Source: Rhodococcus sp. ARC_M5
GTDB taxonomy: Bacteria > Actinomycetota > Actinomycetes > Mycobacteriales > Mycobacteriaceae
Assembly (NCBI RefSeq): GCF_022810405.1
Contig: NZ_JALGQE010000016.1
Span: forward strand, 1-64,000
Length of the DNA: 64,000 bases
Reading direction: 5' to 3'
The notes beneath the pieces are model-generated. The model was not told the DNA's origin. It saw only the letters and a list, made by a program, of their open reading frames with translations, and ran no database searches. The translations under genes and the position numbers were made by a program. Shown piece after piece: positions 1 through 64,000 of the stretch (the stretch's first letter is position 1; the number at the start of each line of letters is the position of its first letter).

Positions 1-121
1 ACCACAACGCACGCTCGGAAATGCTCCGCAAAGCCGTCACCGGGACCCGCCAACCGCTACAGTGATCACCGCTACCGGGTGAGCACTTTCACTGAGCGAG
101 GTTGAGCATTTTCGCTGAGCG
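1..121. mobile_element. End of an insertion sequence, IS21-like (partial)
   Basis: Two near-identical 19-bp direct repeats lie at 80-98 (TGAGCACTTTCACTGAGCG) and 103-121 (TGAGCATTTTCGCTGAGCG), 23 bp apart start to start. Short repeated transposase-binding sites just inside an end are typical of IS21-family elements. Coding similarity of the adjoining leftward gene appears to stop at the outer repeat, so the element probably inserted into that gene. A frame is open from base 3 to a TGA at 60-62 and could be the last residues of a transposase, but it is too short to assign. The rest of the element would lie left of the window. The family assignment is tentative. Confidence 0.5.
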
Positions 122-839
122 CCGTCAGGGGTACGTCCGGCTGTACCAATGCGGAGACCATGAACGCCAGGACGAGTGGCCTGTCCTCTGGCGCGATGCT
201 AATGAGCGCCCACAGGCTGTCAAGGTTGCCATCTGTGGTCGGCGGAGAGTATTGGCCGGTCAAGGCTGTCCTACGGAACAGCACCGGCACATTTTCGCGA
301 GTCAGTGACCACTCGCCTGCCTGGATAACGATGACCGACTCGTCGATATCACCCAGGTCGATGTAAACCGCGTCGTTGTATTCAGCAGTCCGAAGGTACG
401 CGTTCACCACGGGCCCGTCAGTTGCGATGCCTTCGAGGGTTGCTACAGCGTCTGTGAGTGCTGACGACGAGGCGATCTTGCTTTCGCGTCGATAAAATTC
501 ACGTGCCAGCTCGGCCCGCAGACCGCCCCTGCCGCCTTTGATCGGCCGAATAACATGGCCGGCGGGACCACGTGCGAAAGCCAACCCCTCCGGTGTGCAG
601 CCAAACGTGTAGCGATCGAGCGCAATTCGCATAAGAACTGTCGCCGTCGAACTTGAACGAACCACACCGCGGGACGCGGCGACTGTTTCGCCTGAGTCCC
701 CAGCCGCAGCCGCAGGATGGACAGCAGGCTCAGGCCATTCCGAGTAGACGAAGATCGAACCCAATTGCTGATCTTGGGTCGTCCTTTGTGCCGCGTCGTC
801 AGCGGTGCCCTGCTTATTCGGAGCCAAGACGATCACCAC
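72..839 (-). pseudogene. Element replication ATP-binding protein, truncated by IS end
   Basis: The protein starts at a GTG at 839 and reads 255 residues. The part up to about residue 239 resembles, from memory of the family, the N-terminal half of ATP-binding proteins found in actinobacterial integrative elements and phages. Features include a YTFGCTPEGLAFARG stretch, GGRGGLRAELAREF, and a block ending EDRPLVLAFMVSALVQPDVPLTAL. In such proteins that last block runs straight into a P-loop ATPase domain. Here the frame enters the IS repeats and stops, so no Walker A motif is present. The gene overlaps the upstream small gene by 26 bp, as expected for coupled element genes. It is probably non-functional. 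The family call is by motif recognition only. Confidence 0.55.
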
Positions 840-1107
840 CGTGGTAAGAGCGTTGCCGAGTACGACGCCAGACGTTGGCGGGCGCTAGGGGCGAACTTGG
901 CCGTCTCGCTGGACCGTATCCTGCGCGCACGATCAGACCACGATGGCGGGCCTCTCCGATCAATCGAGCAGATTCATAGCTGTGATCGGGATGAGGAAGA
1001 TCTCCCGCAATTTCAGCAAGGACAAAGCACCGGTTTCTTGGCAGCCTTTGTATGAGCGCAAGTCCGGCAAGGATGTAGGGCGAGAGTTCTCGCCTATGCT
1101 TGTTCAT
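814..1107 (-). CDS. Small winged-helix-like element protein
   Basis: This is a 97-residue protein with no firm family. The ATG at 1107 is preceded by a good ribosome site (AGGAAGG, 6 nt upstream), which rejects the longer frame starting at 1167. The sequence begins MNKHRRELSPYILAGLALIQRL and continues with alternating helical segments and a basic C-terminus. This fits a small DNA-binding helper located between the excisionase-like gene and the replication ATPase in integrative elements. It overlaps the next gene (start 839) by 26 bp. The DNA-binding role is inference from size, charge and position. Confidence 0.5.
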   Translation of the reverse strand: MNKHRRELSPYILAGLALIQRLPRNRCFVLAEIAGDLPHPDHSYESARLIGEARHRGLIVRAGYGPARRPSSPLAPANVWRRTRQRSYHGGDRLGSE

Positions 1108-1228
1108 GGTGACCTTCCTGTCGGTAGGGAACCGGGCCCCCGCGTGGTCTCGCTGCTCGAACAGCAAGGCGGGGGCATTTCCGGTTTAGGGGTACTGAGC
1201 AGCTAATAGGACCTCAACCACTCAGTTC

Positions 1229-1432
1229 CTAACTGTGCTGATCCGTGCGGCAAAAGCGGTTGCGCTCGACCCAGCCGTTAACGTCCTCCCAGCGATACAT
1301 GACTTTTCGATTCCCAGCTCTTACGAAGTCGGGACCGTTTCCTCGGTGTCTCATCTGCGCCATGCCCGCGACAGTGGTGCCGATGAAGTCAGCAACCTCA
1401 CGCGGCGTAGCAAGTCTTGAACCTATGTCCAT
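1229..1432 (-). CDS. Excisionase-like HTH protein (AlpA/MerR type)
   Basis: This 67-residue protein carries the pattern LATPREVADFIGTTVAGMAQMRHRGNGPDFVRAGNRKVMYRWEDVNGWVERNR. That is the standard helix-turn-helix plus wing of MerR/AlpA-type excisionases, with the usual GPxFVxxGxRxxxYxxxDVxxW core. Excisionases bind attachment-site arms and direct the integrase to excise the element. The ATG at 1432 has a GGAG site 6 nt upstream. It is transcribed away from the repressor gene at 1526 across an intergenic operator and is the first of three leftward element genes. The excision role is inferred from fold and position. Confidence 0.8.
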   Translation of the reverse strand: MDIGSRLATPREVADFIGTTVAGMAQMRHRGNGPDFVRAGNRKVMYRWEDVNGWVERNRFCRTDQHS

Positions 1433-1490
1433 TTCGTCTCCTCATGCTTCGTCATTCGACGATGCTTGATACTGCGCTTCTAGTCATGAG

Positions 1491-1525
1491 TTGTCAACCT
1501 ACGTCGAACGACGTAGCCTGCTGTT
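1491..1525 (+). promoter_or_regulatory. Operator palindrome overlapping leaderless repressor promoter
   Basis: TTGTCA (1491-1496) and TAGCCT (1514-1519) form a -35/-10 pair with a 17-bp spacer. The repressor ATG follows the -10 after 6 nt, so the message is probably leaderless. A perfect inverted repeat CTACGTCG-AA-CGACGTAG (1499-1516) covers the spacer and most of the -10, so a bound repressor would block RNA polymerase. On the other strand the -35 region reads TTGACA, which could serve the divergent excisionase gene. A weaker repeat, TCGTC-ATTC-GACGA, lies at about 1449-1462. Confidence 0.65.
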
Positions 1526-2206
1526 ATGAGCAGTAAACAGTCTGCGCTCTCGCGGCTAATCGGCCTAAACGCCAAAGGGTTTCGCCTGTCAGCAGGTGTG
1601 ACTCTCGACGAATTTGCGCTGTCGGCACGGCGGGTAGGGCTCCCTTGGACGGAGTCTCGGGTCGCCGATTTCGAGTCTGGTCGAGCCTCCCCCTCAGTAC
1701 CCACACTCATCGCGGTTTGCCTAGCGCTGTCTGAGGCGGGTTGCCACGACGTGACCGTAGCGGCTCTGTTGTCGACGACCGAGAGTGTCGATATCAACGA
1801 CTCCTTGACTGTCAGCGGGACTGAACTAGCAGGCTGGTTCTCCGGCAAGTCGATTGAGCGATTTCCAGAAGCCTCCCTACAGATACGGCGTGACCTAACG
1901 ATCCCCGTCAAGAAGGAAGGCACGGTTCGAGCGGTACGAGTCAAGCGAGAGGCGACAATGCGGGAGTTATCTACCGCAGCCGCCATCTTGGCCGTATCAG
2001 GAAGCGCCGAAGAGCGCGTCCGCAAACGTCTTGGGCTTTCCAAGCGCGGTCTCGCGGAGCTATGCGCGGTTACGTGGGGACGGAGCTTTGCCGCCGAACG
2101 CGATGCGCGCGCTGGAGAGGGCGCAAACGCGCAATTACGCGGGAGCATCGCGCGCCAACTTCGGGCAGAACTACAAGAAGCCATCGATCGTGGCGACTGT
2201 AAGTAG
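1526..2206 (+). CDS. Element immunity repressor, XRE-type HTH
   Basis: This 226-residue regulator has an N-terminal segment (roughly residues 15-75) in the XRE helix-turn-helix pattern: FRLSAGVTLDEFALSARRVGLPWTESRVADFESGRASPSVPTLIAVCLAL. The middle (about 85-140) probably contains a dimerisation region, and the C-terminus is basic. It lies directly downstream of a perfect palindromic operator that overlaps its own promoter. This is the usual arrangement for a lysogeny-style repressor that autoregulates and controls the divergent excisionase operon. Its last 17 bp overlap the probable start of the integrase gene, so the two are likely translationally coupled. The HTH call is firm; the immunity role is inferred from position. 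Confidence 0.75.
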   Translation: MSSKQSALSRLIGLNAKGFRLSAGVTLDEFALSARRVGLPWTESRVADFESGRASPSVPTLIAVCLALSEAGCHDVTVAALLSTTESVDINDSLTVSGTELAGWFSGKSIERFPEASLQIRRDLTIPVKKEGTVRAVRVKREATMRELSTAAAILAVSGSAEERVRKRLGLSKRGLAELCAVTWGRSFAAERDARAGEGANAQLRGSIARQLRAELQEAIDRGDCK

Positions 2207-3284
2207 CTACGACACTGCGCATGGGACGAGGTATCGCGTTCGTTACCGCACGCCAGATCGCAAGCAGACCGACAAGCGCGGCTTTAAGACCAAACGCGAC
2301 GCCCGGGCGTTCGCCGCGACGGTAGAAGTTGAAAAGATGCGAGGCGAGTACGTGCCTCACAGATTGGGCATCGTTTCAGTGGAGGAAATCAGCGCGGGCT
2401 GGCTCTCTCGCAAACAGGTAGATGTCAAACCGTCCACGTTCAAGTCACTTGACACAGCTTGGCGCGTACACGTGCAACCTCGTTGGGGGACAACGCGGCT
2501 AAATGAGATCGACCTGGACGCGGTGGAGCGCTGGATTGCCGACCTGACCCGCTCGGGCAAAGGCGCAACGGTGGTTATACGGGCTTACGGAGTCCTCGCA
2601 GGGATTCTCGACTCGGCCGTCAAGGCCAAGCGACTCGCAAAGAATCCCGCTCGCGGAGTGGAAAATCTGCCACGAAAGACCAGGAAGTCCCACGTCTACC
2701 TCGACCACGTACAGGTGGACCAACTTGCGGCCGCCGCCGGCAGACATAGGGTGCTGGTCCTGTTGCTGTCGTACTGCGGTTTGCGGTGGGGCGAAGCAAT
2801 CGGACTGCGCGTTCAACATCTCGATCTACTACGCAGGCGTTTGAACGTTGTCGAGAACGCCGTCCAGGTGGACAACCAGATCCACGTCGGTACGCCCAAA
2901 TCTCACAAGACACGGTCGGTTCCCGTTCCACGATTCCTGATCATCGAGTTGGCGCGAGTCTGCGAGGGAAAGTGCCGCGGCGACCTCTTGTTCCCCGGTC
3001 GCGACGGTGACTACCTCCGGCGGTCTGTGTCGTCTACAGGCTGGTTCACACGGGCTGTTTACAAGTCCGGGGTTCCTCGGCTCACCCCTCACGACTTGCG
3101 GCACACTGCCGCAAGCCTTGCTATCAGTGCGGGAGTGAACGTCAAGGCGCTTCAGCGAATGCTCGGCCATGCGTCCGCTGCGATGACGCTTGATGTTTAC
3201 GCCGATCTGTTCGACGACGACCTCGACGCAGTCGCGGAGGCGCTCGATCTGGCGGTATCAGCGCTACTGCACAGCAAGGCCTGA
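2190..3284 (+). CDS. Tyrosine integrase
   Basis: This site-specific recombinase probably inserts the element at tRNA-Ser. It is 364 residues from a GTG at 2190. An open frame reaches upstream to 2031 but lies wholly over the repressor gene, and family N-termini begin near VSSYDTAHGTRYRVRYRT. That N-terminal part is an arm-binding domain, followed by a SAM-like core-binding domain (about 60-150) and the catalytic domain (about 170-345). Visible catalytic residues are R199 (CGLRWGEA), a lysine at 237 or 240, H301 and R304 (HDLRH), H327 (LGHAS) and the nucleophile Y337 (DVYADLF). All are intact, so the enzyme should be active. It follows the repressor with a 17-bp overlap. Confidence 0.92.
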   Translation: MATVSSYDTAHGTRYRVRYRTPDRKQTDKRGFKTKRDARAFAATVEVEKMRGEYVPHRLGIVSVEEISAGWLSRKQVDVKPSTFKSLDTAWRVHVQPRWGTTRLNEIDLDAVERWIADLTRSGKGATVVIRAYGVLAGILDSAVKAKRLAKNPARGVENLPRKTRKSHVYLDHVQVDQLAAAAGRHRVLVLLLSYCGLRWGEAIGLRVQHLDLLRRRLNVVENAVQVDNQIHVGTPKSHKTRSVPVPRFLIIELARVCEGKCRGDLLFPGRDGDYLRRSVSSTGWFTRAVYKSGVPRLTPHDLRHTAASLAISAGVNVKALQRMLGHASAAMTLDVYADLFDDDLDAVAEALDLAVSALLHSKA

Positions 3285-3434
3285 GTAGACCGCAACCCCT
3301 GCGGTCCCGATCCGAATCGACTAGCCGTACGAATGGACCCGCTGTCTGGTTTGTTGCGACACACCGGCCCACTAGCAGGAGATATTCCGGTTTTGTGCAA
3401 GAATATGAGGACGCAACCGGAAGCGAGACACCGT

Positions 3435-4109
3435 ATGACTCAGCCCGTACCTCTGCAGCCGCCAACCGTCATCGGGCCGGATGAAGCAATCAGCTATCTC
3501 GAAAGAATGGACATAAGCCTCACCGACATCACGGAGGCCATCGAAGCGGGAGAGGTCGCAGCCGGGAACGTCACAAACTACTACCCCGTGACAGCTGCAG
3601 GGCTCAGTCGGTGGATGACGGTCGTCGCTCTCCTTCGAGAACGCCTCGCCGACGGTGGTAAGTGGTCGCCGCAGAACCCCCAGAACCGACCCATCTCGAA
3701 ACACACGAACAAGCAGTACACGTTGTCGACAGTGGGCGGAGATGACGTCACGGGTATTGCCGACCATCCTCGCGGCCCAAATGCCGCGCGGAGGAAGGGG
3801 CGTTCAACTGCCGAGGCTGTAAACGGGACCGCGTCGTTGATCACCGTTCAGGCTCTGCGGGGCGATACCGGAGCCTTGGACTCGTCTGCACCGCCGAGCG
3901 GCAACTGGTTCCTGATCTATCACCGCGCAGAGGGGTCCATCAGGCGCGAGATCTCACTACCGTTAGGCTTCGACGAGTCACTTGGCCAGTTCACAGGATG
4001 GCGTGTGCGCGTTATCCTTCCGAGCTGGGAACCGCAGAACATCCCAGGCAAGAAGCCGCTCGACGTAGGAGGTCAGGATGTCGACTTCCGAGTGGTCGAG
4101 GCCGGATAG
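3435..4109 (+). CDS. Unknown protein paired with ImmA/IrrE protease
   Basis: I do not recognise a family. The chosen ATG at 3435 gives 224 residues; ATGs at 3405 and 3333 are alternatives. An N-terminal helical domain (VIGPDEAISYLERMDISLTDITEAIEAGEVAAGNVT) could bind DNA or protein. A low-complexity polar linker (about residues 80-125) follows. The C-terminal domain has alternating strands (NWFLIYHRAEGSIRREISLPLG, GWRVRVILPSW). There are no membrane segments. Its last 32 bp overlap the start of the HTH-metalloprotease gene, so the two are almost certainly co-translated. The pairing suggests the protein may be a substrate or partner of the protease, but this is inference. Confidence 0.6.
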   Translation: MTQPVPLQPPTVIGPDEAISYLERMDISLTDITEAIEAGEVAAGNVTNYYPVTAAGLSRWMTVVALLRERLADGGKWSPQNPQNRPISKHTNKQYTLSTVGGDDVTGIADHPRGPNAARRKGRSTAEAVNGTASLITVQALRGDTGALDSSAPPSGNWFLIYHRAEGSIRREISLPLGFDESLGQFTGWRVRVILPSWEPQNIPGKKPLDVGGQDVDFRVVEAG

Positions 4110-5202
4110 TTCCTATCTCGATCCGGATCGGATCCGTATCGCTCGTGCGCGACGCGGACTCACAAAGACCGAGTTGGCGAGAAAACTCGGCCTCACGCCA
4201 CGCACGATCACTAAGTACGAATCTGGGAGCGCTCCTGCCTCAGCCGCAGCGTCAATAGCTGAATCGCTAGATTTTCCGGTTGAGTACTTCGGCCGGGGAG
4301 GCGCACCCAGCTTAGAGTCGTCTGAGGTCAGGTTTCGTGCTGCTCGGCGTGCGACCGCACGCGAGCGCGAGGCAGCCGTTTCGGCCGGCATCTCTGGTGT
4401 CGAGATAGACAGATGGATTTCTTCTCGTTTTGTCCTGCCCGAAGTCGACCTACCGTCCTTCGCGGGAGAGGATCCGCGAATGGCTGCGCGCCTCCTGCGG
4501 GGTATGTGGGGATTGGGTACGAAGCCTCTGCCAAACCTGGTCCAGTTGTGTGAGTCACGCGGCGTGAGGGTCTATAGCCTGCCCCCCTTCGCCGACGCAG
4601 TGGACGCGTACTCGGTCTGGCGCGGTACTTATCCGTACGTATTCCTCGCTAGACGCAAGACACCAGAAAGAATCCGGTTTGACCTGGCACACGAACTCGG
4701 ACATCTTGTGCTGCACAGCGCCGAATCAGAGGAGACGACCGCCCAGGAACGCGAGGCCGACGCTTTCGCATCTGAGTTCTTGATGCCGGCCGCGAGCATC
4801 CTTGAATACCTACGGCAGAACCCTTCCGTTGACGATGTCATCGAGACTCGCAGTCAGTTCAAGGTGTCGGCGATGGCACTTGCGTTCGCAGCTCACAGAG
4901 CAGGCCGAATGTCCGAGTGGGCCTACCGCCACTGCTGCATCGAACTGTCTCAGCGCGGGTTCCGCAAGGATGAGCCCGGCGGAATGCCGACCTACGAGAT
5001 CTCGCGCGTCTTCACGCAGATACTCGATCGCTATAGGTCGAGCAGCATCACGGCGCGAACAATCGCCAACGATCTCCACCTGCCCATCAGCGACGTTCAC
5101 GCCCTGACCTTCGGCGTGGAACTCCGGACAGCCCAGGAGACAGAGGTACTGAGCGATTCCGAGCGTGAAGTTCCGACCGAACGGCACCTACGCGTCGTCT
5201 AG
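4078..5202 (+). CDS. XRE HTH - ImmA/IrrE metalloprotease fusion
   Basis: This 374-residue protein has an N-terminal XRE helix-turn-helix (about residues 17-70: RIRIARARRGLTKTELARKLG, TPRTITKYESG). The DUF955/ImmA-IrrE zinc peptidase domain follows, with the HExxH site H205-E206-L-G-H209 and a downstream EREADAFASEFLMP motif supplying the third ligand region. ImmA of ICEBs1 and IrrE/PprI of Deinococcus cleave repressors in response to signals, and HTH-peptidase fusions are common on phages and integrative elements. It may relieve the element repressor or act as an antitoxin-like regulator of the overlapping upstream gene. It is the last gene before the attachment region. Confidence 0.88.
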   Translation: MSTSEWSRPDSSYLDPDRIRIARARRGLTKTELARKLGLTPRTITKYESGSAPASAAASIAESLDFPVEYFGRGGAPSLESSEVRFRAARRATAREREAAVSAGISGVEIDRWISSRFVLPEVDLPSFAGEDPRMAARLLRGMWGLGTKPLPNLVQLCESRGVRVYSLPPFADAVDAYSVWRGTYPYVFLARRKTPERIRFDLAHELGHLVLHSAESEETTAQEREADAFASEFLMPAASILEYLRQNPSVDDVIETRSQFKVSAMALAFAAHRAGRMSEWAYRHCCIELSQRGFRKDEPGGMPTYEISRVFTQILDRYRSSSITARTIANDLHLPISDVHALTFGVELRTAQETEVLSDSEREVPTERHLRVV

Positions 5203-5457
5203 TTACTGCTGTGCGCCGTCGAGGCGGGTTGATCGATTCCCCGGTTCGTCCATGCTTTGTTGCAGATCGGTGCGCAATTCCCGCTGAGTCTGTCGCATTA
5301 GCCGGAGACCCGGCAGGCTGGCCGGTCGCTGGTTCCTGACTCGCTTTACTGGGGCGCTTGTGGGCAAGGTGTGGGCAACCCGGGCGTTGTTAGCCACCAT
5401 AACCACAAAGAAAAAGCCCTGACCTGCACCGTTCGGTGAGATCAGGGCCTTGCTAGG
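5203..5457. other. Presumed attachment-site region of the integrated element
   Basis: This stretch joins the last element gene to the tRNA-Ser 3' end and holds no convincing gene. The integrase, the element genes and a tRNA whose 3' end faces them suggest attR/attL lies at about 5411-5500. The matching direct repeat of the tRNA 3' end should lie at the other end of the element, left of the window, so it cannot be confirmed here. A 67-codon leftward frame fills most of the stretch but has no coding features. Confidence 0.5.
5411..5448 (-). terminator. Intrinsic terminator of tRNA-Ser
   Basis: Read leftward, the arms GCCCTGA (rc of 5442-5448) and TCAGGGC (rc of 5416-5422) form a stem around a loop that itself contains the short pair CACCG/CGGTG. 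The 3' arm is followed by five T residues (rc of 5411-5415). This is a classic rho-independent terminator 10 nt beyond the tRNA CCA end. Confidence 0.8.
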
Positions 5458-5547
5458 TGGCGGAAGCGGAGGGATTTGAACCCCCGGACGCTTTTACACG
5501 TCTCTCGCTTTCAAGGCGAGTGCATTGGGCCGCTCTGCCACGCTTCC
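5458..5547 (-). tRNA. tRNA-Ser (anticodon TGA)
   Basis: On the minus strand the acceptor stem GGAAGCG (5547-5541) pairs with CGCTTCC, followed by discriminator G and an encoded CCA (rc of 5458-5460). The anticodon loop reads CTTGAAA, giving TGA. The TPsiC arm contains GGTTCAAATCC, and a long variable arm typical of serine tRNAs is present. The 3' end faces the integrated element, making it the likely integration target, and the tRNA remains intact. Confidence 0.95.
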
Positions 5548-5606
5548 GTGTGCGATCTTAAACGGCCCGGCGGCCCGAGACCCAATCGCCCCTCATAGCC
5601 CGCCCC

Positions 5607-6119
5607 TCATCGTAGCGGTGTCGAGCCGGAGGCGTCCATCGCGGCGTCGACCTTCTCGAAGATGTCACCCAGCACCTCGAGTTCGTGGGGCGAGAGGATG
5701 TCCAGGAGGTGCCGACGTACGCCGCGGACGTGGGTGGGTGCCGCCTCCGCAAGTCGCCGACGGCCTTCCTCGGTGATCACCGCGAGCACGCCCCTGCCGT
5801 CGTTGACGCAGGTGCTGCGAGTCACCATGTCCTGCAGTTCCATGCGCCTGATCTGATGCGTCAGGCGACTTCTCGAGGACAGGACACCGTCGGCCAGCTC
5901 GCTCATTCTGATGGAGCCGTCGTCCGATTCCGACAGCATCACCAGAATGCGGTATTCCGCCATCGACAGATCGTGGCCGTCGTGCAGCTCCCTGTTCAAC
6001 ACCCCCATCAATCGTTGCCCGCCGTCCATGTAGGCGCGCCATGCTGTCATTTCCGCAGTATCGAGCCACTGCGGGTCCCCCCCGGGACCAATGGCTGGTT
6101 CGGCCGTCACGCGTGTCAT
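5607..6119 (-). CDS. MarR-family transcription regulator
   Basis: This 170-residue winged-helix repressor starts at the ATG at 6119 (MTRVTAEP); the longer frame upstream overlaps the divergent gene and is not used. The core pattern is clear: LSMAEYRILVMLSESDDGSIRMSELADGVLSSRSRLTHQIRRMELQDMVTRSTCVNDGRGVLAVITEEGRRRLAEAAPTH. It contains the recognition helix SSRSRLTHQIRRME and the wing with the DGRG turn. A helix bundle for dimerisation closes the protein. It is divergent from the aldo-keto reductase gene, 77 bp away, and the shared spacer contains the short repeat CTAC...GTAG (about 6134-6147). Control of itself and the reductase is plausible. The effector is unknown. Confidence 0.9.
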   Translation of the reverse strand: MTRVTAEPAIGPGGDPQWLDTAEMTAWRAYMDGGQRLMGVLNRELHDGHDLSMAEYRILVMLSESDDGSIRMSELADGVLSSRSRLTHQIRRMELQDMVTRSTCVNDGRGVLAVITEEGRRRLAEAAPTHVRGVRRHLLDILSPHELEVLGDIFEKVDAAMDASGSTPLR

Positions 6120-6184
6120 CTTAGGCAGGAAATCTACCCACGAGTAGGTTGCCGTGGTTCGGGGCCCTGTTCGGCACCGCGCCT

Positions 6185-6196
6185 TAGGGTCGAGGT
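6185..6196 (+). promoter_or_regulatory. Probable leaderless -10 box of the aldo-keto reductase
   Basis: TAGGGT at 6185-6190 fits the actinobacterial -10 TANNNT and ends 6 nt before the ATG at 6197, which would place transcription start at or next to the start codon. No clear -35 is seen. GAGGT touches the ATG and is too close to act as a normal ribosome site. Confidence 0.45.
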
Positions 6197-7231
6197 ATGA
6201 CAGACCCCAACATCGACCCGCCGTACGTTGCCGCTGCCGACAGGTACGAGTCCATGCTTTTTCGGCAAGTGGGCTCCCGCGGGCCGAAGCTGCCGGCGAT
6301 CTCGTTGGGGCTGTGGCACAACTTCGGTGACGACGTACCGCTGATGAACCAGCGCGCGATCCTGCGTCGCGCATTCGATCTCGGGATCACGCACTTCGAC
6401 CTGGCCAACAACTACGGCCCGCCGTACGGCAGTGCGGAGAAGAACTTCGGCCGCATCTTCTCGGAGGACTTCGCCGGATACCGCGACGAGCTGATCATCT
6501 CGAGCAAGGCAGGCTGGGACATGTGGCCCGGCCCGTACGGTTTCGGCGGTTCCCGCAAGTACCTGCTGTCCTCGCTCGACCAATCGTTGACGCGCATGCG
6601 ACTCGACCACGTGGACATCTTCTACAGCCACCGCCCCGACCACGACACCCCCATCGAAGAGACTGCAGGCGCTCTGATCAGCGCGGTTCAGCAGGGCAAG
6701 GCCCTGTACGCGGGCATCAGCTCCTACAAACCCGAGGGGACTCAGAAGATGGCGGACCTGCTCGCCGACGCGGGTGTTCCCCTCCTGATCCACCAGCCCA
6801 GCTACTCGATGGTCAATCGCTGGATCGAGCCCGAACTACTCGGCACCCTCGACGCAGTGGGCGCGGGCGTCATCGCGTTCTCACCTCTGGCCCAGGGCAT
6901 GCTCACCGACAGGTACCTCGACGGTATTCCTGCGGATTCACGAGCAGCACAGGGTAAGTCGTTGAACCCGGACTGGCTCACCGACGACCACATCGGACAC
7001 CTTCGGGCGTTGAACGACATAGCCTCGACCCGCGGCCAATCCCTTGCCCAACTCGCCCTGAGCTGGGCCCTGCGCGACCCGCGGGTGACCTCGGTACTGA
7101 TCGGCGCATCGAGCGTCGAACAGCTGGAGAACAACGTGGCGGCGCTGGACAATCTCGACTTCACCGACGCCGAGCTCACGCAGATCGACCAGCACGCCGA
7201 GGACTTCGGAATCAACCTCTGGGACCTGTAG
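6197..7231 (+). CDS. Aldo-keto reductase, YghZ/L-glyceraldehyde-3-phosphate reductase type
   Basis: This 344-residue TIM-barrel NADPH-dependent reductase has the catalytic tetrad visible as D and Y in THFDLANNYGPPYGSAE, K in IISSKAGWDMWPGPYG and H in IFYSHRPDHDTP. The insert GPYGFGGSRKYLLSSLDQSL and the C-terminal cofactor segment SVLIGASSVEQLENNVAAL are typical of the AKR14 group (E. coli YghZ), which reduces L-glyceraldehyde 3-phosphate and related aldehydes such as methylglyoxal. It is expressed divergently from a MarR gene, suggesting induction by a small electrophile or aromatic compound. The exact substrate is not determined by sequence. Confidence 0.88.
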   Translation: MTDPNIDPPYVAAADRYESMLFRQVGSRGPKLPAISLGLWHNFGDDVPLMNQRAILRRAFDLGITHFDLANNYGPPYGSAEKNFGRIFSEDFAGYRDELIISSKAGWDMWPGPYGFGGSRKYLLSSLDQSLTRMRLDHVDIFYSHRPDHDTPIEETAGALISAVQQGKALYAGISSYKPEGTQKMADLLADAGVPLLIHQPSYSMVNRWIEPELLGTLDAVGAGVIAFSPLAQGMLTDRYLDGIPADSRAAQGKSLNPDWLTDDHIGHLRALNDIASTRGQSLAQLALSWALRDPRVTSVLIGASSVEQLENNVAALDNLDFTDAELTQIDQHAEDFGINLWDL

Positions 7232-7244
7232 GAGTGCCTGCGGT

Positions 7245-7321
7245 AGTGGTGCGACTCTGCCTGCGGGTCGTTCCGCAGGCTCCACTCCCGGGTGCTCCAG
7301 AGGGCACTTAACCGCACCACT
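7245..7321 (+). terminator. Nested inverted repeats after the aldo-keto reductase
   Basis: An inner stem GCCTGCGG-GTCGTT-CCGCAGGC (7259-7280) is perfect over 8 bp. An outer pair AGTGGTGCG (7245-7253) and CGCACCACT (7313-7321) is perfect over 9 bp. There is no U-tract. It probably folds into a terminator or an mRNA-stabilising structure between the two rightward genes. Confidence 0.5.
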
Positions 7322-7345
7322 GCGCCGGAGGCGCACTATGGAGAC

Positions 7346-8335
7346 ATGCGTGCCATCACACTGAAAGAGTTCGGCGATCCCGACGTCATGGAATGGACAG
7401 AGGTTCCCGACCCTCGTCCCAGCCGCGGGCAGGTGATCGTCGACGTCTCGGCCACCGCCGTCAACCGCGCCGATCTGATGCAGCGTCAGGGCAACTACCC
7501 ACCGCCCCCGGGTGCGAGCGAGATTCTCGGACTCGAATGCTCGGGCATCATCTCCGAACTCGGCGAGGGGGTCAGCGGCTGGAACGTCGGCGACAGGGTC
7601 TGCGCCCTGTTGGCCGGCGGTGGTTACGCCGAGCAGGTCGCCGTGCCCGCCACCCAGCTGTTCCCCATCCCTCGTGGTCTCGATCTGCATGTGGCAGCGG
7701 CACTTCCGGAGGTGGCGTCCACAGTGTGGTCCAACCTGGTGATGGACGCGCACATGCGTTCGGGACAGGTCTTGCTCATTCACGGCGGCGGTAGCGGAAT
7801 CGGAACGCACGCAATCCAATTGGCCAAGCAGATGGGCGTGACCGTTGCCGTCACGGCCGGATCGAAGTACAAGCTCGACATGTGCGCAGACCTGGGTGCC
7901 GACATCCTGATCGACTACAAGAACCAGGACTTCGTCGCCGAGATCCGTTCGCAGACCGAGGATCACGGCGCAGACCTGATTCTGGACAACATGGGTGCGA
8001 AGTACCTCGATCGAAACCTCGACGCCCTGGCCATGGACGGCACCATCGTGACCATCGGCATGCAGGGTGGTGTGAAAGGCGAGCTGAACTTTGGCAAACT
8101 CCTCGCCAAGCGCGGATCGGTGCACGCCGCCGGGTTGCGTGGCCGCCCCGAAACCGGCCCGTCGAGCAAGGCGAACATCGTCGCAGACATGACCGCACAC
8201 CTGTGGCCGATGATCTCCGAGGGACGCGTCACCGCCGTGGTGCACGCCGAGATCCCGATAACCGAAGCAGCACAGGGACATCGAATGCTCGATGAGGCCG
8301 AGACGATCGGGAAAGTGATCCTGCGAATCCAGTAG
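7346..8335 (+). CDS. NAD(P)H-quinone oxidoreductase (zinc-type MDR, Rv3777-like)
   Basis: This 329-residue medium-chain reductase of the quinone oxidoreductase/PIG3 type starts at the ATG at 7346 with GGAG 5 nt upstream. The GroES-like domain begins MRAITLKEFGDPDVMEWTEVPDP. The motif NRADLMQRQGNYPPPPGASEILGLECSG is characteristic. The Rossmann domain (VLLIHGGGSGIGTHAIQLAKQMG) binds NADPH. No zinc ligands are present. It should reduce quinones or other conjugated carbonyls in the cytosol. It corresponds in family and position to Rv3777 in M. tuberculosis, upstream of the convergent Rv3778c-type gene. Confidence 0.9.
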   Translation: MRAITLKEFGDPDVMEWTEVPDPRPSRGQVIVDVSATAVNRADLMQRQGNYPPPPGASEILGLECSGIISELGEGVSGWNVGDRVCALLAGGGYAEQVAVPATQLFPIPRGLDLHVAAALPEVASTVWSNLVMDAHMRSGQVLLIHGGGSGIGTHAIQLAKQMGVTVAVTAGSKYKLDMCADLGADILIDYKNQDFVAEIRSQTEDHGADLILDNMGAKYLDRNLDALAMDGTIVTIGMQGGVKGELNFGKLLAKRGSVHAAGLRGRPETGPSSKANIVADMTAHLWPMISEGRVTAVVHAEIPITEAAQGHRMLDEAETIGKVILRIQ

Positions 8336-8349
8336 CCCGACCCGCTGAT

Positions 8350-8389
8350 GTGAGCGGAACTTCGTAGTGGGCTACGAAGTTCCGCTCAC
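8350..8389. terminator. Perfect 18-bp hairpin between convergent genes
   Basis: GTGAGCGGAACTTCGTAG (8350-8367) and its exact reverse complement (8372-8389) are separated by only 4 nt. The structure sits between two converging genes that end at 8335 and 8407, so it can terminate both. There is no run of T on either side. Confidence 0.75.
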
Positions 8390-8406
8390 GTGCGGCGCAG
8401 CCGCTC

Positions 8407-9612
8407 TCAGAGGGCGAGTGCAGTGAGCGCTTTGACGAGCTGATCGATCTCGTATCGGGTGGTGTACGGAGCCAGACCGATGGTGACGGCACCACCCTCG
8501 TCGTTGACGCCCAACGCGTCGAGCAGCCGACTGCCGCCGTGGACTCCGCTGACACTGCCGATTCTTGCCTGCGCGAGTTGCTCGGACACCTTCACCGCGG
8601 GCATTCCCTCGACCGTGAAACTGACGGTGGGAACACGGGTGGGTGCGTTGCCCAGCACCATGACGTGATCCAAGGAGTTCAGGGCCTTCATCAGGTAGTC
8701 GAATAGACCGTCGTGGTAGTACTGCAACGATCCGATCGACAGCTCGAGCCGCTCACGACGCGTTCCCGTCGCAGCGTCGTCGAGATTGGCCAGGTAATCG
8801 ATGGACGCCACCACACCGGCCAACAACGCGTACTGGTGCGCGCTGACCTCTAACCGCTCCGGCCCCTTGGCCGACGGGTTCAGCGACATCGACGGCAACT
8901 GTTCCAACAGCGTCGGATCACGGAAGATCAGCGCGCCGACCGACGGCCCGCCCCACGCGGCCGCGTCGATCGCGACGATGTCGGCCCCGAGTTCCTTGAT
9001 GTCGACGTGGGCGTACGGGGCGGCTCCGGCGGCGTCGACGACGATCAGCCCACCGACCTCGTGCACCAGATCAGCCGCGACTCGAACGTCGGGCGCACTA
9101 CCGACGATCGGCGACGCCGCAGTGACCGCGACGAGCCGAGTGGTGGAGGTGATGAGGTCGTCGAACTGCCACGTGGGCAACTCACACGTATCGATTTCGA
9201 CTTCGGCCCACTTCACGTGCGCACCGGTTCGGCTGGCCACTCGCAGCCACGGGGCCACGTTCGCTTCCTCGTCCAGACGCGAGAGCACCAGCCCGGTCCC
9301 CAGACCGAGCCGCGAGCTCATCGAATCCGCGAGCCACGACAGCAACGTCGCGCGGTCCGGTCCGATGACGACCCCGGACGGATAGGCCCCGACGAGATCT
9401 GCGATTGCGGCGCGAGCGGATTCGAGCAGAGCGGCACTCCGCTTGGCCGCGATATTGCCGGCCGAATGATTGGACGCACTGTGCCGGAAAGCCGTCGAGA
9501 CGGCCGTCGACACGCGGTCCGGAATCAACATTCCCAGCTGAGGGTCGAGATGAATCCACCCGTCGCCGAGGGAGGGAATGGACCCTCTGACCCGTGCGAC
9601 GTCGTACCCCAT
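8407..9612 (-). CDS. Cysteine-desulfurase-like protein lacking catalytic Lys (Rv3778c-like)
   Basis: This 401-residue fold-type I aminotransferase-class V relative starts at the ATG at 9612 (MGYDVARVRGSIPSLGDGWIHLDP). The family scaffold is clear, including SAGNIAAKRSAALLESARAAIADLVGA and IVVDAAGAAPYAHVDIKELGAD. The residues that hold PLP differ. Where SufS-type enzymes have SAHKxGGPKGVG with the Schiff-base lysine, this protein has DAAAWGGPSVG (A219 in place of Lys). Where they have EHHxNxxPW with the stacking histidine, it has DEEANVAPW. It is therefore probably not a desulfurase and may be a binding or scaffold protein. Its place next to the Rv3777-type gene matches mycobacteria, so the altered family appears conserved. 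Confidence 0.8.
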   Translation of the reverse strand: MGYDVARVRGSIPSLGDGWIHLDPQLGMLIPDRVSTAVSTAFRHSASNHSAGNIAAKRSAALLESARAAIADLVGAYPSGVVIGPDRATLLSWLADSMSSRLGLGTGLVLSRLDEEANVAPWLRVASRTGAHVKWAEVEIDTCELPTWQFDDLITSTTRLVAVTAASPIVGSAPDVRVAADLVHEVGGLIVVDAAGAAPYAHVDIKELGADIVAIDAAAWGGPSVGALIFRDPTLLEQLPSMSLNPSAKGPERLEVSAHQYALLAGVVASIDYLANLDDAATGTRRERLELSIGSLQYYHDGLFDYLMKALNSLDHVMVLGNAPTRVPTVSFTVEGMPAVKVSEQLAQARIGSVSGVHGGSRLLDALGVNDEGGAVTIGLAPYTTRYEIDQLVKALTALAL

Positions 9613-9788
9613 GCCGGACACTCTAAGCGCCGACCGGTAAAGCATGTGTTCCACGTCCTGTTTCGCCAGGGAACGGTTGCCCACTTCGCACGCTCGATCC
9701 CTCCCTGCTTCCACTGTTCCCGACGACCGAACCAGGATAATCGCCCCGGACGATCGCGCAACGACGAGCGACGCGTAAAGATGGGTAC

Positions 9789-10373
9789 ATGACCCAATCC
9801 GAGTCGAACAGTGCCCCCGGGGACCACGTCGTTGTGATCGGCCCCAACGGAGAGCCGCTTGCTTTGAGCCGCGAGGAGGCCACGGCCGCAGCTGCGCGCG
9901 CCGCCGGATCGTCTGCGAACGGAGATTCGGACGACGGATCGGGCCTGTCGGAGATGGTCGAGCAGCCTGCGAAGGTGATGCGCATCGGCACGATGATCAA
10001 GCAACTGCTCGAGGAAGTGCGCGCGGCACCGCTCGACGACGCCAGCCGCACCCGTCTCAAGGAAATCCACAAGTCGTCGATCCACGAACTCGAACAGGGA
10101 CTCGCGCCGGAACTCCGCGACGAGCTCGAGCGTCTGGTGCTTCCTTTCGGCGACGATGTCGTCCCCACCGATGCGGAACTGCGCATCGCCCAGGCTCAGC
10201 TCGTCGGCTGGCTCGAGGGACTGTTCCACGGCATTCAGACGGCCCTGTTCGCACAGCAGATGGCCGCCCGTGCCCAACTCGAGCAGATGCGTCAGGGCGC
10301 CCTGCCTCCCGGCGTGATGGGCGCACCAGGTGGCACCGGTCACGGTGGCAGCGGTACCGGCCAGTACCTGTGA
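9789..10373 (+). CDS. bpa: Bacterial proteasome activator Bpa/PafE
   Basis: This 194-residue protein of the DUF2587 family is the orthologue of Rv3780. Bpa forms a dodecameric ring that docks on the 20S proteasome and opens its gate without ATP, feeding damaged or unfolded proteins such as HspR. The sequence shows a disordered N-terminus, a four-helix core (about residues 55-170, SEMVEQPAKVMRIGTMIKQLLEEVRAAPLDDASRTRLKEIHKSSIHELEQGLAPEL...), a Gly-rich linker, and the exact C-terminal GQYL motif that inserts into the proteasome alpha-ring pockets. Proteasome genes themselves are not in the window. It sits immediately upstream of wzm, as in related genomes. Confidence 0.93.
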   Translation: MTQSESNSAPGDHVVVIGPNGEPLALSREEATAAAARAAGSSANGDSDDGSGLSEMVEQPAKVMRIGTMIKQLLEEVRAAPLDDASRTRLKEIHKSSIHELEQGLAPELRDELERLVLPFGDDVVPTDAELRIAQAQLVGWLEGLFHGIQTALFAQQMAARAQLEQMRQGALPPGVMGAPGGTGHGGSGTGQYL

Positions 10374-10466
10374 CGCGCTCGGAGTGAGCCGAGAAGACGA
10401 TTGCAGGTAGTGTCGACCGTCGTGTCGGCACCAGCGAAGGATCCCGAGAGCGAGGCAGGAGATCAG

Positions 10467-11303
10467 ATGCCTGCTCCGGTTTCGGACTCACAGACTTATC
10501 GGCGCGCGTTCGGCGACCTGAGAACCGGTTTCAATCAGCGCGAACTGTGGCTGCACCTCGGGTGGCAGGACATCAAGCAGCGGTATCGCCGGTCGGTGAT
10601 CGGCCCGTTCTGGATCACCATCGCCACGGGCGTGCAGGCCATCGCCATGGGGTTGCTGTATTCGGTCCTGCTCAACATCGATCTGCGCGAGTTCCTGCCG
10701 CACGTCACGGTCGGCCTGATCGTGTGGGGCCTGATCAGTGCCGCGATCCTCGAAGGCGGAGACGTCTTCGTCGCGAACGAGGGGCTGATCAAGCAACTGC
10801 CGAGCGCGCTCAGCGTGCACATCTATCGGCTGGTGTGGCGTCAACTGCTGTTGTTCGGGCACAACATGCTGATCTACGTGATCATCATCGCGATCTTCTG
10901 GCCCGAGGGTGGGCTGCACTGGACCGTGGTCTTCGCGATCCCCGCGTTGGTGCTGATCCTGCTCAACGCCGTGTGGGTGTCCATTCTGTTCGGCATCATC
11001 GCCACCCGTTACCGCGACATCGCTCCCATTCTCGGCAGCTTCGTCACGCTGATGTTCTTCATGACGCCGATCGTGTGGACCACCTCGGGCCTGCAGCAGA
11101 TGGGCGGCGAGGCCGCGAATCGCGCCAAGCTCGTCGAGATCAACCCGCTCTTCCATTACCTCGACATCATCCGGGCCCCCCTGATCGGCGAGGATCAGCA
11201 GGCGTACCACTGGTACATCGTGCTCGGATTCACCGTCGTCGGCTGGGCGCTGGCCATTCTCGCTCTCAAGAAGTACCGGGCCCGCGTGCCCTACTGGGTT
11301 TAG
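10467..11303 (+). CDS. wzm: Galactan ABC exporter permease Wzm
   Basis: This 278-residue ABC-2 type permease exports polyprenyl-linked galactan across the membrane (Rv3783 in M. tuberculosis). The chosen ATG at 10467 has a strong site (AGGAGA, spacing 4-6 nt); open frame continues to a TTG at 10401 but without such a site. The N-terminal amphipathic segment LGWQDIKQRYRRSVIGPFWITIATG is the family hallmark. Six membrane spans are visible, including AIAMGLLYSVLL, VGLIVWGLISAAI, MLIYVIIIAIFW, ALVLILLNAVWVSILFGIIATRYRD and YIVLGFTVVGWALAILALKKYRARVPYWV. It precedes wzt by 10 nt; the two form the transporter. Confidence 0.93.
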   Translation: MPAPVSDSQTYRRAFGDLRTGFNQRELWLHLGWQDIKQRYRRSVIGPFWITIATGVQAIAMGLLYSVLLNIDLREFLPHVTVGLIVWGLISAAILEGGDVFVANEGLIKQLPSALSVHIYRLVWRQLLLFGHNMLIYVIIIAIFWPEGGLHWTVVFAIPALVLILLNAVWVSILFGIIATRYRDIAPILGSFVTLMFFMTPIVWTTSGLQQMGGEAANRAKLVEINPLFHYLDIIRAPLIGEDQQAYHWYIVLGFTVVGWALAILALKKYRARVPYWV

Positions 11304-11313
11304 GGGTCAGCAG

Positions 11314-12114
11314 TTGTCCATCAGCATCAGTACCCATGACGCATGCGTCGACTTCCCCATCTTCGACGCCAAGACGCGGTCACTGAAGAAGGCGTTCCTC
11401 GGCAAGGCCGGTGGCGCGATCGACCGCAACTCCTCCGACGTCGTCGTCGTCGAGGCCCTCAAGAACATCACGATGAATCTGAAGGACGGCGACCGCGTCG
11501 GACTCGTCGGACACAACGGTGCAGGCAAGTCGACCCTGCTGCGGCTGCTCTCCGGCATCTACGAGCCGACCCGAGGCAGCGCGACCATCCGCGGCCGCGT
11601 CGCGCCGGTGTTCGATCTGGGCGTCGGCATGGACCCCGAGATCTCCGGCTACGAGAACATCATCATCCGCGGCCTGTTCCTGGGGCAGACCCGCAAGCAG
11701 ATGCTCGCGAAGATGGACGAGATCGCGGACTTCACCGAACTCGGCGACTACCTCGACATGCCGCTGCGCACGTACTCGACGGGCATGCGCGTGCGCGTCG
11801 CGATGGGCGTCGTCACCAGCATCGACCCGGAGATCCTGCTGCTCGACGAGGGCATCGGAGCCGTCGACGCCGAGTTCATGAAGAAGGCTCGGCATCGCCT
11901 GCAGGAGTTGGTGAAGCGCTCGGGAATCCTGGTGTTCGCCAGCCACTCCAACGAATTCCTGGCTCAGCTGTGCGATACCGCGATGTGGATCGATCACGGC
12001 CAGATTCGGCAGCAGGGCGGCATCGAGGACGTGGTGCGCGCGTACGACGGTGACGACGCGGGAGACCACGTCGCGCAGATCCTGAAGGAGATCGAGCGGG
12101 ACGACCGGCAGTGA
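11314..12114 (+). CDS. wzt: Galactan ABC exporter ATPase Wzt
   Basis: This 266-residue ATP-binding subunit partners Wzm (Rv3781 type). It begins at a TTG at 11314, 10 nt after wzm, with AGGGG upstream. Walker A is GHNGAGKST (residues 66-74), the signature is YSTGMRVRVAMG, and Walker B is PEILLLDEGIG, followed by a switch histidine (VFASHS). An N-terminal extension of about 45 residues before the ATPase core matches polysaccharide-export ATPases. There is no long C-terminal carbohydrate-binding domain, so export does not need a modified chain end. The neighbouring glfT1 starts the glycan this transporter moves. Confidence 0.93.
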   Translation: MSISISTHDACVDFPIFDAKTRSLKKAFLGKAGGAIDRNSSDVVVVEALKNITMNLKDGDRVGLVGHNGAGKSTLLRLLSGIYEPTRGSATIRGRVAPVFDLGVGMDPEISGYENIIIRGLFLGQTRKQMLAKMDEIADFTELGDYLDMPLRTYSTGMRVRVAMGVVTSIDPEILLLDEGIGAVDAEFMKKARHRLQELVKRSGILVFASHSNEFLAQLCDTAMWIDHGQIRQQGGIEDVVRAYDGDDAGDHVAQILKEIERDDRQ

Positions 12115-12148
12115 GTGGAGCCTGCGGAACGAATAGGGGATCGAGAAC

Positions 12149-13051
12149 GTGAGCGACAAGATCGTCGGGGTCATCGTCACGCACAAGCGGCGTGAGTTGT
12201 TGGCGCTGTCGTTGGACGTGATCGGTGCGCAGACGCGTCCGCTCGATCATCTGGTCGTCGTCGACAATGCCGACGAGTCCGCCGTGCGTGAATTGGTCGA
12301 GTCGATCGGCCTGCCGACGACGTACCTCGGCTCGCAGCACAACCTGGGCGGCGCAGGCGGATTCGCGCTCGGCATTCTGTATGCGCTCTCACTCGGTGCC
12401 GATTGGGTCTTTCTCGCCGACGACGACGGCCGACCCGAGGGCCCGAAGGTGCTCGAGACCCTGTACGACTGTGCCCTCACCCACGGACTCGACGAGGTCT
12501 CCCCCGTCGTCTGCGACATCGAGGATCCGGACCGGTTGGCGTTCCCGCTGCGCCGCGGCGTCGAATGGCGTCGACTGCGATCGGAATTGATCGACCCGGC
12601 GAACCCGGACGACGATCTTCTCGAAGGCATCGCATCGCTGTTCAACGGCGCTCTGTTCAAGGCGTCGACGATCGACGCGGTCGGCGTGCCCGATCTCCGT
12701 CTGTTCGTGCGCGGTGACGAAGTGGAAGTACATCGTCGACTGCAGCGTTCGGGGCTGAAGTTCGGCACGTGCCTCACTGCCGCCTACGTCCACCCCAACG
12801 GGGCCGAGGAGTTCAAGCCGATCCTCGGTGGCCGGATGCACACGCAGTACCCCGAGGACGCGACCAAGCGCTACTTCACCTACCGCAATCGCGGCTACCT
12901 GATGTCGCAGCCGGGCATGCGAAAGCTGCTGCCGCAGGAGTGGATTCGGTTCACCTGGTTCTTCCTGATCACCACTCGGAACCCGAAGGGTCTGGCCGAG
13001 TGGTTCCGGTTGCGCGGGCTGGGGCGTCGGGAACACTTTCGTAGGCCCTGA
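12149..13051 (+). CDS. glfT1: Galactofuranosyltransferase GlfT1
   Basis: This 300-residue GT2-family enzyme adds the first galactofuranose residues to the rhamnosyl-GlcNAc-PP-decaprenol linker, using UDP-Galf (Rv3782). The start is a GTG at 12149. Visible landmarks are the nucleotide-binding entry VIVTHKRRELLALSLD, the GlfT-specific QHNLGGAGGF, the metal-binding DDDGRPEG (D91-D93), RGDEVEVHRRLQRSG in the acceptor region, and the C-terminal RYFTYRNRGYLMSQPGMRKLLPQEW. Its length matches M. tuberculosis GlfT1 (about 304). It is the third gene of the wzm-wzt-glfT1 transcription unit. Confidence 0.93.
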   Translation: MSDKIVGVIVTHKRRELLALSLDVIGAQTRPLDHLVVVDNADESAVRELVESIGLPTTYLGSQHNLGGAGGFALGILYALSLGADWVFLADDDGRPEGPKVLETLYDCALTHGLDEVSPVVCDIEDPDRLAFPLRRGVEWRRLRSELIDPANPDDDLLEGIASLFNGALFKASTIDAVGVPDLRLFVRGDEVEVHRRLQRSGLKFGTCLTAAYVHPNGAEEFKPILGGRMHTQYPEDATKRYFTYRNRGYLMSQPGMRKLLPQEWIRFTWFFLITTRNPKGLAEWFRLRGLGRREHFRRP

Positions 13052-13090
13052 CGCTGCCGCCAAGGGGTGCGCGCACCCACGTGATACCGC

Positions 13091-13102
13091 TACCGTGTGC
13101 CC
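13091..13102 (+). promoter_or_regulatory. Probable leaderless -10 box of the methyltransferase gene
   Basis: TACCGT (13091-13096) fits TANNNT and is followed after 6 nt by the ATG at 13103, supporting that ATG over the in-frame GTG at 13097. No clear -35 hexamer was identified. Confidence 0.4.
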
Positions 13103-13975
13103 ATGACGGAACCTCGGAAGCTCGCTGATCGCATCAAGTCGTCGGCACGGGAGAAGCTTCAACGAGCGATCGGCGAGGTTCTGGCTCAGCAGACCGCACA
13201 GCTGGCCGAGCAGACCAGCGATCAGCAGGCGACATTGCTCGACGTTCTCGAACGTCAACGGCGTGAGATCGAGGATTTACGCGGCTTTGTGCGCGGGCTG
13301 GAGCTACGCATGCGCCGCGACCTCTATTTCGCTTCCGAGGTCGAGGCCGCCGCCCAAAGTGCCGAGTTCGCCGAAGAAATGATGTCGACTGCTCCCACCT
13401 TTCCGTTGCCCCACGCGACGTTGAGATTTGCGCTCGGCGAGGTGTCCATCCGCGGTATGGCACTCGAATTCGGTGTGGCCAGCGGCACGACGCTCGAGAT
13501 CATCGCCGAAGAATTGGCGTCGCGTAAAGACATCACCGTAGTCGCCGGATTCGACGTGTTCTCCGGTCTACCCGAGACCTGGCGAACCGGCTTTCCGAAA
13601 GGACTGTTCGAGCAGGAGAGCATTCCCGAAGTGCCGGGCGCGCAGATTGTTCCCGGGTTGTTCGAGGACTCACTTCCGGGATTTCTGAAGGGCCACCACG
13701 AGAAATTGGCGTTCCTGCACCTCGACGCAGACCTGTACTCCTCGACGGTCACGGTGCTGGACCTGGTGGCCGATCGACTGGCCGTGGGCACCGTCATCGT
13801 GTTCGACGAGTACTTCAACTTCCCCGGCTGGCGCAACCACGAGTACCGGGCGTGGACGGAATTCGTGGCACGTACCGGAACCGAATTCGACTACCTGGGA
13901 TACACGGTCGACAACGAACAGGTCGTCGTACGGATTCGTAAGGCACCAGTGCGTCGATCTCCGCGGTCCTCGTAG
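13103..13975 (+). CDS. Class I SAM methyltransferase with N-terminal coiled coil
   Basis: This 290-residue protein has an N-terminal helical region (about residues 10-75, rich in Q, E, L and R: REKLQRAIGEVLAQQTAQLAEQTSDQQATLLDVLERQRREIEDLRGFVRGLELRMRRDL) that looks like a coiled coil. A methyltransferase domain of the TylF/Methyltransf_24 kind follows. Motif I is MALEFGVASGTTLEIIAEEL, the acidic loop is VVAGFDVFSGLPETWRTGFPKG, and AFLHLDADLYSSTVTVLDLV with VIVFDEYFNFPGWRNHEYRAW supplies the metal and catalytic residues of that family. Lying between glfT1 and a glfT2-like gene, it may O-methylate a cell-wall sugar, but the substrate is unknown. Confidence 0.8.
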   Translation: MTEPRKLADRIKSSAREKLQRAIGEVLAQQTAQLAEQTSDQQATLLDVLERQRREIEDLRGFVRGLELRMRRDLYFASEVEAAAQSAEFAEEMMSTAPTFPLPHATLRFALGEVSIRGMALEFGVASGTTLEIIAEELASRKDITVVAGFDVFSGLPETWRTGFPKGLFEQESIPEVPGAQIVPGLFEDSLPGFLKGHHEKLAFLHLDADLYSSTVTVLDLVADRLAVGTVIVFDEYFNFPGWRNHEYRAWTEFVARTGTEFDYLGYTVDNEQVVVRIRKAPVRRSPRSS

Positions 13976-14063
13976 CCTCACCGCTGACGGGAGCGCCCAA
14001 ATGTAGTATCGATGCGTCGGGTCGCAGGGACCTGCACGAGCGACAATATTCGATGGAGCGTTG

Positions 14064-15941
14064 ATGACAGAGACAGCACCGGACATTGCACGCGACAGTG
14101 CACATGTGGAGGCGCGTCTGGTCGGACACGACCCGCAGGCCCGATTGGTCGCTCAACGTGGCCTGTTCGGTGGCCCGTCCACCCTCATTCGAGATGATCT
14201 GTACTTGCACGTGGGCTCCGGCAGAGCTCATCGGTCCAGGTTCGAGGTATCGATAGAGCCCAACGCCAAAGCCGACACCAATACGTATTTCGGGCGATTT
14301 CCGGCGAGTTACTGGCAACGATGGACCGCCGTCACCGAGGTTCAGGTGACATTCACGTACAACGGCTCCGGACGAGTGTCTCTGGTGGCTTCCGATGCGG
14401 ACGGACGCAGCCGGACGGTCGCTGCGATCGACATCGAGGGCGCAGGGACCGCCGAACTGTCAGGTGCACTCGATCGCTTTGTCGATGGTGGGGCGTTGTG
14501 GCTTCGTTTCGACACCGACCGGTTTGCCCTGACGGTTTCTCAATTGACGTGGAATGTGCCGTCGCCCAACAAAATTCGTCCTGCTGCTGTGGTGGTGTGC
14601 ACCTTCAATCGGGCAGACGAGTGCGCTGACACCGTAGCGTCGCTCGGGAACGACAGTCAGGTCATCGAGGGGCTCGACGCCGTGTACGTCGTGGATCAGG
14701 GTACCGACCTCGTCGAGAAGCGCGAGAAGTTCAAAGCCACGGCAGAGCGACTCGGGGACAAGCTCGTCTACATTCGCCAACCCAACCTCGGGGGTGCGGG
14801 CGGCTTCACCCGAGGCATGTACGAGGTGACCGACGTTGTCGGCGCGGAACACGCCAATGTCGTTCTGATGGACGACGATATCTTGTGCGAGCCCGAGACA
14901 GTCTTGCGCACAAACGCTTTCGCCAACATGACCGTAGAGCCGGCAATTGTCGGAGCGCAGATGCTCGGGTTGTTCCACCCCGACTGCGTTCTTGTCGGTG
15001 CTGAACATGCGGATCTGAACGGTCCCAAAGTAGGAATTCCGTCCAGCAATGCGTTGGTCAATGCCAGCGTTGTGAAGAAGAAGCAGGAAATCCGTGTAGA
15101 CGCCGGATACAACGGTTGGTGGACATGCCTGATTCCTTCCGAGATCATCTCCCGAATCGGCTATCCCCTACCGCTCTTCTTTCAATGGGATGACGTCGAA
15201 TACGGACTTCGCGCGTCTCGAAATGGTTTCGCCACAGTGACTCTTCCCGGGGCCGGCGTATGGCACGCCGACTTCTCCTGGAAGGACTGGGACGAGTGGC
15301 ATCGGTATTTCAACATCCGAAACGGCCTTCTGACTGCTGCACTGCACAGTGAATTCGACGGAAAAATACTGTTTCGCAGCTTGTCCCGCGATCTACTGAA
15401 GTTTTTGGTCGGAATGCAATACGGACTGGCGTTCACACAGATCAAAGCCATCGAAGACTTCATGGAGGGTCCCGCCGCATTCGCCGACGGTGGCGTCGAG
15501 GCAGCCAGCATGATCAGGCGCGAACGCGCTTCCTACGCCGAGACCGTGCGTCACTCCGCTGCACACGCACCGGACCTCCAGAGCGCCGACTACCAGATAG
15601 CCAGCGCAGCGCCGTGGCCGAGCATGGAGGGCCTCGTCCTCGCCAAACGCCTGCTGCAGCAGCTGCGCGGACGCGTCAACCCGCATCCCGTGGCTATCGC
15701 GAGTCGGGACGCGCACTGGTGGCACGTCTCGCTCTTCGGTCATGCCGTCGTGACCGACGCCTCTCAGGAAGGCGTTCGCGTTCGACGGCACAACGCCGAA
15801 CTGATGAAGCAACTGCTCGTCCGGGGTCTCCGTGCGCAATGGAAGTTGCGGTCCCAGGCTCCACGAATACGTGACAGCTACCGCAGTGAGTTCGAGTCCA
15901 TGACGGACCGGTCCAACTGGGCAAGGCTGTTCGGCAAGTAG
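14064..15941 (+). CDS. GlfT2-like galactofuranosyltransferase
   Basis: This 625-residue protein is built like GlfT2, the polymerising UDP-Galf transferase. It has an N-terminal beta domain (about 1-165, with the family FPASYWQRWT block), a GT-A domain and a helical C-terminus. The key residues are present: QPNLGGAGGFTRGMYE, MDDDI (D270-D272) for metal, FQWDDVEYGLRA (D376-D377, general base region), H401 in VWHADFSWKDWDEW, and HRYFNIRNG. In M. tuberculosis glfT2 lies beyond fbpA/ubiA, not beside glfT1. This copy may therefore be a second enzyme with different linkage or substrate, or a relocated glfT2. The start ATG at 14064 has GGAG upstream. Confidence 0.85.
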   Translation: MTETAPDIARDSAHVEARLVGHDPQARLVAQRGLFGGPSTLIRDDLYLHVGSGRAHRSRFEVSIEPNAKADTNTYFGRFPASYWQRWTAVTEVQVTFTYNGSGRVSLVASDADGRSRTVAAIDIEGAGTAELSGALDRFVDGGALWLRFDTDRFALTVSQLTWNVPSPNKIRPAAVVVCTFNRADECADTVASLGNDSQVIEGLDAVYVVDQGTDLVEKREKFKATAERLGDKLVYIRQPNLGGAGGFTRGMYEVTDVVGAEHANVVLMDDDILCEPETVLRTNAFANMTVEPAIVGAQMLGLFHPDCVLVGAEHADLNGPKVGIPSSNALVNASVVKKKQEIRVDAGYNGWWTCLIPSEIISRIGYPLPLFFQWDDVEYGLRASRNGFATVTLPGAGVWHADFSWKDWDEWHRYFNIRNGLLTAALHSEFDGKILFRSLSRDLLKFLVGMQYGLAFTQIKAIEDFMEGPAAFADGGVEAASMIRRERASYAETVRHSAAHAPDLQSADYQIASAAPWPSMEGLVLAKRLLQQLRGRVNPHPVAIASRDAHWWHVSLFGHAVVTDASQEGVRVRRHNAELMKQLLVRGLRAQWKLRSQAPRIRDSYRSEFESMTDRSNWARLFGK

Positions 15942-15948
15942 TCGACGT

Positions 15949-16782
15949 CTACCCCGCTTCCCACGCCTGTTCCAGCAGCACGCGAGCGGCATCGGCAGGG
16001 TGCGTGTACGGCCACCAGTGGCCCGCATCGACTCGGACGACGCGCAGCTGTGGGATCCATCGATCGAGACCGTCGGTCAGGTTCGTCGACAGCATGCGGT
16101 CGTGGGTCGGTACGACCACTGTGGTCGGCACGTCGCATCGAGGGTCGGGTCCGCGGAGCACACGCCGCAACACGTTCGCCCGGTACAGACCGATGCCGCG
16201 CTGTTGGTCGGCCACCGTCGGAGTCGGCTCACCCTCGACATTCAGTCGCGCCAACAAATCCGGCACGCGGCTGCGCAGAACGGGAACATGAAACCCGAAG
16301 ACGTACCAGGACCGGGCCAACTGCCCGACCAGCGATGGCCATCGATGCGGCCGCACCAACCGCGCCCGCGCCACCTGCCGCAGGTGATCCAGACTGGGTC
16401 CGGACACCGATGTGTACGACGCGAAGGCGGTGGTTGCCCGAGGCGAGGCCATCGCCTCCCACAGCTGGACCGACCCCCAGTCGTGGGCGAAGACGTGCAC
16501 CTTCCCGGTGAGCTCAGGAATCGACTCGACCACCGCGAAGACGTCTCGCGCCAGCTGCTCGATGGACACGTCCGCGGCGGGCTCGAGCGCGGACGCCCCA
16601 CTGCCCCGCGTGTCGTAGGCGATTATTCGAACCGCGTCGCCGAGTTCGGCGATCAGCGGATCGAACACGTGACGGTTGTCGGGATAGCCGTGCACCAGCA
16701 GCACGGTCGAGCGCGCAGCCGGGTTCCCGTATTCGAAGACAGGAAGCTCGGCACCCGATATGCGCACCGTCCAGTGGGTCAT
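15949..16782 (-). CDS. Alpha/beta hydrolase, epoxide-hydrolase-like
   Basis: This 277-residue protein begins at the ATG at 16782 (MTHWTVRISGAELPVFEYGN). The oxyanion HGYPDN is followed by the nucleophile elbow HVFAHDWGSVQLWE, which has Asp rather than Ser, as in epoxide hydrolases and haloalkane dehalogenases. The acid is probably in VVVPTHDRMLS and the base histidine in DAGHWWPYTHP. The HDWGSVQ motif resembles the hydrolase part of EphD-type proteins. It overlaps the upstream TetR gene by 4 bp (ATGA), so it is the last gene of a three-gene leftward operon. Confidence 0.82.
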   Translation of the reverse strand: MTHWTVRISGAELPVFEYGNPAARSTVLLVHGYPDNRHVFDPLIAELGDAVRIIAYDTRGSGASALEPAADVSIEQLARDVFAVVESIPELTGKVHVFAHDWGSVQLWEAMASPRATTAFASYTSVSGPSLDHLRQVARARLVRPHRWPSLVGQLARSWYVFGFHVPVLRSRVPDLLARLNVEGEPTPTVADQQRGIGLYRANVLRRVLRGPDPRCDVPTTVVVPTHDRMLSTNLTDGLDRWIPQLRVVRVDAGHWWPYTHPADAARVLLEQAWEAG

Positions 16783-17384
16783 CCGACGTCGCTCAGAGCG
16801 TGCAGAGTGCCTCCGCGCAGCAGGTGAGCAATCATCTTCAACCGCATGGCCTCCTGCTCGGGTTGCGGATGCACCACAGCTGCCAATGCCTCGCCGTCGA
16901 GCAGGTGGACCACGGTGAAGATCACTGTCTCGAGCTGTCGTGGATCGATCACACCGGCCACCGGTAGCGTGCGAGCAAGTTCGGCGATCTGCTCGTGATA
17001 ACGAACAGTGAAGGGCTGCAGCCTCTCTCGCAGCTCGCTGTCGCTGCGCGCGGCAGTCAGGAGCTCGTACCAGGCACCGTTGATCGGGGCGCGGCACGCA
17101 GCTCTGAGCAATTCGAGGCAATGTTCGATGGACGCGCTACCGAAACCGGACAGCCCATGACGGAACTCCACGAACTGGCGTCGCCGAACCTCGTCCGCCG
17201 CGGCGACGATCAGATCGAGCCTGGTGTCGAAATGCCGGAACATGGCACCCGACGACACCCCTGCACGGCCGACGATCTCACTGACACTGGTTGCGGCATA
17301 TCCCTTCTCGCACAACGACACGATCGTCGCGTCGAGCAACTTTCCGATGGTCTCGGTCCGACGCTGTTGTTGACTCGGGCTCAC
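16779..17384 (-). CDS. TetR-family repressor
   Basis: This 201-residue regulator begins with a GTG at 17384 whose codon overlaps the stop of the upstream gene (GTGA). The DNA-binding domain is RRTETIGKLLDATIVSLCEKGYAATSVSEIVGRAGVSSGAMFRHFDTRLDLIVAAADEV, the standard TetR helix-turn-helix with the MFRHFxxRxxL recognition helix. The remaining helices form the ligand-binding domain. It lies between the amidohydrolase and hydrolase genes in one operon, so it most likely autoregulates through the palindromes upstream of the amidohydrolase (19195-19217). The ligand is unknown. Confidence 0.9.
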   Translation of the reverse strand: MSPSQQQRRTETIGKLLDATIVSLCEKGYAATSVSEIVGRAGVSSGAMFRHFDTRLDLIVAAADEVRRRQFVEFRHGLSGFGSASIEHCLELLRAACRAPINGAWYELLTAARSDSELRERLQPFTVRYHEQIAELARTLPVAGVIDPRQLETVIFTVVHLLDGEALAAVVHPQPEQEAMRLKMIAHLLRGGTLHALSDVG

Positions 17385-19168
17385 ACACGCTCCCGGCGAC
17401 GAGGAGCCGTTGGGGTGCCTGCCCGCAGGAAGCTACCTGCCCGCTCCGACACCCCGAACCAGGGCGCAAAGGTGCCGCCGGAGAACACTACTCGGCCCGC
17501 GATCAGAGTGGCGGTGACAGCGCGGTCGTTGCGATTGACCATTCGGCTCAGGCCACCGAACTCCGGCATGATCTCCTCGCGGTAGGCCAGGACATCCTCG
17601 TCCAGGCCCTCGGGATCGATCACGACGATGTCGGCTCGATCCCCCACCCGCACATGACCGGCATCGACACCGTAGAAGTCGGCCAACTCGCCGCTGAGCT
17701 TGTGCACGGCCTTCTCGACCGTCATGAACGGCTTACGATCGCGCTGCGCGTCGTGCACGCGGTGCAACAACCGGATGCCGAAGTTGTAGAACGCCATGTT
17801 GCGCAGATGAGCGCCGGCGTCGGAGAATCCCACGGTCACCCCGGGCTGGTTGATCAGCTTGTCCATCTGCCGCTTGCGATGATTGGCAACAGTGGTGTGC
17901 CAGCGTAGCTTTCGGCCGTGCTCGACCACCAGATCGAGGAATGCGTCGACCACGTGCACACCGCGCTCGGCCGCGACCTCCGCGACGTTCTTGCCGACGA
18001 CCGACGCGTCGGGGCACTCGGTGATCTCGGCGTCGGCGAAGTCCCGATGCCAGACGCGCGAGCTGAACTTCTTCTCGAAATCGGCACGGAACCAGCGGCG
18101 GTAGGCCTCGTCCGAGAGCAACTCGTTGCGGCCCAACTCTTCTCGCAGATGCAGCGCGGCGCGGCCCGAACCGAACTCCTCGAACACCACCAGATCGATG
18201 CCGTCGGAGTAGACGTCGAACGTGGTGGGTAGGTGCTGCCAGCGGAACTGACCCTTGCCCGGTCCGTTGACGATGCGAGCGAGCGGGCCGAAGACGCGAT
18301 GGATCCAGGGCGACGCCTTCGCGTCCGCCGCGGCCAGCAGCGAGATCTTGAGCGGAGTGCGCCCGATCCCGGTGGCCGAGGCGAGGAAGAACAGCATGTC
18401 GTATTTGGTGTTCAGGTTCGGGATGCTCTGCAACAACCGACCGCGTCGACGCAGAATCTTGTGCAGAGAACGGAATTCGCTCCAGTGCGCGTACGAGGAT
18501 GGCAAGGAACGAGACCGGTATCGATCGCCGTCCAACTTGTCCCACGGGTTCGTCATGGTCGACATTCCGAGCAGCCCGGCGTCGAGCGCCTTCTCGAGCG
18601 CGTCGGACATGGCATGCCATTCCTCGCGGGTGGGCTTCTGACTGCGATCGGTCGAGCGGTCCAGGCCCATCACGTGTGCGCGTAGATCCGAATGACCAAC
18701 CAAAGCAGCAATATTGGGGCCGAGGGGCAGGCGCTCGAGTGCTGCGATGTACTCGTCGGGGCTCGTCCACGTCTTGTGCGTATCGACGGCCTTGAGCACA
18801 TGATCGCGCGGCAGCGCCTCGACCCGACTGAACAGATCCGCGATGTCGACCGGAGTGGAGTAGAGCGTCGACAACGAACAGTTGCCCAGGAGAACCGTCG
18901 TGACCCCGTGCCGGACGGACTCTTCGAGCCCCGGCCCGACGAGCACCTCCGCGTCGTAATGGGTGTGCACGTCCACGAAGCCCGGCGTGACCCACTTGCC
19001 GGTGGCGTCGACCACCTCGGTCGCCGGGCCCGCCTCGAGCGGAGTGGAGGACACGGCCCGCACGACGCCGTCGACGATGCCCACATCGGCACGCACTCCT
19101 GGACCGCCGGATCCGTCGTAGACGGTGCCGCCGGTGATGACGACGTCGAACGAAATATTCGGGTTCAT
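17381..19168 (-). CDS. N-acyl-D-amino-acid deacylase-type amidohydrolase
   Basis: This 595-residue metal-dependent hydrolase of the D-aminoacylase/dihydroorotase group starts at the ATG at 19168 with GGAGG a few nt upstream. It shows the N-terminal beta segment FDVVITGGTVYDGSGGPG, the metal motif VTPGFVDVHTHYDAEVLVGPGLEESVRHGVTTVLLGNC, a later AHVMGL histidine segment and the C-terminal SDAGAHLRN (metal Asp) followed by DRADIVVIDPE. These proteins cleave N-acyl or cyclic amide bonds; many actinobacterial members are not characterised biochemically. It heads the operon with TetR and a hydrolase, suggesting a small catabolic unit for an amide or ester compound. Confidence 0.85.
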   Translation of the reverse strand: MNPNISFDVVITGGTVYDGSGGPGVRADVGIVDGVVRAVSSTPLEAGPATEVVDATGKWVTPGFVDVHTHYDAEVLVGPGLEESVRHGVTTVLLGNCSLSTLYSTPVDIADLFSRVEALPRDHVLKAVDTHKTWTSPDEYIAALERLPLGPNIAALVGHSDLRAHVMGLDRSTDRSQKPTREEWHAMSDALEKALDAGLLGMSTMTNPWDKLDGDRYRSRSLPSSYAHWSEFRSLHKILRRRGRLLQSIPNLNTKYDMLFFLASATGIGRTPLKISLLAAADAKASPWIHRVFGPLARIVNGPGKGQFRWQHLPTTFDVYSDGIDLVVFEEFGSGRAALHLREELGRNELLSDEAYRRWFRADFEKKFSSRVWHRDFADAEITECPDASVVGKNVAEVAAERGVHVVDAFLDLVVEHGRKLRWHTTVANHRKRQMDKLINQPGVTVGFSDAGAHLRNMAFYNFGIRLLHRVHDAQRDRKPFMTVEKAVHKLSGELADFYGVDAGHVRVGDRADIVVIDPEGLDEDVLAYREEIMPEFGGLSRMVNRNDRAVTATLIAGRVVFSGGTFAPWFGVSERAGSFLRAGTPTAPRRRERV

Positions 19169-19194
19169 GTGACCTCCGTCATAGGATGACGAAA

Positions 19195-19217
19195 CTCTAA
19201 CTTAGAGAGTGATCACT
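19195..19217. promoter_or_regulatory. Candidate TetR operator palindromes
   Basis: Two adjacent perfect palindromes lie 27-49 bp upstream of the amidohydrolase start: CTCTAA-C-TTAGAG (19195-19207) and AGTGATCACT (19208-19217). Their size and position suit autoregulation by the TetR protein of the downstream operon. The sites also lie about 85 bp before the divergent GT-C gene, so cross-control is possible. Confidence 0.55.
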
Positions 19218-19300
19218 CGCAATAGCCGTGGGTCTTCCGACACCTCGGAGTTGCGCGGCTCGACGTTTCGGCTCGAGAGCAGGGCGAGAGATACAGTCGA

Positions 19301-21583
19301 GTGTCTTTGCCCGAACTCACGGAGTTGACCTTGCCCGCCACGGATACACAGATCGCGCCCGCTGCCCTGCAAGACAGCAGGGGAGAGCGCCTCGCGTGGG
19401 GAGCAGCGGTCGCTGCAGTCGTCATCCTCGGTTATCTCCTGGTGCTCAGCGTCGATCCCCGCTTCTTCTACATCGACGACACCGAATCGGGTGCTGTACC
19501 CAACTGGCTCCAGCTCGGGCGCATCATGCGCGACGGGCACTTCCCCTCGCTCGTGCTCGATCAGTGGATGGCGGGCAACTACCCGGTCGAAGGGCAGGGT
19601 GGGCTGTGGAACCCCGTCCAAATGGCGATCAACTACATCTCGCCGTCGATCGACAACCTGGTACTACTCGCGACGGCCGTCAAACTCGGATTCTCGATCC
19701 TGCTGGCCTGGGGCGTCTACCGCGTCGCCCTCGTCTACGGGGCACGTGCCCACTGGGCCGCGGTGGCGGGCGCGAGCGCACCGTTCGTCGGCTTCACGCT
19801 GTTCTTCGAGAACACGTCCTGGGTGACCGCTCTGATGGGCACGGCGTGGATCATGAACGCGTGGGCGAGCTCGGTGTCCTACGCCCGCGGCCGGTCCGGC
19901 CCGATCGTGCCGTTCGCCTTCCTCTACCTCGCCATCAGCGTGGGATACGTCCACGCCGCGGTGATGGCCGGAGTGATGATCGGATCCGTCGCCATCGGCG
20001 AACGACTGTTCCAGCGGCTGTGGCGTCCGGCACTGAAGGTGTGCGCGGTCGGCATCGCTGCCGCGGCCTGCGGGGCCGTCACCTTCCTGCCCGGGGTGCT
20101 GACGTCCGCGGTCACCTGGCGTAGCGGCGACGAGGGCACTTTCAACGACAACTTCCTGACGGCACCGTGGTCGGAATCGCTCACCGCGAGCATCCCGACC
20201 GCCGTGACGAGCATCGAATCCTGGGCGGGCGAGACCACCGAATCACCGGTCACGTACATCGCCTGGTTCGTGGTGCCCGCGCTGGCGTTCATCGCATGGC
20301 GTCGGGTGCCCACCGCTCTGCGTGAGCTGGCAGCCCCGCTGATCATGCTGGCGTTCGCCTTGATCTTCACCGCAGGCCCCAGCGACATCGGACCGATCCG
20401 CTGGCCCGCCCGCATTCTGCCGTTCGTCGCCCTCATCGCGCTGATTCTCGTGGTCACTCTCATCAGCCGGTACGGAACTCTCGACCGATTGCGGCCACGG
20501 CTGCTCGCGGCCGGCCTGCTGACGCTGGTGCTGCTGCTGCGCGCCGGTTCGTCGGGCCCGGAGTTCTTCGGTCGCCACGTCCTCGCTGCGCTGGTGATCC
20601 TGCTCGTCGGCGCGCTCGCTCTGCTGTTGGCCCACCGATTCTCCACCCGCGCCACCGCGGCACTGCTGCTCGTGACGATCGCGCCCGTCGCGATGTACCA
20701 GGTGGCCACCTACGAACCGCCGTTCGCCAAGTGGTGGCTGCCGGCGTCACAGTCCGAGGCCAAGGCCGAATTCCCGCAGTGGCAGGGCGCGACTCTGCAA
20801 CTCGGCAGCCGTGCGCTCACCGAGACCGAAGCCGACGGACCCGACGACCCTCGGTTGCCGTGGGATTCCCAGGTGTACGGCAACTCCGCCAAGATCATGG
20901 GCCTGGACTACGCCAACGCCTACACTCCCGTCGGCTATCTCGACTTCGCCAACCTGCTGTGCTTCGAGCACGAGGGATCGACCTGCAAGGACGCCTTCCG
21001 GCGCGTGTTCGAGATCGAGCCGTACACCGGCAAGACCTACGCCGACCTGATGCAACTCGATCGAATCGTGCTGCAGAAGAACCAGTATCCGCTCGCCAAC
21101 TCCCGCCCCGCACCCGCAGGCTGGATGTGGGTGACAGCTCCCACGCCCGCGTCCGCGCGACAGATCTACGTCCTCGAACGCGTCGACGGGTTGATTCCCG
21201 CCACGTCGGGACGCGTCGTCGCGACTGTCGACGCAACGGCCGAACCCCGATCCTCCGACCCGGACTCCGAGCACGTCGACGTCAGCGCACCGAACGGCGG
21301 CAGCGTCGTGTTCTCGCGTCTGGCCTGGCCCGGTTACACCGCAACCCTGAACGGTGAAGAGCTGCAGACGAAGGGGTTGGCCGACATCTTCCTCTACGTC
21401 GACCTGCCGCCCGGTACCGAGAACGCAGATCTGCACATCACCTTCCGGCCGCCGGGCGAACGTCTCGGACTGGCCGCGATGGCGGGCGGGGTGATGCTGC
21501 TGGCCGGTTTGGTGGTGCTCGATGTGCGACGACGCAGAAATTCGAGTTATCTGGAGTTCGGCGCAGGGACGTCGAACAGATAG
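19301..21583 (+). CDS. GT-C membrane glycosyltransferase, PpgT/Rv3779-like
   Basis: This 760-residue multi-spanning protein starts at a GTG at 19301. After a short cytosolic N-terminus comes the first span (WGAAVAAVVILGYLLVL) and then the GT-C acidic motif FFYIDDTESGAVPNW (D59, D60, E62) in the first extracytoplasmic loop. About a dozen membrane spans run to residue 470, followed by a periplasmic domain and a final C-terminal span. It resembles the family of Rv3779, reported as the enzyme that transfers galactosamine from a polyprenyl-phosphate donor to arabinogalactan. It leads a five-gene operon whose second gene makes a polyprenyl-phosphate sugar, which fits that role. Exact sugar specificity is inference. 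Confidence 0.75.
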   Translation: MSLPELTELTLPATDTQIAPAALQDSRGERLAWGAAVAAVVILGYLLVLSVDPRFFYIDDTESGAVPNWLQLGRIMRDGHFPSLVLDQWMAGNYPVEGQGGLWNPVQMAINYISPSIDNLVLLATAVKLGFSILLAWGVYRVALVYGARAHWAAVAGASAPFVGFTLFFENTSWVTALMGTAWIMNAWASSVSYARGRSGPIVPFAFLYLAISVGYVHAAVMAGVMIGSVAIGERLFQRLWRPALKVCAVGIAAAACGAVTFLPGVLTSAVTWRSGDEGTFNDNFLTAPWSESLTASIPTAVTSIESWAGETTESPVTYIAWFVVPALAFIAWRRVPTALRELAAPLIMLAFALIFTAGPSDIGPIRWPARILPFVALIALILVVTLISRYGTLDRLRPRLLAAGLLTLVLLLRAGSSGPEFFGRHVLAALVILLVGALALLLAHRFSTRATAALLLVTIAPVAMYQVATYEPPFAKWWLPASQSEAKAEFPQWQGATLQLGSRALTETEADGPDDPRLPWDSQVYGNSAKIMGLDYANAYTPVGYLDFANLLCFEHEGSTCKDAFRRVFEIEPYTGKTYADLMQLDRIVLQKNQYPLANSRPAPAGWMWVTAPTPASARQIYVLERVDGLIPATSGRVVATVDATAEPRSSDPDSEHVDVSAPNGGSVVFSRLAWPGYTATLNGEELQTKGLADIFLYVDLPPGTENADLHITFRPPGERLGLAAMAGGVMLLAGLVVLDVRRRRNSSYLEFGAGTSNR

Positions 21584-21597
21584 GCTCAGACCTCGTG

Positions 21598-22626
21598 ATG
21601 TCCGCCGCTGCTGCTGTTGATCCGCACCGCATCTCGATCGTGGTTCCGGTCTACCAAGGTGAGCGGACCCTCAGTGCGTTGATCGACGAGATCATTCCGT
21701 TGACGCAGGTGACACATACTCCGGTCGGACGGCCGATGATCGTCGAGGAAGTTCTGCTCGTCTTCGATCACGGACCCGACAATTCCGCTGCGGTGATTCG
21801 GCGTCTGACCTCTGCGCACACGTTCGTTCGCGGGGTGTGGCTGAGCCGAAATTTCGGTCAGCACCCCGCCACCCTCGCCGGCATGGCGTCCAGCGGCGGC
21901 GAATGGATCGTCACGATGGACGAGGACGGCCAACACGACCCTGCCGCCATCGGCGGAATGCTCGACACCGCCCTCGACCAGCAGTCCACCGTCGTCTACG
22001 CCAAACCGACCAACGTCGCACCGCACGGGATGTGGCGCAACGCAGCCTCCAAGGGTTCGAAGTGGCTGATCGCCAAGGCGCTGGCCGGTGACAACACCAT
22101 CGACTATCAGAGCTACCGCCTGGTGCTCGGTGAGGTCGGCCGCTCCGTCGCCGCCTACGCCGGTTCCGAGGCGTACCTGGATATCGCACTCGGGTGGATC
22201 GCGGGCGACGTCACGACCAGCCCGGTGGCGTTGCGCGAAGAGGTGGACCGTCGATCGGGCTACCGCTTGCGCACCTTGCTCTCGCACTTCTGGCGGATGG
22301 TGCTCTCCAGCGGCACCAAGGGCCTGCGGCTCGTCAGCTTCATCGGCATCGCGTTCGCGCTGCTCGGACTCGTTCTGGTGGCGTACGTGCTGGTGTCGTA
22401 TTTCGTCTTCGATTCGGGCGCCGAGGTGCGAGGGTGGGCGTCGACGATGGTGATTCTGCTGTTCGGCTTCGGGGCCACGCTGTTCTCCCTCGGTGTGGTG
22501 GCCGAATACGTGGGCGTCAACGTCAAGACCGCCATGGGCAAACCGCCGTACCTGATCGTCACCGATCCCGGAAACGGGCCGCTCGGTCGTACTGCGCCAT
22601 CGCCCGAACCTGCACCGCCGGCGTGA
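21598..22626 (+). CDS. Polyprenyl-phosphate glycosyltransferase (GtrB/DPMS type, GT2)
   Basis: This 342-residue GT2 enzyme starts at the ATG at 21598; a GTG lies one codon earlier. The catalytic domain has ISIVVPVYQGERTL, LSRNFGQHPATLAGM and the metal motif MDEDGQHDP (D108-E109-D110). Two C-terminal membrane spans (VSFIGIAFALLGLVLVAYVLVSYFVF and MVILLFGFGATLFSLGVVAEYVGV) anchor it, as in GtrB and ArnC. Such proteins move a sugar from a nucleotide to polyprenyl phosphate on the cytosolic face. With the GT-C enzyme upstream and GtrA downstream it forms a complete donor-making, flipping and transfer set. Confidence 0.85.
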   Translation: MSAAAAVDPHRISIVVPVYQGERTLSALIDEIIPLTQVTHTPVGRPMIVEEVLLVFDHGPDNSAAVIRRLTSAHTFVRGVWLSRNFGQHPATLAGMASSGGEWIVTMDEDGQHDPAAIGGMLDTALDQQSTVVYAKPTNVAPHGMWRNAASKGSKWLIAKALAGDNTIDYQSYRLVLGEVGRSVAAYAGSEAYLDIALGWIAGDVTTSPVALREEVDRRSGYRLRTLLSHFWRMVLSSGTKGLRLVSFIGIAFALLGLVLVAYVLVSYFVFDSGAEVRGWASTMVILLFGFGATLFSLGVVAEYVGVNVKTAMGKPPYLIVTDPGNGPLGRTAPSPEPAPPA

Positions 22627-23564
22627 CCGCGACGCACACGTGGGTCGTCGGCAGCGGCGGACTACTCGGCGCTGCGGTGACCCGAGAGGCCGGTCGTCGC
22701 GGGCACCGGGTGCACACCAGCACCATCCCGTGGTCGGACAGGGCGTCTGCCGAACAGGCACTGCTGCAGCGCTGTTCGGAATTCTTCGACTCATGTGCCG
22801 ACAGTGTGTGGAACGTCGTGTGGGCCGCGGGCGCGGGTGTCAACGGAACCAGCGCAGCGCAGTTCGCCGAAGAGAACGATCTGATCCGAGCCGTCCTGGC
22901 GCGCATCGGGGCCATCGCCGCCGACCGTGCGGGCGCCGGAACCGTGTTCCTCGCCTCGTCCGCCGGCGGTGTCTACGCCGGCTCGACCGGTGCCCCGCAT
23001 CACGAGGGAACGAACCCGGTTCCGTTGGGCGACTACGGCTTCGCGAAGCTGGAGTCCGAGGCCATCGCAACCGAGTTCGGTGAACGCACGGGCATCAACG
23101 TGGCCATCGGGCGGTTCGCGAACCTCTACGGGCCGGGCCAGAACCTCGCGAAACCGCAGGGCCTCATCTCGCACCTGTGCCGCGGATACCTCATGGCCTC
23201 ACCTGTATCCATATACGTGCCGATGGATACGTTGCGCGACTACCTCTACGTGTCCGACGCGGCCGAGATGGTTGCGGACACCCTCGCCCTGTCTGCCACA
23301 CAACGACTCTCGCCGACGATCAAGATCTTCGCCTCCGGTGAGGCCGTCACCATCGGCTCGATACTCGGAGCGTGCCGGACGGTGTTCCGGCGTCGACCGA
23401 ACGTGGTGCTGGCGGCGTCCCCGCTCGCGGTGTTCCAAGGTCGCGATCTACGGCTGCGGTCGACGGTCTGGCCACAGATCGATCGACGAACTCACCGAAC
23501 GTTGCCCGCAGGCATCGCGTCGACCCTGTTCGCGACGCGTCAAGCATTGGGGGTCGGTCGATGA
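22623..23564 (+). CDS. NAD-dependent sugar epimerase/dehydratase (Rv3784-like)
   Basis: This 313-residue extended short-chain dehydrogenase starts at a GTG at 22623 that overlaps the previous stop (GTGA). The nucleotide site is WVVGSGGLLGAAVTREAGRRG, a variant of GxxGxxG. The active-site pair is visible as SSAGGVYAG and YGFAKLE (YxxxK). The substrate region includes RFANLYGPGQN and PMDTLRDYLYVSDAAEM. It probably makes or converts the nucleotide sugar used by the neighbouring polyprenyl-phosphate transferase. An epimerase gene (Rv3784) occurs in the same general locus of M. tuberculosis. Substrate unknown. Confidence 0.82.
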   Translation: MTATHTWVVGSGGLLGAAVTREAGRRGHRVHTSTIPWSDRASAEQALLQRCSEFFDSCADSVWNVVWAAGAGVNGTSAAQFAEENDLIRAVLARIGAIAADRAGAGTVFLASSAGGVYAGSTGAPHHEGTNPVPLGDYGFAKLESEAIATEFGERTGINVAIGRFANLYGPGQNLAKPQGLISHLCRGYLMASPVSIYVPMDTLRDYLYVSDAAEMVADTLALSATQRLSPTIKIFASGEAVTIGSILGACRTVFRRRPNVVLAASPLAVFQGRDLRLRSTVWPQIDRRTHRTLPAGIASTLFATRQALGVGR

Positions 23565-24028
23565 CCGAACCACAGACTCCTGCTCCCCCGGCGGGCATGA
23601 ACGGCGCGCCGGGGCCGCTGATGCGCATCGTCAAGAATCAGAAGATCGCGTTTCTGCTCGTCGGCGGTGTCAACACCGCACTGGGTACCGCATGGTTCAT
23701 CCTGTGGCAGTTGCTGATCGGTGAGCAGTACGGATACCACGCCGCGATCGTGCTCGGCTATCTCTGCAATGTGCTGTGCGCGTTCGCGATGTACCGATAC
23801 CTGGTGTTCCGCGTGCGGGGTCACTTCCTACGTGATCTGCTGAGGTTCTTCGTCGTGAACTTCGGCGCGTTCGTCGCCAACATCTCCCTGATGACGATCG
23901 CCGTGTCCGTCTTCCACTTCCCGCCCATCCCATCACAATTGGTCGTCACAGCAGTGATGGCAGTCGTGAGCTTCTTCGGCTACCGCGACTTCTCGTTTCG
24001 CAGAAAGAGTCAGGCCCCCACACCATGA
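23561..24028 (+). CDS. GtrA-family membrane protein
   Basis: This 155-residue protein starts at an ATG (23561) overlapping the previous stop. It has four predicted spans: IAFLLVGGVNTALGTAWFILWQLLIG, AAIVLGYLCNVLCAFAMYRYLVF, LLRFFVVNFGAFVANISLMTIAVSVF and LVVTAVMAVVSFFGYRDFSF. The conserved ends VGGVNTxxG and FxGYRxFSF identify GtrA, a family thought to flip or present polyprenyl-linked sugars. It is co-transcribed with the GtrB-type transferase and GT-C enzyme and overlaps the next gene by 4 bp. A second, longer GtrA protein lies at 31860-32390. Confidence 0.88.
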   Translation: MTEPQTPAPPAGMNGAPGPLMRIVKNQKIAFLLVGGVNTALGTAWFILWQLLIGEQYGYHAAIVLGYLCNVLCAFAMYRYLVFRVRGHFLRDLLRFFVVNFGAFVANISLMTIAVSVFHFPPIPSQLVVTAVMAVVSFFGYRDFSFRRKSQAPTP

Positions 24029-24861
24029 CCCCCCGTGTTTCCGTAGTCGTCCCTGCCTACAACAACGCCGAGTATCTGGCCGAGACCATCGATTCGATTC
24101 TCGCCCAGACGTTCACGGACTTCGAGCTGGTCATTGCCGACCACTCGTCGACCGACGGGACCCTCGCCGTCGCACAGAAGTACGACGACCCGCGCATCCG
24201 CGTTCTCACCACACCCGCGGGCGGCGGGGCACAGGCCAACTGGAATCGCGTCACCGAGGAAGCGTCGGGCGAGCTGCTCAAACTCGTGTGCGGTGACGAC
24301 ACCATCCACCGCACTGCACTCGCCGCCCAGGTACAGGCTTTCGACGACAGCCCGACCGCCGTTCTGGTCGCTTCGCAGCGAACGCTGATCGACGCCTACG
24401 GCAAAACTGTCATTGCCGCCCGCGGGCTCGGCGGACTGCACGGAACTGTCTCGGGTCGAGTTGCCGCGAGAACGGCAGTACGGGCCGGAGCCAACATCTT
24501 CGGTGAACCCGGCGGCGTCATGATGAAGCTCTCGGAACTGCGCGCAGTCGGACTGTGGGACAACAGTCATCCGTATCTGATCGACCAGGCCACCTTCATC
24601 GCCGTAGCGCTGCGCGGCGACATCGTTGCCATTCCACAGCCGCTGGCGTCGTTCCGCATCAACTCGGGACAGTGGAGCGTCGAGCTGGCCACCCAGCAGG
24701 CCCGTCAGGCCGCGGACTTCCACCGCTCATTGCAGGCAAGCGATCCGACGTTGCTGTCCGACAGCGACGTACGCATCGGAAACGCCAAGGCTCTGATGAC
24801 GTCGTTCATGCGTCGTGCGGTGTATCTGCTGCTGCGCCACCGGATGTCGCGCAGCAGCTAG
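24025..24861 (+). CDS. Glycosyltransferase family 2 protein
   Basis: This 278-residue soluble GT2 enzyme has the classic start RVSVVVPAYNNAEYLAETIDSILAQTFTDFELVIADHSSTDGT, followed by GGAQANWNRVTEEASGELLKLVCGDDTIH with the metal-binding acidic pair. The C-terminal part is helical and ends in a basic amphipathic helix (RRAVYLLLRHRMSR) that may touch the membrane. It overlaps gtrA by 4 bp and closes the five-gene operon. It may add a further sugar to the lipid-linked intermediate or to a separate acceptor. Donor and acceptor cannot be read from sequence. Confidence 0.82.
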   Translation: MTPRVSVVVPAYNNAEYLAETIDSILAQTFTDFELVIADHSSTDGTLAVAQKYDDPRIRVLTTPAGGGAQANWNRVTEEASGELLKLVCGDDTIHRTALAAQVQAFDDSPTAVLVASQRTLIDAYGKTVIAARGLGGLHGTVSGRVAARTAVRAGANIFGEPGGVMMKLSELRAVGLWDNSHPYLIDQATFIAVALRGDIVAIPQPLASFRINSGQWSVELATQQARQAADFHRSLQASDPTLLSDSDVRIGNAKALMTSFMRRAVYLLLRHRMSRSS

Positions 24862-24869
24862 GCCCCGCC

Positions 24870-26078
<1,209 letters not shown>

Positions 26079-26112
26079 CTAGCTTCTGTTCGACTTCGGG
26101 GGGAGTACGTCA

Positions 26113-26889
26113 ATGGGTCTCGGCAAAATTCTGATTCGTCTCGCGGCATCGGTAGCGCTGCTGTTCGGCCTCATGTGGGCAATTCCGCAGCTGGCACCGG
26201 AGGTGCCGGAACCGTACAAGGGCGTGCAGGCTCTTCCGCCGGTGTCGCCGGACCCCACGGGCTCGGCGACCGCCCCGCCACCCCTGCCGCCGGGGTTTCC
26301 GTCGATGAACCGACCGCCACCGAAAATCGAGGTGCCCGACGGGCAGCCGCAGCCCATCGCCACGAAATTCGGCTGGACCTACGACATTCCTGCGGACTGG
26401 GAGAATTGGAATGACGGATTCTCCGAATGGGTCGGCGAGGACGGATCGACCGCAACGTACGGCGCAATGGGCCTCCATGGTCGATTCGATTGCGAAGGCG
26501 GTGAGTTCGAGTCTTCGGCGATCAGCGGAATGACCGGTCGCCGCACCGGGGACTTGACGGTCCTCGCCTATCAAGAGGCGCAGAAAGCGTCGATGATCTT
26601 CACCAACCAAGACGGGTCACTGGCACCCACTGTTCAGATCAGCGACCCCGAATATCTACAGGTCGACGGAGTCCCGGCCGTCCGCTACACAGCCCTGGTG
26701 GAAGACATACCGGATTCGCCGTACTGCCCTCCTCCTCGTGCGACATTCGACGTTGTCACCACTACCGGTTTCGCCACGGCAGAGGTCGCGGTCTTCGTCG
26801 TGCTCGCCGACCGTGATGTCGAGAACGCACTCACCGATGAGGACGTCGACGGCCTCGTCTCGTCACTGAGAAGGAGCGCGACGCAGTGA
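26113..26889 (+). CDS. Membrane-anchored secreted protein of a type VII cassette
   Basis: This 258-residue protein has an N-terminal membrane helix (about 8-28, IRLAASVALLFGLMWAIPQL), a Pro-rich linker (40-75) and a folded extracytoplasmic domain starting KFGWTYDIPADWENWNDGFSEWVGEDG. Two cysteines, in RFDCEGG and SPYCPPP, may form a disulfide. The domain looks like those described as DUF8017 in mycolate-producing actinomycetes, which often sit near type VII secretion substrates. A GGGGGAG site precedes the ATG. It overlaps the next gene by 4 bp, so it is part of a three-gene operon. Function unknown. Confidence 0.7.
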   Translation: MGLGKILIRLAASVALLFGLMWAIPQLAPEVPEPYKGVQALPPVSPDPTGSATAPPPLPPGFPSMNRPPPKIEVPDGQPQPIATKFGWTYDIPADWENWNDGFSEWVGEDGSTATYGAMGLHGRFDCEGGEFESSAISGMTGRRTGDLTVLAYQEAQKASMIFTNQDGSLAPTVQISDPEYLQVDGVPAVRYTALVEDIPDSPYCPPPRATFDVVTTTGFATAEVAVFVVLADRDVENALTDEDVDGLVSSLRRSATQ

Positions 26890-28094
26890 CCGAACCGCTG
26901 ATCGCCAGATCCTCGGAAATCGCCGGCCTCGGGAATCTTCTCGATCGCATCGGCGCCGACACCCTGGCCAGTCACCACTATTTGCTCGACAACGCGGGCC
27001 TCGGCGAGAACGTGGTCGGGCAGATTTTGAAGCGACTTCAGCCGTATCTCGCACGGTTCCAGGAGATGACACGCACTCGGCAGGTTCACCTGTCCGTCAA
27101 TTGCGGGGAGATGGGTGCCGAGCTCAACAAGGCTGCCTGGTTGTATGCCGATCAAGATCAGCAGAATTACGACCTACTCAACGCGCACACATCTCTGCCA
27201 CCGCTACCGGGCATCGACCGCGGCAGCTCAGATCACGCCGCGGCCGGCCATGTAGACGAATTCGACGGTGCCGCTGACTACGGACATCCTCACGGAATCG
27301 ATTATCCGCCAACCAATCCTGCCGTCGACGATCTCCGCGACGTGCTCGCCGATGCCTCCGAGTGGCTCGGTGAGATCGACCGAACGATCTTCGAACTCTC
27401 CGGATGGAGTCCGCTGCGCGAAGCGACCATTCCTGTCACCGGAAACTGGAACGAAATTCGCCGAATCGGTCAGGCGTACCAGATCGCGGGCGACGCGATG
27501 GAAGCTGCCGGTGGATCGTTTGCTGCAGGGGTGCGCCGCGTGGACAGCTATTGGAATGGCGCTGCCGCACAGGCATTCACCGACTATGCCGACCGACAAC
27601 TGGCCGCAATGCGATGGGAAGGGCCTGCCGGACGGACGATCTCCGCAGTGTGCGGAGTGATATCCGAACAACTGCGCAACGCCGCCCTCGCCGTGGTGCG
27701 CAAGATCGTCGAATTGCTGGAGTCCGAAGTTGCCGTCGACAACGCCCGCGGTGCTTTGAAGGTCATGATCAAGAAGGTTCCGGTGGTGGGCACCGCCTGG
27801 CAGGTCGAGAGCATCGTCGAAATATGCTGGAAAGCAATGGATTTGACCAAAGAACTCATTGCAAAGATCGAAAAGGTGGTCGACGACTTCGGCGCGTTCC
27901 TCGACGCCCTCGGCGACCCCGAAGGCCAGGTGGGCCAGAAGATCGACGACACAATGCGCCCGTTGAACGACTTCCTCGATTACGGCAAGCAAGCCGTCGA
28001 AGCGGGTAAGACCGCGGATCTACGACCGATGCTCGACACGCCGGACGAGAACTTCTCCGTCGGAACCGGTGACGAACCATGGCGGGACGCATGA
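26886..28094 (+). CDS. WXG100-like type VII secretion substrate candidate
   Basis: This 402-residue protein has two helical modules. The first (about 1-100) resembles short ESX-associated EspC/ESAT-6-like proteins. The second (about 180-285) has the WXG-type turn SYWNGAAAQAFTDYADRQL (W223-N-G225) between long helices. A hydrophobic stretch (about 290-335, MIKKVPVVGTAWQVESIVEICWKAMDL) and an acidic tail follow. No signal peptide or enzyme domain is seen. It starts at a GTG overlapping the previous stop and overlaps the next gene by 16 bp. Export by a type VII system is inferred from the WXG fold; no ESX core gene lies in the window. Confidence 0.65.
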   Translation: MTEPLIARSSEIAGLGNLLDRIGADTLASHHYLLDNAGLGENVVGQILKRLQPYLARFQEMTRTRQVHLSVNCGEMGAELNKAAWLYADQDQQNYDLLNAHTSLPPLPGIDRGSSDHAAAGHVDEFDGAADYGHPHGIDYPPTNPAVDDLRDVLADASEWLGEIDRTIFELSGWSPLREATIPVTGNWNEIRRIGQAYQIAGDAMEAAGGSFAAGVRRVDSYWNGAAAQAFTDYADRQLAAMRWEGPAGRTISAVCGVISEQLRNAALAVVRKIVELLESEVAVDNARGALKVMIKKVPVVGTAWQVESIVEICWKAMDLTKELIAKIEKVVDDFGAFLDALGDPEGQVGQKIDDTMRPLNDFLDYGKQAVEAGKTADLRPMLDTPDENFSVGTGDEPWRDA

Positions 28095-28465
28095 TCGAGT
28101 ACATGCCTCCGCACGCGCGAGCTGCATACGACCGTCTGATGACATCGTGCGGCAACCTCGAGGCCACACGCACTCGGGCCCTCGACACCGACCTCCAGGC
28201 CCGAGTGGGAACCCGTACTGTCACCGCAGAACTGCTGGCCCGACTGGCGTCTTCACCCCGGGCGTCAGCAGCAATGACTCGATTTGCCGATCGCGTCGCG
28301 TCGGGTGAATGCAGCTGGGAGCGCATCGAGTTGGAGGCGTCTCCGCTACCTCCTGAGGTCGACGACCTGAAGGGAGATCCGCAGATCGACTGGCCGGCCG
28401 AATGGCCGACACAGAACACTGAGGACGAGGTCGGAACTCAGCCGTACCGAATCCCGTGGGAATGA
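28079..28465 (+). CDS. Small unknown protein of the WXG100 cassette
   Basis: This 128-residue protein overlaps the WXG100-like gene by 16 bp; an ATG at 28091 is an alternative start. It is mostly helical (MIEYMPPHARAAYDRLMTSCGNLEATRTRALDTDLQARVGTRTVTAELLARLASSPRASAAMTRFADRVASGE) with an acidic, Pro/Trp-rich tail (DDLKGDPQIDWPAEWPTQNTEDEVG). There are no membrane segments or known motifs. Size, acidity and tight coupling would suit a chaperone or immunity-like partner of the upstream protein. That is speculative. Confidence 0.55.
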   Translation: MAGRMIEYMPPHARAAYDRLMTSCGNLEATRTRALDTDLQARVGTRTVTAELLARLASSPRASAAMTRFADRVASGECSWERIELEASPLPPEVDDLKGDPQIDWPAEWPTQNTEDEVGTQPYRIPWE

Positions 28466-28483
28466 GCCACCTGCAGCGACGTC

Positions 28484-29002
28484 TCAGGAACGCGAGACAG
28501 TGCGTCCGGCGAAAGCCGCGAGGCGCTCATAAGCATTGGCCCCGTCCGGTGCGGGCTGCGCCGGGTGGAAAGCACCGGCGCGGCGTTCCTCGGTCAGATT
28601 CTCGGACATGAAGGCCATTCCCTCCTCCGCCACGGTCGAGTCGAAATCATCGGTGCCGCGACCGAGCGCGGTCGCGAGATCCCACGCGTGCACCGAGAAT
28701 TCCGCTGCCACCATGCCGAGCGGCAGCGGTGAACCCGAATCGATCACTGCCAGCAGCTCATCGGTGCGCTCGGTCCACAGCGGGGTCGGGTCGGAGACGG
28801 ACTGCGGCGAGATCGACCAATCGATGTCTTCGCCGCGGGCCATCGTCACCAACTGACCCGCCGTGTGCACCAGGTGGTCCGTCAGGTCGGCGACGGTCCA
28901 CTCGGTACAGGGCGTCGCCGACGTTCTGGCATCGCCCTCAGCTGCCGCGAGAAGGGTGGTGACCTGCCTGATACCGGTTTCGATCTGGGTGCGGCTCGTC
29001 AC
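28484..29002 (-). CDS. TIGR03086-type mycothiol-dependent/DinB-like metal protein
   Basis: This 172-residue protein starts at a GTG at 29002 ([13 protein letters not shown]); an open frame continues upstream but lacks family features. The pattern [29 protein letters not shown] is the maleylpyruvate isomerase N-terminal/DinB-like four-helix fold, with the metal histidine in HLVH and another in [17 protein letters not shown]. Related proteins use mycothiol or hold a divalent metal. The reaction is unknown. It is divergent from rmlA and convergent with the WXG100 cassette, and seems unrelated to either. Confidence 0.85.
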
Positions 29003-29132
29003 GATCGTTGTCCTCGGTCCTCTCGGCGGGCGGGGTATGCGGCGAGCGTACGTGCACCTCATAGCTCACGCAGCGGAAACGGAGCAGGCACAACCGCGCG
29101 GTCGGCCGGAGGGTCTGGAAGACTTCGCCCTC

Positions 29133-30005
29133 ATGCGGGGAATCATTCTGGCGGGCGGCACGGGCTCACGGCTTCATCCGATCACGATGGGCGTGAGCAA
29201 GCAGCTCGTTCCCGTCTACGACAAACCGATGATCTACTACCCACTCTCGACGCTGATCCTCGCCGGGATCCGCGAGATCCTCATCATCACCACACCCCAG
29301 GACGCCGATCAGTTCACCCGCTTGCTCGGTGACGGCTCCCAATTCGGCATCTCACTGACCTACAAGGTCCAACACGAGCCGAACGGCCTCGCCCAAGCGT
29401 TCGTCCTCGGTGCCGAGCACATCGGCACCGACAGTGCAGCACTGGTGTTGGGCGACAACATCTTCTACGGCCCCGGCCTGGGCACCCAACTCTCGCGCTT
29501 CGACACCATCGACGGCGGAGCCGTCTTCGCCTACGAGGTCTCCGACCCCACCGCCTACGGCGTCATCGAATTCGACGCCAACCGAAAAGCGATCTCCCTC
29601 GAGGAGAAGCCCGCCGCCCCGAAATCGAACTACGCCGTCCCGGGCCTGTACTTCTACGACAACGACGTCATCGCCATCGCCCGCGACCTGCAGCCCTCCG
29701 CCCGTGGGGAGTACGAGATCACCGACGTCAACCGCCACTATCTCGATGCCGGCCGCCTGCAGGTCGAGGTCCTGCCCCGCGGCACCGCCTGGCTCGACAC
29801 CGGCACCTTCGACTCCCTCCTCGACGCATCGAACTACGTGCGCACCATCGAACAACGCCAAGGACTCAAGATCGGGTCCCCCGAAGAAGTCGCCTGGCGA
29901 CGAGGGTTCATCACCGACGACGAACTGCGCGCCCGAGCTGAGACGCTCGTCAAGTCCGGCTACGGCCGCTACCTGCTGGATCTGATCGACCGAGGGAACC
30001 GATGA
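29133..30005 (+). CDS. rmlA: Glucose-1-phosphate thymidylyltransferase RmlA
   Basis: This 290-residue enzyme makes dTDP-glucose, the first step of dTDP-rhamnose synthesis. The ATG at 29133 gives the exact family start [41 protein letters not shown], with the GGTGSRLxP nucleotide loop and YDKPM. Also present are [13 protein letters not shown] (metal Asp), [35 protein letters not shown] and [13 protein letters not shown]. It overlaps rmlC by 4 bp (ATGA), so the two are co-translated. rmlD is not in the window and must be elsewhere. Confidence 0.96.
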
Positions 30006-30583
30006 CCTTTCGCGAGTTGAGTATTGCCGGTGCCTACGAGTACACCCCACGTCAGTTCGGCGACGACCGCGGCGTGTTCTTCGAATGGTTCAAAGCATCG
30101 GCGTTCGAGGAGACGACCGGGCGGTCGTTGGATCTGCTGCAGGCGAACTGCTCGGTCTCCGCCGCCGGGGTCCTTCGCGGGATTCACTTCACCACCAACC
30201 CACCCGGTCAGGCGAAATACGTCACCTGCGCCCGCGGAGCGTTCCTCGATGTCATCGTCGACCTGCGGGTCGGATCCCCGACGTTCGGGCAGTGGGACAG
30301 CGTGCTGATCGACGACATCGACCGCAAAGCAGTATTTCTCTCCGAAGGCCTCGGCCACGCCATCTTGTCGTTGGAAGACAACTCCACCGTCATGTACCTG
30401 TGCAGCCTCGAGTACACCCCGGCACTGGACCGCGACATCAACCCACTCGACCCGGCGCTGGGCATCGACTGGCCCACCACCGGCCGCGACGGCTCAACTC
30501 TGACCTACGAGCTCTCCGACAAGGACAAAGCCGCCCCCACCCTCGCCGAAGCCCTCGAAGCAGGGAACCTCCCCATCTTCTGA
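30002..30583 (+). CDS. rmlC: dTDP-4-dehydrorhamnose 3,5-epimerase RmlC
   Basis: This 193-residue cupin-fold enzyme performs the third step of dTDP-rhamnose synthesis. Family motifs are [73 protein letters not shown] (with the catalytic His in RGIHF) and [46 protein letters not shown], which holds the catalytic Tyr region. Its start overlaps the rmlA stop. A strong hairpin terminator follows at 30594-30632. Confidence 0.95.
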
Positions 30584-30593
30584 GCAAGTCGTC

Positions 30594-30632
30594 GTTGGGG
30601 CGACACCGCGGCCGTGCCGGCGTCGCCCCAAC
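30594..30632. terminator. Hairpin terminator after rmlC
   Basis: GTTGGGGCGAC (30594-30604) and GTCGCCCCAAC (30622-30632) form a perfect 11-bp stem, extended inside by ACCG/CGGC partial pairing. It sits between converging rmlC and terC. There is no T-tract. Confidence 0.7.
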
Positions 30633-30656
30633 ACCCGATGCTGTGCGCTGCGAAGG

Positions 30657-31685
30657 CTACGAACGGTCTGTCCGTCGACCGCGCCTGCTCCACAAAGGCT
30701 CAGCCGCAGCAAGTTCCGTTTCTGTCGCAGTTCGGAACGGAGACGCCGAGTGGTCGACCTGCGGGTGCGCAGCCTGCCCTCGTGTGGCTCGCAAACTGAG
30801 TACCACGGAGATCGCAAGAATCGACGAGATGACACCGAGCGAGACGGCGGTGGGGATGTAGAACACGTCGACCTTGAGTGCCATCTTGATGCCGACCCAG
30901 ATCAGGACCAACGCCAGTCCCACCTTCAGGTACACGAATCGGTGCATCAGGTCCGCGAGCAGAAAGTACATCGCGCGCAGGCCGAGAATGGCGAATGCGT
31001 TGGCGGTGAACACCAGGAAGGGGATGTCGGTGACGGCAAAGATCGCCGGGATGGAATCGACAGCGAAGACGATGTCGGTGACCTCGACGAGGACCAGCAC
31101 CGCCAACAGTGGAGTGGCCAACGCGACGCCCCCGATGCGCACCACGAATTTCTGCCCGTAGAACGCGTCGGTCATGGGAACGTAGCGACGAAACAGCCGC
31201 AGAGCTCGAGACTGCTCAGGATCGAGGTGCTCGTTGCGTTGACGCACCATCCGGTAGCCGGTGAAGATCAAGAACGCAGCGAAGAGGTAGAGCACCGCGC
31301 TGAAGCTGGCGATGAGGGCAGATCCCCCGGCAATGAAGATGCCGCGAAAGACCAGAGCACCGAGTACACCGAAGAACAGGACGCGGTGTTGCAGCTCTCT
31401 TGGCACCGCGAAATACGTGAAGATGATGGCCCACACGAATACGTTGTCGACCGCCAGCGACTTCTCGATCAAGTAGCCGGCGAAGTATTGCTGGCCGAAC
31501 TCTGCACCGGCAGTGGCCCAGATCAATACTCCGAAACCGACGCCGAAGGCGACCCAGATACCTGACCAGACAGCCGCTTCGCGCACTCCGATGACGTGTG
31601 CTCGCCGATGAGCGAACAAATCGACCGCGAGCATGGCGACGATGAAGCCGAGTACTGCCACCCAAGCCCAGAATGGAACGGACAT
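30657..31685 (-). CDS. TerC/Alx-family membrane protein (likely Mn2+ exporter)
   Basis: This 342-residue integral membrane protein has about eight to nine spans. The TerC family core is obvious: FAGYLIEKSLAVDNVFVWAIIFTYFAVPRELQHRVLFFGVLGALVFRGIFI, with the acidic residues of EKSLAVDN, and later VLVLVEVTDIVFAVDSIPAIFAVTDIPFLVFTANAFAILGLRAMYF, with EVTDIVFAVDS. Both motifs lie within the membrane and are thought to bind metal. Bacterial Alx/TerC proteins export manganese. The gene is preceded by a probable yybP-ykoY manganese riboswitch, which strongly supports a Mn2+ role. The start ATG at 31685 has GGAGG buried in a hairpin. Confidence 0.92.
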   Translation of the reverse strand: MSVPFWAWVAVLGFIVAMLAVDLFAHRRAHVIGVREAAVWSGIWVAFGVGFGVLIWATAGAEFGQQYFAGYLIEKSLAVDNVFVWAIIFTYFAVPRELQHRVLFFGVLGALVFRGIFIAGGSALIASFSAVLYLFAAFLIFTGYRMVRQRNEHLDPEQSRALRLFRRYVPMTDAFYGQKFVVRIGGVALATPLLAVLVLVEVTDIVFAVDSIPAIFAVTDIPFLVFTANAFAILGLRAMYFLLADLMHRFVYLKVGLALVLIWVGIKMALKVDVFYIPTAVSLGVISSILAISVVLSLRATRGQAAHPQVDHSASPFRTATETELAAAEPLWSRRGRRTDRS

Positions 31686-31689
31686 GACA

Positions 31690-31714
31690 ACCTCCAGTTC
31701 TGTGAACTGGAGGT
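31690..31714 (-). promoter_or_regulatory. Ribosome-site-sequestering hairpin of terC
   Basis: Read leftward, ACCTCCAGTTC and GAACTGGAGGT form a perfect 11-bp stem with a 3-nt loop. The 3' arm contains the GGAGG ribosome site (rc of 31691-31695), which ends 5 nt before the terC ATG. Folding would block translation. This is the expected expression platform for the aptamer upstream. Confidence 0.8.
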
Positions 31715-31830
31715 CTCTCCCGCCCGACGCGGGCCGCTCGCCGGGCCCGGATTGCCGGGCCGTGGTGACGACGAAGCTGCTGGGGGATACTCCCCTCCTG
31801 GGGCCATATTGAACCAGGACCTCGGCCCGG
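31715..31830 (-). ncRNA. yybP-ykoY (Mn2+) riboswitch aptamer
   Basis: The leftward leader of terC contains the hallmark GGGGAGTA box (rc of 31788-31795), followed by CCCCCAGCAGC, GTCGTCACCACGGCCCGG, a G+C-rich paired arm and GGGAGAGACC just before the hairpin. This order matches the yybP-ykoY family, which senses Mn2+ and commonly controls TerC/Alx and MntP-type exporters. With metal bound, the aptamer would free the downstream ribosome site. The boundaries are approximate. Confidence 0.8.
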
Positions 31831-31859
31831 GATCAAGGATTCTTAGCGCACCTCAATAT

Positions 31860-32390
31860 TCACCGAATCTTGAAGATCACGAACCGCTGAACGAGGAAGT
31901 TGATGACCGTCGCCGTTCCCTGCGCGATGACGAAGGCCACGTTGGCGTACCAGAAGCCGTCGGGAAGGGCCTGGTAGAGCCAGGTATAGATGCCGACCTG
32001 GACGGCGAAGGTGACTCCGTACAGCGCGACGACAGCGAGGAACCGGGCACGCGACGGTGCCGCGTTGAACGTCCACCGGCGGTTGATCAGGTACGCCGTG
32101 GTGGTGCCGAGCACGAAGCCGATCGCCTTGGCCAGCGTCACACCGACGCCGAACACGAAATGCAGGATCAGATTGACACCCTGGTCGACGATTGCCGACA
32201 GCACACCCGTGGCCAAGAACCGCACTACCTGGGTCTTGAGATCGAGGGCCGCGTCGGCGATGTTTTCGGTCAGCGGCAGCTCGACGGGTAGCGGGACGTG
32301 ATGCTGCAACTCTTCGTCCTGGGGCGACCAGTCGTCGTCCGTCGAGCCTTCTTCTGCGGAGCGGTCGGGGGTGGGCACGAGGACTGACAC
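31860..32390 (-). CDS. GtrA-family protein, Rv3789-like
   Basis: This 176-residue protein starts at a GTG at 32390. A cytosolic N-terminus of about 50 residues is followed by four spans: VVRFLATGVLSAIVDQGVNLILHFVF, LAKAIGFVLGTTTAYLINRRWTF, FLAVVALYGVTFAVQVGIYTWLYQ and VAFVIAQGTATVINFLVQRFVIFKI. In M. tuberculosis the corresponding gene (Rv3789) directly precedes dprE1 and was proposed to handle decaprenyl-phosphoryl arabinose or to anchor AftA-type enzymes. Here it is on the opposite strand, 2.3 kb before dprE1. The role is inferred from family and context. Confidence 0.82.
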   Translation of the reverse strand: MSVLVPTPDRSAEEGSTDDDWSPQDEELQHHVPLPVELPLTENIADAALDLKTQVVRFLATGVLSAIVDQGVNLILHFVFGVGVTLAKAIGFVLGTTTAYLINRRWTFNAAPSRARFLAVVALYGVTFAVQVGIYTWLYQALPDGFWYANVAFVIAQGTATVINFLVQRFVIFKIR

Positions 32391-32652
32391 TAGCGGCTCG
32401 CCGTTGGCAGGTGGCGTTCCTTGCCGGTCCTCATTCGTCTACGACATATGCAAGTAGCTTGTCCATGTGATGACGGCGCACGAAGTTTCGGCCAAGCACT
32501 GTTCGTGCTCCGGGGCGGCCGGACCCCGAAACGACTCACACCTGACGTCGACGTTCCTCGACAGCGCGGTAACTGCATTCTGGCGGCTACGACCGTGATC
32601 TCTCCGGGCAGAGTTGGTCTGGTGACGTCACAGTCGAATGTGGCCGACCTCG

Positions 32653-34311
32653 CTACGCTGGTGGGCACCCTTCGTCATAGACCCAGAGATGCGCTTCGCC
32701 CGCGATCAGAAACGGACGGTAGGTCCGAACGGAGTCGGCCTCGCGGTCGGGCTGCGGTGCCGCGGCGACCAAGTAACAGGACCTGTTTCCTGGAAACTTC
32801 CACGATCCCGGTGGCGACATACCCACTGCCGAGTGGAAGCCGTTCCACTCCAGACCGGCATTGATGTCGGTTGCTGGCACGCCGGCGGCGACCAACGCCT
32901 CGGCAGCATCCCAGCGTGCACCGTCGTAGGCGAATCCGGCGGCGGTGATGGCCGTCGAGAATGCTGCGAGAACTGCGAGAACAGCGCCCACCGCAACTCT
33001 TCTGATGATCAGCTGGCTACCCCGAACCTGAGCAACAGAATCCGCCGGACGCTTGGCGAGCACCATCGCAAGCAACGGCGGCACAGCCAGCAGCCAGTAA
33101 CGGTCGTAGAGAGTCTGACCGGACAATGCACTGGCGAGGTTTCCGAGAACCACCAGTGTCACGAATATCCCCAGAACGGGGTCGGTACTGCGTGCCCGCT
33201 GCACCAGGATGCCGGCCAGCAGCACTGCGGAGATACATGCGAGCGAGACAACCAATGTCCATGACGAGATGGGGAAAATCTCTGCAGGACGGCTGTTTCC
33301 TGCTGCCCAGTAGGGGCCCGCCGGATCCAGGTAATTACCGACGAAGAAGGCTCTTCTCCCGAAGTAGTCCACGGCCACGACCGCAACAGCCGCCGTTACC
33401 ACTGCGGCCAGAAGCGGGACCCGCCCCCACCTCCACGGGCGGGCGACCAGCAGCAATGCCGGTGACACAACAAGCGCCAGCAGAAAATAACCCTGTGCCA
33501 ATACGGTTCCGCCGACCCTGATCAGGTTCTCTGGAACCGCAATCACCGGTGGGTCTCCGGCACCGTACGACTGGCGCCCGAGTTCGAACCCGACCATTGC
33601 CAGACCGAGCACAGCGCCAACGCAGCCGATTGTGATCACATCTCGCCGCCGGTGTGACCTCAACGCGAACGTGATGCCGACCAGGAGCACCGCTGCAGGC
33701 GCTGCAAGCGCTTGCTCGCGGATCGTGAAGCCCCAGAATCCGACACCGATCGATGCCACGAGCAGCGGTATCGACTGCCCCCGCAGAGCCCTACGTCCGA
33801 CGGCGAGACAGACCATGATCGCTGCCATCGCGGGTACGTCGAGCATGAAGCTCGTAGCAAGCAACCCGAACCCAGGCCAGACCGCGACGATCAGTACCGC
33901 GAGCGAGGCTCGGACCCGTCCTGCCGTGGTGACGACCAGGTCGTACACAGCCGCGAGTGCGACCACGCTCAACGCCGCTACGAAGAGATGTTGGGCCACC
34001 AAGGAACGGGCAAGTGGCCCCAGCACCACGAATTGCCCGAACAGCGCCGACCTGTTCCAGCCCAGCAGTTCGATGTGCCCGCTGTATCCGAAAGTCTGCG
34101 CGATCCGGCCGTAGGACCAGGCGTCGTTGTGCGGAATGGCCAGCCCTCCCGAGACCGTCGCGAGAACCAGTGGCACCGCCACACCCAACAATGCGGCCGA
34201 CGCAAGCAATATCCAGACGGCCCAACCAGTCGGCTTGACGCCGCCTTCGCCGGCACGTGAGGGTTCGCCCCGCAACGTGTCCACCGTGGCAGGGGGAGGA
34301 ATTCGCGTCAT
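32653..34311 (-). CDS. GT-C-like membrane glycosyltransferase, unassigned
   Basis: This 552-residue protein starts at the ATG at 34311 with GGGGGAGGAA upstream. After a first span (WAVWILLASAALLGVAVPLVLATV) comes the loop motif AIPHNDAWSYGRIAQTFGYSGHIELLGWNRSALFGQF. Its N62-D63 is in the place where GT39/ArnT-like GT-C enzymes keep the catalytic Asp. About ten further spans and a short C-terminal extracytoplasmic domain with two cysteines follow. It lies between gtrA and dprE1 and is divergent from dprE1. It probably uses a polyprenyl-phosphate sugar, but I cannot name the substrate. Confidence 0.65.
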   Translation of the reverse strand: MTRIPPPATVDTLRGEPSRAGEGGVKPTGWAVWILLASAALLGVAVPLVLATVSGGLAIPHNDAWSYGRIAQTFGYSGHIELLGWNRSALFGQFVVLGPLARSLVAQHLFVAALSVVALAAVYDLVVTTAGRVRASLAVLIVAVWPGFGLLATSFMLDVPAMAAIMVCLAVGRRALRGQSIPLLVASIGVGFWGFTIREQALAAPAAVLLVGITFALRSHRRRDVITIGCVGAVLGLAMVGFELGRQSYGAGDPPVIAVPENLIRVGGTVLAQGYFLLALVVSPALLLVARPWRWGRVPLLAAVVTAAVAVVAVDYFGRRAFFVGNYLDPAGPYWAAGNSRPAEIFPISSWTLVVSLACISAVLLAGILVQRARSTDPVLGIFVTLVVLGNLASALSGQTLYDRYWLLAVPPLLAMVLAKRPADSVAQVRGSQLIIRRVAVGAVLAVLAAFSTAITAAGFAYDGARWDAAEALVAAGVPATDINAGLEWNGFHSAVGMSPPGSWKFPGNRSCYLVAAAPQPDREADSVRTYRPFLIAGEAHLWVYDEGCPPA

Positions 34312-34682
34312 CGACAACCTTGTTCGGTCAGTTCGCCCGCGTGCGGCTCGCTGAAGTTCGGATCCGCTGGCGCGTCGGTGTGGGACGGACGACGACCGCA
34401 GTCTGGCAACTTCGTCAGTATGCCGACCAGAGCTCACATGGCTGGGCGACACCCTGACCGGCAGACAACATGATTCCGACATGGATACAACCGTTCCGTG
34501 CAGGATTCTGTGCGCTGAGACGACTACCCCCTGACCGGACCTCACTCCGTCGAGGTTGTGCATGGAAGCAACCAACGGCGCTTGTGCTGAACAGACACTT
34601 CTCCCCGGCCGGTCGGTGGATCTCAGCAGTCGTCAGTCCTGGTGAGCTGGTTCCCATCGCAATGCGGGTACCCTCTTGAGCG
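34312..34682. other. 371-bp divergent intergenic region before dprE1
   Basis: This region separates the leftward GT-C gene from dprE1. Short frames on both strands lack ribosome sites and family features. Near its right end TACCCT (34669-34674) fits a -10 box 8 nt before the dprE1 ATG, suggesting a leaderless or near-leaderless promoter. No long repeat or RNA gene was seen. Confidence 0.5.
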
Positions 34683-36134
34683 ATGTCCACGACAGCCGAC
34701 GACGCACTCTTCCCCCTGGAACCACAGGCCGGGAACACTGCGCCGCTACCCACGCAGACCCGCACACTCACCGGTTGGGGCCGCACTGCGCCCTCCACGG
34801 GAGAGGTGCTCTCGACCTCCGACCCCGAGCTCATCGCGAACGCGGTCAAGCAGGTCGCCGAGCAGAACGACTCCAAGCCGGCCCACCTCCGACGCGGCGT
34901 CATCGCCCGCGGCCTCGGCCGCTCCTACGGTGACAACGCGCAGAACTCCGGCGGCCTGGTCATCGACATGAATGCCTTGAACGGCATTCACAGCATCGAC
35001 GCGTCGACGCGGATCGTCGACGTCGACGGCGGCGTCAACCTCGACCAGCTGATGCGAGCGGCGCTGCCGTTCGGTCTGTGGGTACCGGTGTTGCCGGGTA
35101 CTCGTCAGGTCACCATCGGTGGTGCCATCGGCACGGACATCCACGGCAAGAACCATCACAGCGCGGGTAGCTTCGGCAACCACGTCCGGTCGATGGAACT
35201 GCTCACCGCGGACGGTCAGATCCGCCATCTGACACCGTCGGGCAAGAACGCCAAGCTCTTCTGGGCGACGGTCGGCGGCAACGGCCTGACCGGCATCATC
35301 CTGCGCGCGACCATCGAGATGACGCCAACGGAAACGGCCTACTTCATCGCCGACGGGGACGTCACCAGCACCCTCGACGAGACCATCGCCCTGCACAGCG
35401 ACGGCAGCGAGAACAACTACGACTACTCGAGTGCCTGGTTCGACGCGGTCGCTCCGCCGCCCAAGCTCGGCCGCGCAGCCCTCTCCCGTGGATCGCTTGC
35501 AACGCTGGACCAGCTGCCCGCCAAACTTCAGAAGGACCCGCTGCGGTTCAACGCCAAACCGCTGGTGACGTTCCCGGACGTGTTCCCCAACGGCCTGGCC
35601 AACAAGTACACGTTCTCCGCCGTCGGCGAGGTCTGGTACCGCAAGGCCGGCAACTACCGGAACAAGGTTCAGAGCCTGACGGCGTTCTATCACCCGCTGG
35701 ACATGTTCGGTGAGTGGAACCGCGCCTACGGCTCCAAGGGATTCCTGCAGTACCAGTTCGTGGTGCCGCCGGAGGCCATCGACGAGTTCAAGAAGATCAT
35801 CGTCGACATCCAGAAGTCCGGGCACTACTCGTTCCTCAACGTGTTCAAGCTGTTCGGACCCGGAAACAAAGCGCCACTGAGCTTTCCGATTCCCGGATGG
35901 AACATCTGCGTCGACTTCCCGATCAAGCCGGGCTTGAACGAATTCGTCCGCGAACTCGACAAGCGGGTGCTCGAATTCGGTGGTCGTCTCTACACCGCGA
36001 AGGACTCGCGCACCGACGCCGAGACGTTCCACTCGATGTACCCGCGGATCGACGAATGGATCAAGGTTCGCCGATCCGTTGACCCCACAGGCGTTTTCGC
36101 CTCCGATATGGCAAGAAGGTTGGAACTGCTGTGA
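34683..36134 (+). CDS. dprE1: Decaprenylphosphoryl-ribose oxidase DprE1
   Basis: This 483-residue FAD enzyme oxidises decaprenyl-phosphoryl ribose to the 2-keto form, the first half of epimerisation to the arabinose donor. The FAD domain shows [26 protein letters not shown] and [40 protein letters not shown]. The substrate domain has [30 protein letters not shown] with C409, equivalent to the benzothiazinone-reactive C387 of M. tuberculosis, and K440, equivalent to catalytic K418. It is about 20 residues longer at the N-terminus than the mycobacterial enzyme. The stop overlaps the dprE2 start. Confidence 0.97.
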
Positions 36135-36895
36135 CGATAGATGCCGTCGGTAACCCCCAGACGATTCTGGTTCTGGGTGGCACCAGCGAGATCGGTCTCG
36201 CGATCACCGAGGAGTACCTGTCGAAGTCCCCGGCACGTGTCATCCTCGCTGCGCTGCCGAACGATCCGCTGCGCGAAAGTGCCGTCGCACAACTGACGGC
36301 CAAGGGCGCGAAGGCCGTCGACGTCATCGACTTCGATGCACTCGACACCGCCTCGCACCCGAAAGTCATCGACGCGGCCTGGGCCAAGGGTGACGTCGAC
36401 GTCGCCATCGTGGCTTTCGCCGTCGACTTCGATGCCGAGCAGCTCTGGCAGGACCAGCGCAAGGCCGTCCTCGCCGCGAACATCAACTACACCGCCTCCG
36501 TCTCGGTCGGCGTGCTGCTGGGCGAGAAGATGAAGGCGCAGGCCTACGGCCGCATCATCGTCATGTCCTCGGTGGCAGGCGAGCGGGTACGTCGCTCCAA
36601 CTTCGTCTACGGCTCCACCAAGGCCGGACTCGACGGGTTCTACCTCGGACTCGGAGAAGCGTTGCGCGAGTTCGGACCTCGGGTCACCGTCGTTCGCCCG
36701 GGCATGGTGCGCACCAAGTTCAGCGCGCACGTCAAGGAAGCCCCGATGACGGTCGACAAGGAGGTCATCGCGAAGCTCGCGGTGAACGCGTCACGCAAGG
36801 GCACTCCACTCATCTGGACTCCTGCGCCGTGGCGTCTGGTGATGATGGTGCTGCGGCACGTACCGCGGCCGATCTTCCGCAAGCTGCCCATCTGA
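36131..36895 (+). CDS. dprE2: Decaprenylphosphoryl-2-keto-ribose reductase DprE2
   Basis: This 254-residue short-chain dehydrogenase reduces the DprE1 product with NADH to give decaprenyl-phosphoryl arabinose. It starts at a GTG overlapping the dprE1 stop (GTGA). The Rossmann site is [20 protein letters not shown], the catalytic serine is in [17 protein letters not shown] and the YxxxK is [19 protein letters not shown]. The C-terminal [20 protein letters not shown] is the family membrane-facing tail. The product is used by AftA, which begins 5 nt downstream, and by the Emb enzymes. Confidence 0.96.
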
Positions 36896-36900
36896 TTTCG

Positions 36901-38790
36901 ATGACAATCGGGGTTGCACCGGCTCGAAGAACCGCCTCTGCCGTCGGCGAGATCGCTGCCGGTGTTCTTGTCGCCGTCGTGGTGGCGACGGTCGGGTTGT
37001 ACGCCTTCTCACTGGTTCAGTGGCCTGCGTTCAACTCGTCCAACGTCACCCGCGCCATCACGACGCTCGGGCAGGTGGTTGCCGCAGCACTGTTCGCCGC
37101 GTCGATCTACCTGTACCGGATTCACAAGTGGCCGTGGATCGCTCGGCTCGCAGCGTGGATCGGGCTGAGCGGATTCGTCACCGTCACCCTCGGGATGCCG
37201 CTGGCTGCAACCAAGCTCTACCTGTTCGGCATCTCCGTCGACCAGGAGTTTCGCACCGAATACCTGACGCGGCTGACGGACTCGGCGTCGTTGCGCGACA
37301 TGACGTACGCAGACATTCCGCCGTTCTACCCGGCCGGCTGGTTCTGGCTCGGCGGACGCGTCGGCAATCTGCTGGGCATGGACGGCTGGGAAGTGTTCAA
37401 GCCCTACGCAATCGGGCTGCTCGCCGTCACCGCTGTCGTGTCGTTCGTGCTGTGGAAGGCCCTGATCCGAGCCGACTGGGCCGTCGCCGTCAGCGCCGTC
37501 ACCACCGCACTCGTCGTCGCCCACGCCTCCCCCGAGGCATACAGCGCCGTGATCGTGATGCTCTTCGCTCCCGCGCTCGTCCTCGCCTGGGGAGCGCTGC
37601 ACCGCACCGCATCGGGTGGGTGGGGAGCGGTGGTCGGCACCGGGCTCTTCCTCGGCCTGGCCGCGACGTTCTACACCCTGTACCTCGGTTTGGCGGCGTT
37701 CACCGTCGTACTCATGGCGCTGTTCGCCGCCGTCCTCGCCTATCGCGAGCGGAAGTCCTGGAACGTACTGGTTCCCATCGCGATCAAGGTCGCCGCGATC
37801 GCCGCGATCTCGGGCCTCATCGCCGCGACCGTGTGGCTGCCGTACCTGGTCGAATTCCTGCGCGGCGCGCCGAGCACATCGGGCACGGCCCTGCACTACC
37901 TACCGGAAGCCGGTGCGACACTTCCGTTCCCGATGTTCGAGTTCTCCCTGATGGGCGTACTGTGCCTCATCGGCACGGTGTGGGTGGCGGTTCGATTCTC
38001 GTCCTCGCGCCGAGCGCAGGCACTCGGCGTCGGCGTCGTCTCCATCTACCTGTGGACGCTGCTCTCCATGGCCGCCACGGCCGCGGGCACCACGTTGCTC
38101 TCGTTCCGCCTCGAAGCCGTGCTGATCGTATTGCTCGGTAGCGCAGGCGTTTTCGGCTTCCTCGAAGGCAGCCACGCGATCTACCAGGCCATCAACGAGC
38201 CACCGAAGTTCCGTATCGCCGCTGTCGTCGTAGCGGCCATCGGTGCCATGACCTACGCGCAGAACATCCCCCAGGTACTGCAGACCGAGATCACCGTCGC
38301 GTACTCCGACACCGACGGCGACGGCAACCGCGCCGACATGCGCCCACCGAGCGCGGTCTCGTACTACCGCGAGGTCGACGCCGCCCTGACCGAGCAAACC
38401 CAGCGCCCGCGCGACGAGACCGTCGTACTGACCGCGGACACGTCGTTCCTCAGCTACTACCCGTACTTCGGCTTCCAAGGACTGACCTCGCACTACGCCA
38501 ACCCACTGGCGCAGTTCGATCAGCGAGCCGGCGCCATCGAGCAGTGGACCGAACTCGAGACACCCGATCAATTGATCGACGCGCTCGACAACAGCCAGTG
38601 GCGTGCGCCCGACGCCTTCCTGTTCCGCCGCGGCGCGGACGGCTACACGTTGAGACTGGCCGAGGACGTCTACCCCAACGATCCGAACGTGCGCCGCTAC
38701 ACCGTCACCTTCCCCGATTCACTGTTCGAGGACCCACGCTTCACCGTGACCGATATCGGCCCCTTCGCTCTGGTGGTGCGCACGAGTTGA
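36901..38790 (+). CDS. aftA: Arabinofuranosyltransferase AftA
   Basis: This 629-residue GT85 membrane enzyme adds the first arabinose to galactan. The ATG at 36901 follows dprE2 by 5 nt. About eleven membrane spans and a periplasmic C-terminal domain (about residues 460-629) are seen. The first large loop has the catalytic-type motif LFGISVDQEFRTEYLTRLTDSASLRDMTYADIPPFYPAGWFWLGGR, with D114 and E116 in the GT-C position. It converges on the AraC gene, with 11 bp between stops, and in contrast to mycobacteria is not directly followed by emb genes. Confidence 0.93.
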   Translation: MTIGVAPARRTASAVGEIAAGVLVAVVVATVGLYAFSLVQWPAFNSSNVTRAITTLGQVVAAALFAASIYLYRIHKWPWIARLAAWIGLSGFVTVTLGMPLAATKLYLFGISVDQEFRTEYLTRLTDSASLRDMTYADIPPFYPAGWFWLGGRVGNLLGMDGWEVFKPYAIGLLAVTAVVSFVLWKALIRADWAVAVSAVTTALVVAHASPEAYSAVIVMLFAPALVLAWGALHRTASGGWGAVVGTGLFLGLAATFYTLYLGLAAFTVVLMALFAAVLAYRERKSWNVLVPIAIKVAAIAAISGLIAATVWLPYLVEFLRGAPSTSGTALHYLPEAGATLPFPMFEFSLMGVLCLIGTVWVAVRFSSSRRAQALGVGVVSIYLWTLLSMAATAAGTTLLSFRLEAVLIVLLGSAGVFGFLEGSHAIYQAINEPPKFRIAAVVVAAIGAMTYAQNIPQVLQTEITVAYSDTDGDGNRADMRPPSAVSYYREVDAALTEQTQRPRDETVVLTADTSFLSYYPYFGFQGLTSHYANPLAQFDQRAGAIEQWTELETPDQLIDALDNSQWRAPDAFLFRRGADGYTLRLAEDVYPNDPNVRRYTVTFPDSLFEDPRFTVTDIGPFALVVRTS

Positions 38791-38801
38791 ACGCGAACGC
38801 A

Positions 38802-39812
38802 CTACCTCGGCGATGCGGTGTGAGATCGAAATTCCCTCGGTGAGCGTCCGGTCCATCGCGTGAAGGCGTGCGAGAAACTGGCGACGTCGCTGTAGCCGAG
38901 TTCGGCGGCGATCTCCCCTACCGTCACCGAACTGTCGAGCAGACGCACGGTCGCGCGCTCCTGAAGGAACGCCTGGCGCACCGCACGGAACGTGGTTCCC
39001 TCGTTGCCGAGCTTCCGTTTGAGGGAACTGGTCGAGATGGCCATTCTCCGTGCACAGTGCGCACTGTTCGTGCAGTCGCGGTCGGTGTCGAACAGCGCGC
39101 GCACGGTGTCCGTGTACGACTTCGCGCGACGGCCGTCGACAGCCTTCTTCAGTTCCGCGATCCCGAGTTGATACGACAACGAATCGGAGAACCGGCATGC
39201 CTCGGCGAGGATGGACGCAGGCACGAAGACGAACGGTGACGGCGCATCGAACACGATCCGCCGGATCTCGTCGTCGTCGAGCGTATCCCGCACCGGCGTC
39301 GGGATATCGAGGTGAAGTTCGACCGCGTGCGCCGAGCCGGCGAGCATGCCGATCAAACGAAGAAGGCACGAACCGGCGTACGCGACAGCAATGCTGTCGA
39401 GCCCGTCGTCCCCCGTGCGCCCGGCGAGTCCGATGGTCAACCCTCGATCGGTGTGGTGGATGTGCACGGCGAGAGCCGTGGAAATCAGCGGTAGGAACTC
39501 CAGCAACTCGACCATCTCTGCCACCGATCCGGCACTGATCAGCGGGAGACTGAGACGGCCGAACGACGTGGGCTGCACGTATCGCGCGAACGTCGCGCCG
39601 AGCCGGAACCCCTGTTGGCGGTCGAGATCCGGGTACACCTCCCGAAACCACCGCAGCGGCACCTGTCCGTCGCGAGTGACCAGCTCCGTCATGCTGACGC
39701 CGTCACGAACCAAGATGCGCCGGAACGCCGCTTCGGCCCGCTCGCCCAGCGCGCCACTACCGAGCAGCTGCGCGAAGGCGAGCGGGGGCACTCCCGACTC
39801 CTCGACTCCCAC
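38802..39812 (-). CDS. AraC-family activator of the CYP153 operon
   Basis: This 336-residue protein starts at a GTG at 39812; the frame stays open into the divergent ferredoxin gene, so the start is chosen by family length. The N-terminal part (about 20-200) is an arabinose-binding-like regulatory domain common to fatty-acid or alkane-responsive AraC proteins. The C-terminal domain has two helix-turn-helices: NSAHCARRMAISTSSLKRKLGNEGTTFRAVRQAFLQERA and VTVGEIAAELGYSDVASFSHAFTRWTGRSPREFR. An AraC gene next to CYP153-ferredoxin-reductase genes is the standard arrangement of bacterial alkane hydroxylase operons. It probably activates the divergent genes. Confidence 0.85.
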   Translation of the reverse strand: MGVEESGVPPLAFAQLLGSGALGERAEAAFRRILVRDGVSMTELVTRDGQVPLRWFREVYPDLDRQQGFRLGATFARYVQPTSFGRLSLPLISAGSVAEMVELLEFLPLISTALAVHIHHTDRGLTIGLAGRTGDDGLDSIAVAYAGSCLLRLIGMLAGSAHAVELHLDIPTPVRDTLDDDEIRRIVFDAPSPFVFVPASILAEACRFSDSLSYQLGIAELKKAVDGRRAKSYTDTVRALFDTDRDCTNSAHCARRMAISTSSLKRKLGNEGTTFRAVRQAFLQERATVRLLDSSVTVGEIAAELGYSDVASFSHAFTRWTGRSPREFRSHTASPR

Positions 39813-39909
39813 GTGAGCCAAATTAACAACAAATCGACGCGTTCGAGCCTGGTTCGGCAAGACCGTCGCAGAGAGACTTGGAACACAGTTACTCAGCGAG
39901 GAGAACACC

Positions 39910-40230
39910 ATGGCCGACGTCACCTTTGTCACGCACGACGGCGAGAAGCACGAGGCGCCGCTGACCGAGGGCACATCCCTCATGCAGATCGCCGTCGACA
40001 ACAACATCCCGGGTATCGACGGGGACTGCGGCGGCGAAGCAGCCTGCGGAACCTGTCACGTCGTCGTCGACGAGGCATGGAGCGACGTCGTCGGCACCAA
40101 CGACGAGGTCGAGGAAGACATGCTCGCCATGAACCCCGAGCGTGAGCCGACATCTCGGCTCTCGTGCCAGATGACCGCGCGCGAATCCTGGGACGGCTTG
40201 ACGGTCCGCGTTCCCGAATTCCAGATCTGA
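39910..40230 (+). CDS. [2Fe-2S] ferredoxin of the P450 system
   Basis: This 106-residue electron carrier is of the adrenodoxin/putidaredoxin/rhodocoxin type. The cluster ligands are C40, C46, C49 (CGGEAACGTC) and C86 (LSCQM). The C-terminal region EPTSRLSCQMTARESWDGLTVRVPEFQI is typical. It passes electrons from the reductase at 41643 to the P450 at 40254. A GAGGAGA site precedes the ATG. It is the first gene of a three-gene operon. Confidence 0.94.
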   Translation: MADVTFVTHDGEKHEAPLTEGTSLMQIAVDNNIPGIDGDCGGEAACGTCHVVVDEAWSDVVGTNDEVEEDMLAMNPEREPTSRLSCQMTARESWDGLTVRVPEFQI

Positions 40231-40253
40231 CCTGCGGACCGGAGGAGAGAACA

Positions 40254-41642
40254 ATGAGTATCGCCGACACCGTCGCGACCACCGCGAGATCCATCATCCC
40301 GATGGAACTGCAGATCCGCGGCGCGCACCTCTACGACAAGACGCGCCGGATCGTGACCCGCACCGACGGCCAGGTCATGTTCACCGAGACCCCTATACCG
40401 CCGGTCGACGACGTCGATCTCGCCGATATCGACCTGAGCAACCCGTTTCTGTACCGCCAGGGGCTCTGGAAGTCGTACTTCGAGCGGGTCCGCAACGAAG
40501 CGCCGGTGCACTTCCAGCCGAACAGCCCGTTCGGGCCTTTTTGGTCCGTCACCCGGCATGCGGACATCATCGCTGTCGACAAGAACCACAAGGTGTTCTC
40601 GGCGGAGCCGTTCATCATCATCGGCAAGCCCCCGCGCTTCATGGATATCGCCATGTTCATCGCGATGGACCCCCCGCGGCACGACTCTCAGCGTGCCGCG
40701 GTCCAAGGGGTGGTGGCCCCGAAGAACCTCCGCGAGATGGAGGACCTGATCCGGTCCCGGGTTCAGGAAGTCCTCGACGACCTTCCCGTGAACCAGCCGT
40801 TCGACTGGGTTCGCACGGTGTCCGTCGAACTCACGGCGCGGATGCTGGCGACGTTGCTCGATTTCCCGTACGAGCAGCGACACAAGCTCGTGGAGTGGTC
40901 GGACCTGGCGACGGCAATGGAACAGACCAACGGTGGCCCCTCGGACAACGACGAGGTGTTCGGTGCCATGGTCGACGCGGCCAAGGGGCTGAGCGCTCTC
41001 TGGCACGACAAGGCCGCTCGGAAAGCAGCAGGAGAAGAGCCCGGCTTCGACCTGATCTCGTTGCTGCAAGCCAACGACGACACGAAGGACCTCATCGACC
41101 GGCCGCTGGAGTTCCTGGGAAATCTCACCCTGCTCATCGTCGGCGGTAACGACACCACACGTAACTCGATGAGCGGTGGGGTGTTGGCGCTCAACGAGTT
41201 TCCCGATCAGTTCGAGAAGCTGAAGGCGAATCCCGATCTCGTACCCGGCATGGTGTCGGAGATCATCCGCTGGCAGACCCCGCTGGCCTACATGCGCAGG
41301 ATCGCGAAGGAAGACACGATCCTGAACGGCCAGTTCATCCGCAAGGGCGACAAGGTGGTCATGTGGTACGCCTCTGGCAACCGTGACGAGCGCGTGTTCG
41401 ATCGGCCGAACGACTTCGTCATCGACCGCAAGAACGCACGCAACCACATCGCGTTCGGGTTCGGCGTGCACCGGTGCATGGGCAACAGGCTCGCCGAGAT
41501 GCAACTCCGAATCCTCTGGGAAGAACTACTGATTCGCTTCGAGAACATCGAGGTGGTCGGGAAACCCGAGTACGTGCAGTCGAACTTCGTGAGAGGCATA
41601 TCCAAGATGATGGTCACCCTCACCCCGAAGCAGCAGGCTTAA
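40254..41642 (+). CDS. Cytochrome P450, CYP153-type alkane hydroxylase
   Basis: This 462-residue P450 begins at an ATG with a strong GGAGGAGA site. The CYP153 pattern is clear: FWSVTRHADIIAVDKNHKVFSAEPF, the I-helix LLIVGGNDTTRNSMSGGVLAL, the K-helix EIIRWQTPLAYMRRIAKED, and the heme loop HIAFGFGVHRCMGNRLAEMQLRILWEEL with the heme cysteine C408. CYP153A enzymes hydroxylate medium-chain alkanes at the terminal carbon and also use fatty acids or terpenes. It is flanked by its own ferredoxin and reductase, giving a complete three-component system. The family is assigned by motif; the exact substrate is unknown. Confidence 0.9.
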   Translation: MSIADTVATTARSIIPMELQIRGAHLYDKTRRIVTRTDGQVMFTETPIPPVDDVDLADIDLSNPFLYRQGLWKSYFERVRNEAPVHFQPNSPFGPFWSVTRHADIIAVDKNHKVFSAEPFIIIGKPPRFMDIAMFIAMDPPRHDSQRAAVQGVVAPKNLREMEDLIRSRVQEVLDDLPVNQPFDWVRTVSVELTARMLATLLDFPYEQRHKLVEWSDLATAMEQTNGGPSDNDEVFGAMVDAAKGLSALWHDKAARKAAGEEPGFDLISLLQANDDTKDLIDRPLEFLGNLTLLIVGGNDTTRNSMSGGVLALNEFPDQFEKLKANPDLVPGMVSEIIRWQTPLAYMRRIAKEDTILNGQFIRKGDKVVMWYASGNRDERVFDRPNDFVIDRKNARNHIAFGFGVHRCMGNRLAEMQLRILWEELLIRFENIEVVGKPEYVQSNFVRGISKMMVTLTPKQQA

Positions 41643-42833
41643 GTGAGCGCCGAGCGCGCAGTGATCGTCGGCGCCAGCCACGCCGGCGCTCAGCTCGCCG
41701 CACATCTGCGACGCGAGAAGTGGGCGGGGGACATAGTTCTCATCGGTGACGAGGGGACATTGCCCTACCAGCGGCCTCCCTTGTCGAAGGCGTATCTGGC
41801 CGGCACCTCGACCCTAGAGGCCATGGCCATCCGCGGAGCGGATTTCTACGACAAACAGAACATCGAGCTGGTCGATGGTTCGGTGACCAGCATCGATCGG
41901 GAGGCTCGCACGGTCACATTCGATACCGGAGTCACGCAGTCGTACAGCAAGCTCGCCCTGTGCACCGGTGCGCGAACTCGCCGATTGACAACTCCCGGAG
42001 CAGATTTGGCGGGCATTCACTACCTGCGCACCGCCGCCGACTCCGCATCGCTACGCTCGGCCGCGACGCCGGGCACACGGGTAGTCGTCGTCGGTGGCGG
42101 TTACATCGGTTTGGAAACCGCAGCGTCCCTCCGGGCATCGGGTCTCGACGTCACCGTCGTCGAGGCTGCGGAGCGTGTTCTGGAACGCGTCACCGCACCG
42201 GTGGTCTCGGAGTTCTTCACCCGAATCCACCGCGAGGCGGGCGTAGACATTCGAACGCGGGCCCTCGTGGAGGAGTTCCGCGGAGACAGCCATGTGCGCG
42301 AGGTCGTGCTGGCCGGCGGAGACACGCTACCGGCAGATCTGGTCGTCATCGGAGTGGGCATCGTGCCCAACACCGAACTCGCCGAATCAGCAGGAATCAC
42401 CGTCGAGAACGGCATCGTCATCGACGATCGGGCACGCACCAACGATCCCTACATCGTCGCCGCCGGTGACTGCGCCGCCTACGACGTTCCACGCTACTCC
42501 CGACGCGTTCGCCTCGAATGCGTCTCCGCCGCAATCGAACACGCGAAGGTGGCGGCATCGACCATGACCGGAGGGTCCGCCACCATCACCGCGCTTCCGT
42601 GGTTCTGGTCCGACCAGTACGACCTCAAGCTTCAGATCGCCGGACTCAACACCGGATACGACGAGGTCGTCATCGACGGCGACCCGGAGCGCGATCGCGA
42701 CTTCACCTGCTACTACCTCCGCAGCAGCGAACTCATCGCCGCAGACTGCATCAACCGCCCGCGCGATTTCATGAACAGCAAGAAGAAAATCGCCGAGCAT
42801 TCCACAATCGAACGCGCGGAATTGATCGGATAG
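41643..42833 (+). CDS. FAD-dependent ferredoxin reductase of the P450 system
   Basis: This 396-residue protein of the putidaredoxin/rhodocoxin reductase family starts at a GTG directly after the P450 stop. The FAD site is AVIVGASHAGAQLAAHLRREKW, followed by LPYQRPPLSKAYLAG. The NADH site is VVVVGGGYIGLETAASLRASG and the second FAD motif is PYIVAAGDCAAYDVPRYSRRVRLECVSAAIEHAKVAA. The C-terminal domain has PWFWSDQYDLKLQIAGL. It transfers electrons from NADH to the ferredoxin at 39910. It is the last gene of the alkane hydroxylase operon. Confidence 0.93.
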   Translation: MSAERAVIVGASHAGAQLAAHLRREKWAGDIVLIGDEGTLPYQRPPLSKAYLAGTSTLEAMAIRGADFYDKQNIELVDGSVTSIDREARTVTFDTGVTQSYSKLALCTGARTRRLTTPGADLAGIHYLRTAADSASLRSAATPGTRVVVVGGGYIGLETAASLRASGLDVTVVEAAERVLERVTAPVVSEFFTRIHREAGVDIRTRALVEEFRGDSHVREVVLAGGDTLPADLVVIGVGIVPNTELAESAGITVENGIVIDDRARTNDPYIVAAGDCAAYDVPRYSRRVRLECVSAAIEHAKVAASTMTGGSATITALPWFWSDQYDLKLQIAGLNTGYDEVVIDGDPERDRDFTCYYLRSSELIAADCINRPRDFMNSKKKIAEHSTIERAELIG

Positions 42834-42925
42834 GTTGTATTTCGGCCCGCTCGCATTGCCGGGAGCCGGCGATCCTCACCGTGTGACCCAGGTCGTTCGA
42901 GTTTTCGCCCATCGTGATCTTTCTG

Positions 42926-42938
42926 TAACCTCGACGCG
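42926..42938 (+). promoter_or_regulatory. Probable leaderless -10 box of the GT-C gene at 42939
   Basis: TAACCT at 42926-42931 fits TANNNT and ends 7 nt before the ATG at 42939. No purine-rich ribosome site precedes the start, consistent with a leaderless message. A clear -35 was not seen. Confidence 0.45.
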
Positions 42939-44708
42939 ATGACCACCCACGACCAGAGCGTTCTCGAGCGGCAGCCGACTACGGCACCGGCTCGACACTC
43001 CGGCGTCGGACGTGGTGATGTCGTTGCGGCAGTCGGATTTCTGATCGCCGCCCTGTACGTCCTGCAGGGTCAATGGCGCAATCTGGGTGGCGGCTACCTC
43101 TACAACAGCGGCCAGGACCAGACGATGTGGGAGTGGTTCTTCTCCGTCGCCGCGCATTCGGTTGCTTCACTGGACAACCCGCTGTGGAGCGACCTGCAGA
43201 ACTACCCGCTCGGGGTGAATCTGATGGCGAACACGGCGATGTTCGGTATCTCCATCCCGCTTGCCCCGATCACGTTGCTCTTCGGACCCACCGTGACCTG
43301 GGCGATTGCCCTCACCGTCGGCCTGGCCGGCACCGCGTTCGCGTGGTACTGGTTGTTCTCTCGTCAGCTCAACGCGTCCAAGGGTGCCGCTGCCATGGGC
43401 GGTGCGCTGTGCGGCTTCGCACCCGGCGCAATCTCCCACGCCAACGGCCACCCCAATTTCGTGGTTCTGTTCCTGCTTCCGGTCATCGCGATGCTGGTCA
43501 CGCGCATCGCACACGGCGGCGGAACCACCAAGAACACCGTCGGACTGGGCCTGATCGTCGCGCTGCAGATCCTGCTCGGTGAAGAACCCCTGCTGATCTT
43601 CGCGATGTCGTTCGCCATTTTCGCCGTCGTCTACTACCTGTCGCGCCCGCGTTCGCTGTGGCCCGCCGTCCGCAACGCCGTTCCCCGACTCGCGGTGTCG
43701 GCCGGTATCGCGTTGACGCTCGTCGCATTTCCGCTGTGGTGGCAGTTCTTCGGCCCGCAGTCGTACTCGTTCCTCGAACACGGACCGATGGGCAACGACG
43801 CCAAGGCCCTGTTCCAGTTCCCGGCGCAATCCCTCGGCGGCGAGGCGACGCCGGGGCAGAACGTCCGCATCAACGCCACCGAGGAGAACGCGTACTTCGG
43901 CTGGCCGCTGCTGGTGCTGTGCCTCGTGGCAGCGGTGTGGATGTGGCGCGTCGCGTGCGCCCGGGCTGCCGCCGCGACCGCGATCGTCATGAGCGTGCTC
44001 TCGCTCGGTGCAACGCTGGTGATCGGCAAGGACGACACCGGCATCACGCTGCCGTGGACGAAGCTCGCCGAGTACCCACTCGTCGAATCCGTGCTCGAGA
44101 CCCGCTTCGCGTTGGGCGCGGTGCCCGCCCTGGCCCTGCTGCTCGTTCTGGCCACCGACCGCACCGTTCGCAACGGACTTCGCCCGCTGCCTGCGTTCTG
44201 GATCGCCGGACTCGCCCTCGCCCTCGTACCACTGATCCCGACGCCGCTTCTTGCCGTCGACAAGTCCCCGACCCCGCAGTTCTTCGCCGACGGTGACTGG
44301 CAGAACTACGTCGACGACGGTTCCGTCGTCACCGTTCCCCTGCCACGGCCCGAGGATGCGCGTCCGCTGCGCTGGCAGATGGACGCCGACATGGGCTTCA
44401 GGCTCGCCGCCGGATACTTCGTCGGACCGAGCGACAAAGAAGACAAGGTCGCCAAGTACGGGGCCGTCGACCGTCCGACGGCGTTGCTGCTCGGCTCGGT
44501 CTACGACTCGGGCAACGTCCCCGAGATCACCACGGATCAGCGCAGTCAGGCTGCGCAGGACATGGCCTTCTGGGAGGCCGACGTCGTGGTGCTGCCGCCG
44601 AGCGAGAACACCATAGCCCTGCGCACCACCGTCACCGACCTCGTCGGTGTCGAGCCTCGATACACCGGTGGCGTGTGGGTGTGGGATGTGCGGACGCTCG
44701 TCCCATAG
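42939..44708 (+). CDS. GT-C-like multi-spanning membrane protein, unassigned
   Basis: This 589-residue protein has about twelve membrane spans and a C-terminal extracytoplasmic domain (about 445-589). The first loop reads GGYLYNSGQDQTMWEWFFSVAAHSVASLDNPLWSDLQNYPLGVNLMANT. D60 lies in the GT-C catalytic position and an aromatic-rich stretch follows. It is directly upstream of the first emb gene (10-bp gap) and downstream of the P450 operon, and there is no gene here in M. tuberculosis. It probably transfers a sugar from a polyprenyl phosphate during arabinogalactan or lipoarabinomannan assembly. The specific role is unknown. Confidence 0.65.
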   Translation: MTTHDQSVLERQPTTAPARHSGVGRGDVVAAVGFLIAALYVLQGQWRNLGGGYLYNSGQDQTMWEWFFSVAAHSVASLDNPLWSDLQNYPLGVNLMANTAMFGISIPLAPITLLFGPTVTWAIALTVGLAGTAFAWYWLFSRQLNASKGAAAMGGALCGFAPGAISHANGHPNFVVLFLLPVIAMLVTRIAHGGGTTKNTVGLGLIVALQILLGEEPLLIFAMSFAIFAVVYYLSRPRSLWPAVRNAVPRLAVSAGIALTLVAFPLWWQFFGPQSYSFLEHGPMGNDAKALFQFPAQSLGGEATPGQNVRINATEENAYFGWPLLVLCLVAAVWMWRVACARAAAATAIVMSVLSLGATLVIGKDDTGITLPWTKLAEYPLVESVLETRFALGAVPALALLLVLATDRTVRNGLRPLPAFWIAGLALALVPLIPTPLLAVDKSPTPQFFADGDWQNYVDDGSVVTVPLPRPEDARPLRWQMDADMGFRLAAGYFVGPSDKEDKVAKYGAVDRPTALLLGSVYDSGNVPEITTDQRSQAAQDMAFWEADVVVLPPSENTIALRTTVTDLVGVEPRYTGGVWVWDVRTLVP

Positions 44709-44718
44709 CATCGTCGGC

Positions 44719-47700
44719 GTGCCCGAGACCGCTCCGAACATCGTGACCGCCCGACTGGTAGCGATCGTCACCGGCATCATCGGTGCGATTCTGGCCATCG
44801 CGACTCCCCTGCTGCCGGTTCAGCAGGACGTCGCAACCCTGTCGTGGCCGCAGAGCTCGTTCGGCAGCGTCAACGCCCCGCTGGTGAGCTACTCGCCCGT
44901 CGACCTCGAGGCGACCGTGCCGTGCAGCGCGGCCACTGCTCTCACCGACGGCGGCACGCTGATCTCCACCGCACCCATCGCAGCTGCGAAGTCCGAGCAG
45001 AGGGCACTGATCGTGCGGGTCGACGACGGCCGACTGCAGGTTCTGCTGCGTGATCGCGTCCTCGCCGAGGCTCCCGTGTCCGAGCTGTCCGAAGACTGCG
45101 CACTGACGGTGTCCTCGAACGCCACCAGCACGATCGTCGACCTCGACGGCGAGGCCAATACCGTGGACGGCGACATCCGGCCGCAGGTCGTCGGCATCTA
45201 CACCGACCTCACCGCTCCGGTCGACGGCCTGAACGTGCGCGCCGACATCGACTCGCGGTACTCCTCCAGCCCCACCACGTTCAAGTTGCTGGCCATGATC
45301 GTCGGCGCGCTCGCCGTCATCGCCTCCCTGTTCGCACTGCATCGGCTCGACGGCATGGATGGGCGACGCCACCGCCGATTCCTCCCCTCCCGCTGGAAAT
45401 CGATCACCGGCGTCGACGCCGTCGTGGTGGGTGTGTTGGTGCTGTGGCACTTCATCGGCGCGAACACCTCCGACGACGGCTACCTGCTCAACATGGCCCG
45501 CGTCTCCGAGAACGCCGGCTACATGTCCAACTACTTCCGCTGGTTCGGTGTCCCGGAAGCGCCGTTCGGCATGCCGTACTACGACATGCTCGCCGCCCTG
45601 GCCAAGGTCAGCACCGCCAGCATCTGGATGCGCTTGCCCGCCACCATCGCGGCGCTGCTGTGCTGGCTGGTGATCAGCCGCGAGGTCATCCCCCGCCTCG
45701 GCCGCGCGGTCGTGACCAACCGGGTCGCGCTGTGGACCGCGGGATTCGTGTTCCTCGCCTTCTGGCTGCCCTACGACAACGGCCTGCGCCCCGAGCCGGT
45801 CATCGCCCTCGGCGCGCTCCTCACGTGGTGCTCGATCGAGCGCGCCATCGCCACCGGACGACTGCTGCCCGCCGCCGTCGGCACCCTGATCGCCGCGTTC
45901 TCGCTCGCCGCCGGACCCACCGGACTGATCGCCGTCGCCGCCCTGCTCGCCGGCCTGCGCCCACTGGTGATGATCGTGGTCAAGCGTGCTCGCCAGGTGG
46001 GACTGCTCGCCGTTCTCGCGCCGCTGGTCGCGTCGGGACTGGCGGTGCTGATCGCGATCTTCGCCGACCAGACTCTGAGCACCGTCCTCGAGGCGACCCG
46101 GGTGCGCTCGGCCATCGGACCGAACGTGCCGTGGTTCGAGGAACGCGTCCGTTGGGACGCGTTGATGACCATCTCGCCCGACGGCTCGCTCGCCCGACGA
46201 TTCGGCATGTTCGCGATGTTGCTCTGCATCGTCGTGTGCATCGCGGTGATGCTCCGCAAGAACGGACGCATCCCTGGTACCGCCACGGGGCCGTCGCGTC
46301 GGATCCTCGGAATCATCCTGGGCGCACTGGCTCTGATGATGTTCACGCCCACCAAGTGGACCCACCACTTCGGTGTGTACGCCGGTCTCGCGGCGTCGTT
46401 GGCCGCGTTGGCTGCTGTGGCCGTGACCGCGGCGACCGTCCGATCTCCGCGCAACAGAACGCTGTTCACCGCCGCTGTCCTGTTCCTGACGGCCGTGGCA
46501 TTCACCAGCTCCAACGGGTGGTGGTACGTCTCGAGCTACGGGATTCCGTGGTTCGACAAACCGCCGTCCGTTGCCGGAAAGGGCTTTTCGACGATCCTGC
46601 TCGGACTGACGGTGTTGACGTTGCTCTACGCCGCCTATCAGCACGTCCGATTGCCTTATCGCAGAAAAGAACCCACCACGCGTCGACGCTTCGCGCCGTC
46701 CGCGCTGACCATCGTCGCCGGTGGGGTCGTCGCCTTCGAGGTGCTCTCGTTCGTCAAAGGCGCTGTGGCGCAGTATCCGGCGTACTCCATAGCACGCTCG
46801 AACTTCTCCGCCCTCGCCGGAAACTCGTGCGGACTCGCCGGTGACGTACAGGTGGAAACCGACGTCAACGGCTCGGTCCTGCAACCGATCGATCCCGCAG
46901 CCGACGCATTGGGTGCCGGTGGGAATACCGGATTCACCCCCGACGGTGTCGCCCGAGACCTGACCGCAGACTCCGAGGACACCGCGCAGGGCAGCGCCAA
47001 CTCGATCCGCCCCGAGGACTCCGAACAGAGTGCGGCGGCCACCTCGTCGAACTCGGCGGGCACCTCCGGTGGAACCAACGAGAACGTCGGAATCAACGGC
47101 AGCGCGGTTGCTCTGCCGTTCGGACTCGATCCGAGCACCACACCGGTACTCGGCAGCTTCGGGGCCACCGAGCCTGCATCCCTGACCTCCGGTTGGTACG
47201 TGTTGCCGGGGGAAGGCGACCTGATCACCATCGCCGCCGCCGGCCGCATCCGATCGGTGGACAAGGACGGGATCGTCACCCCGGGCCAACGCGTCGAACT
47301 GGAATACGGACGCCGCGACGGCGATGACGTGCTCGCGCTGGGACGGATCACCCCACTCGACATCGGTCCGTCGCCGTCGTGGCGCAACCTGCGGGTCCCG
47401 ATGAACGACCTGCCTGCCGACGCGGACGTCGTGCGTATCGTCGCCGAGGACAACGACCTGGCCGGCGATCAATGGCTCGCCGTCACCCCGCCGCGCGTGC
47501 CGAAGACACAGACGCTGAACTCGTTGGTCGGATCGACCGATCCGGTGTTGCTGGACTGGGCCGTCGGACTCGCGTTTCCGTGCCAGCGGCCGTTCGATCA
47601 TCGCGACGGCGTCGCCGAGGTACCGGAGTACCGGATTCTGCCCGACCGCACCGGTGCCGAATCCACCAATGCCTGGCAGGACTCCATCGGCGGCGGCCCG

Positions 47701-47889
47701 CTCGGTTGGACCGAACTGCTGCTCGACGCGCAGACACTGCCGTCGTACCTCGCCGACGACTATGCCCGAGATTGGGGATCGATCGAGAGATACATGCCAC
47801 TCGATCCTGACGCGACGACGGCCGAGATCGCCGTCGAGCAGCAGTCTCGGTCCGGATTGGCCAGCGACGGACCGATGAAAACCGACTGA
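44719..47889 (+). CDS. embC: Emb arabinosyltransferase (EmbC-like)
   Basis: This 1056-residue GT53 enzyme starts at a GTG at 44719, preceded by TAGCAT 7 nt upstream, which also contains the previous stop codon. The membrane half has the catalytic D252-D253 in FIGANTSDDGYLLNMARVSENAGYMSNYFRWFGVPEAPFG. M259 corresponds to the ethambutol-resistance position Met306 of M. tuberculosis EmbB. The C-terminal half (about 700-1056) contains the carbohydrate-binding modules (GWYVLPGEGDLITIAAAGRI, PLGWTELLLDAQTLPSYLADDYARDWGSIERY). It extends arabinan with decaprenyl-phosphoryl arabinose. The EmbC label rests on ARVSENAGYM and ISREVIPRLG; EmbB is possible. Confidence 0.9.
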   Translation: MPETAPNIVTARLVAIVTGIIGAILAIATPLLPVQQDVATLSWPQSSFGSVNAPLVSYSPVDLEATVPCSAATALTDGGTLISTAPIAAAKSEQRALIVRVDDGRLQVLLRDRVLAEAPVSELSEDCALTVSSNATSTIVDLDGEANTVDGDIRPQVVGIYTDLTAPVDGLNVRADIDSRYSSSPTTFKLLAMIVGALAVIASLFALHRLDGMDGRRHRRFLPSRWKSITGVDAVVVGVLVLWHFIGANTSDDGYLLNMARVSENAGYMSNYFRWFGVPEAPFGMPYYDMLAALAKVSTASIWMRLPATIAALLCWLVISREVIPRLGRAVVTNRVALWTAGFVFLAFWLPYDNGLRPEPVIALGALLTWCSIERAIATGRLLPAAVGTLIAAFSLAAGPTGLIAVAALLAGLRPLVMIVVKRARQVGLLAVLAPLVASGLAVLIAIFADQTLSTVLEATRVRSAIGPNVPWFEERVRWDALMTISPDGSLARRFGMFAMLLCIVVCIAVMLRKNGRIPGTATGPSRRILGIILGALALMMFTPTKWTHHFGVYAGLAASLAALAAVAVTAATVRSPRNRTLFTAAVLFLTAVAFTSSNGWWYVSSYGIPWFDKPPSVAGKGFSTILLGLTVLTLLYAAYQHVRLPYRRKEPTTRRRFAPSALTIVAGGVVAFEVLSFVKGAVAQYPAYSIARSNFSALAGNSCGLAGDVQVETDVNGSVLQPIDPAADALGAGGNTGFTPDGVARDLTADSEDTAQGSANSIRPEDSEQSAAATSSNSAGTSGGTNENVGINGSAVALPFGLDPSTTPVLGSFGATEPASLTSGWYVLPGEGDLITIAAAGRIRSVDKDGIVTPGQRVELEYGRRDGDDVLALGRITPLDIGPSPSWRNLRVPMNDLPADADVVRIVAEDNDLAGDQWLAVTPPRVPKTQTLNSLVGSTDPVLLDWAVGLAFPCQRPFDHRDGVAEVPEYRILPDRTGAESTNAWQDSIGGGPLGWTELLLDAQTLPSYLADDYARDWGSIERYMPLDPDATTAEIAVEQQSRSGLASDGPMKTD

Positions 47890-47951
47890 TCCCCTGGTTC
47901 CAGGATTATTCCCGGGGACGGTGCCTGTGTGACCTCTTCGTCACGCTCGCA

Positions 47952-47965
47952 TAACATCGACTCTC
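47952..47965 (+). promoter_or_regulatory. Probable promoter of the second emb gene
   Basis: TAACAT (47952-47957) is a good -10 with GTGACC (47929-47934) 17 bp upstream as a weak -35. The GTG start follows after 8 nt. This suggests separate, leaderless transcription of the second emb gene in addition to read-through. Confidence 0.45.
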
Positions 47966-50900
47966 GTGCCCGACGTCGTGACAGATTCATCAGCTGGTCC
48001 GCCCGTCCCCGCTCCACTGCGAGCCTCGGACGAACTTCGTGCTCAGGTACGAGTTCCCCGGCTGATCGCCATGGTCGCCGGCGTGCTCGGCGTACTGTTC
48101 GCGCTGATCACTCCGTTTGCACCCGTCACGCAGACCACCGCCACCATCGAATGGCCCCAGAACGGGCTGCTGCAGGACGTGGACGCCCCACTGGTGTCCC
48201 AGGCACCTCTGAGCCTGACTGCGACCCTCCCGTGCTCTGCCGTCGCCTCACTCCCCGCGTCGGGCGGGCTGTTGCTGGCGACTGCTCCCCCGCAAGGCGA
48301 AGGCGCCGCACTGAACAGTCTGTTCGTTCGCGTCGGCGAGGCGAACGTGGACGTTCTCGACCGAAACGTCGTCGTCGCGACGGCACCTCGCGCCGACGTC
48401 CAGAGCACCCGCTGCGCGGCCATCGAGATCACCTCGAACGACGAGTACACCTCGGCGGCCTTCACCGGAATCACCGACGACGACGGCCAGCCGATCCAGG
48501 GCAGGCTCGACGGCGACCTCCGTCCCCAGGTCGTCGGCATCTTCAGCGATCTCAGTGGCGCGGCTCCGGCCGACATGTCCGTCACCGTCGACGTCGACTC
48601 CCGCTTCTCGTCGTCGCCGACGCTGCTCAAGTCCTTGATCATGATCCTCGCGATCGCCTGCACCCTGCTGGCCATCGGCGCACTCGGTCGGCTCGACGGC
48701 ACCGACGGTCGCGCGCACCGCCGCTTCTTCCCCTCTCACTGGTGGAAGTTCACCGGCGTCGACGTCACCGTTCTCGGCGTGCTGGTGGGCTGGCACTTCG
48801 TCGGCGCGAACACCTCCGACGACGGCTACTTGCTCACGATGGCCCGCGCCGCGGACCACTCCGGCTACATGGCCAACTACTTCCGCTGGTTCGGCGTACC
48901 CGAGGCCCCGTTCGGCTGGTATTACGACGTACTCGCAGTCTTCGCCAAGATCTCGACCGCCAGCCCGTGGATGCGACTGCCCGCCCTCATCGCAGGCGTC
49001 CTCTGCTGGATGGTGATCAGCCGTGAGGTGGTGCCACGCCTCGGACGCGCCGTCCGCAAATCCAACGTCGCCCTGTGGACCGGCGGACTGGTGTTCCTCG
49101 CGTTCTGGCTGCCGTACAACAACGGTCTGCGTCCCGAACCGATCGTCGCCCTCGGCGCATTGCTCACCTGGTGCTCGGTGGAACGATCCATCGCCACCGG
49201 TCGACTGCTCCCCGCCGCCGCAGCATGTCTCATCGGAGCCTTCACCCTCGCCGCAGCGCCGACCGGATTGATGTGTGTGGCAGCACTTCTCGCCGGGGCC
49301 CGCCCCATCGCGCGCATCGTCGTCCGACGCCACCGCCAGGTCGGCACCCTCGCGATGCTCGCCCCGCTGGCTGCAGCAGGCGTACTGGTACTCGTCGTCG
49401 TCTTCGCCGACCAGACGTACGCGACGGTCATCGAGTCCACCCGAGTCCGCACCATCATCGGCCCCAACGAGGCCTGGTACCAGGACTTCCTGCGTTACTA
49501 CTACCTCTTCGTCCAGACCGTCGACGGCTCGGTCGCACGCCGCTTCGCGTTCCTGACGATGATCCTGTGCCTGTTCACGACACTGTTCGTGCTGCTTCGC
49601 CGCCGACGCATCCCCGGCATCTCGAACGGACCGGCCTGGCGACTCCTCGGCGTCGTCCTCGGCACCATCTTCTTCATGATGTTCAACCCCACCAAGTGGA
49701 CTCACCACTTCGGTTCCTACGCCGGAATCGCCGGTGGCCTGGCCGCGCTGACGGCCGTCGCCGTCTCGGCCAGCGCCCTGCGCTCGCGGCGCAACCGATC
49801 GCTGTTCACAGCCGGGCTGATGTTCGTTCTCGCACTGTCGTTCTCGGGCATCAACGGCTACTGGTACGTCTCGAGCTACGGCGTGCCGTGGTTCGACAAG
49901 ACGGTGTCGCTGAGCGGCAACGAATCGGGCACCCTGTTCCTCATCCTCTTCGGACTGGTCCTCGCCGTCGCCGCATTCCAGTACCTGCGCGAGGGATACG
50001 CTCCCCCACAACCGAAACCGACCTCCGCGCGCGGCAAGCGCATCCGTAAGTTCGCCGCCGCACCGCTGACCGTCATCGCCGGAATCATGGTGTTGTTCGA
50101 GGTGCTCTCGCTCGTCAAGGGAGCCGTCTCCCAGTACCCCGCCTACTCGCTGGCACGATCGAATGTGCAGTCCGTCCTGGGTAACTCGTGCGGACTCGCC
50201 AACGACGTGCTCGTCGAGTCCAACCCCAACGCAGGTGTACTGAGCCCACTGCCGGAGGACTTCGACCCCGTCGCAGGCCCCCTCGGCGGATCGAGCTCCA
50301 CCCTGCGCAACTTCACTGCCAACGGCGTGCCAAGCGACCTCAGCGCCGACGCCGTGGAAGTCAAACCAGGACAGGGCAACACAGACCAACAAGCCGTCGG
50401 ACCCGCCTTCGAGGAAGGCCAGAGCTCCGGAACCGCAGGAGGCACCGGCGAAGTCGGCGTCAACGGCTCGTCCGCCGCCCTGCCCTTCGGACTCGACCCG
50501 GCCACCACACCGGTACTCGGCTCGTACCAGGAGGGCATCCAGGAGCCCGCGGAGGCGACGTCGAGCTGGTACCAACTACCTGCTCGTAGCGATGATGCTC
50601 CCCTGGTCGTCTTCTCCGCAGCCGGCCGCATCTGGTCCTACGACGACACCGGAGCACTCACCTACGGACAGTCCCTGCTGCTCGAATACGGCAAGCGTCA
50701 GCCCGACGGCAGCGTCCAGGCCCAGGGCACCTACCTGCCCCGCGACATCGGACCGGCACCCTCGTGGCGCAACCTCCGAATCCCGTTGGCGGACATCGCA
50801 CCCGACGCCGACGCCGTCCGCATCGTCGCCAACGACCCCAACCTCACCGGCGACCAATGGCTCGCGTTCACCCCGCCCCGGGTGCCGGTGATGGAGAATC

Positions 50901-51283
50901 TGAACACCATGATCGGCAGCGATCAACCCGTGCTGCTCGACTGGGCCGTCGGACTGCAGTTCCCGTGCCAGCGCCCCTTCGACCACCGATACGGCGTCGC
51001 CGAGGTACCCGAATACCGCATCCTCCCCGACCGCCCACTCGCCGTCAGCTCCACCGACACCTGGCAATCCGGCGAGAACGGCGGCCCCCTCGGCTGGTCC
51101 GAACTGCTCGCCAAACCCGTCACCGTCCCCACCTACCTCGAAAACGACTGGGCGAGGGACTGGGGTTCGTTGGAGCGCTACGAGCAGTACTACCCGAGCG
51201 CTGTGCCCGCTGAACTCGAGACCGCCGACGTCACCCGATCGGGTTTCTACCAAGACGGCCAATTGCGAGTATTCGAGGACTGA
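47966..51283 (+). CDS. embB: Emb arabinosyltransferase (EmbB-like)
   Basis: This 1105-residue paralogue of the preceding gene starts at a GTG at 47966. The catalytic D285-D286 lie in FVGANTSDDGYLLTMARAADHSGYMANYFRWFGVPEAPFGWYYDVLAVFAKISTASPWMRLP, with M292 at the position equivalent to EmbB Met306. About fifteen spans are followed by a long extracytoplasmic region with jelly-roll modules (SWYQLPARSDDAPLVVFSAAGRIWSYDDTG, PLGWSELLAKPVTVPTYLENDWARDWGSLERYEQYYP). The ADHSGYMANYFRWFG block with PFGWYY is closest to EmbB. No third, EmbA-like gene is present. It probably builds branched arabinan, possibly as a heterodimer with the upstream protein. Confidence 0.9.
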   Translation: MPDVVTDSSAGPPVPAPLRASDELRAQVRVPRLIAMVAGVLGVLFALITPFAPVTQTTATIEWPQNGLLQDVDAPLVSQAPLSLTATLPCSAVASLPASGGLLLATAPPQGEGAALNSLFVRVGEANVDVLDRNVVVATAPRADVQSTRCAAIEITSNDEYTSAAFTGITDDDGQPIQGRLDGDLRPQVVGIFSDLSGAAPADMSVTVDVDSRFSSSPTLLKSLIMILAIACTLLAIGALGRLDGTDGRAHRRFFPSHWWKFTGVDVTVLGVLVGWHFVGANTSDDGYLLTMARAADHSGYMANYFRWFGVPEAPFGWYYDVLAVFAKISTASPWMRLPALIAGVLCWMVISREVVPRLGRAVRKSNVALWTGGLVFLAFWLPYNNGLRPEPIVALGALLTWCSVERSIATGRLLPAAAACLIGAFTLAAAPTGLMCVAALLAGARPIARIVVRRHRQVGTLAMLAPLAAAGVLVLVVVFADQTYATVIESTRVRTIIGPNEAWYQDFLRYYYLFVQTVDGSVARRFAFLTMILCLFTTLFVLLRRRRIPGISNGPAWRLLGVVLGTIFFMMFNPTKWTHHFGSYAGIAGGLAALTAVAVSASALRSRRNRSLFTAGLMFVLALSFSGINGYWYVSSYGVPWFDKTVSLSGNESGTLFLILFGLVLAVAAFQYLREGYAPPQPKPTSARGKRIRKFAAAPLTVIAGIMVLFEVLSLVKGAVSQYPAYSLARSNVQSVLGNSCGLANDVLVESNPNAGVLSPLPEDFDPVAGPLGGSSSTLRNFTANGVPSDLSADAVEVKPGQGNTDQQAVGPAFEEGQSSGTAGGTGEVGVNGSSAALPFGLDPATTPVLGSYQEGIQEPAEATSSWYQLPARSDDAPLVVFSAAGRIWSYDDTGALTYGQSLLLEYGKRQPDGSVQAQGTYLPRDIGPAPSWRNLRIPLADIAPDADAVRIVANDPNLTGDQWLAFTPPRVPVMENLNTMIGSDQPVLLDWAVGLQFPCQRPFDHRYGVAEVPEYRILPDRPLAVSSTDTWQSGENGGPLGWSELLAKPVTVPTYLENDWARDWGSLERYEQYYPSAVPAELETADVTRSGFYQDGQLRVFED

Positions 51284-51301
51284 TCGCCCGCCCCCGCCCC
51301 G

Positions 51302-51350
51302 CGTCAATGGACCCTTGCATACGTCTCGACCGTGCAAGGGTCCATTCACG
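51302..51350. repeat. Palindromic repeat copy A
   Basis: AATGGACCCTTGCA (51306-51319) and its exact reverse complement (51333-51346) enclose a 13-nt loop TACGTCTCGACCG. The outer bases GTC/CAC extend the unit. It lies 18 bp after the second emb gene and could terminate its transcription. It is the best preserved of four copies in the window. Confidence 0.85.
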
Positions 51351-51365
51351 TCTCGGCCTGTAGTG

Positions 51366-51414
51366 GGTCAATGGACCGTTGCATACGTCTGAGCGCGTGG
51401 ATGGTTCATTCACG
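51366..51414. repeat. Palindromic repeat copy B
   Basis: This copy has the same layout as copy A: GTCAATGGACCGTTGCATACG (left arm and loop start) and TGGATGGTTCATTCACG (right arm), with several mismatches in the stem. It begins 15 bp after copy A. The remaining 190 bp to the next gene show no gene and no further copy. Confidence 0.8.
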
Positions 51415-51605
51415 CTGCCGGACGGCTTCACCCGCGGACGCCATCTGACTCCATCGGCCGGCCTTAGCATCCGAGTCCGACAGCGTCGTCCACCTTCCGA
51501 CCGGTGACAGCCGATCCATCCACAGACAGGTCGTCTATCCACAGACATCCTGTAATACCGCCCAAAGCCGTCTGACGTGTCGGTACCGACTTCCACTCTT
51601 CGGGC

Positions 51606-52568
51606 ATGAAGAGACGACTGTGGAACGCAGCTTCACTATCCGAATTGAGCTCGACCGGCGTCGTGACGCGACGGCAGCTTCGCGAGGCGGGCGTGAGTGA
51701 CGCAGCGATCGATGGCAGGTGCGCAGCCGGCGGCCCGTGGCAGCGATTGCTACCGGGTGTCGTACTGCTGCGCAACGGTCATCCGTCGACACTCGAGCGG
51801 TCAGCCGCAGCGCTCGCATACGGCGGACCGTCGAGCATGATCACCGGCTGCGTCGGACTCGATTCGTTCGGATACGGGACCAACGGATCCGCCGGGGAGG
51901 TTCATCTGCTGCTACCCGCGGAAATGCGTCGGGCATCGGTGTCATTCGTCCGAGCAGAGCGGACATGGCGGCTTCCAGAGTCGATCACCAAGGGCAGCAT
52001 CCGAGTTGCTCCTCTGGTGCGTTCACTGGTCGACGCCACGCGAGCCGCGAAATCCGAGGCACGGTGCGTCGCCCTGCTGACCGAGGTGCTCCAACGAGAC
52101 GGCGTGACCATCGACGAGATCGCCGCCGAATTGGCCGAAGGGCCGCGCCGCTACAGCGCGCTCACCCGCCGTGTACTTCTCGAGTTGCGGGACAACGCGC
52201 ACTCGGTGGCAGAACTCGAAGACCAACGCCTGTACAGAACCAGCGGTCTGCCTGCGATGACACACAACTGCGACATCTACGCCCGGAGCGGAGAGTTCAT
52301 CGCCAATACCGACGGGTGGATCGACACCGTGGCGCTGGCACGTGAAATCGATTCCGTGGCCCATCATCTGTCACCGGCCGACTACCAGCGGACCCAAGCC
52401 CGACGTAACCGAATGCAGGCCCACGGTCTGATCGTCGTATCCCATTCACCGCAAGACATCCGCGATCGGCCGACACAGGTGCTCGACGACTTACGGATGA
52501 ACTACCAACATGCTCTCGCCAGACCTCGACCGGATGTCGTGATGCTTCCGCGCGAATCGACCGCGTGA
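51606..52568 (+). CDS. AbiEi-like antitoxin-domain/DUF559-type nuclease-fold protein
   Basis: This 320-residue protein begins with a winged-helix domain of the AbiEi antitoxin type (about 10-60, LSELSSTGVVTRRQLREAGVSDAAIDGRCAAGGPWQRLLPGVVLLRNG), continues with an alpha/beta middle region, and ends in a domain resembling DUF559/very-short-patch-repair folds (about 205-300, DIYARSGEFIANTDGWIDTVALAREIDSVAHHLSPADYQRTQARRNRMQAHGLIVVSHSPQDI). Stand-alone proteins of this kind are abundant in actinobacteria and their function is unclear. No toxin gene of the AbiEii type is adjacent. The gene is bracketed by paired palindromic repeats, and its stop codon lies inside copy C. Confidence 0.75.
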   Translation: MKRRLWNAASLSELSSTGVVTRRQLREAGVSDAAIDGRCAAGGPWQRLLPGVVLLRNGHPSTLERSAAALAYGGPSSMITGCVGLDSFGYGTNGSAGEVHLLLPAEMRRASVSFVRAERTWRLPESITKGSIRVAPLVRSLVDATRAAKSEARCVALLTEVLQRDGVTIDEIAAELAEGPRRYSALTRRVLLELRDNAHSVAELEDQRLYRTSGLPAMTHNCDIYARSGEFIANTDGWIDTVALAREIDSVAHHLSPADYQRTQARRNRMQAHGLIVVSHSPQDIRDRPTQVLDDLRMNYQHALARPRPDVVMLPRESTA

Positions 52569-52613
52569 ATGGACCATCGGACACGTCTGACCGGTGCAGT
52601 GGTCCATCGACGC
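52564..52613. repeat. Palindromic repeat copy C
   Basis: The left arm GTGAATGGACCATCGGACACG and right arm GTGCAGTGGTCCATCGACG flank the loop TCTGACCG. It shares the central TACGTCTGACCGGTGCA block with copy D, apart from one base. The stop codon of the AbiEi-like gene (52566-52568) is within its left arm. Confidence 0.82.
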
Positions 52614-52626
52614 AGACGACGCCCGC

Positions 52627-52677
52627 ACGTGAATGAACCATCGCATACGTCTGACCGGTGCAGTGGTCCATTGACGC
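52627..52677. repeat. Palindromic repeat copy D
   Basis: The left arm is GTGAATGAACCATCGCATACG and the right arm GTGCAGTGGTCCATTGACG, with the same loop as copy C. It starts 63 bp after copy C. Copies C and D are nearly identical in the loop and right arm, indicating a shared origin. Confidence 0.82.
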
Positions 52678-52730
52678 GAACGGGAGCGAAGCGACCCCCG
52701 AGGGACGAAGGACCGCCGAACTTCAGTTCT

Positions 52731-54275
52731 CTAGATGGGGAGCAACGAGTGCTTACGCGGACTCTTGTGCACTTCCTTGTCCTTCAGAATGTGCAGGGCC
52801 TTGCGGATTTCGAGGCGGGTGCTCGACGGCTCGATGACCGCATCGATGTAGCCACGCTCGGCGGCGATCCAGGGTGTTGCGACATGCTCGTTGTAGAAGT
52901 TGATGAGCTGCTTGCGCAGGGCCGGGGCATTCTCGCCCGCCTCGGCGAGTTGCTTGCGACTCATGATGTTGATGGCACCCTCGGCACCCATGACGGCGAT
53001 GCGAGCCGTCGGCCAGGCGAGGTTGATGTCGGATCCGAGCTGCTTGGAGCCCATCACCGCGTATCCGCCGCCGTACGACTTGCGAATCACGACAGTCAGT
53101 TTCGGCACCGTGGCTTCGACGAAGGAGAAGATGAAGCGACCACCGCGATGGATGACGCCGAGAGTTTCCTGATCGACGCCGGGCAGGAATCCGGGTGTGT
53201 CGACGAGGAAGATGATCGGGATGTTGTAGGCATCGCTGAGGCGGATGAACCGAGCACATTTGTCTGCGGCTTTGGCATCGAGTGCCCCGGACAGATGCAT
53301 CGGCTGATTGCCGACGATTCCCACCGGCCGACCGTCGACGCGGGCGAAGCCGGTGATGACGTTCGGTGCCGTCTGGCCGGACAGTTCGTGGAATTCACCG
53401 TCGTCGAAGATGCGCAGGATGATGTCGTGCATGTCGTAGCCGGCGTTGTCGGCGTCGGGCATGAACGAGTCGAGCTTGCGGTCGGATTCGGTGATCTCCG
53501 GCTCGAGCCCCGGGTTGATCACCGGTGCTTCTTCCTGGCAGCTCGACGGCATGTAGCTCAGGTAGTTCCGGATCCAGTCGAATGCGGCCTTCTCGTCGGC
53601 AGCGACGTGGTGCACGTTGCCGTTGATGGCCTGGACGCGGGCACTACCCAGTTCGTCGAGGCTGACGTCCTCACCGGTGACGGACTTGATGACGTCCGGT
53701 CCGGTGACGAACATGTACGCCTCTTCGGTGGCGACGACGATGTCGGTGTTGATCGGTGCGTACACCGCGCCACCGGCGCACTTACCGAGGATCAGCGAGA
53801 TCTGCGGGCACAGGCCGGACAGCGCTTCGTGGCGTCGGCCCAGTTCGGCATACCACGCGAGGGAGGTGACGGCGTCCTGCACACGAGCTCCACCGGAATC
53901 GTTGATGCCGACGACCGGGCAGCCCATCTTGATCGCGAAGTCCATGATGCCGGCGACCTTGCGGCCGAACATCTCGCCGACGGTGCCACCGAACACGGTC
54001 TGATCGTGCGAGAACACGGCGATCGGACGGCCGTCGACGGTTCCGTGGCCGGTGACGACGCCGTCGCTGTACAGAGCACCGGGATCGTTGGGGGCCTTCA
54101 CCAATGCGCCGATCTCGACGAAGCTGCCGGGATCGAGCAACGAATTGACGCGATCGCGAGCACTGGGAATGCCCTTCTTCGCACGCTTCGCTATCCCGAT
54201 CTCGCCGGCCGGTTCCTTGGCCAGTTCGAGCCTCGCCCGTAGTTCGGCCAACTTCTCCGCAGTGGTGCCACTCAA
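52731..54275 (-). CDS. accD4: Acyl-CoA carboxylase beta subunit AccD4
   Basis: This 514-residue carboxyltransferase carboxylates a long-chain acyl-CoA to the malonyl-type extender unit used by Pks13. It begins at a TTG at 54275, 3 nt after the pks13 stop, with GGAG upstream. Crotonase-fold features include the two oxyanion loops, [12 protein letters not shown] and [11 protein letters not shown] in the N-half and the glycine-rich [11 protein letters not shown] in the C-half, plus [12 protein letters not shown]. It acts with AccA3 and other subunits encoded elsewhere. The order fadD32-pks13-accD4 is the same as in M. tuberculosis, and the genes are co-transcribed leftward. Confidence 0.95.
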
Positions 54276-54278
54276 GAT

Positions 54279-57200
54279 CTACGCTCCGGTTCTTGCAGAC
54301 TCGATGTTCTCGAGCGTCTTCGACAAATGGGCCGCAATTTTTCCAATGTACGGCTCGTCGACGACGGCGAGGTGATCGCCTCCGACGTACACGATCTCGA
54401 GGTCCTTCACCACCGGTCCCCAACCACCGTGCTCTTCGCGGGTGGCGTACGCAGGCTCGAGGGCGATCGCATCGTCGTGGTACTTGTCGGCCAGGTACAG
54501 CGTCACGTGCCCGCCGTACTCCTTGAGCTCGGCCGTCTGGATGGCTCGATTGTCGAGCCACGACGTCCGCTGATGCTCGATGATGCCGCCGGGAATCTTT
54601 GCCCCACTGAGCTTGACCAGATCGGTGATGATCCGAATCTGGCCCTCGTCGTCGGAGTCGACCAACTTGTCGTACGGGATCGGGTAATCGACGTTGTACG
54701 TCTTCTTGGCGAACGCCGCGTACCGCTCCCAGCGCTTACGGACTTCGTCCTTGGTATCGGGAATCGCGGTGCCGGGCATGACGGTATCGAGCAGCCCGAC
54801 GTAGGCGACCTCGATGCCTTCCTCTTCCATCTGACGCGCCACCTCGTAGGCGAGGATGCCGCCGAGCGACCAGCCGACGAACACGTACGGCCCCTCGGGC
54901 TGGATCGCCTTGATCAGCGGCACGTACTCCGCGGCGCGCACGGCGATGGGGCCTTCGACGCGCTCGAGTCCGTACATCGGCGTGCCTGCCGGCAACTTCC
55001 GCAGCAACGGCTCGTAGGCGACGGTGGAGCTACCGGCCGAGTGGAACGCGAACACCGGTGTGGCGGTGGATCCTTCGGGCCGAGCACGCAGGTTGCGTAC
55101 GACGCCGTCGATCTCACCGTCTTCGAGGTGCGGGCGCACCTTGTCGGCCAACTGCTCGATGGTTTCCGAATCCAGCACGTCGTCGAAGGTGATTTCGCCG
55201 CCGGCCCGCTCGGTCAGACGGGCGGCCAGCTTCTCTGCCGTCTCGTCGTCGAGGATCGGCAGGGTGTTGAAGATGCCCTTGGCCGATTCCTTCGTCACGA
55301 CCGCCCACGTCGCGAACGTCATCCGCTCGGCGTTGTCGCGCGGGGGCACATCGGAACCGGCGGCCTCGGCGAACGCTTCCTTGCCGCCCAGGTCGGTCTG
55401 CGCTGCGGCGGCCGGAGCCGGTGCAGCGACTGCGGGCGCTTCCTCGGCAACCGGAGCAGTCGCCTGAACCGGTGCAGCCTCGACGGCCGCCTGCTCGGCG
55501 GCCTTTTCTGCGGCCTGCTTGTCTGCCAGCGCCTGCACCTCGTCGCGGTTCTCGATCGCGTAGCGCAGGTACTTCTCCACCTCACGCAGGTTCGCGTCGC
55601 GCACGGCCTGCAATTGCACTGTGGGAATGTCGAATTCGTACTCCACCCGGTTCTTGATGCGCACAGCGCTGAGTGAGTCGAGCCCGAGCTCGATCAGCGG
55701 AACCTCGGGTGGCAGGTCCTCGGGCGCATAGCCCATGGACTCCGCGACGATGATGGCCAGTCGATCCTCGAGTTTCTGGTTGCCGTTGGGATCCCAGCGG
55801 TCACCGAACGTCTCCACGACCTCGGGTAGCTCTTCCATCGGCGACGACGAGCGCTGCTCCACCGCCCCAACGGGTTCCGGACGCGCATCTCCGGAGGTGA
55901 CGACGGCCTCGTGCAGCAGGGTGAAGGCCGAGCCCTCGTGTGCGTGTACCTGGACCGAGGCGCCACCGAGGTGGGAGGTCAACGTGGTGACGACAGTGCC
56001 GACCTTCGGCACCGACGCATGGGACACCGAAACGCCCAGTGTCACATCGGAGAACACCTGCGATGCGGCGGCCGTGACCAGTGCATCGAAATCGGCGACG
56101 GCCGAGGCCTGGACTTCCCACACGTGACGGCCGTCCGGCAAGGCGACTCGCGCACCGGGAACTCGCGCGTTACCGCTGGAGCTGACCTGCGAGTTGAGCC
56201 AGAACTCCTTGCGCAGGTACGCAGTTCGCGGAATCGGCGCGTACGGGCCGGACTCGAACAGGGTCGCCAGTTCCAGTGCGTGTCCGTGGACGTAGAGCTG
56301 CGCCAGAGCGGCGAGGAAGGTCTCGGACTCGTCCTCCTTGCGCTTGAGCGTCGGAATCAGAGTCGAATCGGCGACGCCTGCAGCCCATGCCGTGGCCGCC
56401 ACCGACATCAGCGCGACGGGGTTGGGGGCGAGCTCGACGAACGTCGTGTGGCCATCTCCCACAGCAACATTGACGGCCTGCGTGAACCAGACCGGGTGAC
56501 GCATACCCTTGGTCCAGTAGTCGACGCCATGGATCGCCGCATGCCCGACGCGATAGTGGGCCTCACGATCGACCGACGAGTAGACCCCGGCAGTGAGTGT
56601 GGCGGGTTCGATTCCGGCGAGTTCGGCGGCCAGCTCACCGAGCAGGACGTCGACGGCCGCGGTGTGGCCTGCTCCCTTGACGTCGAGTAGACGGGCCATC
56701 TTGCCTGCGGCCTCGGCCATCTCGACGAGAGCCTCGACCTCGGCGCGCGGTCCACCGACGGTGGTGTGCGTCGGTGCGGCGTAGACGCAGGGCTCGACAT
56801 TGGGGAACTGGTCGGTCAGGGTCTTGACCTCGTCCGGGGTGTACTCGACCAGAGCCATGGCACCCTGCGATGCCGGTCCGAGTCCGTCCTGGCCCTCGGC
56901 CAGCAGGCGCGAGCGGGCGTAGATGATGCGCACCGCGTCTTCGAGATTCAGCCCACCGGCAACGTATCCGGCCGCGACCTCGCCCATCGAGTGTCCGATG
57001 ACGGCCGACGGCTCGGCACCATGCGCGCGAAGCGTTGCGGCCAGGGCGATCTGGATGACGAAAATGGCGACCTGGGAGTTCTCGAACTCGTAGGTCTGCG
57101 AGTCGTCGAGGATGATCTCGCGGATGGAGTAGCCGGCTTCGTCGACGAGCAGCTCGTCCACCTTGTCCACCTCGGCGGCGAACACAGTGTTGGTGCGGTA

Positions 57201-59297
57201 CAGCCGCGAGGCCATCTTGCGGTGTTGCGAGCCGAAGCCGGAGAACACCCACACGGCGCCGTTGGACGCGGGTGAATCCGCGGAGAACACGCCGGGGCCC
57301 GGCTTGCCGGCGGCGATGGCGCGAAGGCCGGCGATGGCCTCGGCTGTGGTGGAGGCGAGAACCACTGCGCGCGAACGCCCGTGGTTGCGTCGGGCCAAGG
57401 TGCGGCCCACGTCGACGAGGGGCGTCGTGCTGCCCTCTTCGGTCTCGAGCCAGTCGGCCAGTTCCGATGCGGCGCGCTTACGACGCGACGGCAGAGCCGC
57501 GGACACTGCGAGAATTACTGTCTCCGGCACACTTTCGGACTCGGCCAGGATGGTCTCGGCCTCGGCGACCGGGCTGGTCGTCTCGGAATCGAGTTGCTCC
57601 TCGTAGATGCCCTCCACCACGGCGGCCTCGGGATCCACTGCAGCGGGGTCGAATTCGGCCGAGGTCTCGCCCGGGACGTACTCGCGCACCACGACGTGCG
57701 CGTTGGTGCCACCGAATCCGAAGCCGGAGACTCCTGCGACGGCCTTGCCGGTGTAGCGCGGCCAGTCGGTGGCCTCCGGGATCACCTTCAGGTGGGCCTT
57801 GTCGAAGTCGATGTACGGGTTGGGGCCCACGTAGTTCAGCGAAGCGGGGAGCTTGTTCTGCTGCATCGCGAGGACGACCTTGATCAAACCTGCTGCGCCT
57901 GCGGCAGATTCGAGGTGACCGAAGTTTGTCTTCGCCGATCCCAGCAGGGCAGGCTTGTCTGCGTCGCGGCCACGGCCGACCACGCGTCCGAGAGCGTCGG
58001 CCTCGATCGGGTCACCCAGAATGGTTCCGGTGCCGTGAGCTTCGATGTAGTCCACGCCCGACGGGTTGATACCGGCGTCGCGGTAGGCGAATCGCAGCGC
58101 GTCGGCCTGTGCGTCCGGGTTCGGCGCGAGCAGTCCGTTGGAGCGGCCGTCCTGGTTGATCGCGGATCCGGCGATGACGGCGAGCACCTGATCACCGTCA
58201 CGTTCGGCGTCCTCGAGTCGCTTGAGCACGACGAGTCCACCGCCCTCGGAGCGGATCATGCCGTTCGCGTCGGAGGAGAAGGCCTTGATGCGGCCGTCGG
58301 GCGCAAGCACACCCGTCTGACCGAAGCCGACGGTGATGGGCGGAGCGAGGAGCATGTTGACGCCACCGGCAACGGCGAGATCGGATTCGCCGGTACGCAG
58401 ACTGCGCACCGCCTGGTGCACGGCGACCAGCGACGACGAGCACGCGGTGTCGACGGCGATGGACGGTCCGCGGAAGTCGTAGAAGTACGAGACGCGGTTG
58501 GCGACGATGGCGGTGGAGGTGCCGGTGAGGGCGTACGGGTGCACGGCCGGGTCGCTGACGGCGATGAGCTGGTAGTCGTTCGACGAGCTGCCGATGAACA
58601 CGCCCACCTGACTGCCCTTGATCGAGCTGGCCGGAATGTGCGCGTGCTCCAACGCTTCCCAGGTCAGTTCCAGCGCGAGCCGCTGCTGCGGATCGACGTT
58701 GACGACCTCGTTGGGCGACATCGCGAAGAACTCGGCGTCGAAGGTCTTGACGTCGTCGAGGTAGCCACCCTTGGTGACCGTCGCCTCGACCGCCGCGGCG
58801 ATGACGGGATCGGAGGTGAATTCCCGCCAGCGGCCGTCGGGCAGATCGGTGATGCCGTCTCGGCCCTCGATGAGCAGCGACCACATTTCCTCGGGAGTCT
58901 GTCCGGTGCCCGGGAAGCGGGACGACAGGCCCACGATCGCGACGTCGTGGGCGTCGCCCGACTGCCCGCCGCTGGTGTAGAACGCGTCGTCGACGGTGCC
59001 GACCGGCTCGTCGGGTTCGCCCTCGATGATGATCTTGGCGAGCGAGGCGATGGTGGGGTGCTGGTAGACGACGGTGGCGGTCAGCGTGACCCCCACCAGC
59101 TCCTCGATCTCACCGCTCAGTGCGACGGCATCGCGAGAGGACAGACCGAATTCCTCCATCGGACGGTCGTCGGAGATGGCCGACGCCGGTTGCCCGGTCG
59201 CGTCAGCAACCCAGTTGCGTAGCCAATCCCGCAGCTGGGCGACCGTGAGGTCCGTCCCGTCGGCACTCTGAATCTTGTCTGTCTCTTGTTCAGCCAT
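54279..59297 (-). CDS. pks13: Mycolate condensing polyketide synthase Pks13
   Basis: This 1672-residue type I PKS joins two fatty acyl chains into the alpha-alkyl beta-keto precursor of mycolic acid. Domain order is N-terminal acyl carrier (about 15-95, with S54 in FGLSSRDAVAL), ketosynthase (about 115-545, nucleophile C286 in DTACSSSLVA, later EAHGTGT), acyltransferase (GHSMGEVAAGY), a second carrier (LGLDSLSAVRIKNRVE) and a thioesterase (VGWSLGGILAYE, with a late GGDHLAVVDEP histidine). An Ala/Glu-rich linker separates the second carrier from the thioesterase. The ATG at 59297 lies 42 bp after fadD32. The protein is slightly shorter than the mycobacterial one (about 1733). Confidence 0.97.
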   Translation of the reverse strand: MAEQETDKIQSADGTDLTVAQLRDWLRNWVADATGQPASAISDDRPMEEFGLSSRDAVALSGEIEELVGVTLTATVVYQHPTIASLAKIIIEGEPDEPVGTVDDAFYTSGGQSGDAHDVAIVGLSSRFPGTGQTPEEMWSLLIEGRDGITDLPDGRWREFTSDPVIAAAVEATVTKGGYLDDVKTFDAEFFAMSPNEVVNVDPQQRLALELTWEALEHAHIPASSIKGSQVGVFIGSSSNDYQLIAVSDPAVHPYALTGTSTAIVANRVSYFYDFRGPSIAVDTACSSSLVAVHQAVRSLRTGESDLAVAGGVNMLLAPPITVGFGQTGVLAPDGRIKAFSSDANGMIRSEGGGLVVLKRLEDAERDGDQVLAVIAGSAINQDGRSNGLLAPNPDAQADALRFAYRDAGINPSGVDYIEAHGTGTILGDPIEADALGRVVGRGRDADKPALLGSAKTNFGHLESAAGAAGLIKVVLAMQQNKLPASLNYVGPNPYIDFDKAHLKVIPEATDWPRYTGKAVAGVSGFGFGGTNAHVVVREYVPGETSAEFDPAAVDPEAAVVEGIYEEQLDSETTSPVAEAETILAESESVPETVILAVSAALPSRRKRAASELADWLETEEGSTTPLVDVGRTLARRNHGRSRAVVLASTTAEAIAGLRAIAAGKPGPGVFSADSPASNGAVWVFSGFGSQHRKMASRLYRTNTVFAAEVDKVDELLVDEAGYSIREIILDDSQTYEFENSQVAIFVIQIALAATLRAHGAEPSAVIGHSMGEVAAGYVAGGLNLEDAVRIIYARSRLLAEGQDGLGPASQGAMALVEYTPDEVKTLTDQFPNVEPCVYAAPTHTTVGGPRAEVEALVEMAEAAGKMARLLDVKGAGHTAAVDVLLGELAAELAGIEPATLTAGVYSSVDREAHYRVGHAAIHGVDYWTKGMRHPVWFTQAVNVAVGDGHTTFVELAPNPVALMSVAATAWAAGVADSTLIPTLKRKEDESETFLAALAQLYVHGHALELATLFESGPYAPIPRTAYLRKEFWLNSQVSSSGNARVPGARVALPDGRHVWEVQASAVADFDALVTAAASQVFSDVTLGVSVSHASVPKVGTVVTTLTSHLGGASVQVHAHEGSAFTLLHEAVVTSGDARPEPVGAVEQRSSSPMEELPEVVETFGDRWDPNGNQKLEDRLAIIVAESMGYAPEDLPPEVPLIELGLDSLSAVRIKNRVEYEFDIPTVQLQAVRDANLREVEKYLRYAIENRDEVQALADKQAAEKAAEQAAVEAAPVQATAPVAEEAPAVAAPAPAAAAQTDLGGKEAFAEAAGSDVPPRDNAERMTFATWAVVTKESAKGIFNTLPILDDETAEKLAARLTERAGGEITFDDVLDSETIEQLADKVRPHLEDGEIDGVVRNLRARPEGSTATPVFAFHSAGSSTVAYEPLLRKLPAGTPMYGLERVEGPIAVRAAEYVPLIKAIQPEGPYVFVGWSLGGILAYEVARQMEEEGIEVAYVGLLDTVMPGTAIPDTKDEVRKRWERYAAFAKKTYNVDYPIPYDKLVDSDDEGQIRIITDLVKLSGAKIPGGIIEHQRTSWLDNRAIQTAELKEYGGHVTLYLADKYHDDAIALEPAYATREEHGGWGPVVKDLEIVYVGGDHLAVVDEPYIGKIAAHLSKTLENIESARTGA

Positions 59298-59339
59298 TAC
59301 TCACCAAGCTATGTATCGAAGGAACGGGAGGCCCAGAGA

Positions 59340-61238
59340 TCAGTCGGGCAGTTCTGCGTCCGGGAAGGCCGTCTGCTGGTAACCGCCGCGCAGCGTGCCC
59401 TCGATGTAGGCGGCCTTGCATGCGCGTCGGGCGATCTTGCCGCTCGACGTACGCGGAATGGAGCCGGCCGGGACGAGCAGGACGTCGCGCACGGTGACGC
59501 CGTGCCGTGCCGATACTGCCGTGCGTACCTCGTCGGCGATCGGAGCCGGATCTGCCTTACCGGAGCCGGGAGCGCGCTCTGCCACGATGACGAGCTGCTC
59601 GGAGCTGTCGTCCGAGTCCTTGGTCAGGGCTGCTCCACTGAACTCGAACACGATGTCGGGGAGCTGGTTGAGCGGGACGGCGAAGGCAGCGACGAAGCCG
59701 GGGCGCAAGGCCTTGCTGGCTTCCTGGGCCGAGAACTCGAGGTCCTGCGGGTAGTGATTGCGGCCGTCGACGATGACGAGGTCCTTGACGCGGCCGGTGA
59801 TGTAGAGCTCGCCGTCGTGATAGACGCCGAAGTCGCCGGTACGCATCCAATTGCCACCCTCGGGAGCACCGTCTGCATGCGAGCCCTCGGCATTGCGGTG
59901 GACGAGCTTGTTGTGGAACGTCTCCGAGGTCTCGGTGTCGCGGCCCCAATAGCCCTTGCCGATGTTCTCGCCGTGCAACCAGATCTCGCCGACGTGCTCG
60001 TCCGCAACCTCGGTGGCCGTCTCGGAATCGACGATGGCGGCCCACTGACTGCGGGCGACCGTTCCGGTGGACACCTGTGGGATGGCACCGGGAGCATCGG
60101 AGGCTACGACCACGAAGTTGCCCGCATTGAGCTCGACGCGGTCGACGTAGACGACCTTGGCCTCGTCGGAGTGCTTGCTGGTGGAGACGAACAGCGTCGC
60201 CTCGGCCATGCCGTAGGACGGCTTGATCGCGGACTTCGGCAGACCGTACGGGCCGAACGCCTCGTTGAACTTCTTCATCGACGACGTGGTGACAGGCTCA
60301 CTGCCGTTGATCAGTCCGATGACGTTGGACAGGTCGAGGGCCTCGCCGTTCTTGGGCAGACCACGCTGGGCGGCGTGCTCGAACGCGAAGTTCGGCGCTG
60401 CCGCGAAGGTGCCCGCGCCGTCGGAGACTGCGGCGAGTTCCTTGATCCAGCGCCAGGGACGCTGCACGAAGGCGCGCGGGCTCATGATGGTGATGTACTT
60501 GCCGCCCAGCGCCGGGAGGATGACGGTGAGCAGGCCCATGTCGTGGAACATCGGCAGCCAGGTGACGCCGCGGGAGTCGTGGTTGATCTCCATGCTGTCG
60601 ACCATCTGCAGCGCATTGACGCCGACCGCGCGGTGCGTGATCTCGACGCCGGCCGGGGTCCGCGTCGAACCGGACGTGTACTGCAGGTAGGCGATGTCGT
60701 CGAGCCCGGCCTTGGGCTCGACCCACGTCTCGCCGACGCTGTCCGGGACGGCGTCGACGGCGATGATCCTGGGGCGTTCCGCGGCGGGCAGTGCACGGAA
60801 GAAGGCGCGCACGCCTGCGGCCGAGTTGCTCGCGGTGAGGATGGCGCTCGGCTTGCAGTCACCGAGGACGGCGTGCAGGCGGTCGGTGTGACCGGGCTCG
60901 TCGGGATCGAACAGCGGGACCGCGATGGTGCCCGCGTAGATCGCTCCGAAGAAGGCGATGACGTACTCGAGCCCCTGCGGTGCCAGGATGGCCACTCGAT
61001 CACCGGGCTGGGTGACCTGCTGGAGGCGAGCAGCGACAGCTTTGAGGCGGGTACCGAACTCGGCCCAGGTCAACTCGTGTGCTTCGCCGTCACGTTCCCG
61101 GGAGTAGTCGACGAACCGGTACGCGAGCGTGTCGGAATTCTCTTGCACGTTCACCTCGACGTGGCGGACGAGCGTCTGCCCTTCACCGATGGTGATGTGG
61201 CCGTTCTCATCGATGAAATCATCGAACGTGTGGCTCAT
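59340..61238 (-). CDS. fadD32: Long-chain fatty-acyl-AMP ligase FadD32
   Basis: This 632-residue adenylating enzyme activates the meromycolic chain and loads it on Pks13. The ATG at 61238 has GGAGGAG 9 nt upstream; an in-frame GTG seven codons earlier lies upstream of that site, so it is rejected. Motifs are [29 protein letters not shown] (AMP loop), [64 protein letters not shown] and the C-terminal [16 protein letters not shown] (catalytic Lys). The fatty-acyl-AMP-ligase insertion is typical of FAAL enzymes. It heads the fadD32-pks13-accD4 operon. Confidence 0.96.
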
Positions 61239-61336
61239 TACTTCAATCTCCTCCGACACGAATCCGCTGCCACACAGCCTGCGTGACCTGGGCCCGCACC
61301 ACCGGCTACGTGCATGCAGACACCGAACAGCGTTTT

Positions 61337-61410
61337 ATGTTACTGACTAGTAGCTCTTACGGTGTCGGTTTGGCACCTGGTTTGAAAGGCCAGCTACATG
61401 GTACCGACAC
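61337..61410 (-). promoter_or_regulatory. Candidate fadD32 promoter and operator
   Basis: On the minus strand TAACAT (rc of 61337-61342) could be the -10 for the fadD32 operon, giving a leader of about 90 nt. Upstream, the pair GTGTCGGT (rc of 61403-61410) and ACCGACAC (rc of 61362-61369) forms an 8-bp inverted repeat with 33 bp between arms, a possible looped or dimer binding site. The palindrome ACTAGT also occurs (about 61346-61351). Confidence 0.4.
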
Positions 61411-61419
61411 GCGCCTACG

Positions 61420-62418
61420 TCACTCGCCTTTCAGCAAGTCGACAACCGGCGCGAATGCTTCCATTTGAGTAGGGAAAACCCCGACATAGGACATCGTGGT
61501 TCGCGCGCGAACGTTACGGATCTGATCGGCGATTTCCTCGTACGTCCCGAATGCGAGGTACGGCGACGAGAGAATGTCCTCGACGGTGAGCTTGACGTCG
61601 ACGTCCACGTTCGGTGGGTAGCCGTTGTCGAGTGCCGCCAGCGCCATCTCGGCCATCTGCTCACGATCGTCGGTGACGACGATCGTGGTGATCGCCCAGT
61701 TCAGTTCGATGTCGTCGAACCGGTCTCCCGCGGCCGCACGGATCAGCTCGACTCGCTCGAGGGTCTTCTCGATGGTCATGCCCGACAGCAGAAGCTTGCC
61801 TTCCTTCGAGGTGCTCGGCACCACGGAGATGATGTCGGCGTGTTTGGCCGCCAGGGCGAGCATTTTCGGTCCGCCGCCGCCGATGCAGATGGGAGGACGC
61901 GGACCCTGCCGAGGCCGAGGGCTGCCCTTGAGTCCGGTGATCGTGTAGTGCTTGCCCTCGAAGTTGCACTCCTGACCGCGCAACAGCACGTCGAGAATCT
62001 CGAGGGTCTCCTCCAGCTTTTCGATGCGCACACCGGGGCGGTCGTACGTGATACCCGCCTTGTCGTACTCCTCACGCATCCAACCGGCACCGAGACCGAG
62101 TTCGAGCCGCCCGCCCGAGAGCACATCGATGGTGGCCGCATCCTTGGCCAGCACCGCGGGATGCCGGAAGCCGTTGGCCAGGACTGCCGTGCCGAGCCGG
62201 ATCTTGTCGGTGGCGACGGCGAGTGCTCCGAGCGCTGCGATGGGACCGACCTGGTTGCCCAGGTGGTCGGGAATCATGAAGCTGTCGTAGCCCAGTTCCT
62301 CGGCCTGTTGCGCCAGCTTGATGAACTTCCGAGCCCCGCCCTCCTCGGCATTTCCCTCTCCGCCTGCAGCGAAGCGAAATTTGCGCGGCCCTGCGGTCGC
62401 GGCCTCGGCGGAACTCAT
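61420..62418 (-). CDS. LLM-class F420-dependent oxidoreductase
   Basis: This 332-residue luciferase-like TIM-barrel protein belongs to the F420-dependent subgroup TIGR03621. The N-terminal KFRFAAGGEGNAEEGGARKFIKLAQQAEELGYDSFMIPDHLGNQVGPIAALGALAVATDKIRLGTAVLANGFRHPAVLAKDAATIDVLSGGRLELGLGAGWMREEYDKAG covers the cofactor site. Also typical are GPRPPICIGGGGPKMLALAAKHADIISV and the C-terminal YLAFGTYEEIADQIRNVRARTTMSYVGV. The substrate is unknown. It is leftward like the mycolate genes but separated from fadD32 by a promoter-containing gap, so it is probably independent. Confidence 0.88.
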   Translation of the reverse strand: MSSAEAATAGPRKFRFAAGGEGNAEEGGARKFIKLAQQAEELGYDSFMIPDHLGNQVGPIAALGALAVATDKIRLGTAVLANGFRHPAVLAKDAATIDVLSGGRLELGLGAGWMREEYDKAGITYDRPGVRIEKLEETLEILDVLLRGQECNFEGKHYTITGLKGSPRPRQGPRPPICIGGGGPKMLALAAKHADIISVVPSTSKEGKLLLSGMTIEKTLERVELIRAAAGDRFDDIELNWAITTIVVTDDREQMAEMALAALDNGYPPNVDVDVKLTVEDILSSPYLAFGTYEEIADQIRNVRARTTMSYVGVFPTQMEAFAPVVDLLKGE

Positions 62419-62624
62419 CTATTGCTCTCCTCGCAAGTGTGCAGCGGTCTGGTTTCGGCGGCGAGAGCAGCCCGGCCGGGGCTGATCTGCGCAGGTCCAA
62501 GGCGTCACTCTAGCCGCTGGCCGGAGTCGATCACACCGGCTGGGGGTTTCACGGCTCAGGTTTGTGCCCGGCACCAGATCGCCATGCGTTGCGTTGTGAC
62601 GTTTCCGTTATAAAGCGTCGTCGC

Positions 62625-63575
62625 TCACGAATGCGCGGGCATCGGGGCGTTCTCGATCAGTCCGGCGGCCCACGCAGCGGTCCACTGAGTGGCCGTCGTA
62701 CCGGATCCGTCGACGACGAAACTGTTGTACGACGCATGAACGGGGTTGCCTGCAGCACCGATCAGAATCTGGATGCTCTGCGGAATGTTGCGGAGCGACA
62801 ATCCATCCGACGGTGACGAGCAGATCAGGTCGCCGGGAGCGCAGATCTGATTGGTCCGGTCGTCGAGAGCACCGAAGCCACCTTCCCGACGCCCCGTCAT
62901 GGTGATGCCGGGCAGGTCGAGTCCGCCGAGTGCGACCTCGGCACCGACTCCGTCGAGCGGGACGACATCGGTACCGGAGACGCCGTCGCGGCGACCGTCG
63001 GCGATGAGGGTGACCCCGAGAACCCGATCGGCGGAGATGGGACCGTTGCCCGCGCCGATGTCGGCCGCGATGTCTCCGGCGATGACCGCGCCCTGGGAGA
63101 ACCCGGCGAGGACGAAAGTGCTCAACGGGCACCGCGCGCTGACATCGGACATCTTCTGCACGGCGACTGCTTCGCCCTCGGTGCGGCTGTTGTTGTAGGA
63201 CTGCTGGCCGTCCGGCGGCAGTGCGATGGGGTTCGAGAATTGAGCCACGTACGGCACGGTGTAGACGTCGGCTCGCGAGCCGGGGAACTGCTCCTGCAAC
63301 GGGCGAGTGACGTTGAGCATCAACGACACCGGATTGGCCGTCGGGTTGTACGGATCGTCGGTGGCCGACGATTCCCAGGTACCGGGGATGGCGATGACCT
63401 GGACGTCGGGGCAGTCCGCCGGTTGTGACGTCGGCTCCTCGGGCCCCGGCGGCACCGGCGCACCCGGATCCTGCGGCAGCCGTCCGGCAAGCAGGTACCA
63501 GAGGGCGACGATGATCAGACCGATGATCGCCGCAACGGCGATCACCGGAAGAATTCTGCGCTTACGCTTGGCCAT
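62625..63575 (-). CDS. culp6: Cutinase-family phospholipase/thioesterase Culp6 (Rv3802-like)
   Basis: This 316-residue protein starts at the ATG at 63575; a GTG lies one codon earlier. An N-terminal membrane anchor ([26 protein letters not shown]) is followed by a Pro-rich linker and the alpha/beta hydrolase domain. The nucleophile elbow is [15 protein letters not shown], the strand [13 protein letters not shown] opens the fold, and the catalytic histidine is in [12 protein letters not shown]. Cysteines in [22 protein letters not shown] are placed as in cutinases. Rv3802c is essential in M. tuberculosis and lies beside fadD32; it has phospholipase and thioesterase activity and influences mycolate levels. 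Confidence 0.92.
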
Positions 63576-63587
63576 CACCGTGGATCT

Positions 63588-64000
63588 CTACGGCCTGCAG
63601 TAGGTCGCCTGCGCGGCGGTGATGTAGGTCTGGGCTGTTTCCTGAGCCTGCGTCTCACTCATCTGCGTTCCGGCGGCACTGGCCTCCACGCCGACATTCG
63701 CAGTGACGAACGTCGAGATCTCCTCCGCCGCGACGCCCTGGGCCTGCGCGGCGCAGATGTAATTGGCCGTCGACACCGCGATGTCACCGTTGCCCGCCGG
63801 GGTGACGCCCTGCTTCTTCAGCTCGTCCAGGAAACTCGTACCGCGGTCGTCGATCTGGCTTTCCGTCGGACCCGGGAAATCGTCCGGAACGGGCTGCGGC
63901 TGCTCGGGCGGCGCGGTGGCCGCCTCCCCCGGACTCGTGGTCGGCGCAGCGGTGGTGGTCTCGGCCGCCGACGTCGTCGAACTCGCCTCGGTCGTCGTCT
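63588..64000 (-). CDS. DUF732 secreted protein (5' end outside window)
   Basis: The frame is open from 64000 leftward to the stop at 63588, so at least 137 residues are present and the start lies to the right. The N-terminal visible part is a Thr/Ala/Pro-rich linker (TEASSTTSAAETTTAAPTTSPGEAATAPPEQPQPVPDD), then a DUF732 helical domain: FLDELKKQGVTPAGNGDIAVSTANYICAAQAQGVAAEEISTFV, ending in an AAQATYCRP tail whose Cys can pair with that of YICAAQ. The linker suggests a signal or lipoprotein anchor upstream. It lies 12 bp before culp6 and is probably co-transcribed with it. Function unknown. Confidence 0.8.
   Translation of the reverse strand, partial: TTTEASSTTSAAETTTAAPTTSPGEAATAPPEQPQPVPDDFPGPTESQIDDRGTSFLDELKKQGVTPAGNGDIAVSTANYICAAQAQGVAAEEISTFVTANVGVEASAAGTQMSETQAQETAQTYITAAQATYCRP

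Follow-up and report, generated by a model that had tools for sequence, protein, structure and literature searches.

The locus studied here raises the question of whether a gene and the palindromic repeats that bracket it form a single system. In the window (the whole analysed stretch of 64,000 nucleotides of Rhodococcus sp. ARC_M5, contig NZ_JALGQE010000016.1), a gene encoding a protein of 320 amino acids lies between an emb arabinosyltransferase-like gene and, on the opposite strand, an acyl-CoA carboxylase gene that we take to be accD4. The R. ruber genes in the emb and accD4 positions are annotated as an arabinosyltransferase domain-containing protein and an acyl-CoA carboxylase subunit beta, respectively. 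The features of the locus, with hairpin scores from R1, a 51-nt model of the repeat, are:

47966..51283, + strand: emb arabinosyltransferase-like gene, left flank (ORF)
51301..51351, + strand: upstream hairpin unit 1 (R1 match of 70.7 bits; 18-nt arms, 94% complementary)
51365..51415, + strand: upstream hairpin unit 2 (R1 match of 56.1 bits; 64 nt from unit 1)
51606..52568, + strand: gene for the 320-amino-acid protein, with an AbiEi-like N-terminal part and a Vsr/DUF559/MTES_1575-like C-terminal part (ORF)
52563..52613, + strand: downstream hairpin unit 1, with the stop codon inside (R1 match of 65.9 bits)
52627..52677, + strand: downstream hairpin unit 2 (R1 match of 66 bits)
52731..54275, − strand: accD4-like acyl-CoA carboxylase beta gene, right flank (ORF)

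A preliminary description of this DNA had recognised four related palindromic units, two per side, with the right pair starting in the stop codon of the gene. Both observations hold, for the four units are each 51 nt long and the TGA at 52566–52568 lies inside the first downstream one. All four have the same orientation and form two pairs, with a spacing of 64 nt inside each pair. A unit of this kind, which we call type A, consists of 19-nt arms, approximately GCGTSAATGGACC..TGCA and TGCA..GGTCCATTSACGC, and a 13-nt loop, TACGTCTGASCGG or a near variant, in which CGTCT is invariant across 30 units of the same genome. Allowing up to three mismatches, the core pattern matched four times in the window versus 0.01 times expected from shuffles. 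The stem was evident from complementarity, with 83% of cells paired in the 30 units versus 25–42% in slid controls; covariation within the stem was no higher than in shuffles of the 30 single units. Flanks of 33 distinct paired elements from this and related genomes were 42% C on the left and 46% G on the right. Since position 5/47 is often C.C or G.G inside one hairpin, we considered pairing from hairpin to hairpin, outer arm with outer arm. This candidate was rejected, as cross-pairings in the 33 paired elements were no higher than in shuffles (376 of 500 reached the observed value for the outer arms and 324 of 500 for the inner ones). In the same elements, pairing within the first hairpin exceeded shuffles (2 of 500 as high) and pairing within the second did not (242 of 500). 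Rfam yielded two sub-threshold matches, both within coding sequence, which we took as chance.

Units of this type are dispersed over the whole genome, where the core pattern, again with up to three mismatches, had 30 matches versus 1 for the reversed pattern. The R1 model gave at least 69 matches on both strands; because it scores both strands of a near-symmetrical hairpin, this is about twice the number of units, and the matches correspond to at least 36 distinct units at no fewer than 23 sites (copy numbers from model searches are lower bounds in every genome). At least 13 of these sites hold two units, 11 of them with the 64-nt spacing; two sites flank the gene and 21 lie away from it. Judging from a mechanical ORF list, 12 of 15 dispersed elements are no more than 63 nt away from an ORF 3′ end, and 3 of the 15 are spanned by a further listed ORF. 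The elements are therefore dispersed hairpins, frequently paired and mostly at gene ends, in agreement with the REP/BIME-type nature initially proposed for them. At three places (L005, L015 and L022, on contigs C19, C6 and C68), two of them near contig ends, a unit stops in or near the loop at an identical sequence (GTGCACCGCTCCCCGGAAGTTGGACTGAG...). These interruptions probably represent an insertion sequence targeting the hairpins; the account given in PMC1525189 reports REPs as targets of insertion sequences.

The association of gene and palindromes extends across the genus. All 37 genomes possess accD4, and the gene adjoins it in 28 of them (own genome included), with the emb end in the same stretch in 25 of these 28. 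Palindromes flank the gene on both sides in 28 of 28, the upstream one being only a partial unit in G019. A bracketing score, defined as the best local match between the 400 bases upstream and the 300 bases downstream, reached 30 or higher in 25 of the 28 genomes, whereas none of 295 control genes, taken from the window and from 20 stretches of 20 kb, exceeded 20. The three low scorers carry inserts, located in the upstream repeat (G030), in the gene (G009) or upstream of it (G019); units persist on both sides in G030 and G009 despite the inserts, as does the partial upstream unit in G019. In G030 (L132) and G019 (L143), inserts with similar ends interrupt a type-A and a type-C unit, respectively, in the loop region. 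The insert that splits the gene in G009 (L146) is IS-like, and that genome still contains at least 61 type-C matches.

The palindromes themselves differ among genomes, and five types, A to E, pair with five alleles of the gene, A to E, which occur in 9, 4, 10 (one with a broken gene), 4 and 1 of the 28 genomes, respectively. The nine allele-A genomes encode proteins 92–100% identical to that of the window, with type-A units on both sides. In the allele-B genomes (G003, G008, G010 and G023), accD4 is 98% identical to that of the window and the gene 57–58%. The palindrome is TTTGTTGCA-CTCTGACTGACTGAA in type B, GCTTGAATGGTCCATTCATACGATCAGATAGC in type C and GCATGAATGGACCATTGCAACGGCTAGACGG, with relatives of it, in type D; full units lie on both sides in nine of the ten type-C genomes, mutually inverted. 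Type E corresponds to G035, in which the gene is inverted at the locus. Such inversions relative to emb and accD4 were seen in three lineages (L185, L188, which equals locus L156, and L202) and would fit recombination between the bracketing palindromes. Relatives having the gene without the repeats of the window, a possibility foreseen in the preliminary description, do exist, but their genes carry other palindromes.

How these allele–palindrome pairs came to be distributed was evident from two trees, both from quick searches. A flank tree, made from the emb and accD4 ends of the 33 of 37 genomes with the emb end in the stretch, mixed A with B genomes and C with D genomes. AU tests, which covered alleles A and B, rejected flank trees with allele A (p-AU 0.0009) or allele B (p-AU 0.0001) as one clade. 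In the gene tree (27 rows, G009 omitted), A, B, C and D each formed one clade (SH-aLRT 99–100). Because the flank tree conflicts with the gene tree, gene and palindromes have undergone at least two replacements at this locus; that is, the gene and its bracketing palindromes are exchanged in place between lineages. In the allele-B genome G023, the sequence CCGCGTCAATGGACCCTTGCACC upstream of the type-B unit appears to be left over from a type-A left arm. These results do not agree with a MITE-like cassette carrying the gene, as had been suggested, since within the genus the gene keeps one locus and is exchanged there, and since the sole other strong homolog in the own genome (C18:21665-22588, 45% identity) lacks R1 units in the 5 kb of sequence retrieved around it. 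This paralog was not bracketed at any of four loci from the own genome and relatives (L157–L160). It has an upstream palindrome, CCACTCAATGTGAC...GTCACATCGAGTGG or a near variant, with no matching one downstream.

We ran models of three palindrome types (R1 for type A, R2 for type C and R3 for type B, the latter two built from gene-adjacent units) on all 37 genomes. R2 had at least 46–102 matches in the ten type-C genomes and at least 0–26 in the other 27, namely at least 15–26 in the type-D genomes, whose units resemble type C, and at least 0–10 elsewhere. R1 matched at least 23–81 times in the nine allele-A versus at least 15–36 times in the four allele-B genomes (p 0.011), at least 19–68 times in type-D and at least 5–13 times in type-C genomes. 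For R3, the numbers were at least 17–34 in allele-B versus at least 2–39 in allele-A genomes (p 0.08), and at least 0–3 in type-C and type-D genomes. None of the three models had any match in six gene-less genomes of one clade, nor in G035, of type E. Two further genomes without the gene at the locus, G004 and G025, contain at least 2–8 matches of each model, and each has one homolog of 43% identity elsewhere, which is not bracketed (score 17). Another one, G013, belongs to the allele-A/B clade, has no gene that we could find beside accD4 and contains at least 43, 7 and 13 matches of R1, R2 and R3.

The type of the dispersed repeats thus mostly matches the gene allele of the genome. There are mismatches: G015 and G026 have allele A, yet their type-B units outnumber the type-A ones, and G010, with allele B, contains approximately equal numbers of both. 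On the flank tree, G010 falls together with G030, an allele-A genome, and on the gene tree the genes of G015 and G030 fall together, as would be expected if alleles had arrived recently and dispersed repeats lagged behind. These mismatches and the case of G013 could reflect recent swaps or loss; a looser link would account for them as well. When only phylogenetically independent pairs were considered (2–3 per contrast), at most two of three followed the expected direction and none the opposite one, which is not significant. The idea that the repeats might be abundant without any link to the gene, also raised at the outset, was correct in that many copies lie far from it, but not in the choice of family, which follows the allele of the genome.

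One orthologous intergenic site provided a closer view of the dispersed elements. We chose a convergent spacer because the own genome holds a type-A element there (contig C47); it was matched in all 37 genomes, with both flanks present in 28 of 30 fetched, in which types were assigned by eye. Six of these 28 spacers were of type A, six of type B, ten of type C and four of type D, and two were empty. Spacer type and gene allele coincided in 22 of the 25 genomes with an allele, the exceptions being G010, G015 and G033. The empty spacers, of 37 nt in G025 and 58 nt in G004, contain a plain GC-rich inverted repeat, and both genomes lack the gene at the accD4 locus. In G013, the spacer begins like type A (CCGCGTCAATGG) and continues with a type-B unit. 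Different families at the same spacer imply either replacement or conversion in place or several insertions into a favoured position. In a non-systematic inspection, we came across neither target-site duplications nor fresh insertions.

The emb–gene–accD4 arrangement is also found in R. ruber, R. jostii, R. opacus and others. A single plasmid record contained the gene, the R. ruber ‘pmega_4’, with emb and a small ORF on one side and accD4-pks13 on the other. Given this gene order, it may be a piece of chromosome, possibly a misassigned chromosomal contig; emb, accD4 and pks13 are cell-wall genes, expected on the chromosome.

Homologs are much more widespread than this arrangement. With a Pseudonocardiaceae homolog as query, matches (E up to 1e-15) were obtained in 76 of 394 Actinomycetia genomes, belonging to 35 of 137 genera. 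For 40 genomes, we retrieved one homolog each together with as much as 5 kb of sequence to either side; neither emb nor accD4 was seen in any of these stretches. Both flanks shared sequence with a score of at least 25 in 27 of the 40 versus 3 of 109 neighbour genes from those stretches; 13 of the 40 scored lower, and several of the 27 high scorers were gapped, low-complexity matches that did not look palindromic. Hairpins in both flanks, which is all that a flank-hairpin score above zero means, occurred in 11 of 40 homologs versus none of the 109 neighbour genes, and they aligned with each other at a score of at least 20 in seven of the 40. Of 26 named loci, which comprise other groups as well as paralogs and whose flanks were somewhat longer than those of the 295 controls, 14 scored at least 21 and 12 lower (the other 33 of 59 named loci were genus genomes already covered, paralogs, a fragment and two Frankia-group loci). 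The high scorers include loci of Antrihabitans, Actinophytocola, Pseudonocardiaceae, Actinomycetospora, Frankia and Parafrankia, with 27–50% identity, as well as L214, a truncated gene with a non-palindromic match. Genome G082 has a flanking palindrome of 57–59 bp with 20 copies, two of them adjoining the gene (its arms matched 20 times forward and 20 times in reverse, the control never), which is absent from four genomes of the same family having their own homologs. Several dispersed copies have the loop AATCNGATT or a near variant, and the gene-adjacent copies have AATGTGATT or GTCGGATT. TCTGA is present in types A and B and TCAGA in type C, and other homologs possess CTAGA-type loops. We consider the gene–palindrome association secure within the genus and well supported outside it for part of the homologs.

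These comparisons bear on the possibility that the repeats are MITEs moved by some other transposase and that the spacers around the gene are simply a hot spot for them. In favour of this, the elements prefer gene ends, lie mostly away from the gene (21 of at least 23 sites) and fill one orthologous spacer with different families, as a hot spot would. However, a hot spot does not account for five palindrome types pairing with five alleles at one locus, nor for bracketing that recurs at other loci while 0 of 109 neighbour genes have hairpins in both flanks. In addition, a search for Y1_Tnp (HUH/Y1 transposase, PF01797), restricted to the Y1 family, detected none in the own genome and, as RAYT-type candidate, one in only 1 of the 37 genus genomes. 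We therefore regard independent MITEs as very improbable. The single match, of IS200/IS605 type, is found in G030 (L360, G030:C38:16734-17096).

The predicted protein offers clues about what the gene might do. Residues 15–191 match the PADLOC AbiEi models (best E 1.5e-7), whereas Pfam AbiEi_4 reaches 14.5 bits, under its cut-off of 25; the AbiEi label of the preliminary description can be kept for the N-terminal part on the former match and falls short by the Pfam threshold. An AbiEi part was detected in the N-terminal half of seven of ten distant homologs (Pfam, E up to 0.1), with AbiEi_4 over the cut-off in three. The window protein itself matches no DUF559/MTES_1575-type nuclease profile, and its C-terminal part was assigned by alignment with homologs that do so below threshold: DUF559 or MTES_1575 appeared in the C-terminal part of eight of the ten (Pfam, E up to 0.1), always under the curated cut-offs. 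In an alignment of 24 homologs, D236 never varies, and S200, E203, D249 and H254 hardly do. A profile of these 24 searched against the PDB weakly matched the endonuclease-like 3hrl over residues 201–305 (E 0.035), slightly outscored by an unrelated serine protease (E 0.018), and two abortive-infection proteins over residues 11–63 (E 0.5–0.6). The PDB matches are weak but ordered as expected, abortive-infection proteins at the N-terminal and endonuclease at the C-terminal side, and a Vsr/DUF559-type nuclease is a weakly supported prediction for the C-terminal part. Endonucleases resembling DUF559, MTES_1575 and Vsr presumably belong to the PD-(D/E)XK fold class; those would share with our protein the C-terminal alignment of the eight homologs, all below cut-off, and differ from it by lacking the AbiEi-like fusion and the tie to dispersed palindromes. 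NCBIfam contained no family for the window protein (E up to 1) or for six homologs (E up to 0.01). The gene is under purifying selection, with a median dN/dS of 0.10 over 36 pairs from the nine allele-A genomes.

The AbiEi-like part recalls the AbiE type IV toxin–antitoxin systems, and the gene might be a toxin–antitoxin or phage-defence gene, an AbiEi-like and nuclease fusion exchanged between strains, with the palindromes serving as operators or self marks. Defence genes are often exchanged between strains, and both the PADLOC matches and the in-place exchange of alleles are in line with this. Nevertheless, the gene differs from AbiE by its extra nuclease-like C-terminal part and its bracketing palindromes; its neighbours at the locus are emb and accD4, with no AbiEii toxin gene adjoining it; operators would fail to explain the downstream copies or at least 20 dispersed ones; and none of 50,697 phage records contained a match. 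A role in defence appears improbable to us.

The main rival explanation is that the gene encodes a host regulator, a domesticated DNA-binding protein, and that the palindromes are chromosomal sites at gene ends, acting as terminators or in chromosome organisation and spread by recombination rather than by the protein. The position of 12 of 15 dispersed elements close to ORF 3′ ends, the plain inverted repeat at the orthologous site in G004 and G025, the low dN/dS and the AbiEi-type N-terminus are all compatible with such a regulator. It leaves unexplained, though, why repeats lie on both flanks of the gene and of some homologs at unrelated loci, why D236, D249 and H254 are conserved in the C-terminal part, and why gene and repeats are exchanged together in place. 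On balance, a host regulator seems unlikely, if more plausible than a defence gene.

We favour instead, as a fairly probable reading, that the gene and the palindromes constitute one repeat system comparable to that of REPs and their RAYT transposases, with an unrelated protein. As in REP/RAYT systems (‘REPtrons’, TnpA-REP), for which bracketing, gene–palindrome co-evolution and cognate abundance are described in the accounts of PMC2817692 and PMC8266576, the gene is bracketed by its own palindromes, cognate palindromes are scattered over the genome and frequently dimeric, palindrome type varies with gene type, and gene presence correlates with repeat abundance. In contrast to REP/RAYT systems, the bracketed gene encodes AbiEi-like and Vsr/DUF559-like parts instead of an HUH/Y1 transposase, stems are long and loops measure 13 nt, and inspection by eye shows no GTAG in the consensus units of types A, B and C; copies amount to at least 36 units here, while REPs usually exceed 100 according to PMC2817692. 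Because RAYT-type domains were not detected in 36 of 37 genomes and the gene between the palindromes matches other profiles, we hold that the system resembles REP/RAYT without being a member of it. It also resembles the CGTC-tagged REPs, described in PMC3733652 as short palindromes that are dispersed but have no dedicated transposase known for them. Here, however, the CGTC-like start (GCGTC) lies in the stem, other units having GCGTG and type C GCTTG or GCTTC, the loop has 13 instead of 4–5 nt, and a candidate dedicated gene is present. The main text of PMC3733652 makes no mention of Rhodococcus, Frankia, Mycobacter- or Actinobact-, and among the papers listed by our searches of the open-access literature, none linked such genes to palindromes in its title or the beginning of its abstract.

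That the gene might recognise or process the repeats, as first proposed, has gained indirect support from the cognate allele–repeat pairs, their co-distribution over genomes and the recurrence of bracketing in distant homologs at other loci; we think that the protein probably binds and nicks the hairpins and thereby spreads them. The AbiEi-like N-terminal part would bind the cognate palindrome, perhaps extruded as a hairpin whose conserved loop would then be read, and the Vsr/DUF559-like part would nick it. Repair or strand transfer might subsequently copy the twin hairpin into intergenic sites or convert resident elements. With copies on both flanks, the gene would stay beside its substrate, and alleles arriving at the locus could take the place of those already there.

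Dispersed palindromes are common in bacteria, and RAYTs are, to our knowledge, the only dedicated enzymes known for them. One whole class of REPs is described in PMC3733652 as having no dedicated enzyme. The genes studied here are candidates for an enzyme family unlike the RAYTs; homologs were present in 76 of the 394 Actinomycetia genomes sampled, and 40 of these were checked for bracketing. With somewhat better than even confidence, we propose that it represents a second, independently evolved REP-type class, widespread in Actinomycetia, in which AbiEi-wHTH/Vsr-like nucleases would recognise and disperse their own hairpins, switch specificity when alleles are exchanged at their fixed locus and, little by little, bring palindromes all over the genome to the new type. 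The natural swaps, the occupied and empty orthologous sites and the seemingly lagging repeats make it directly testable whether the gene drives the repeats.
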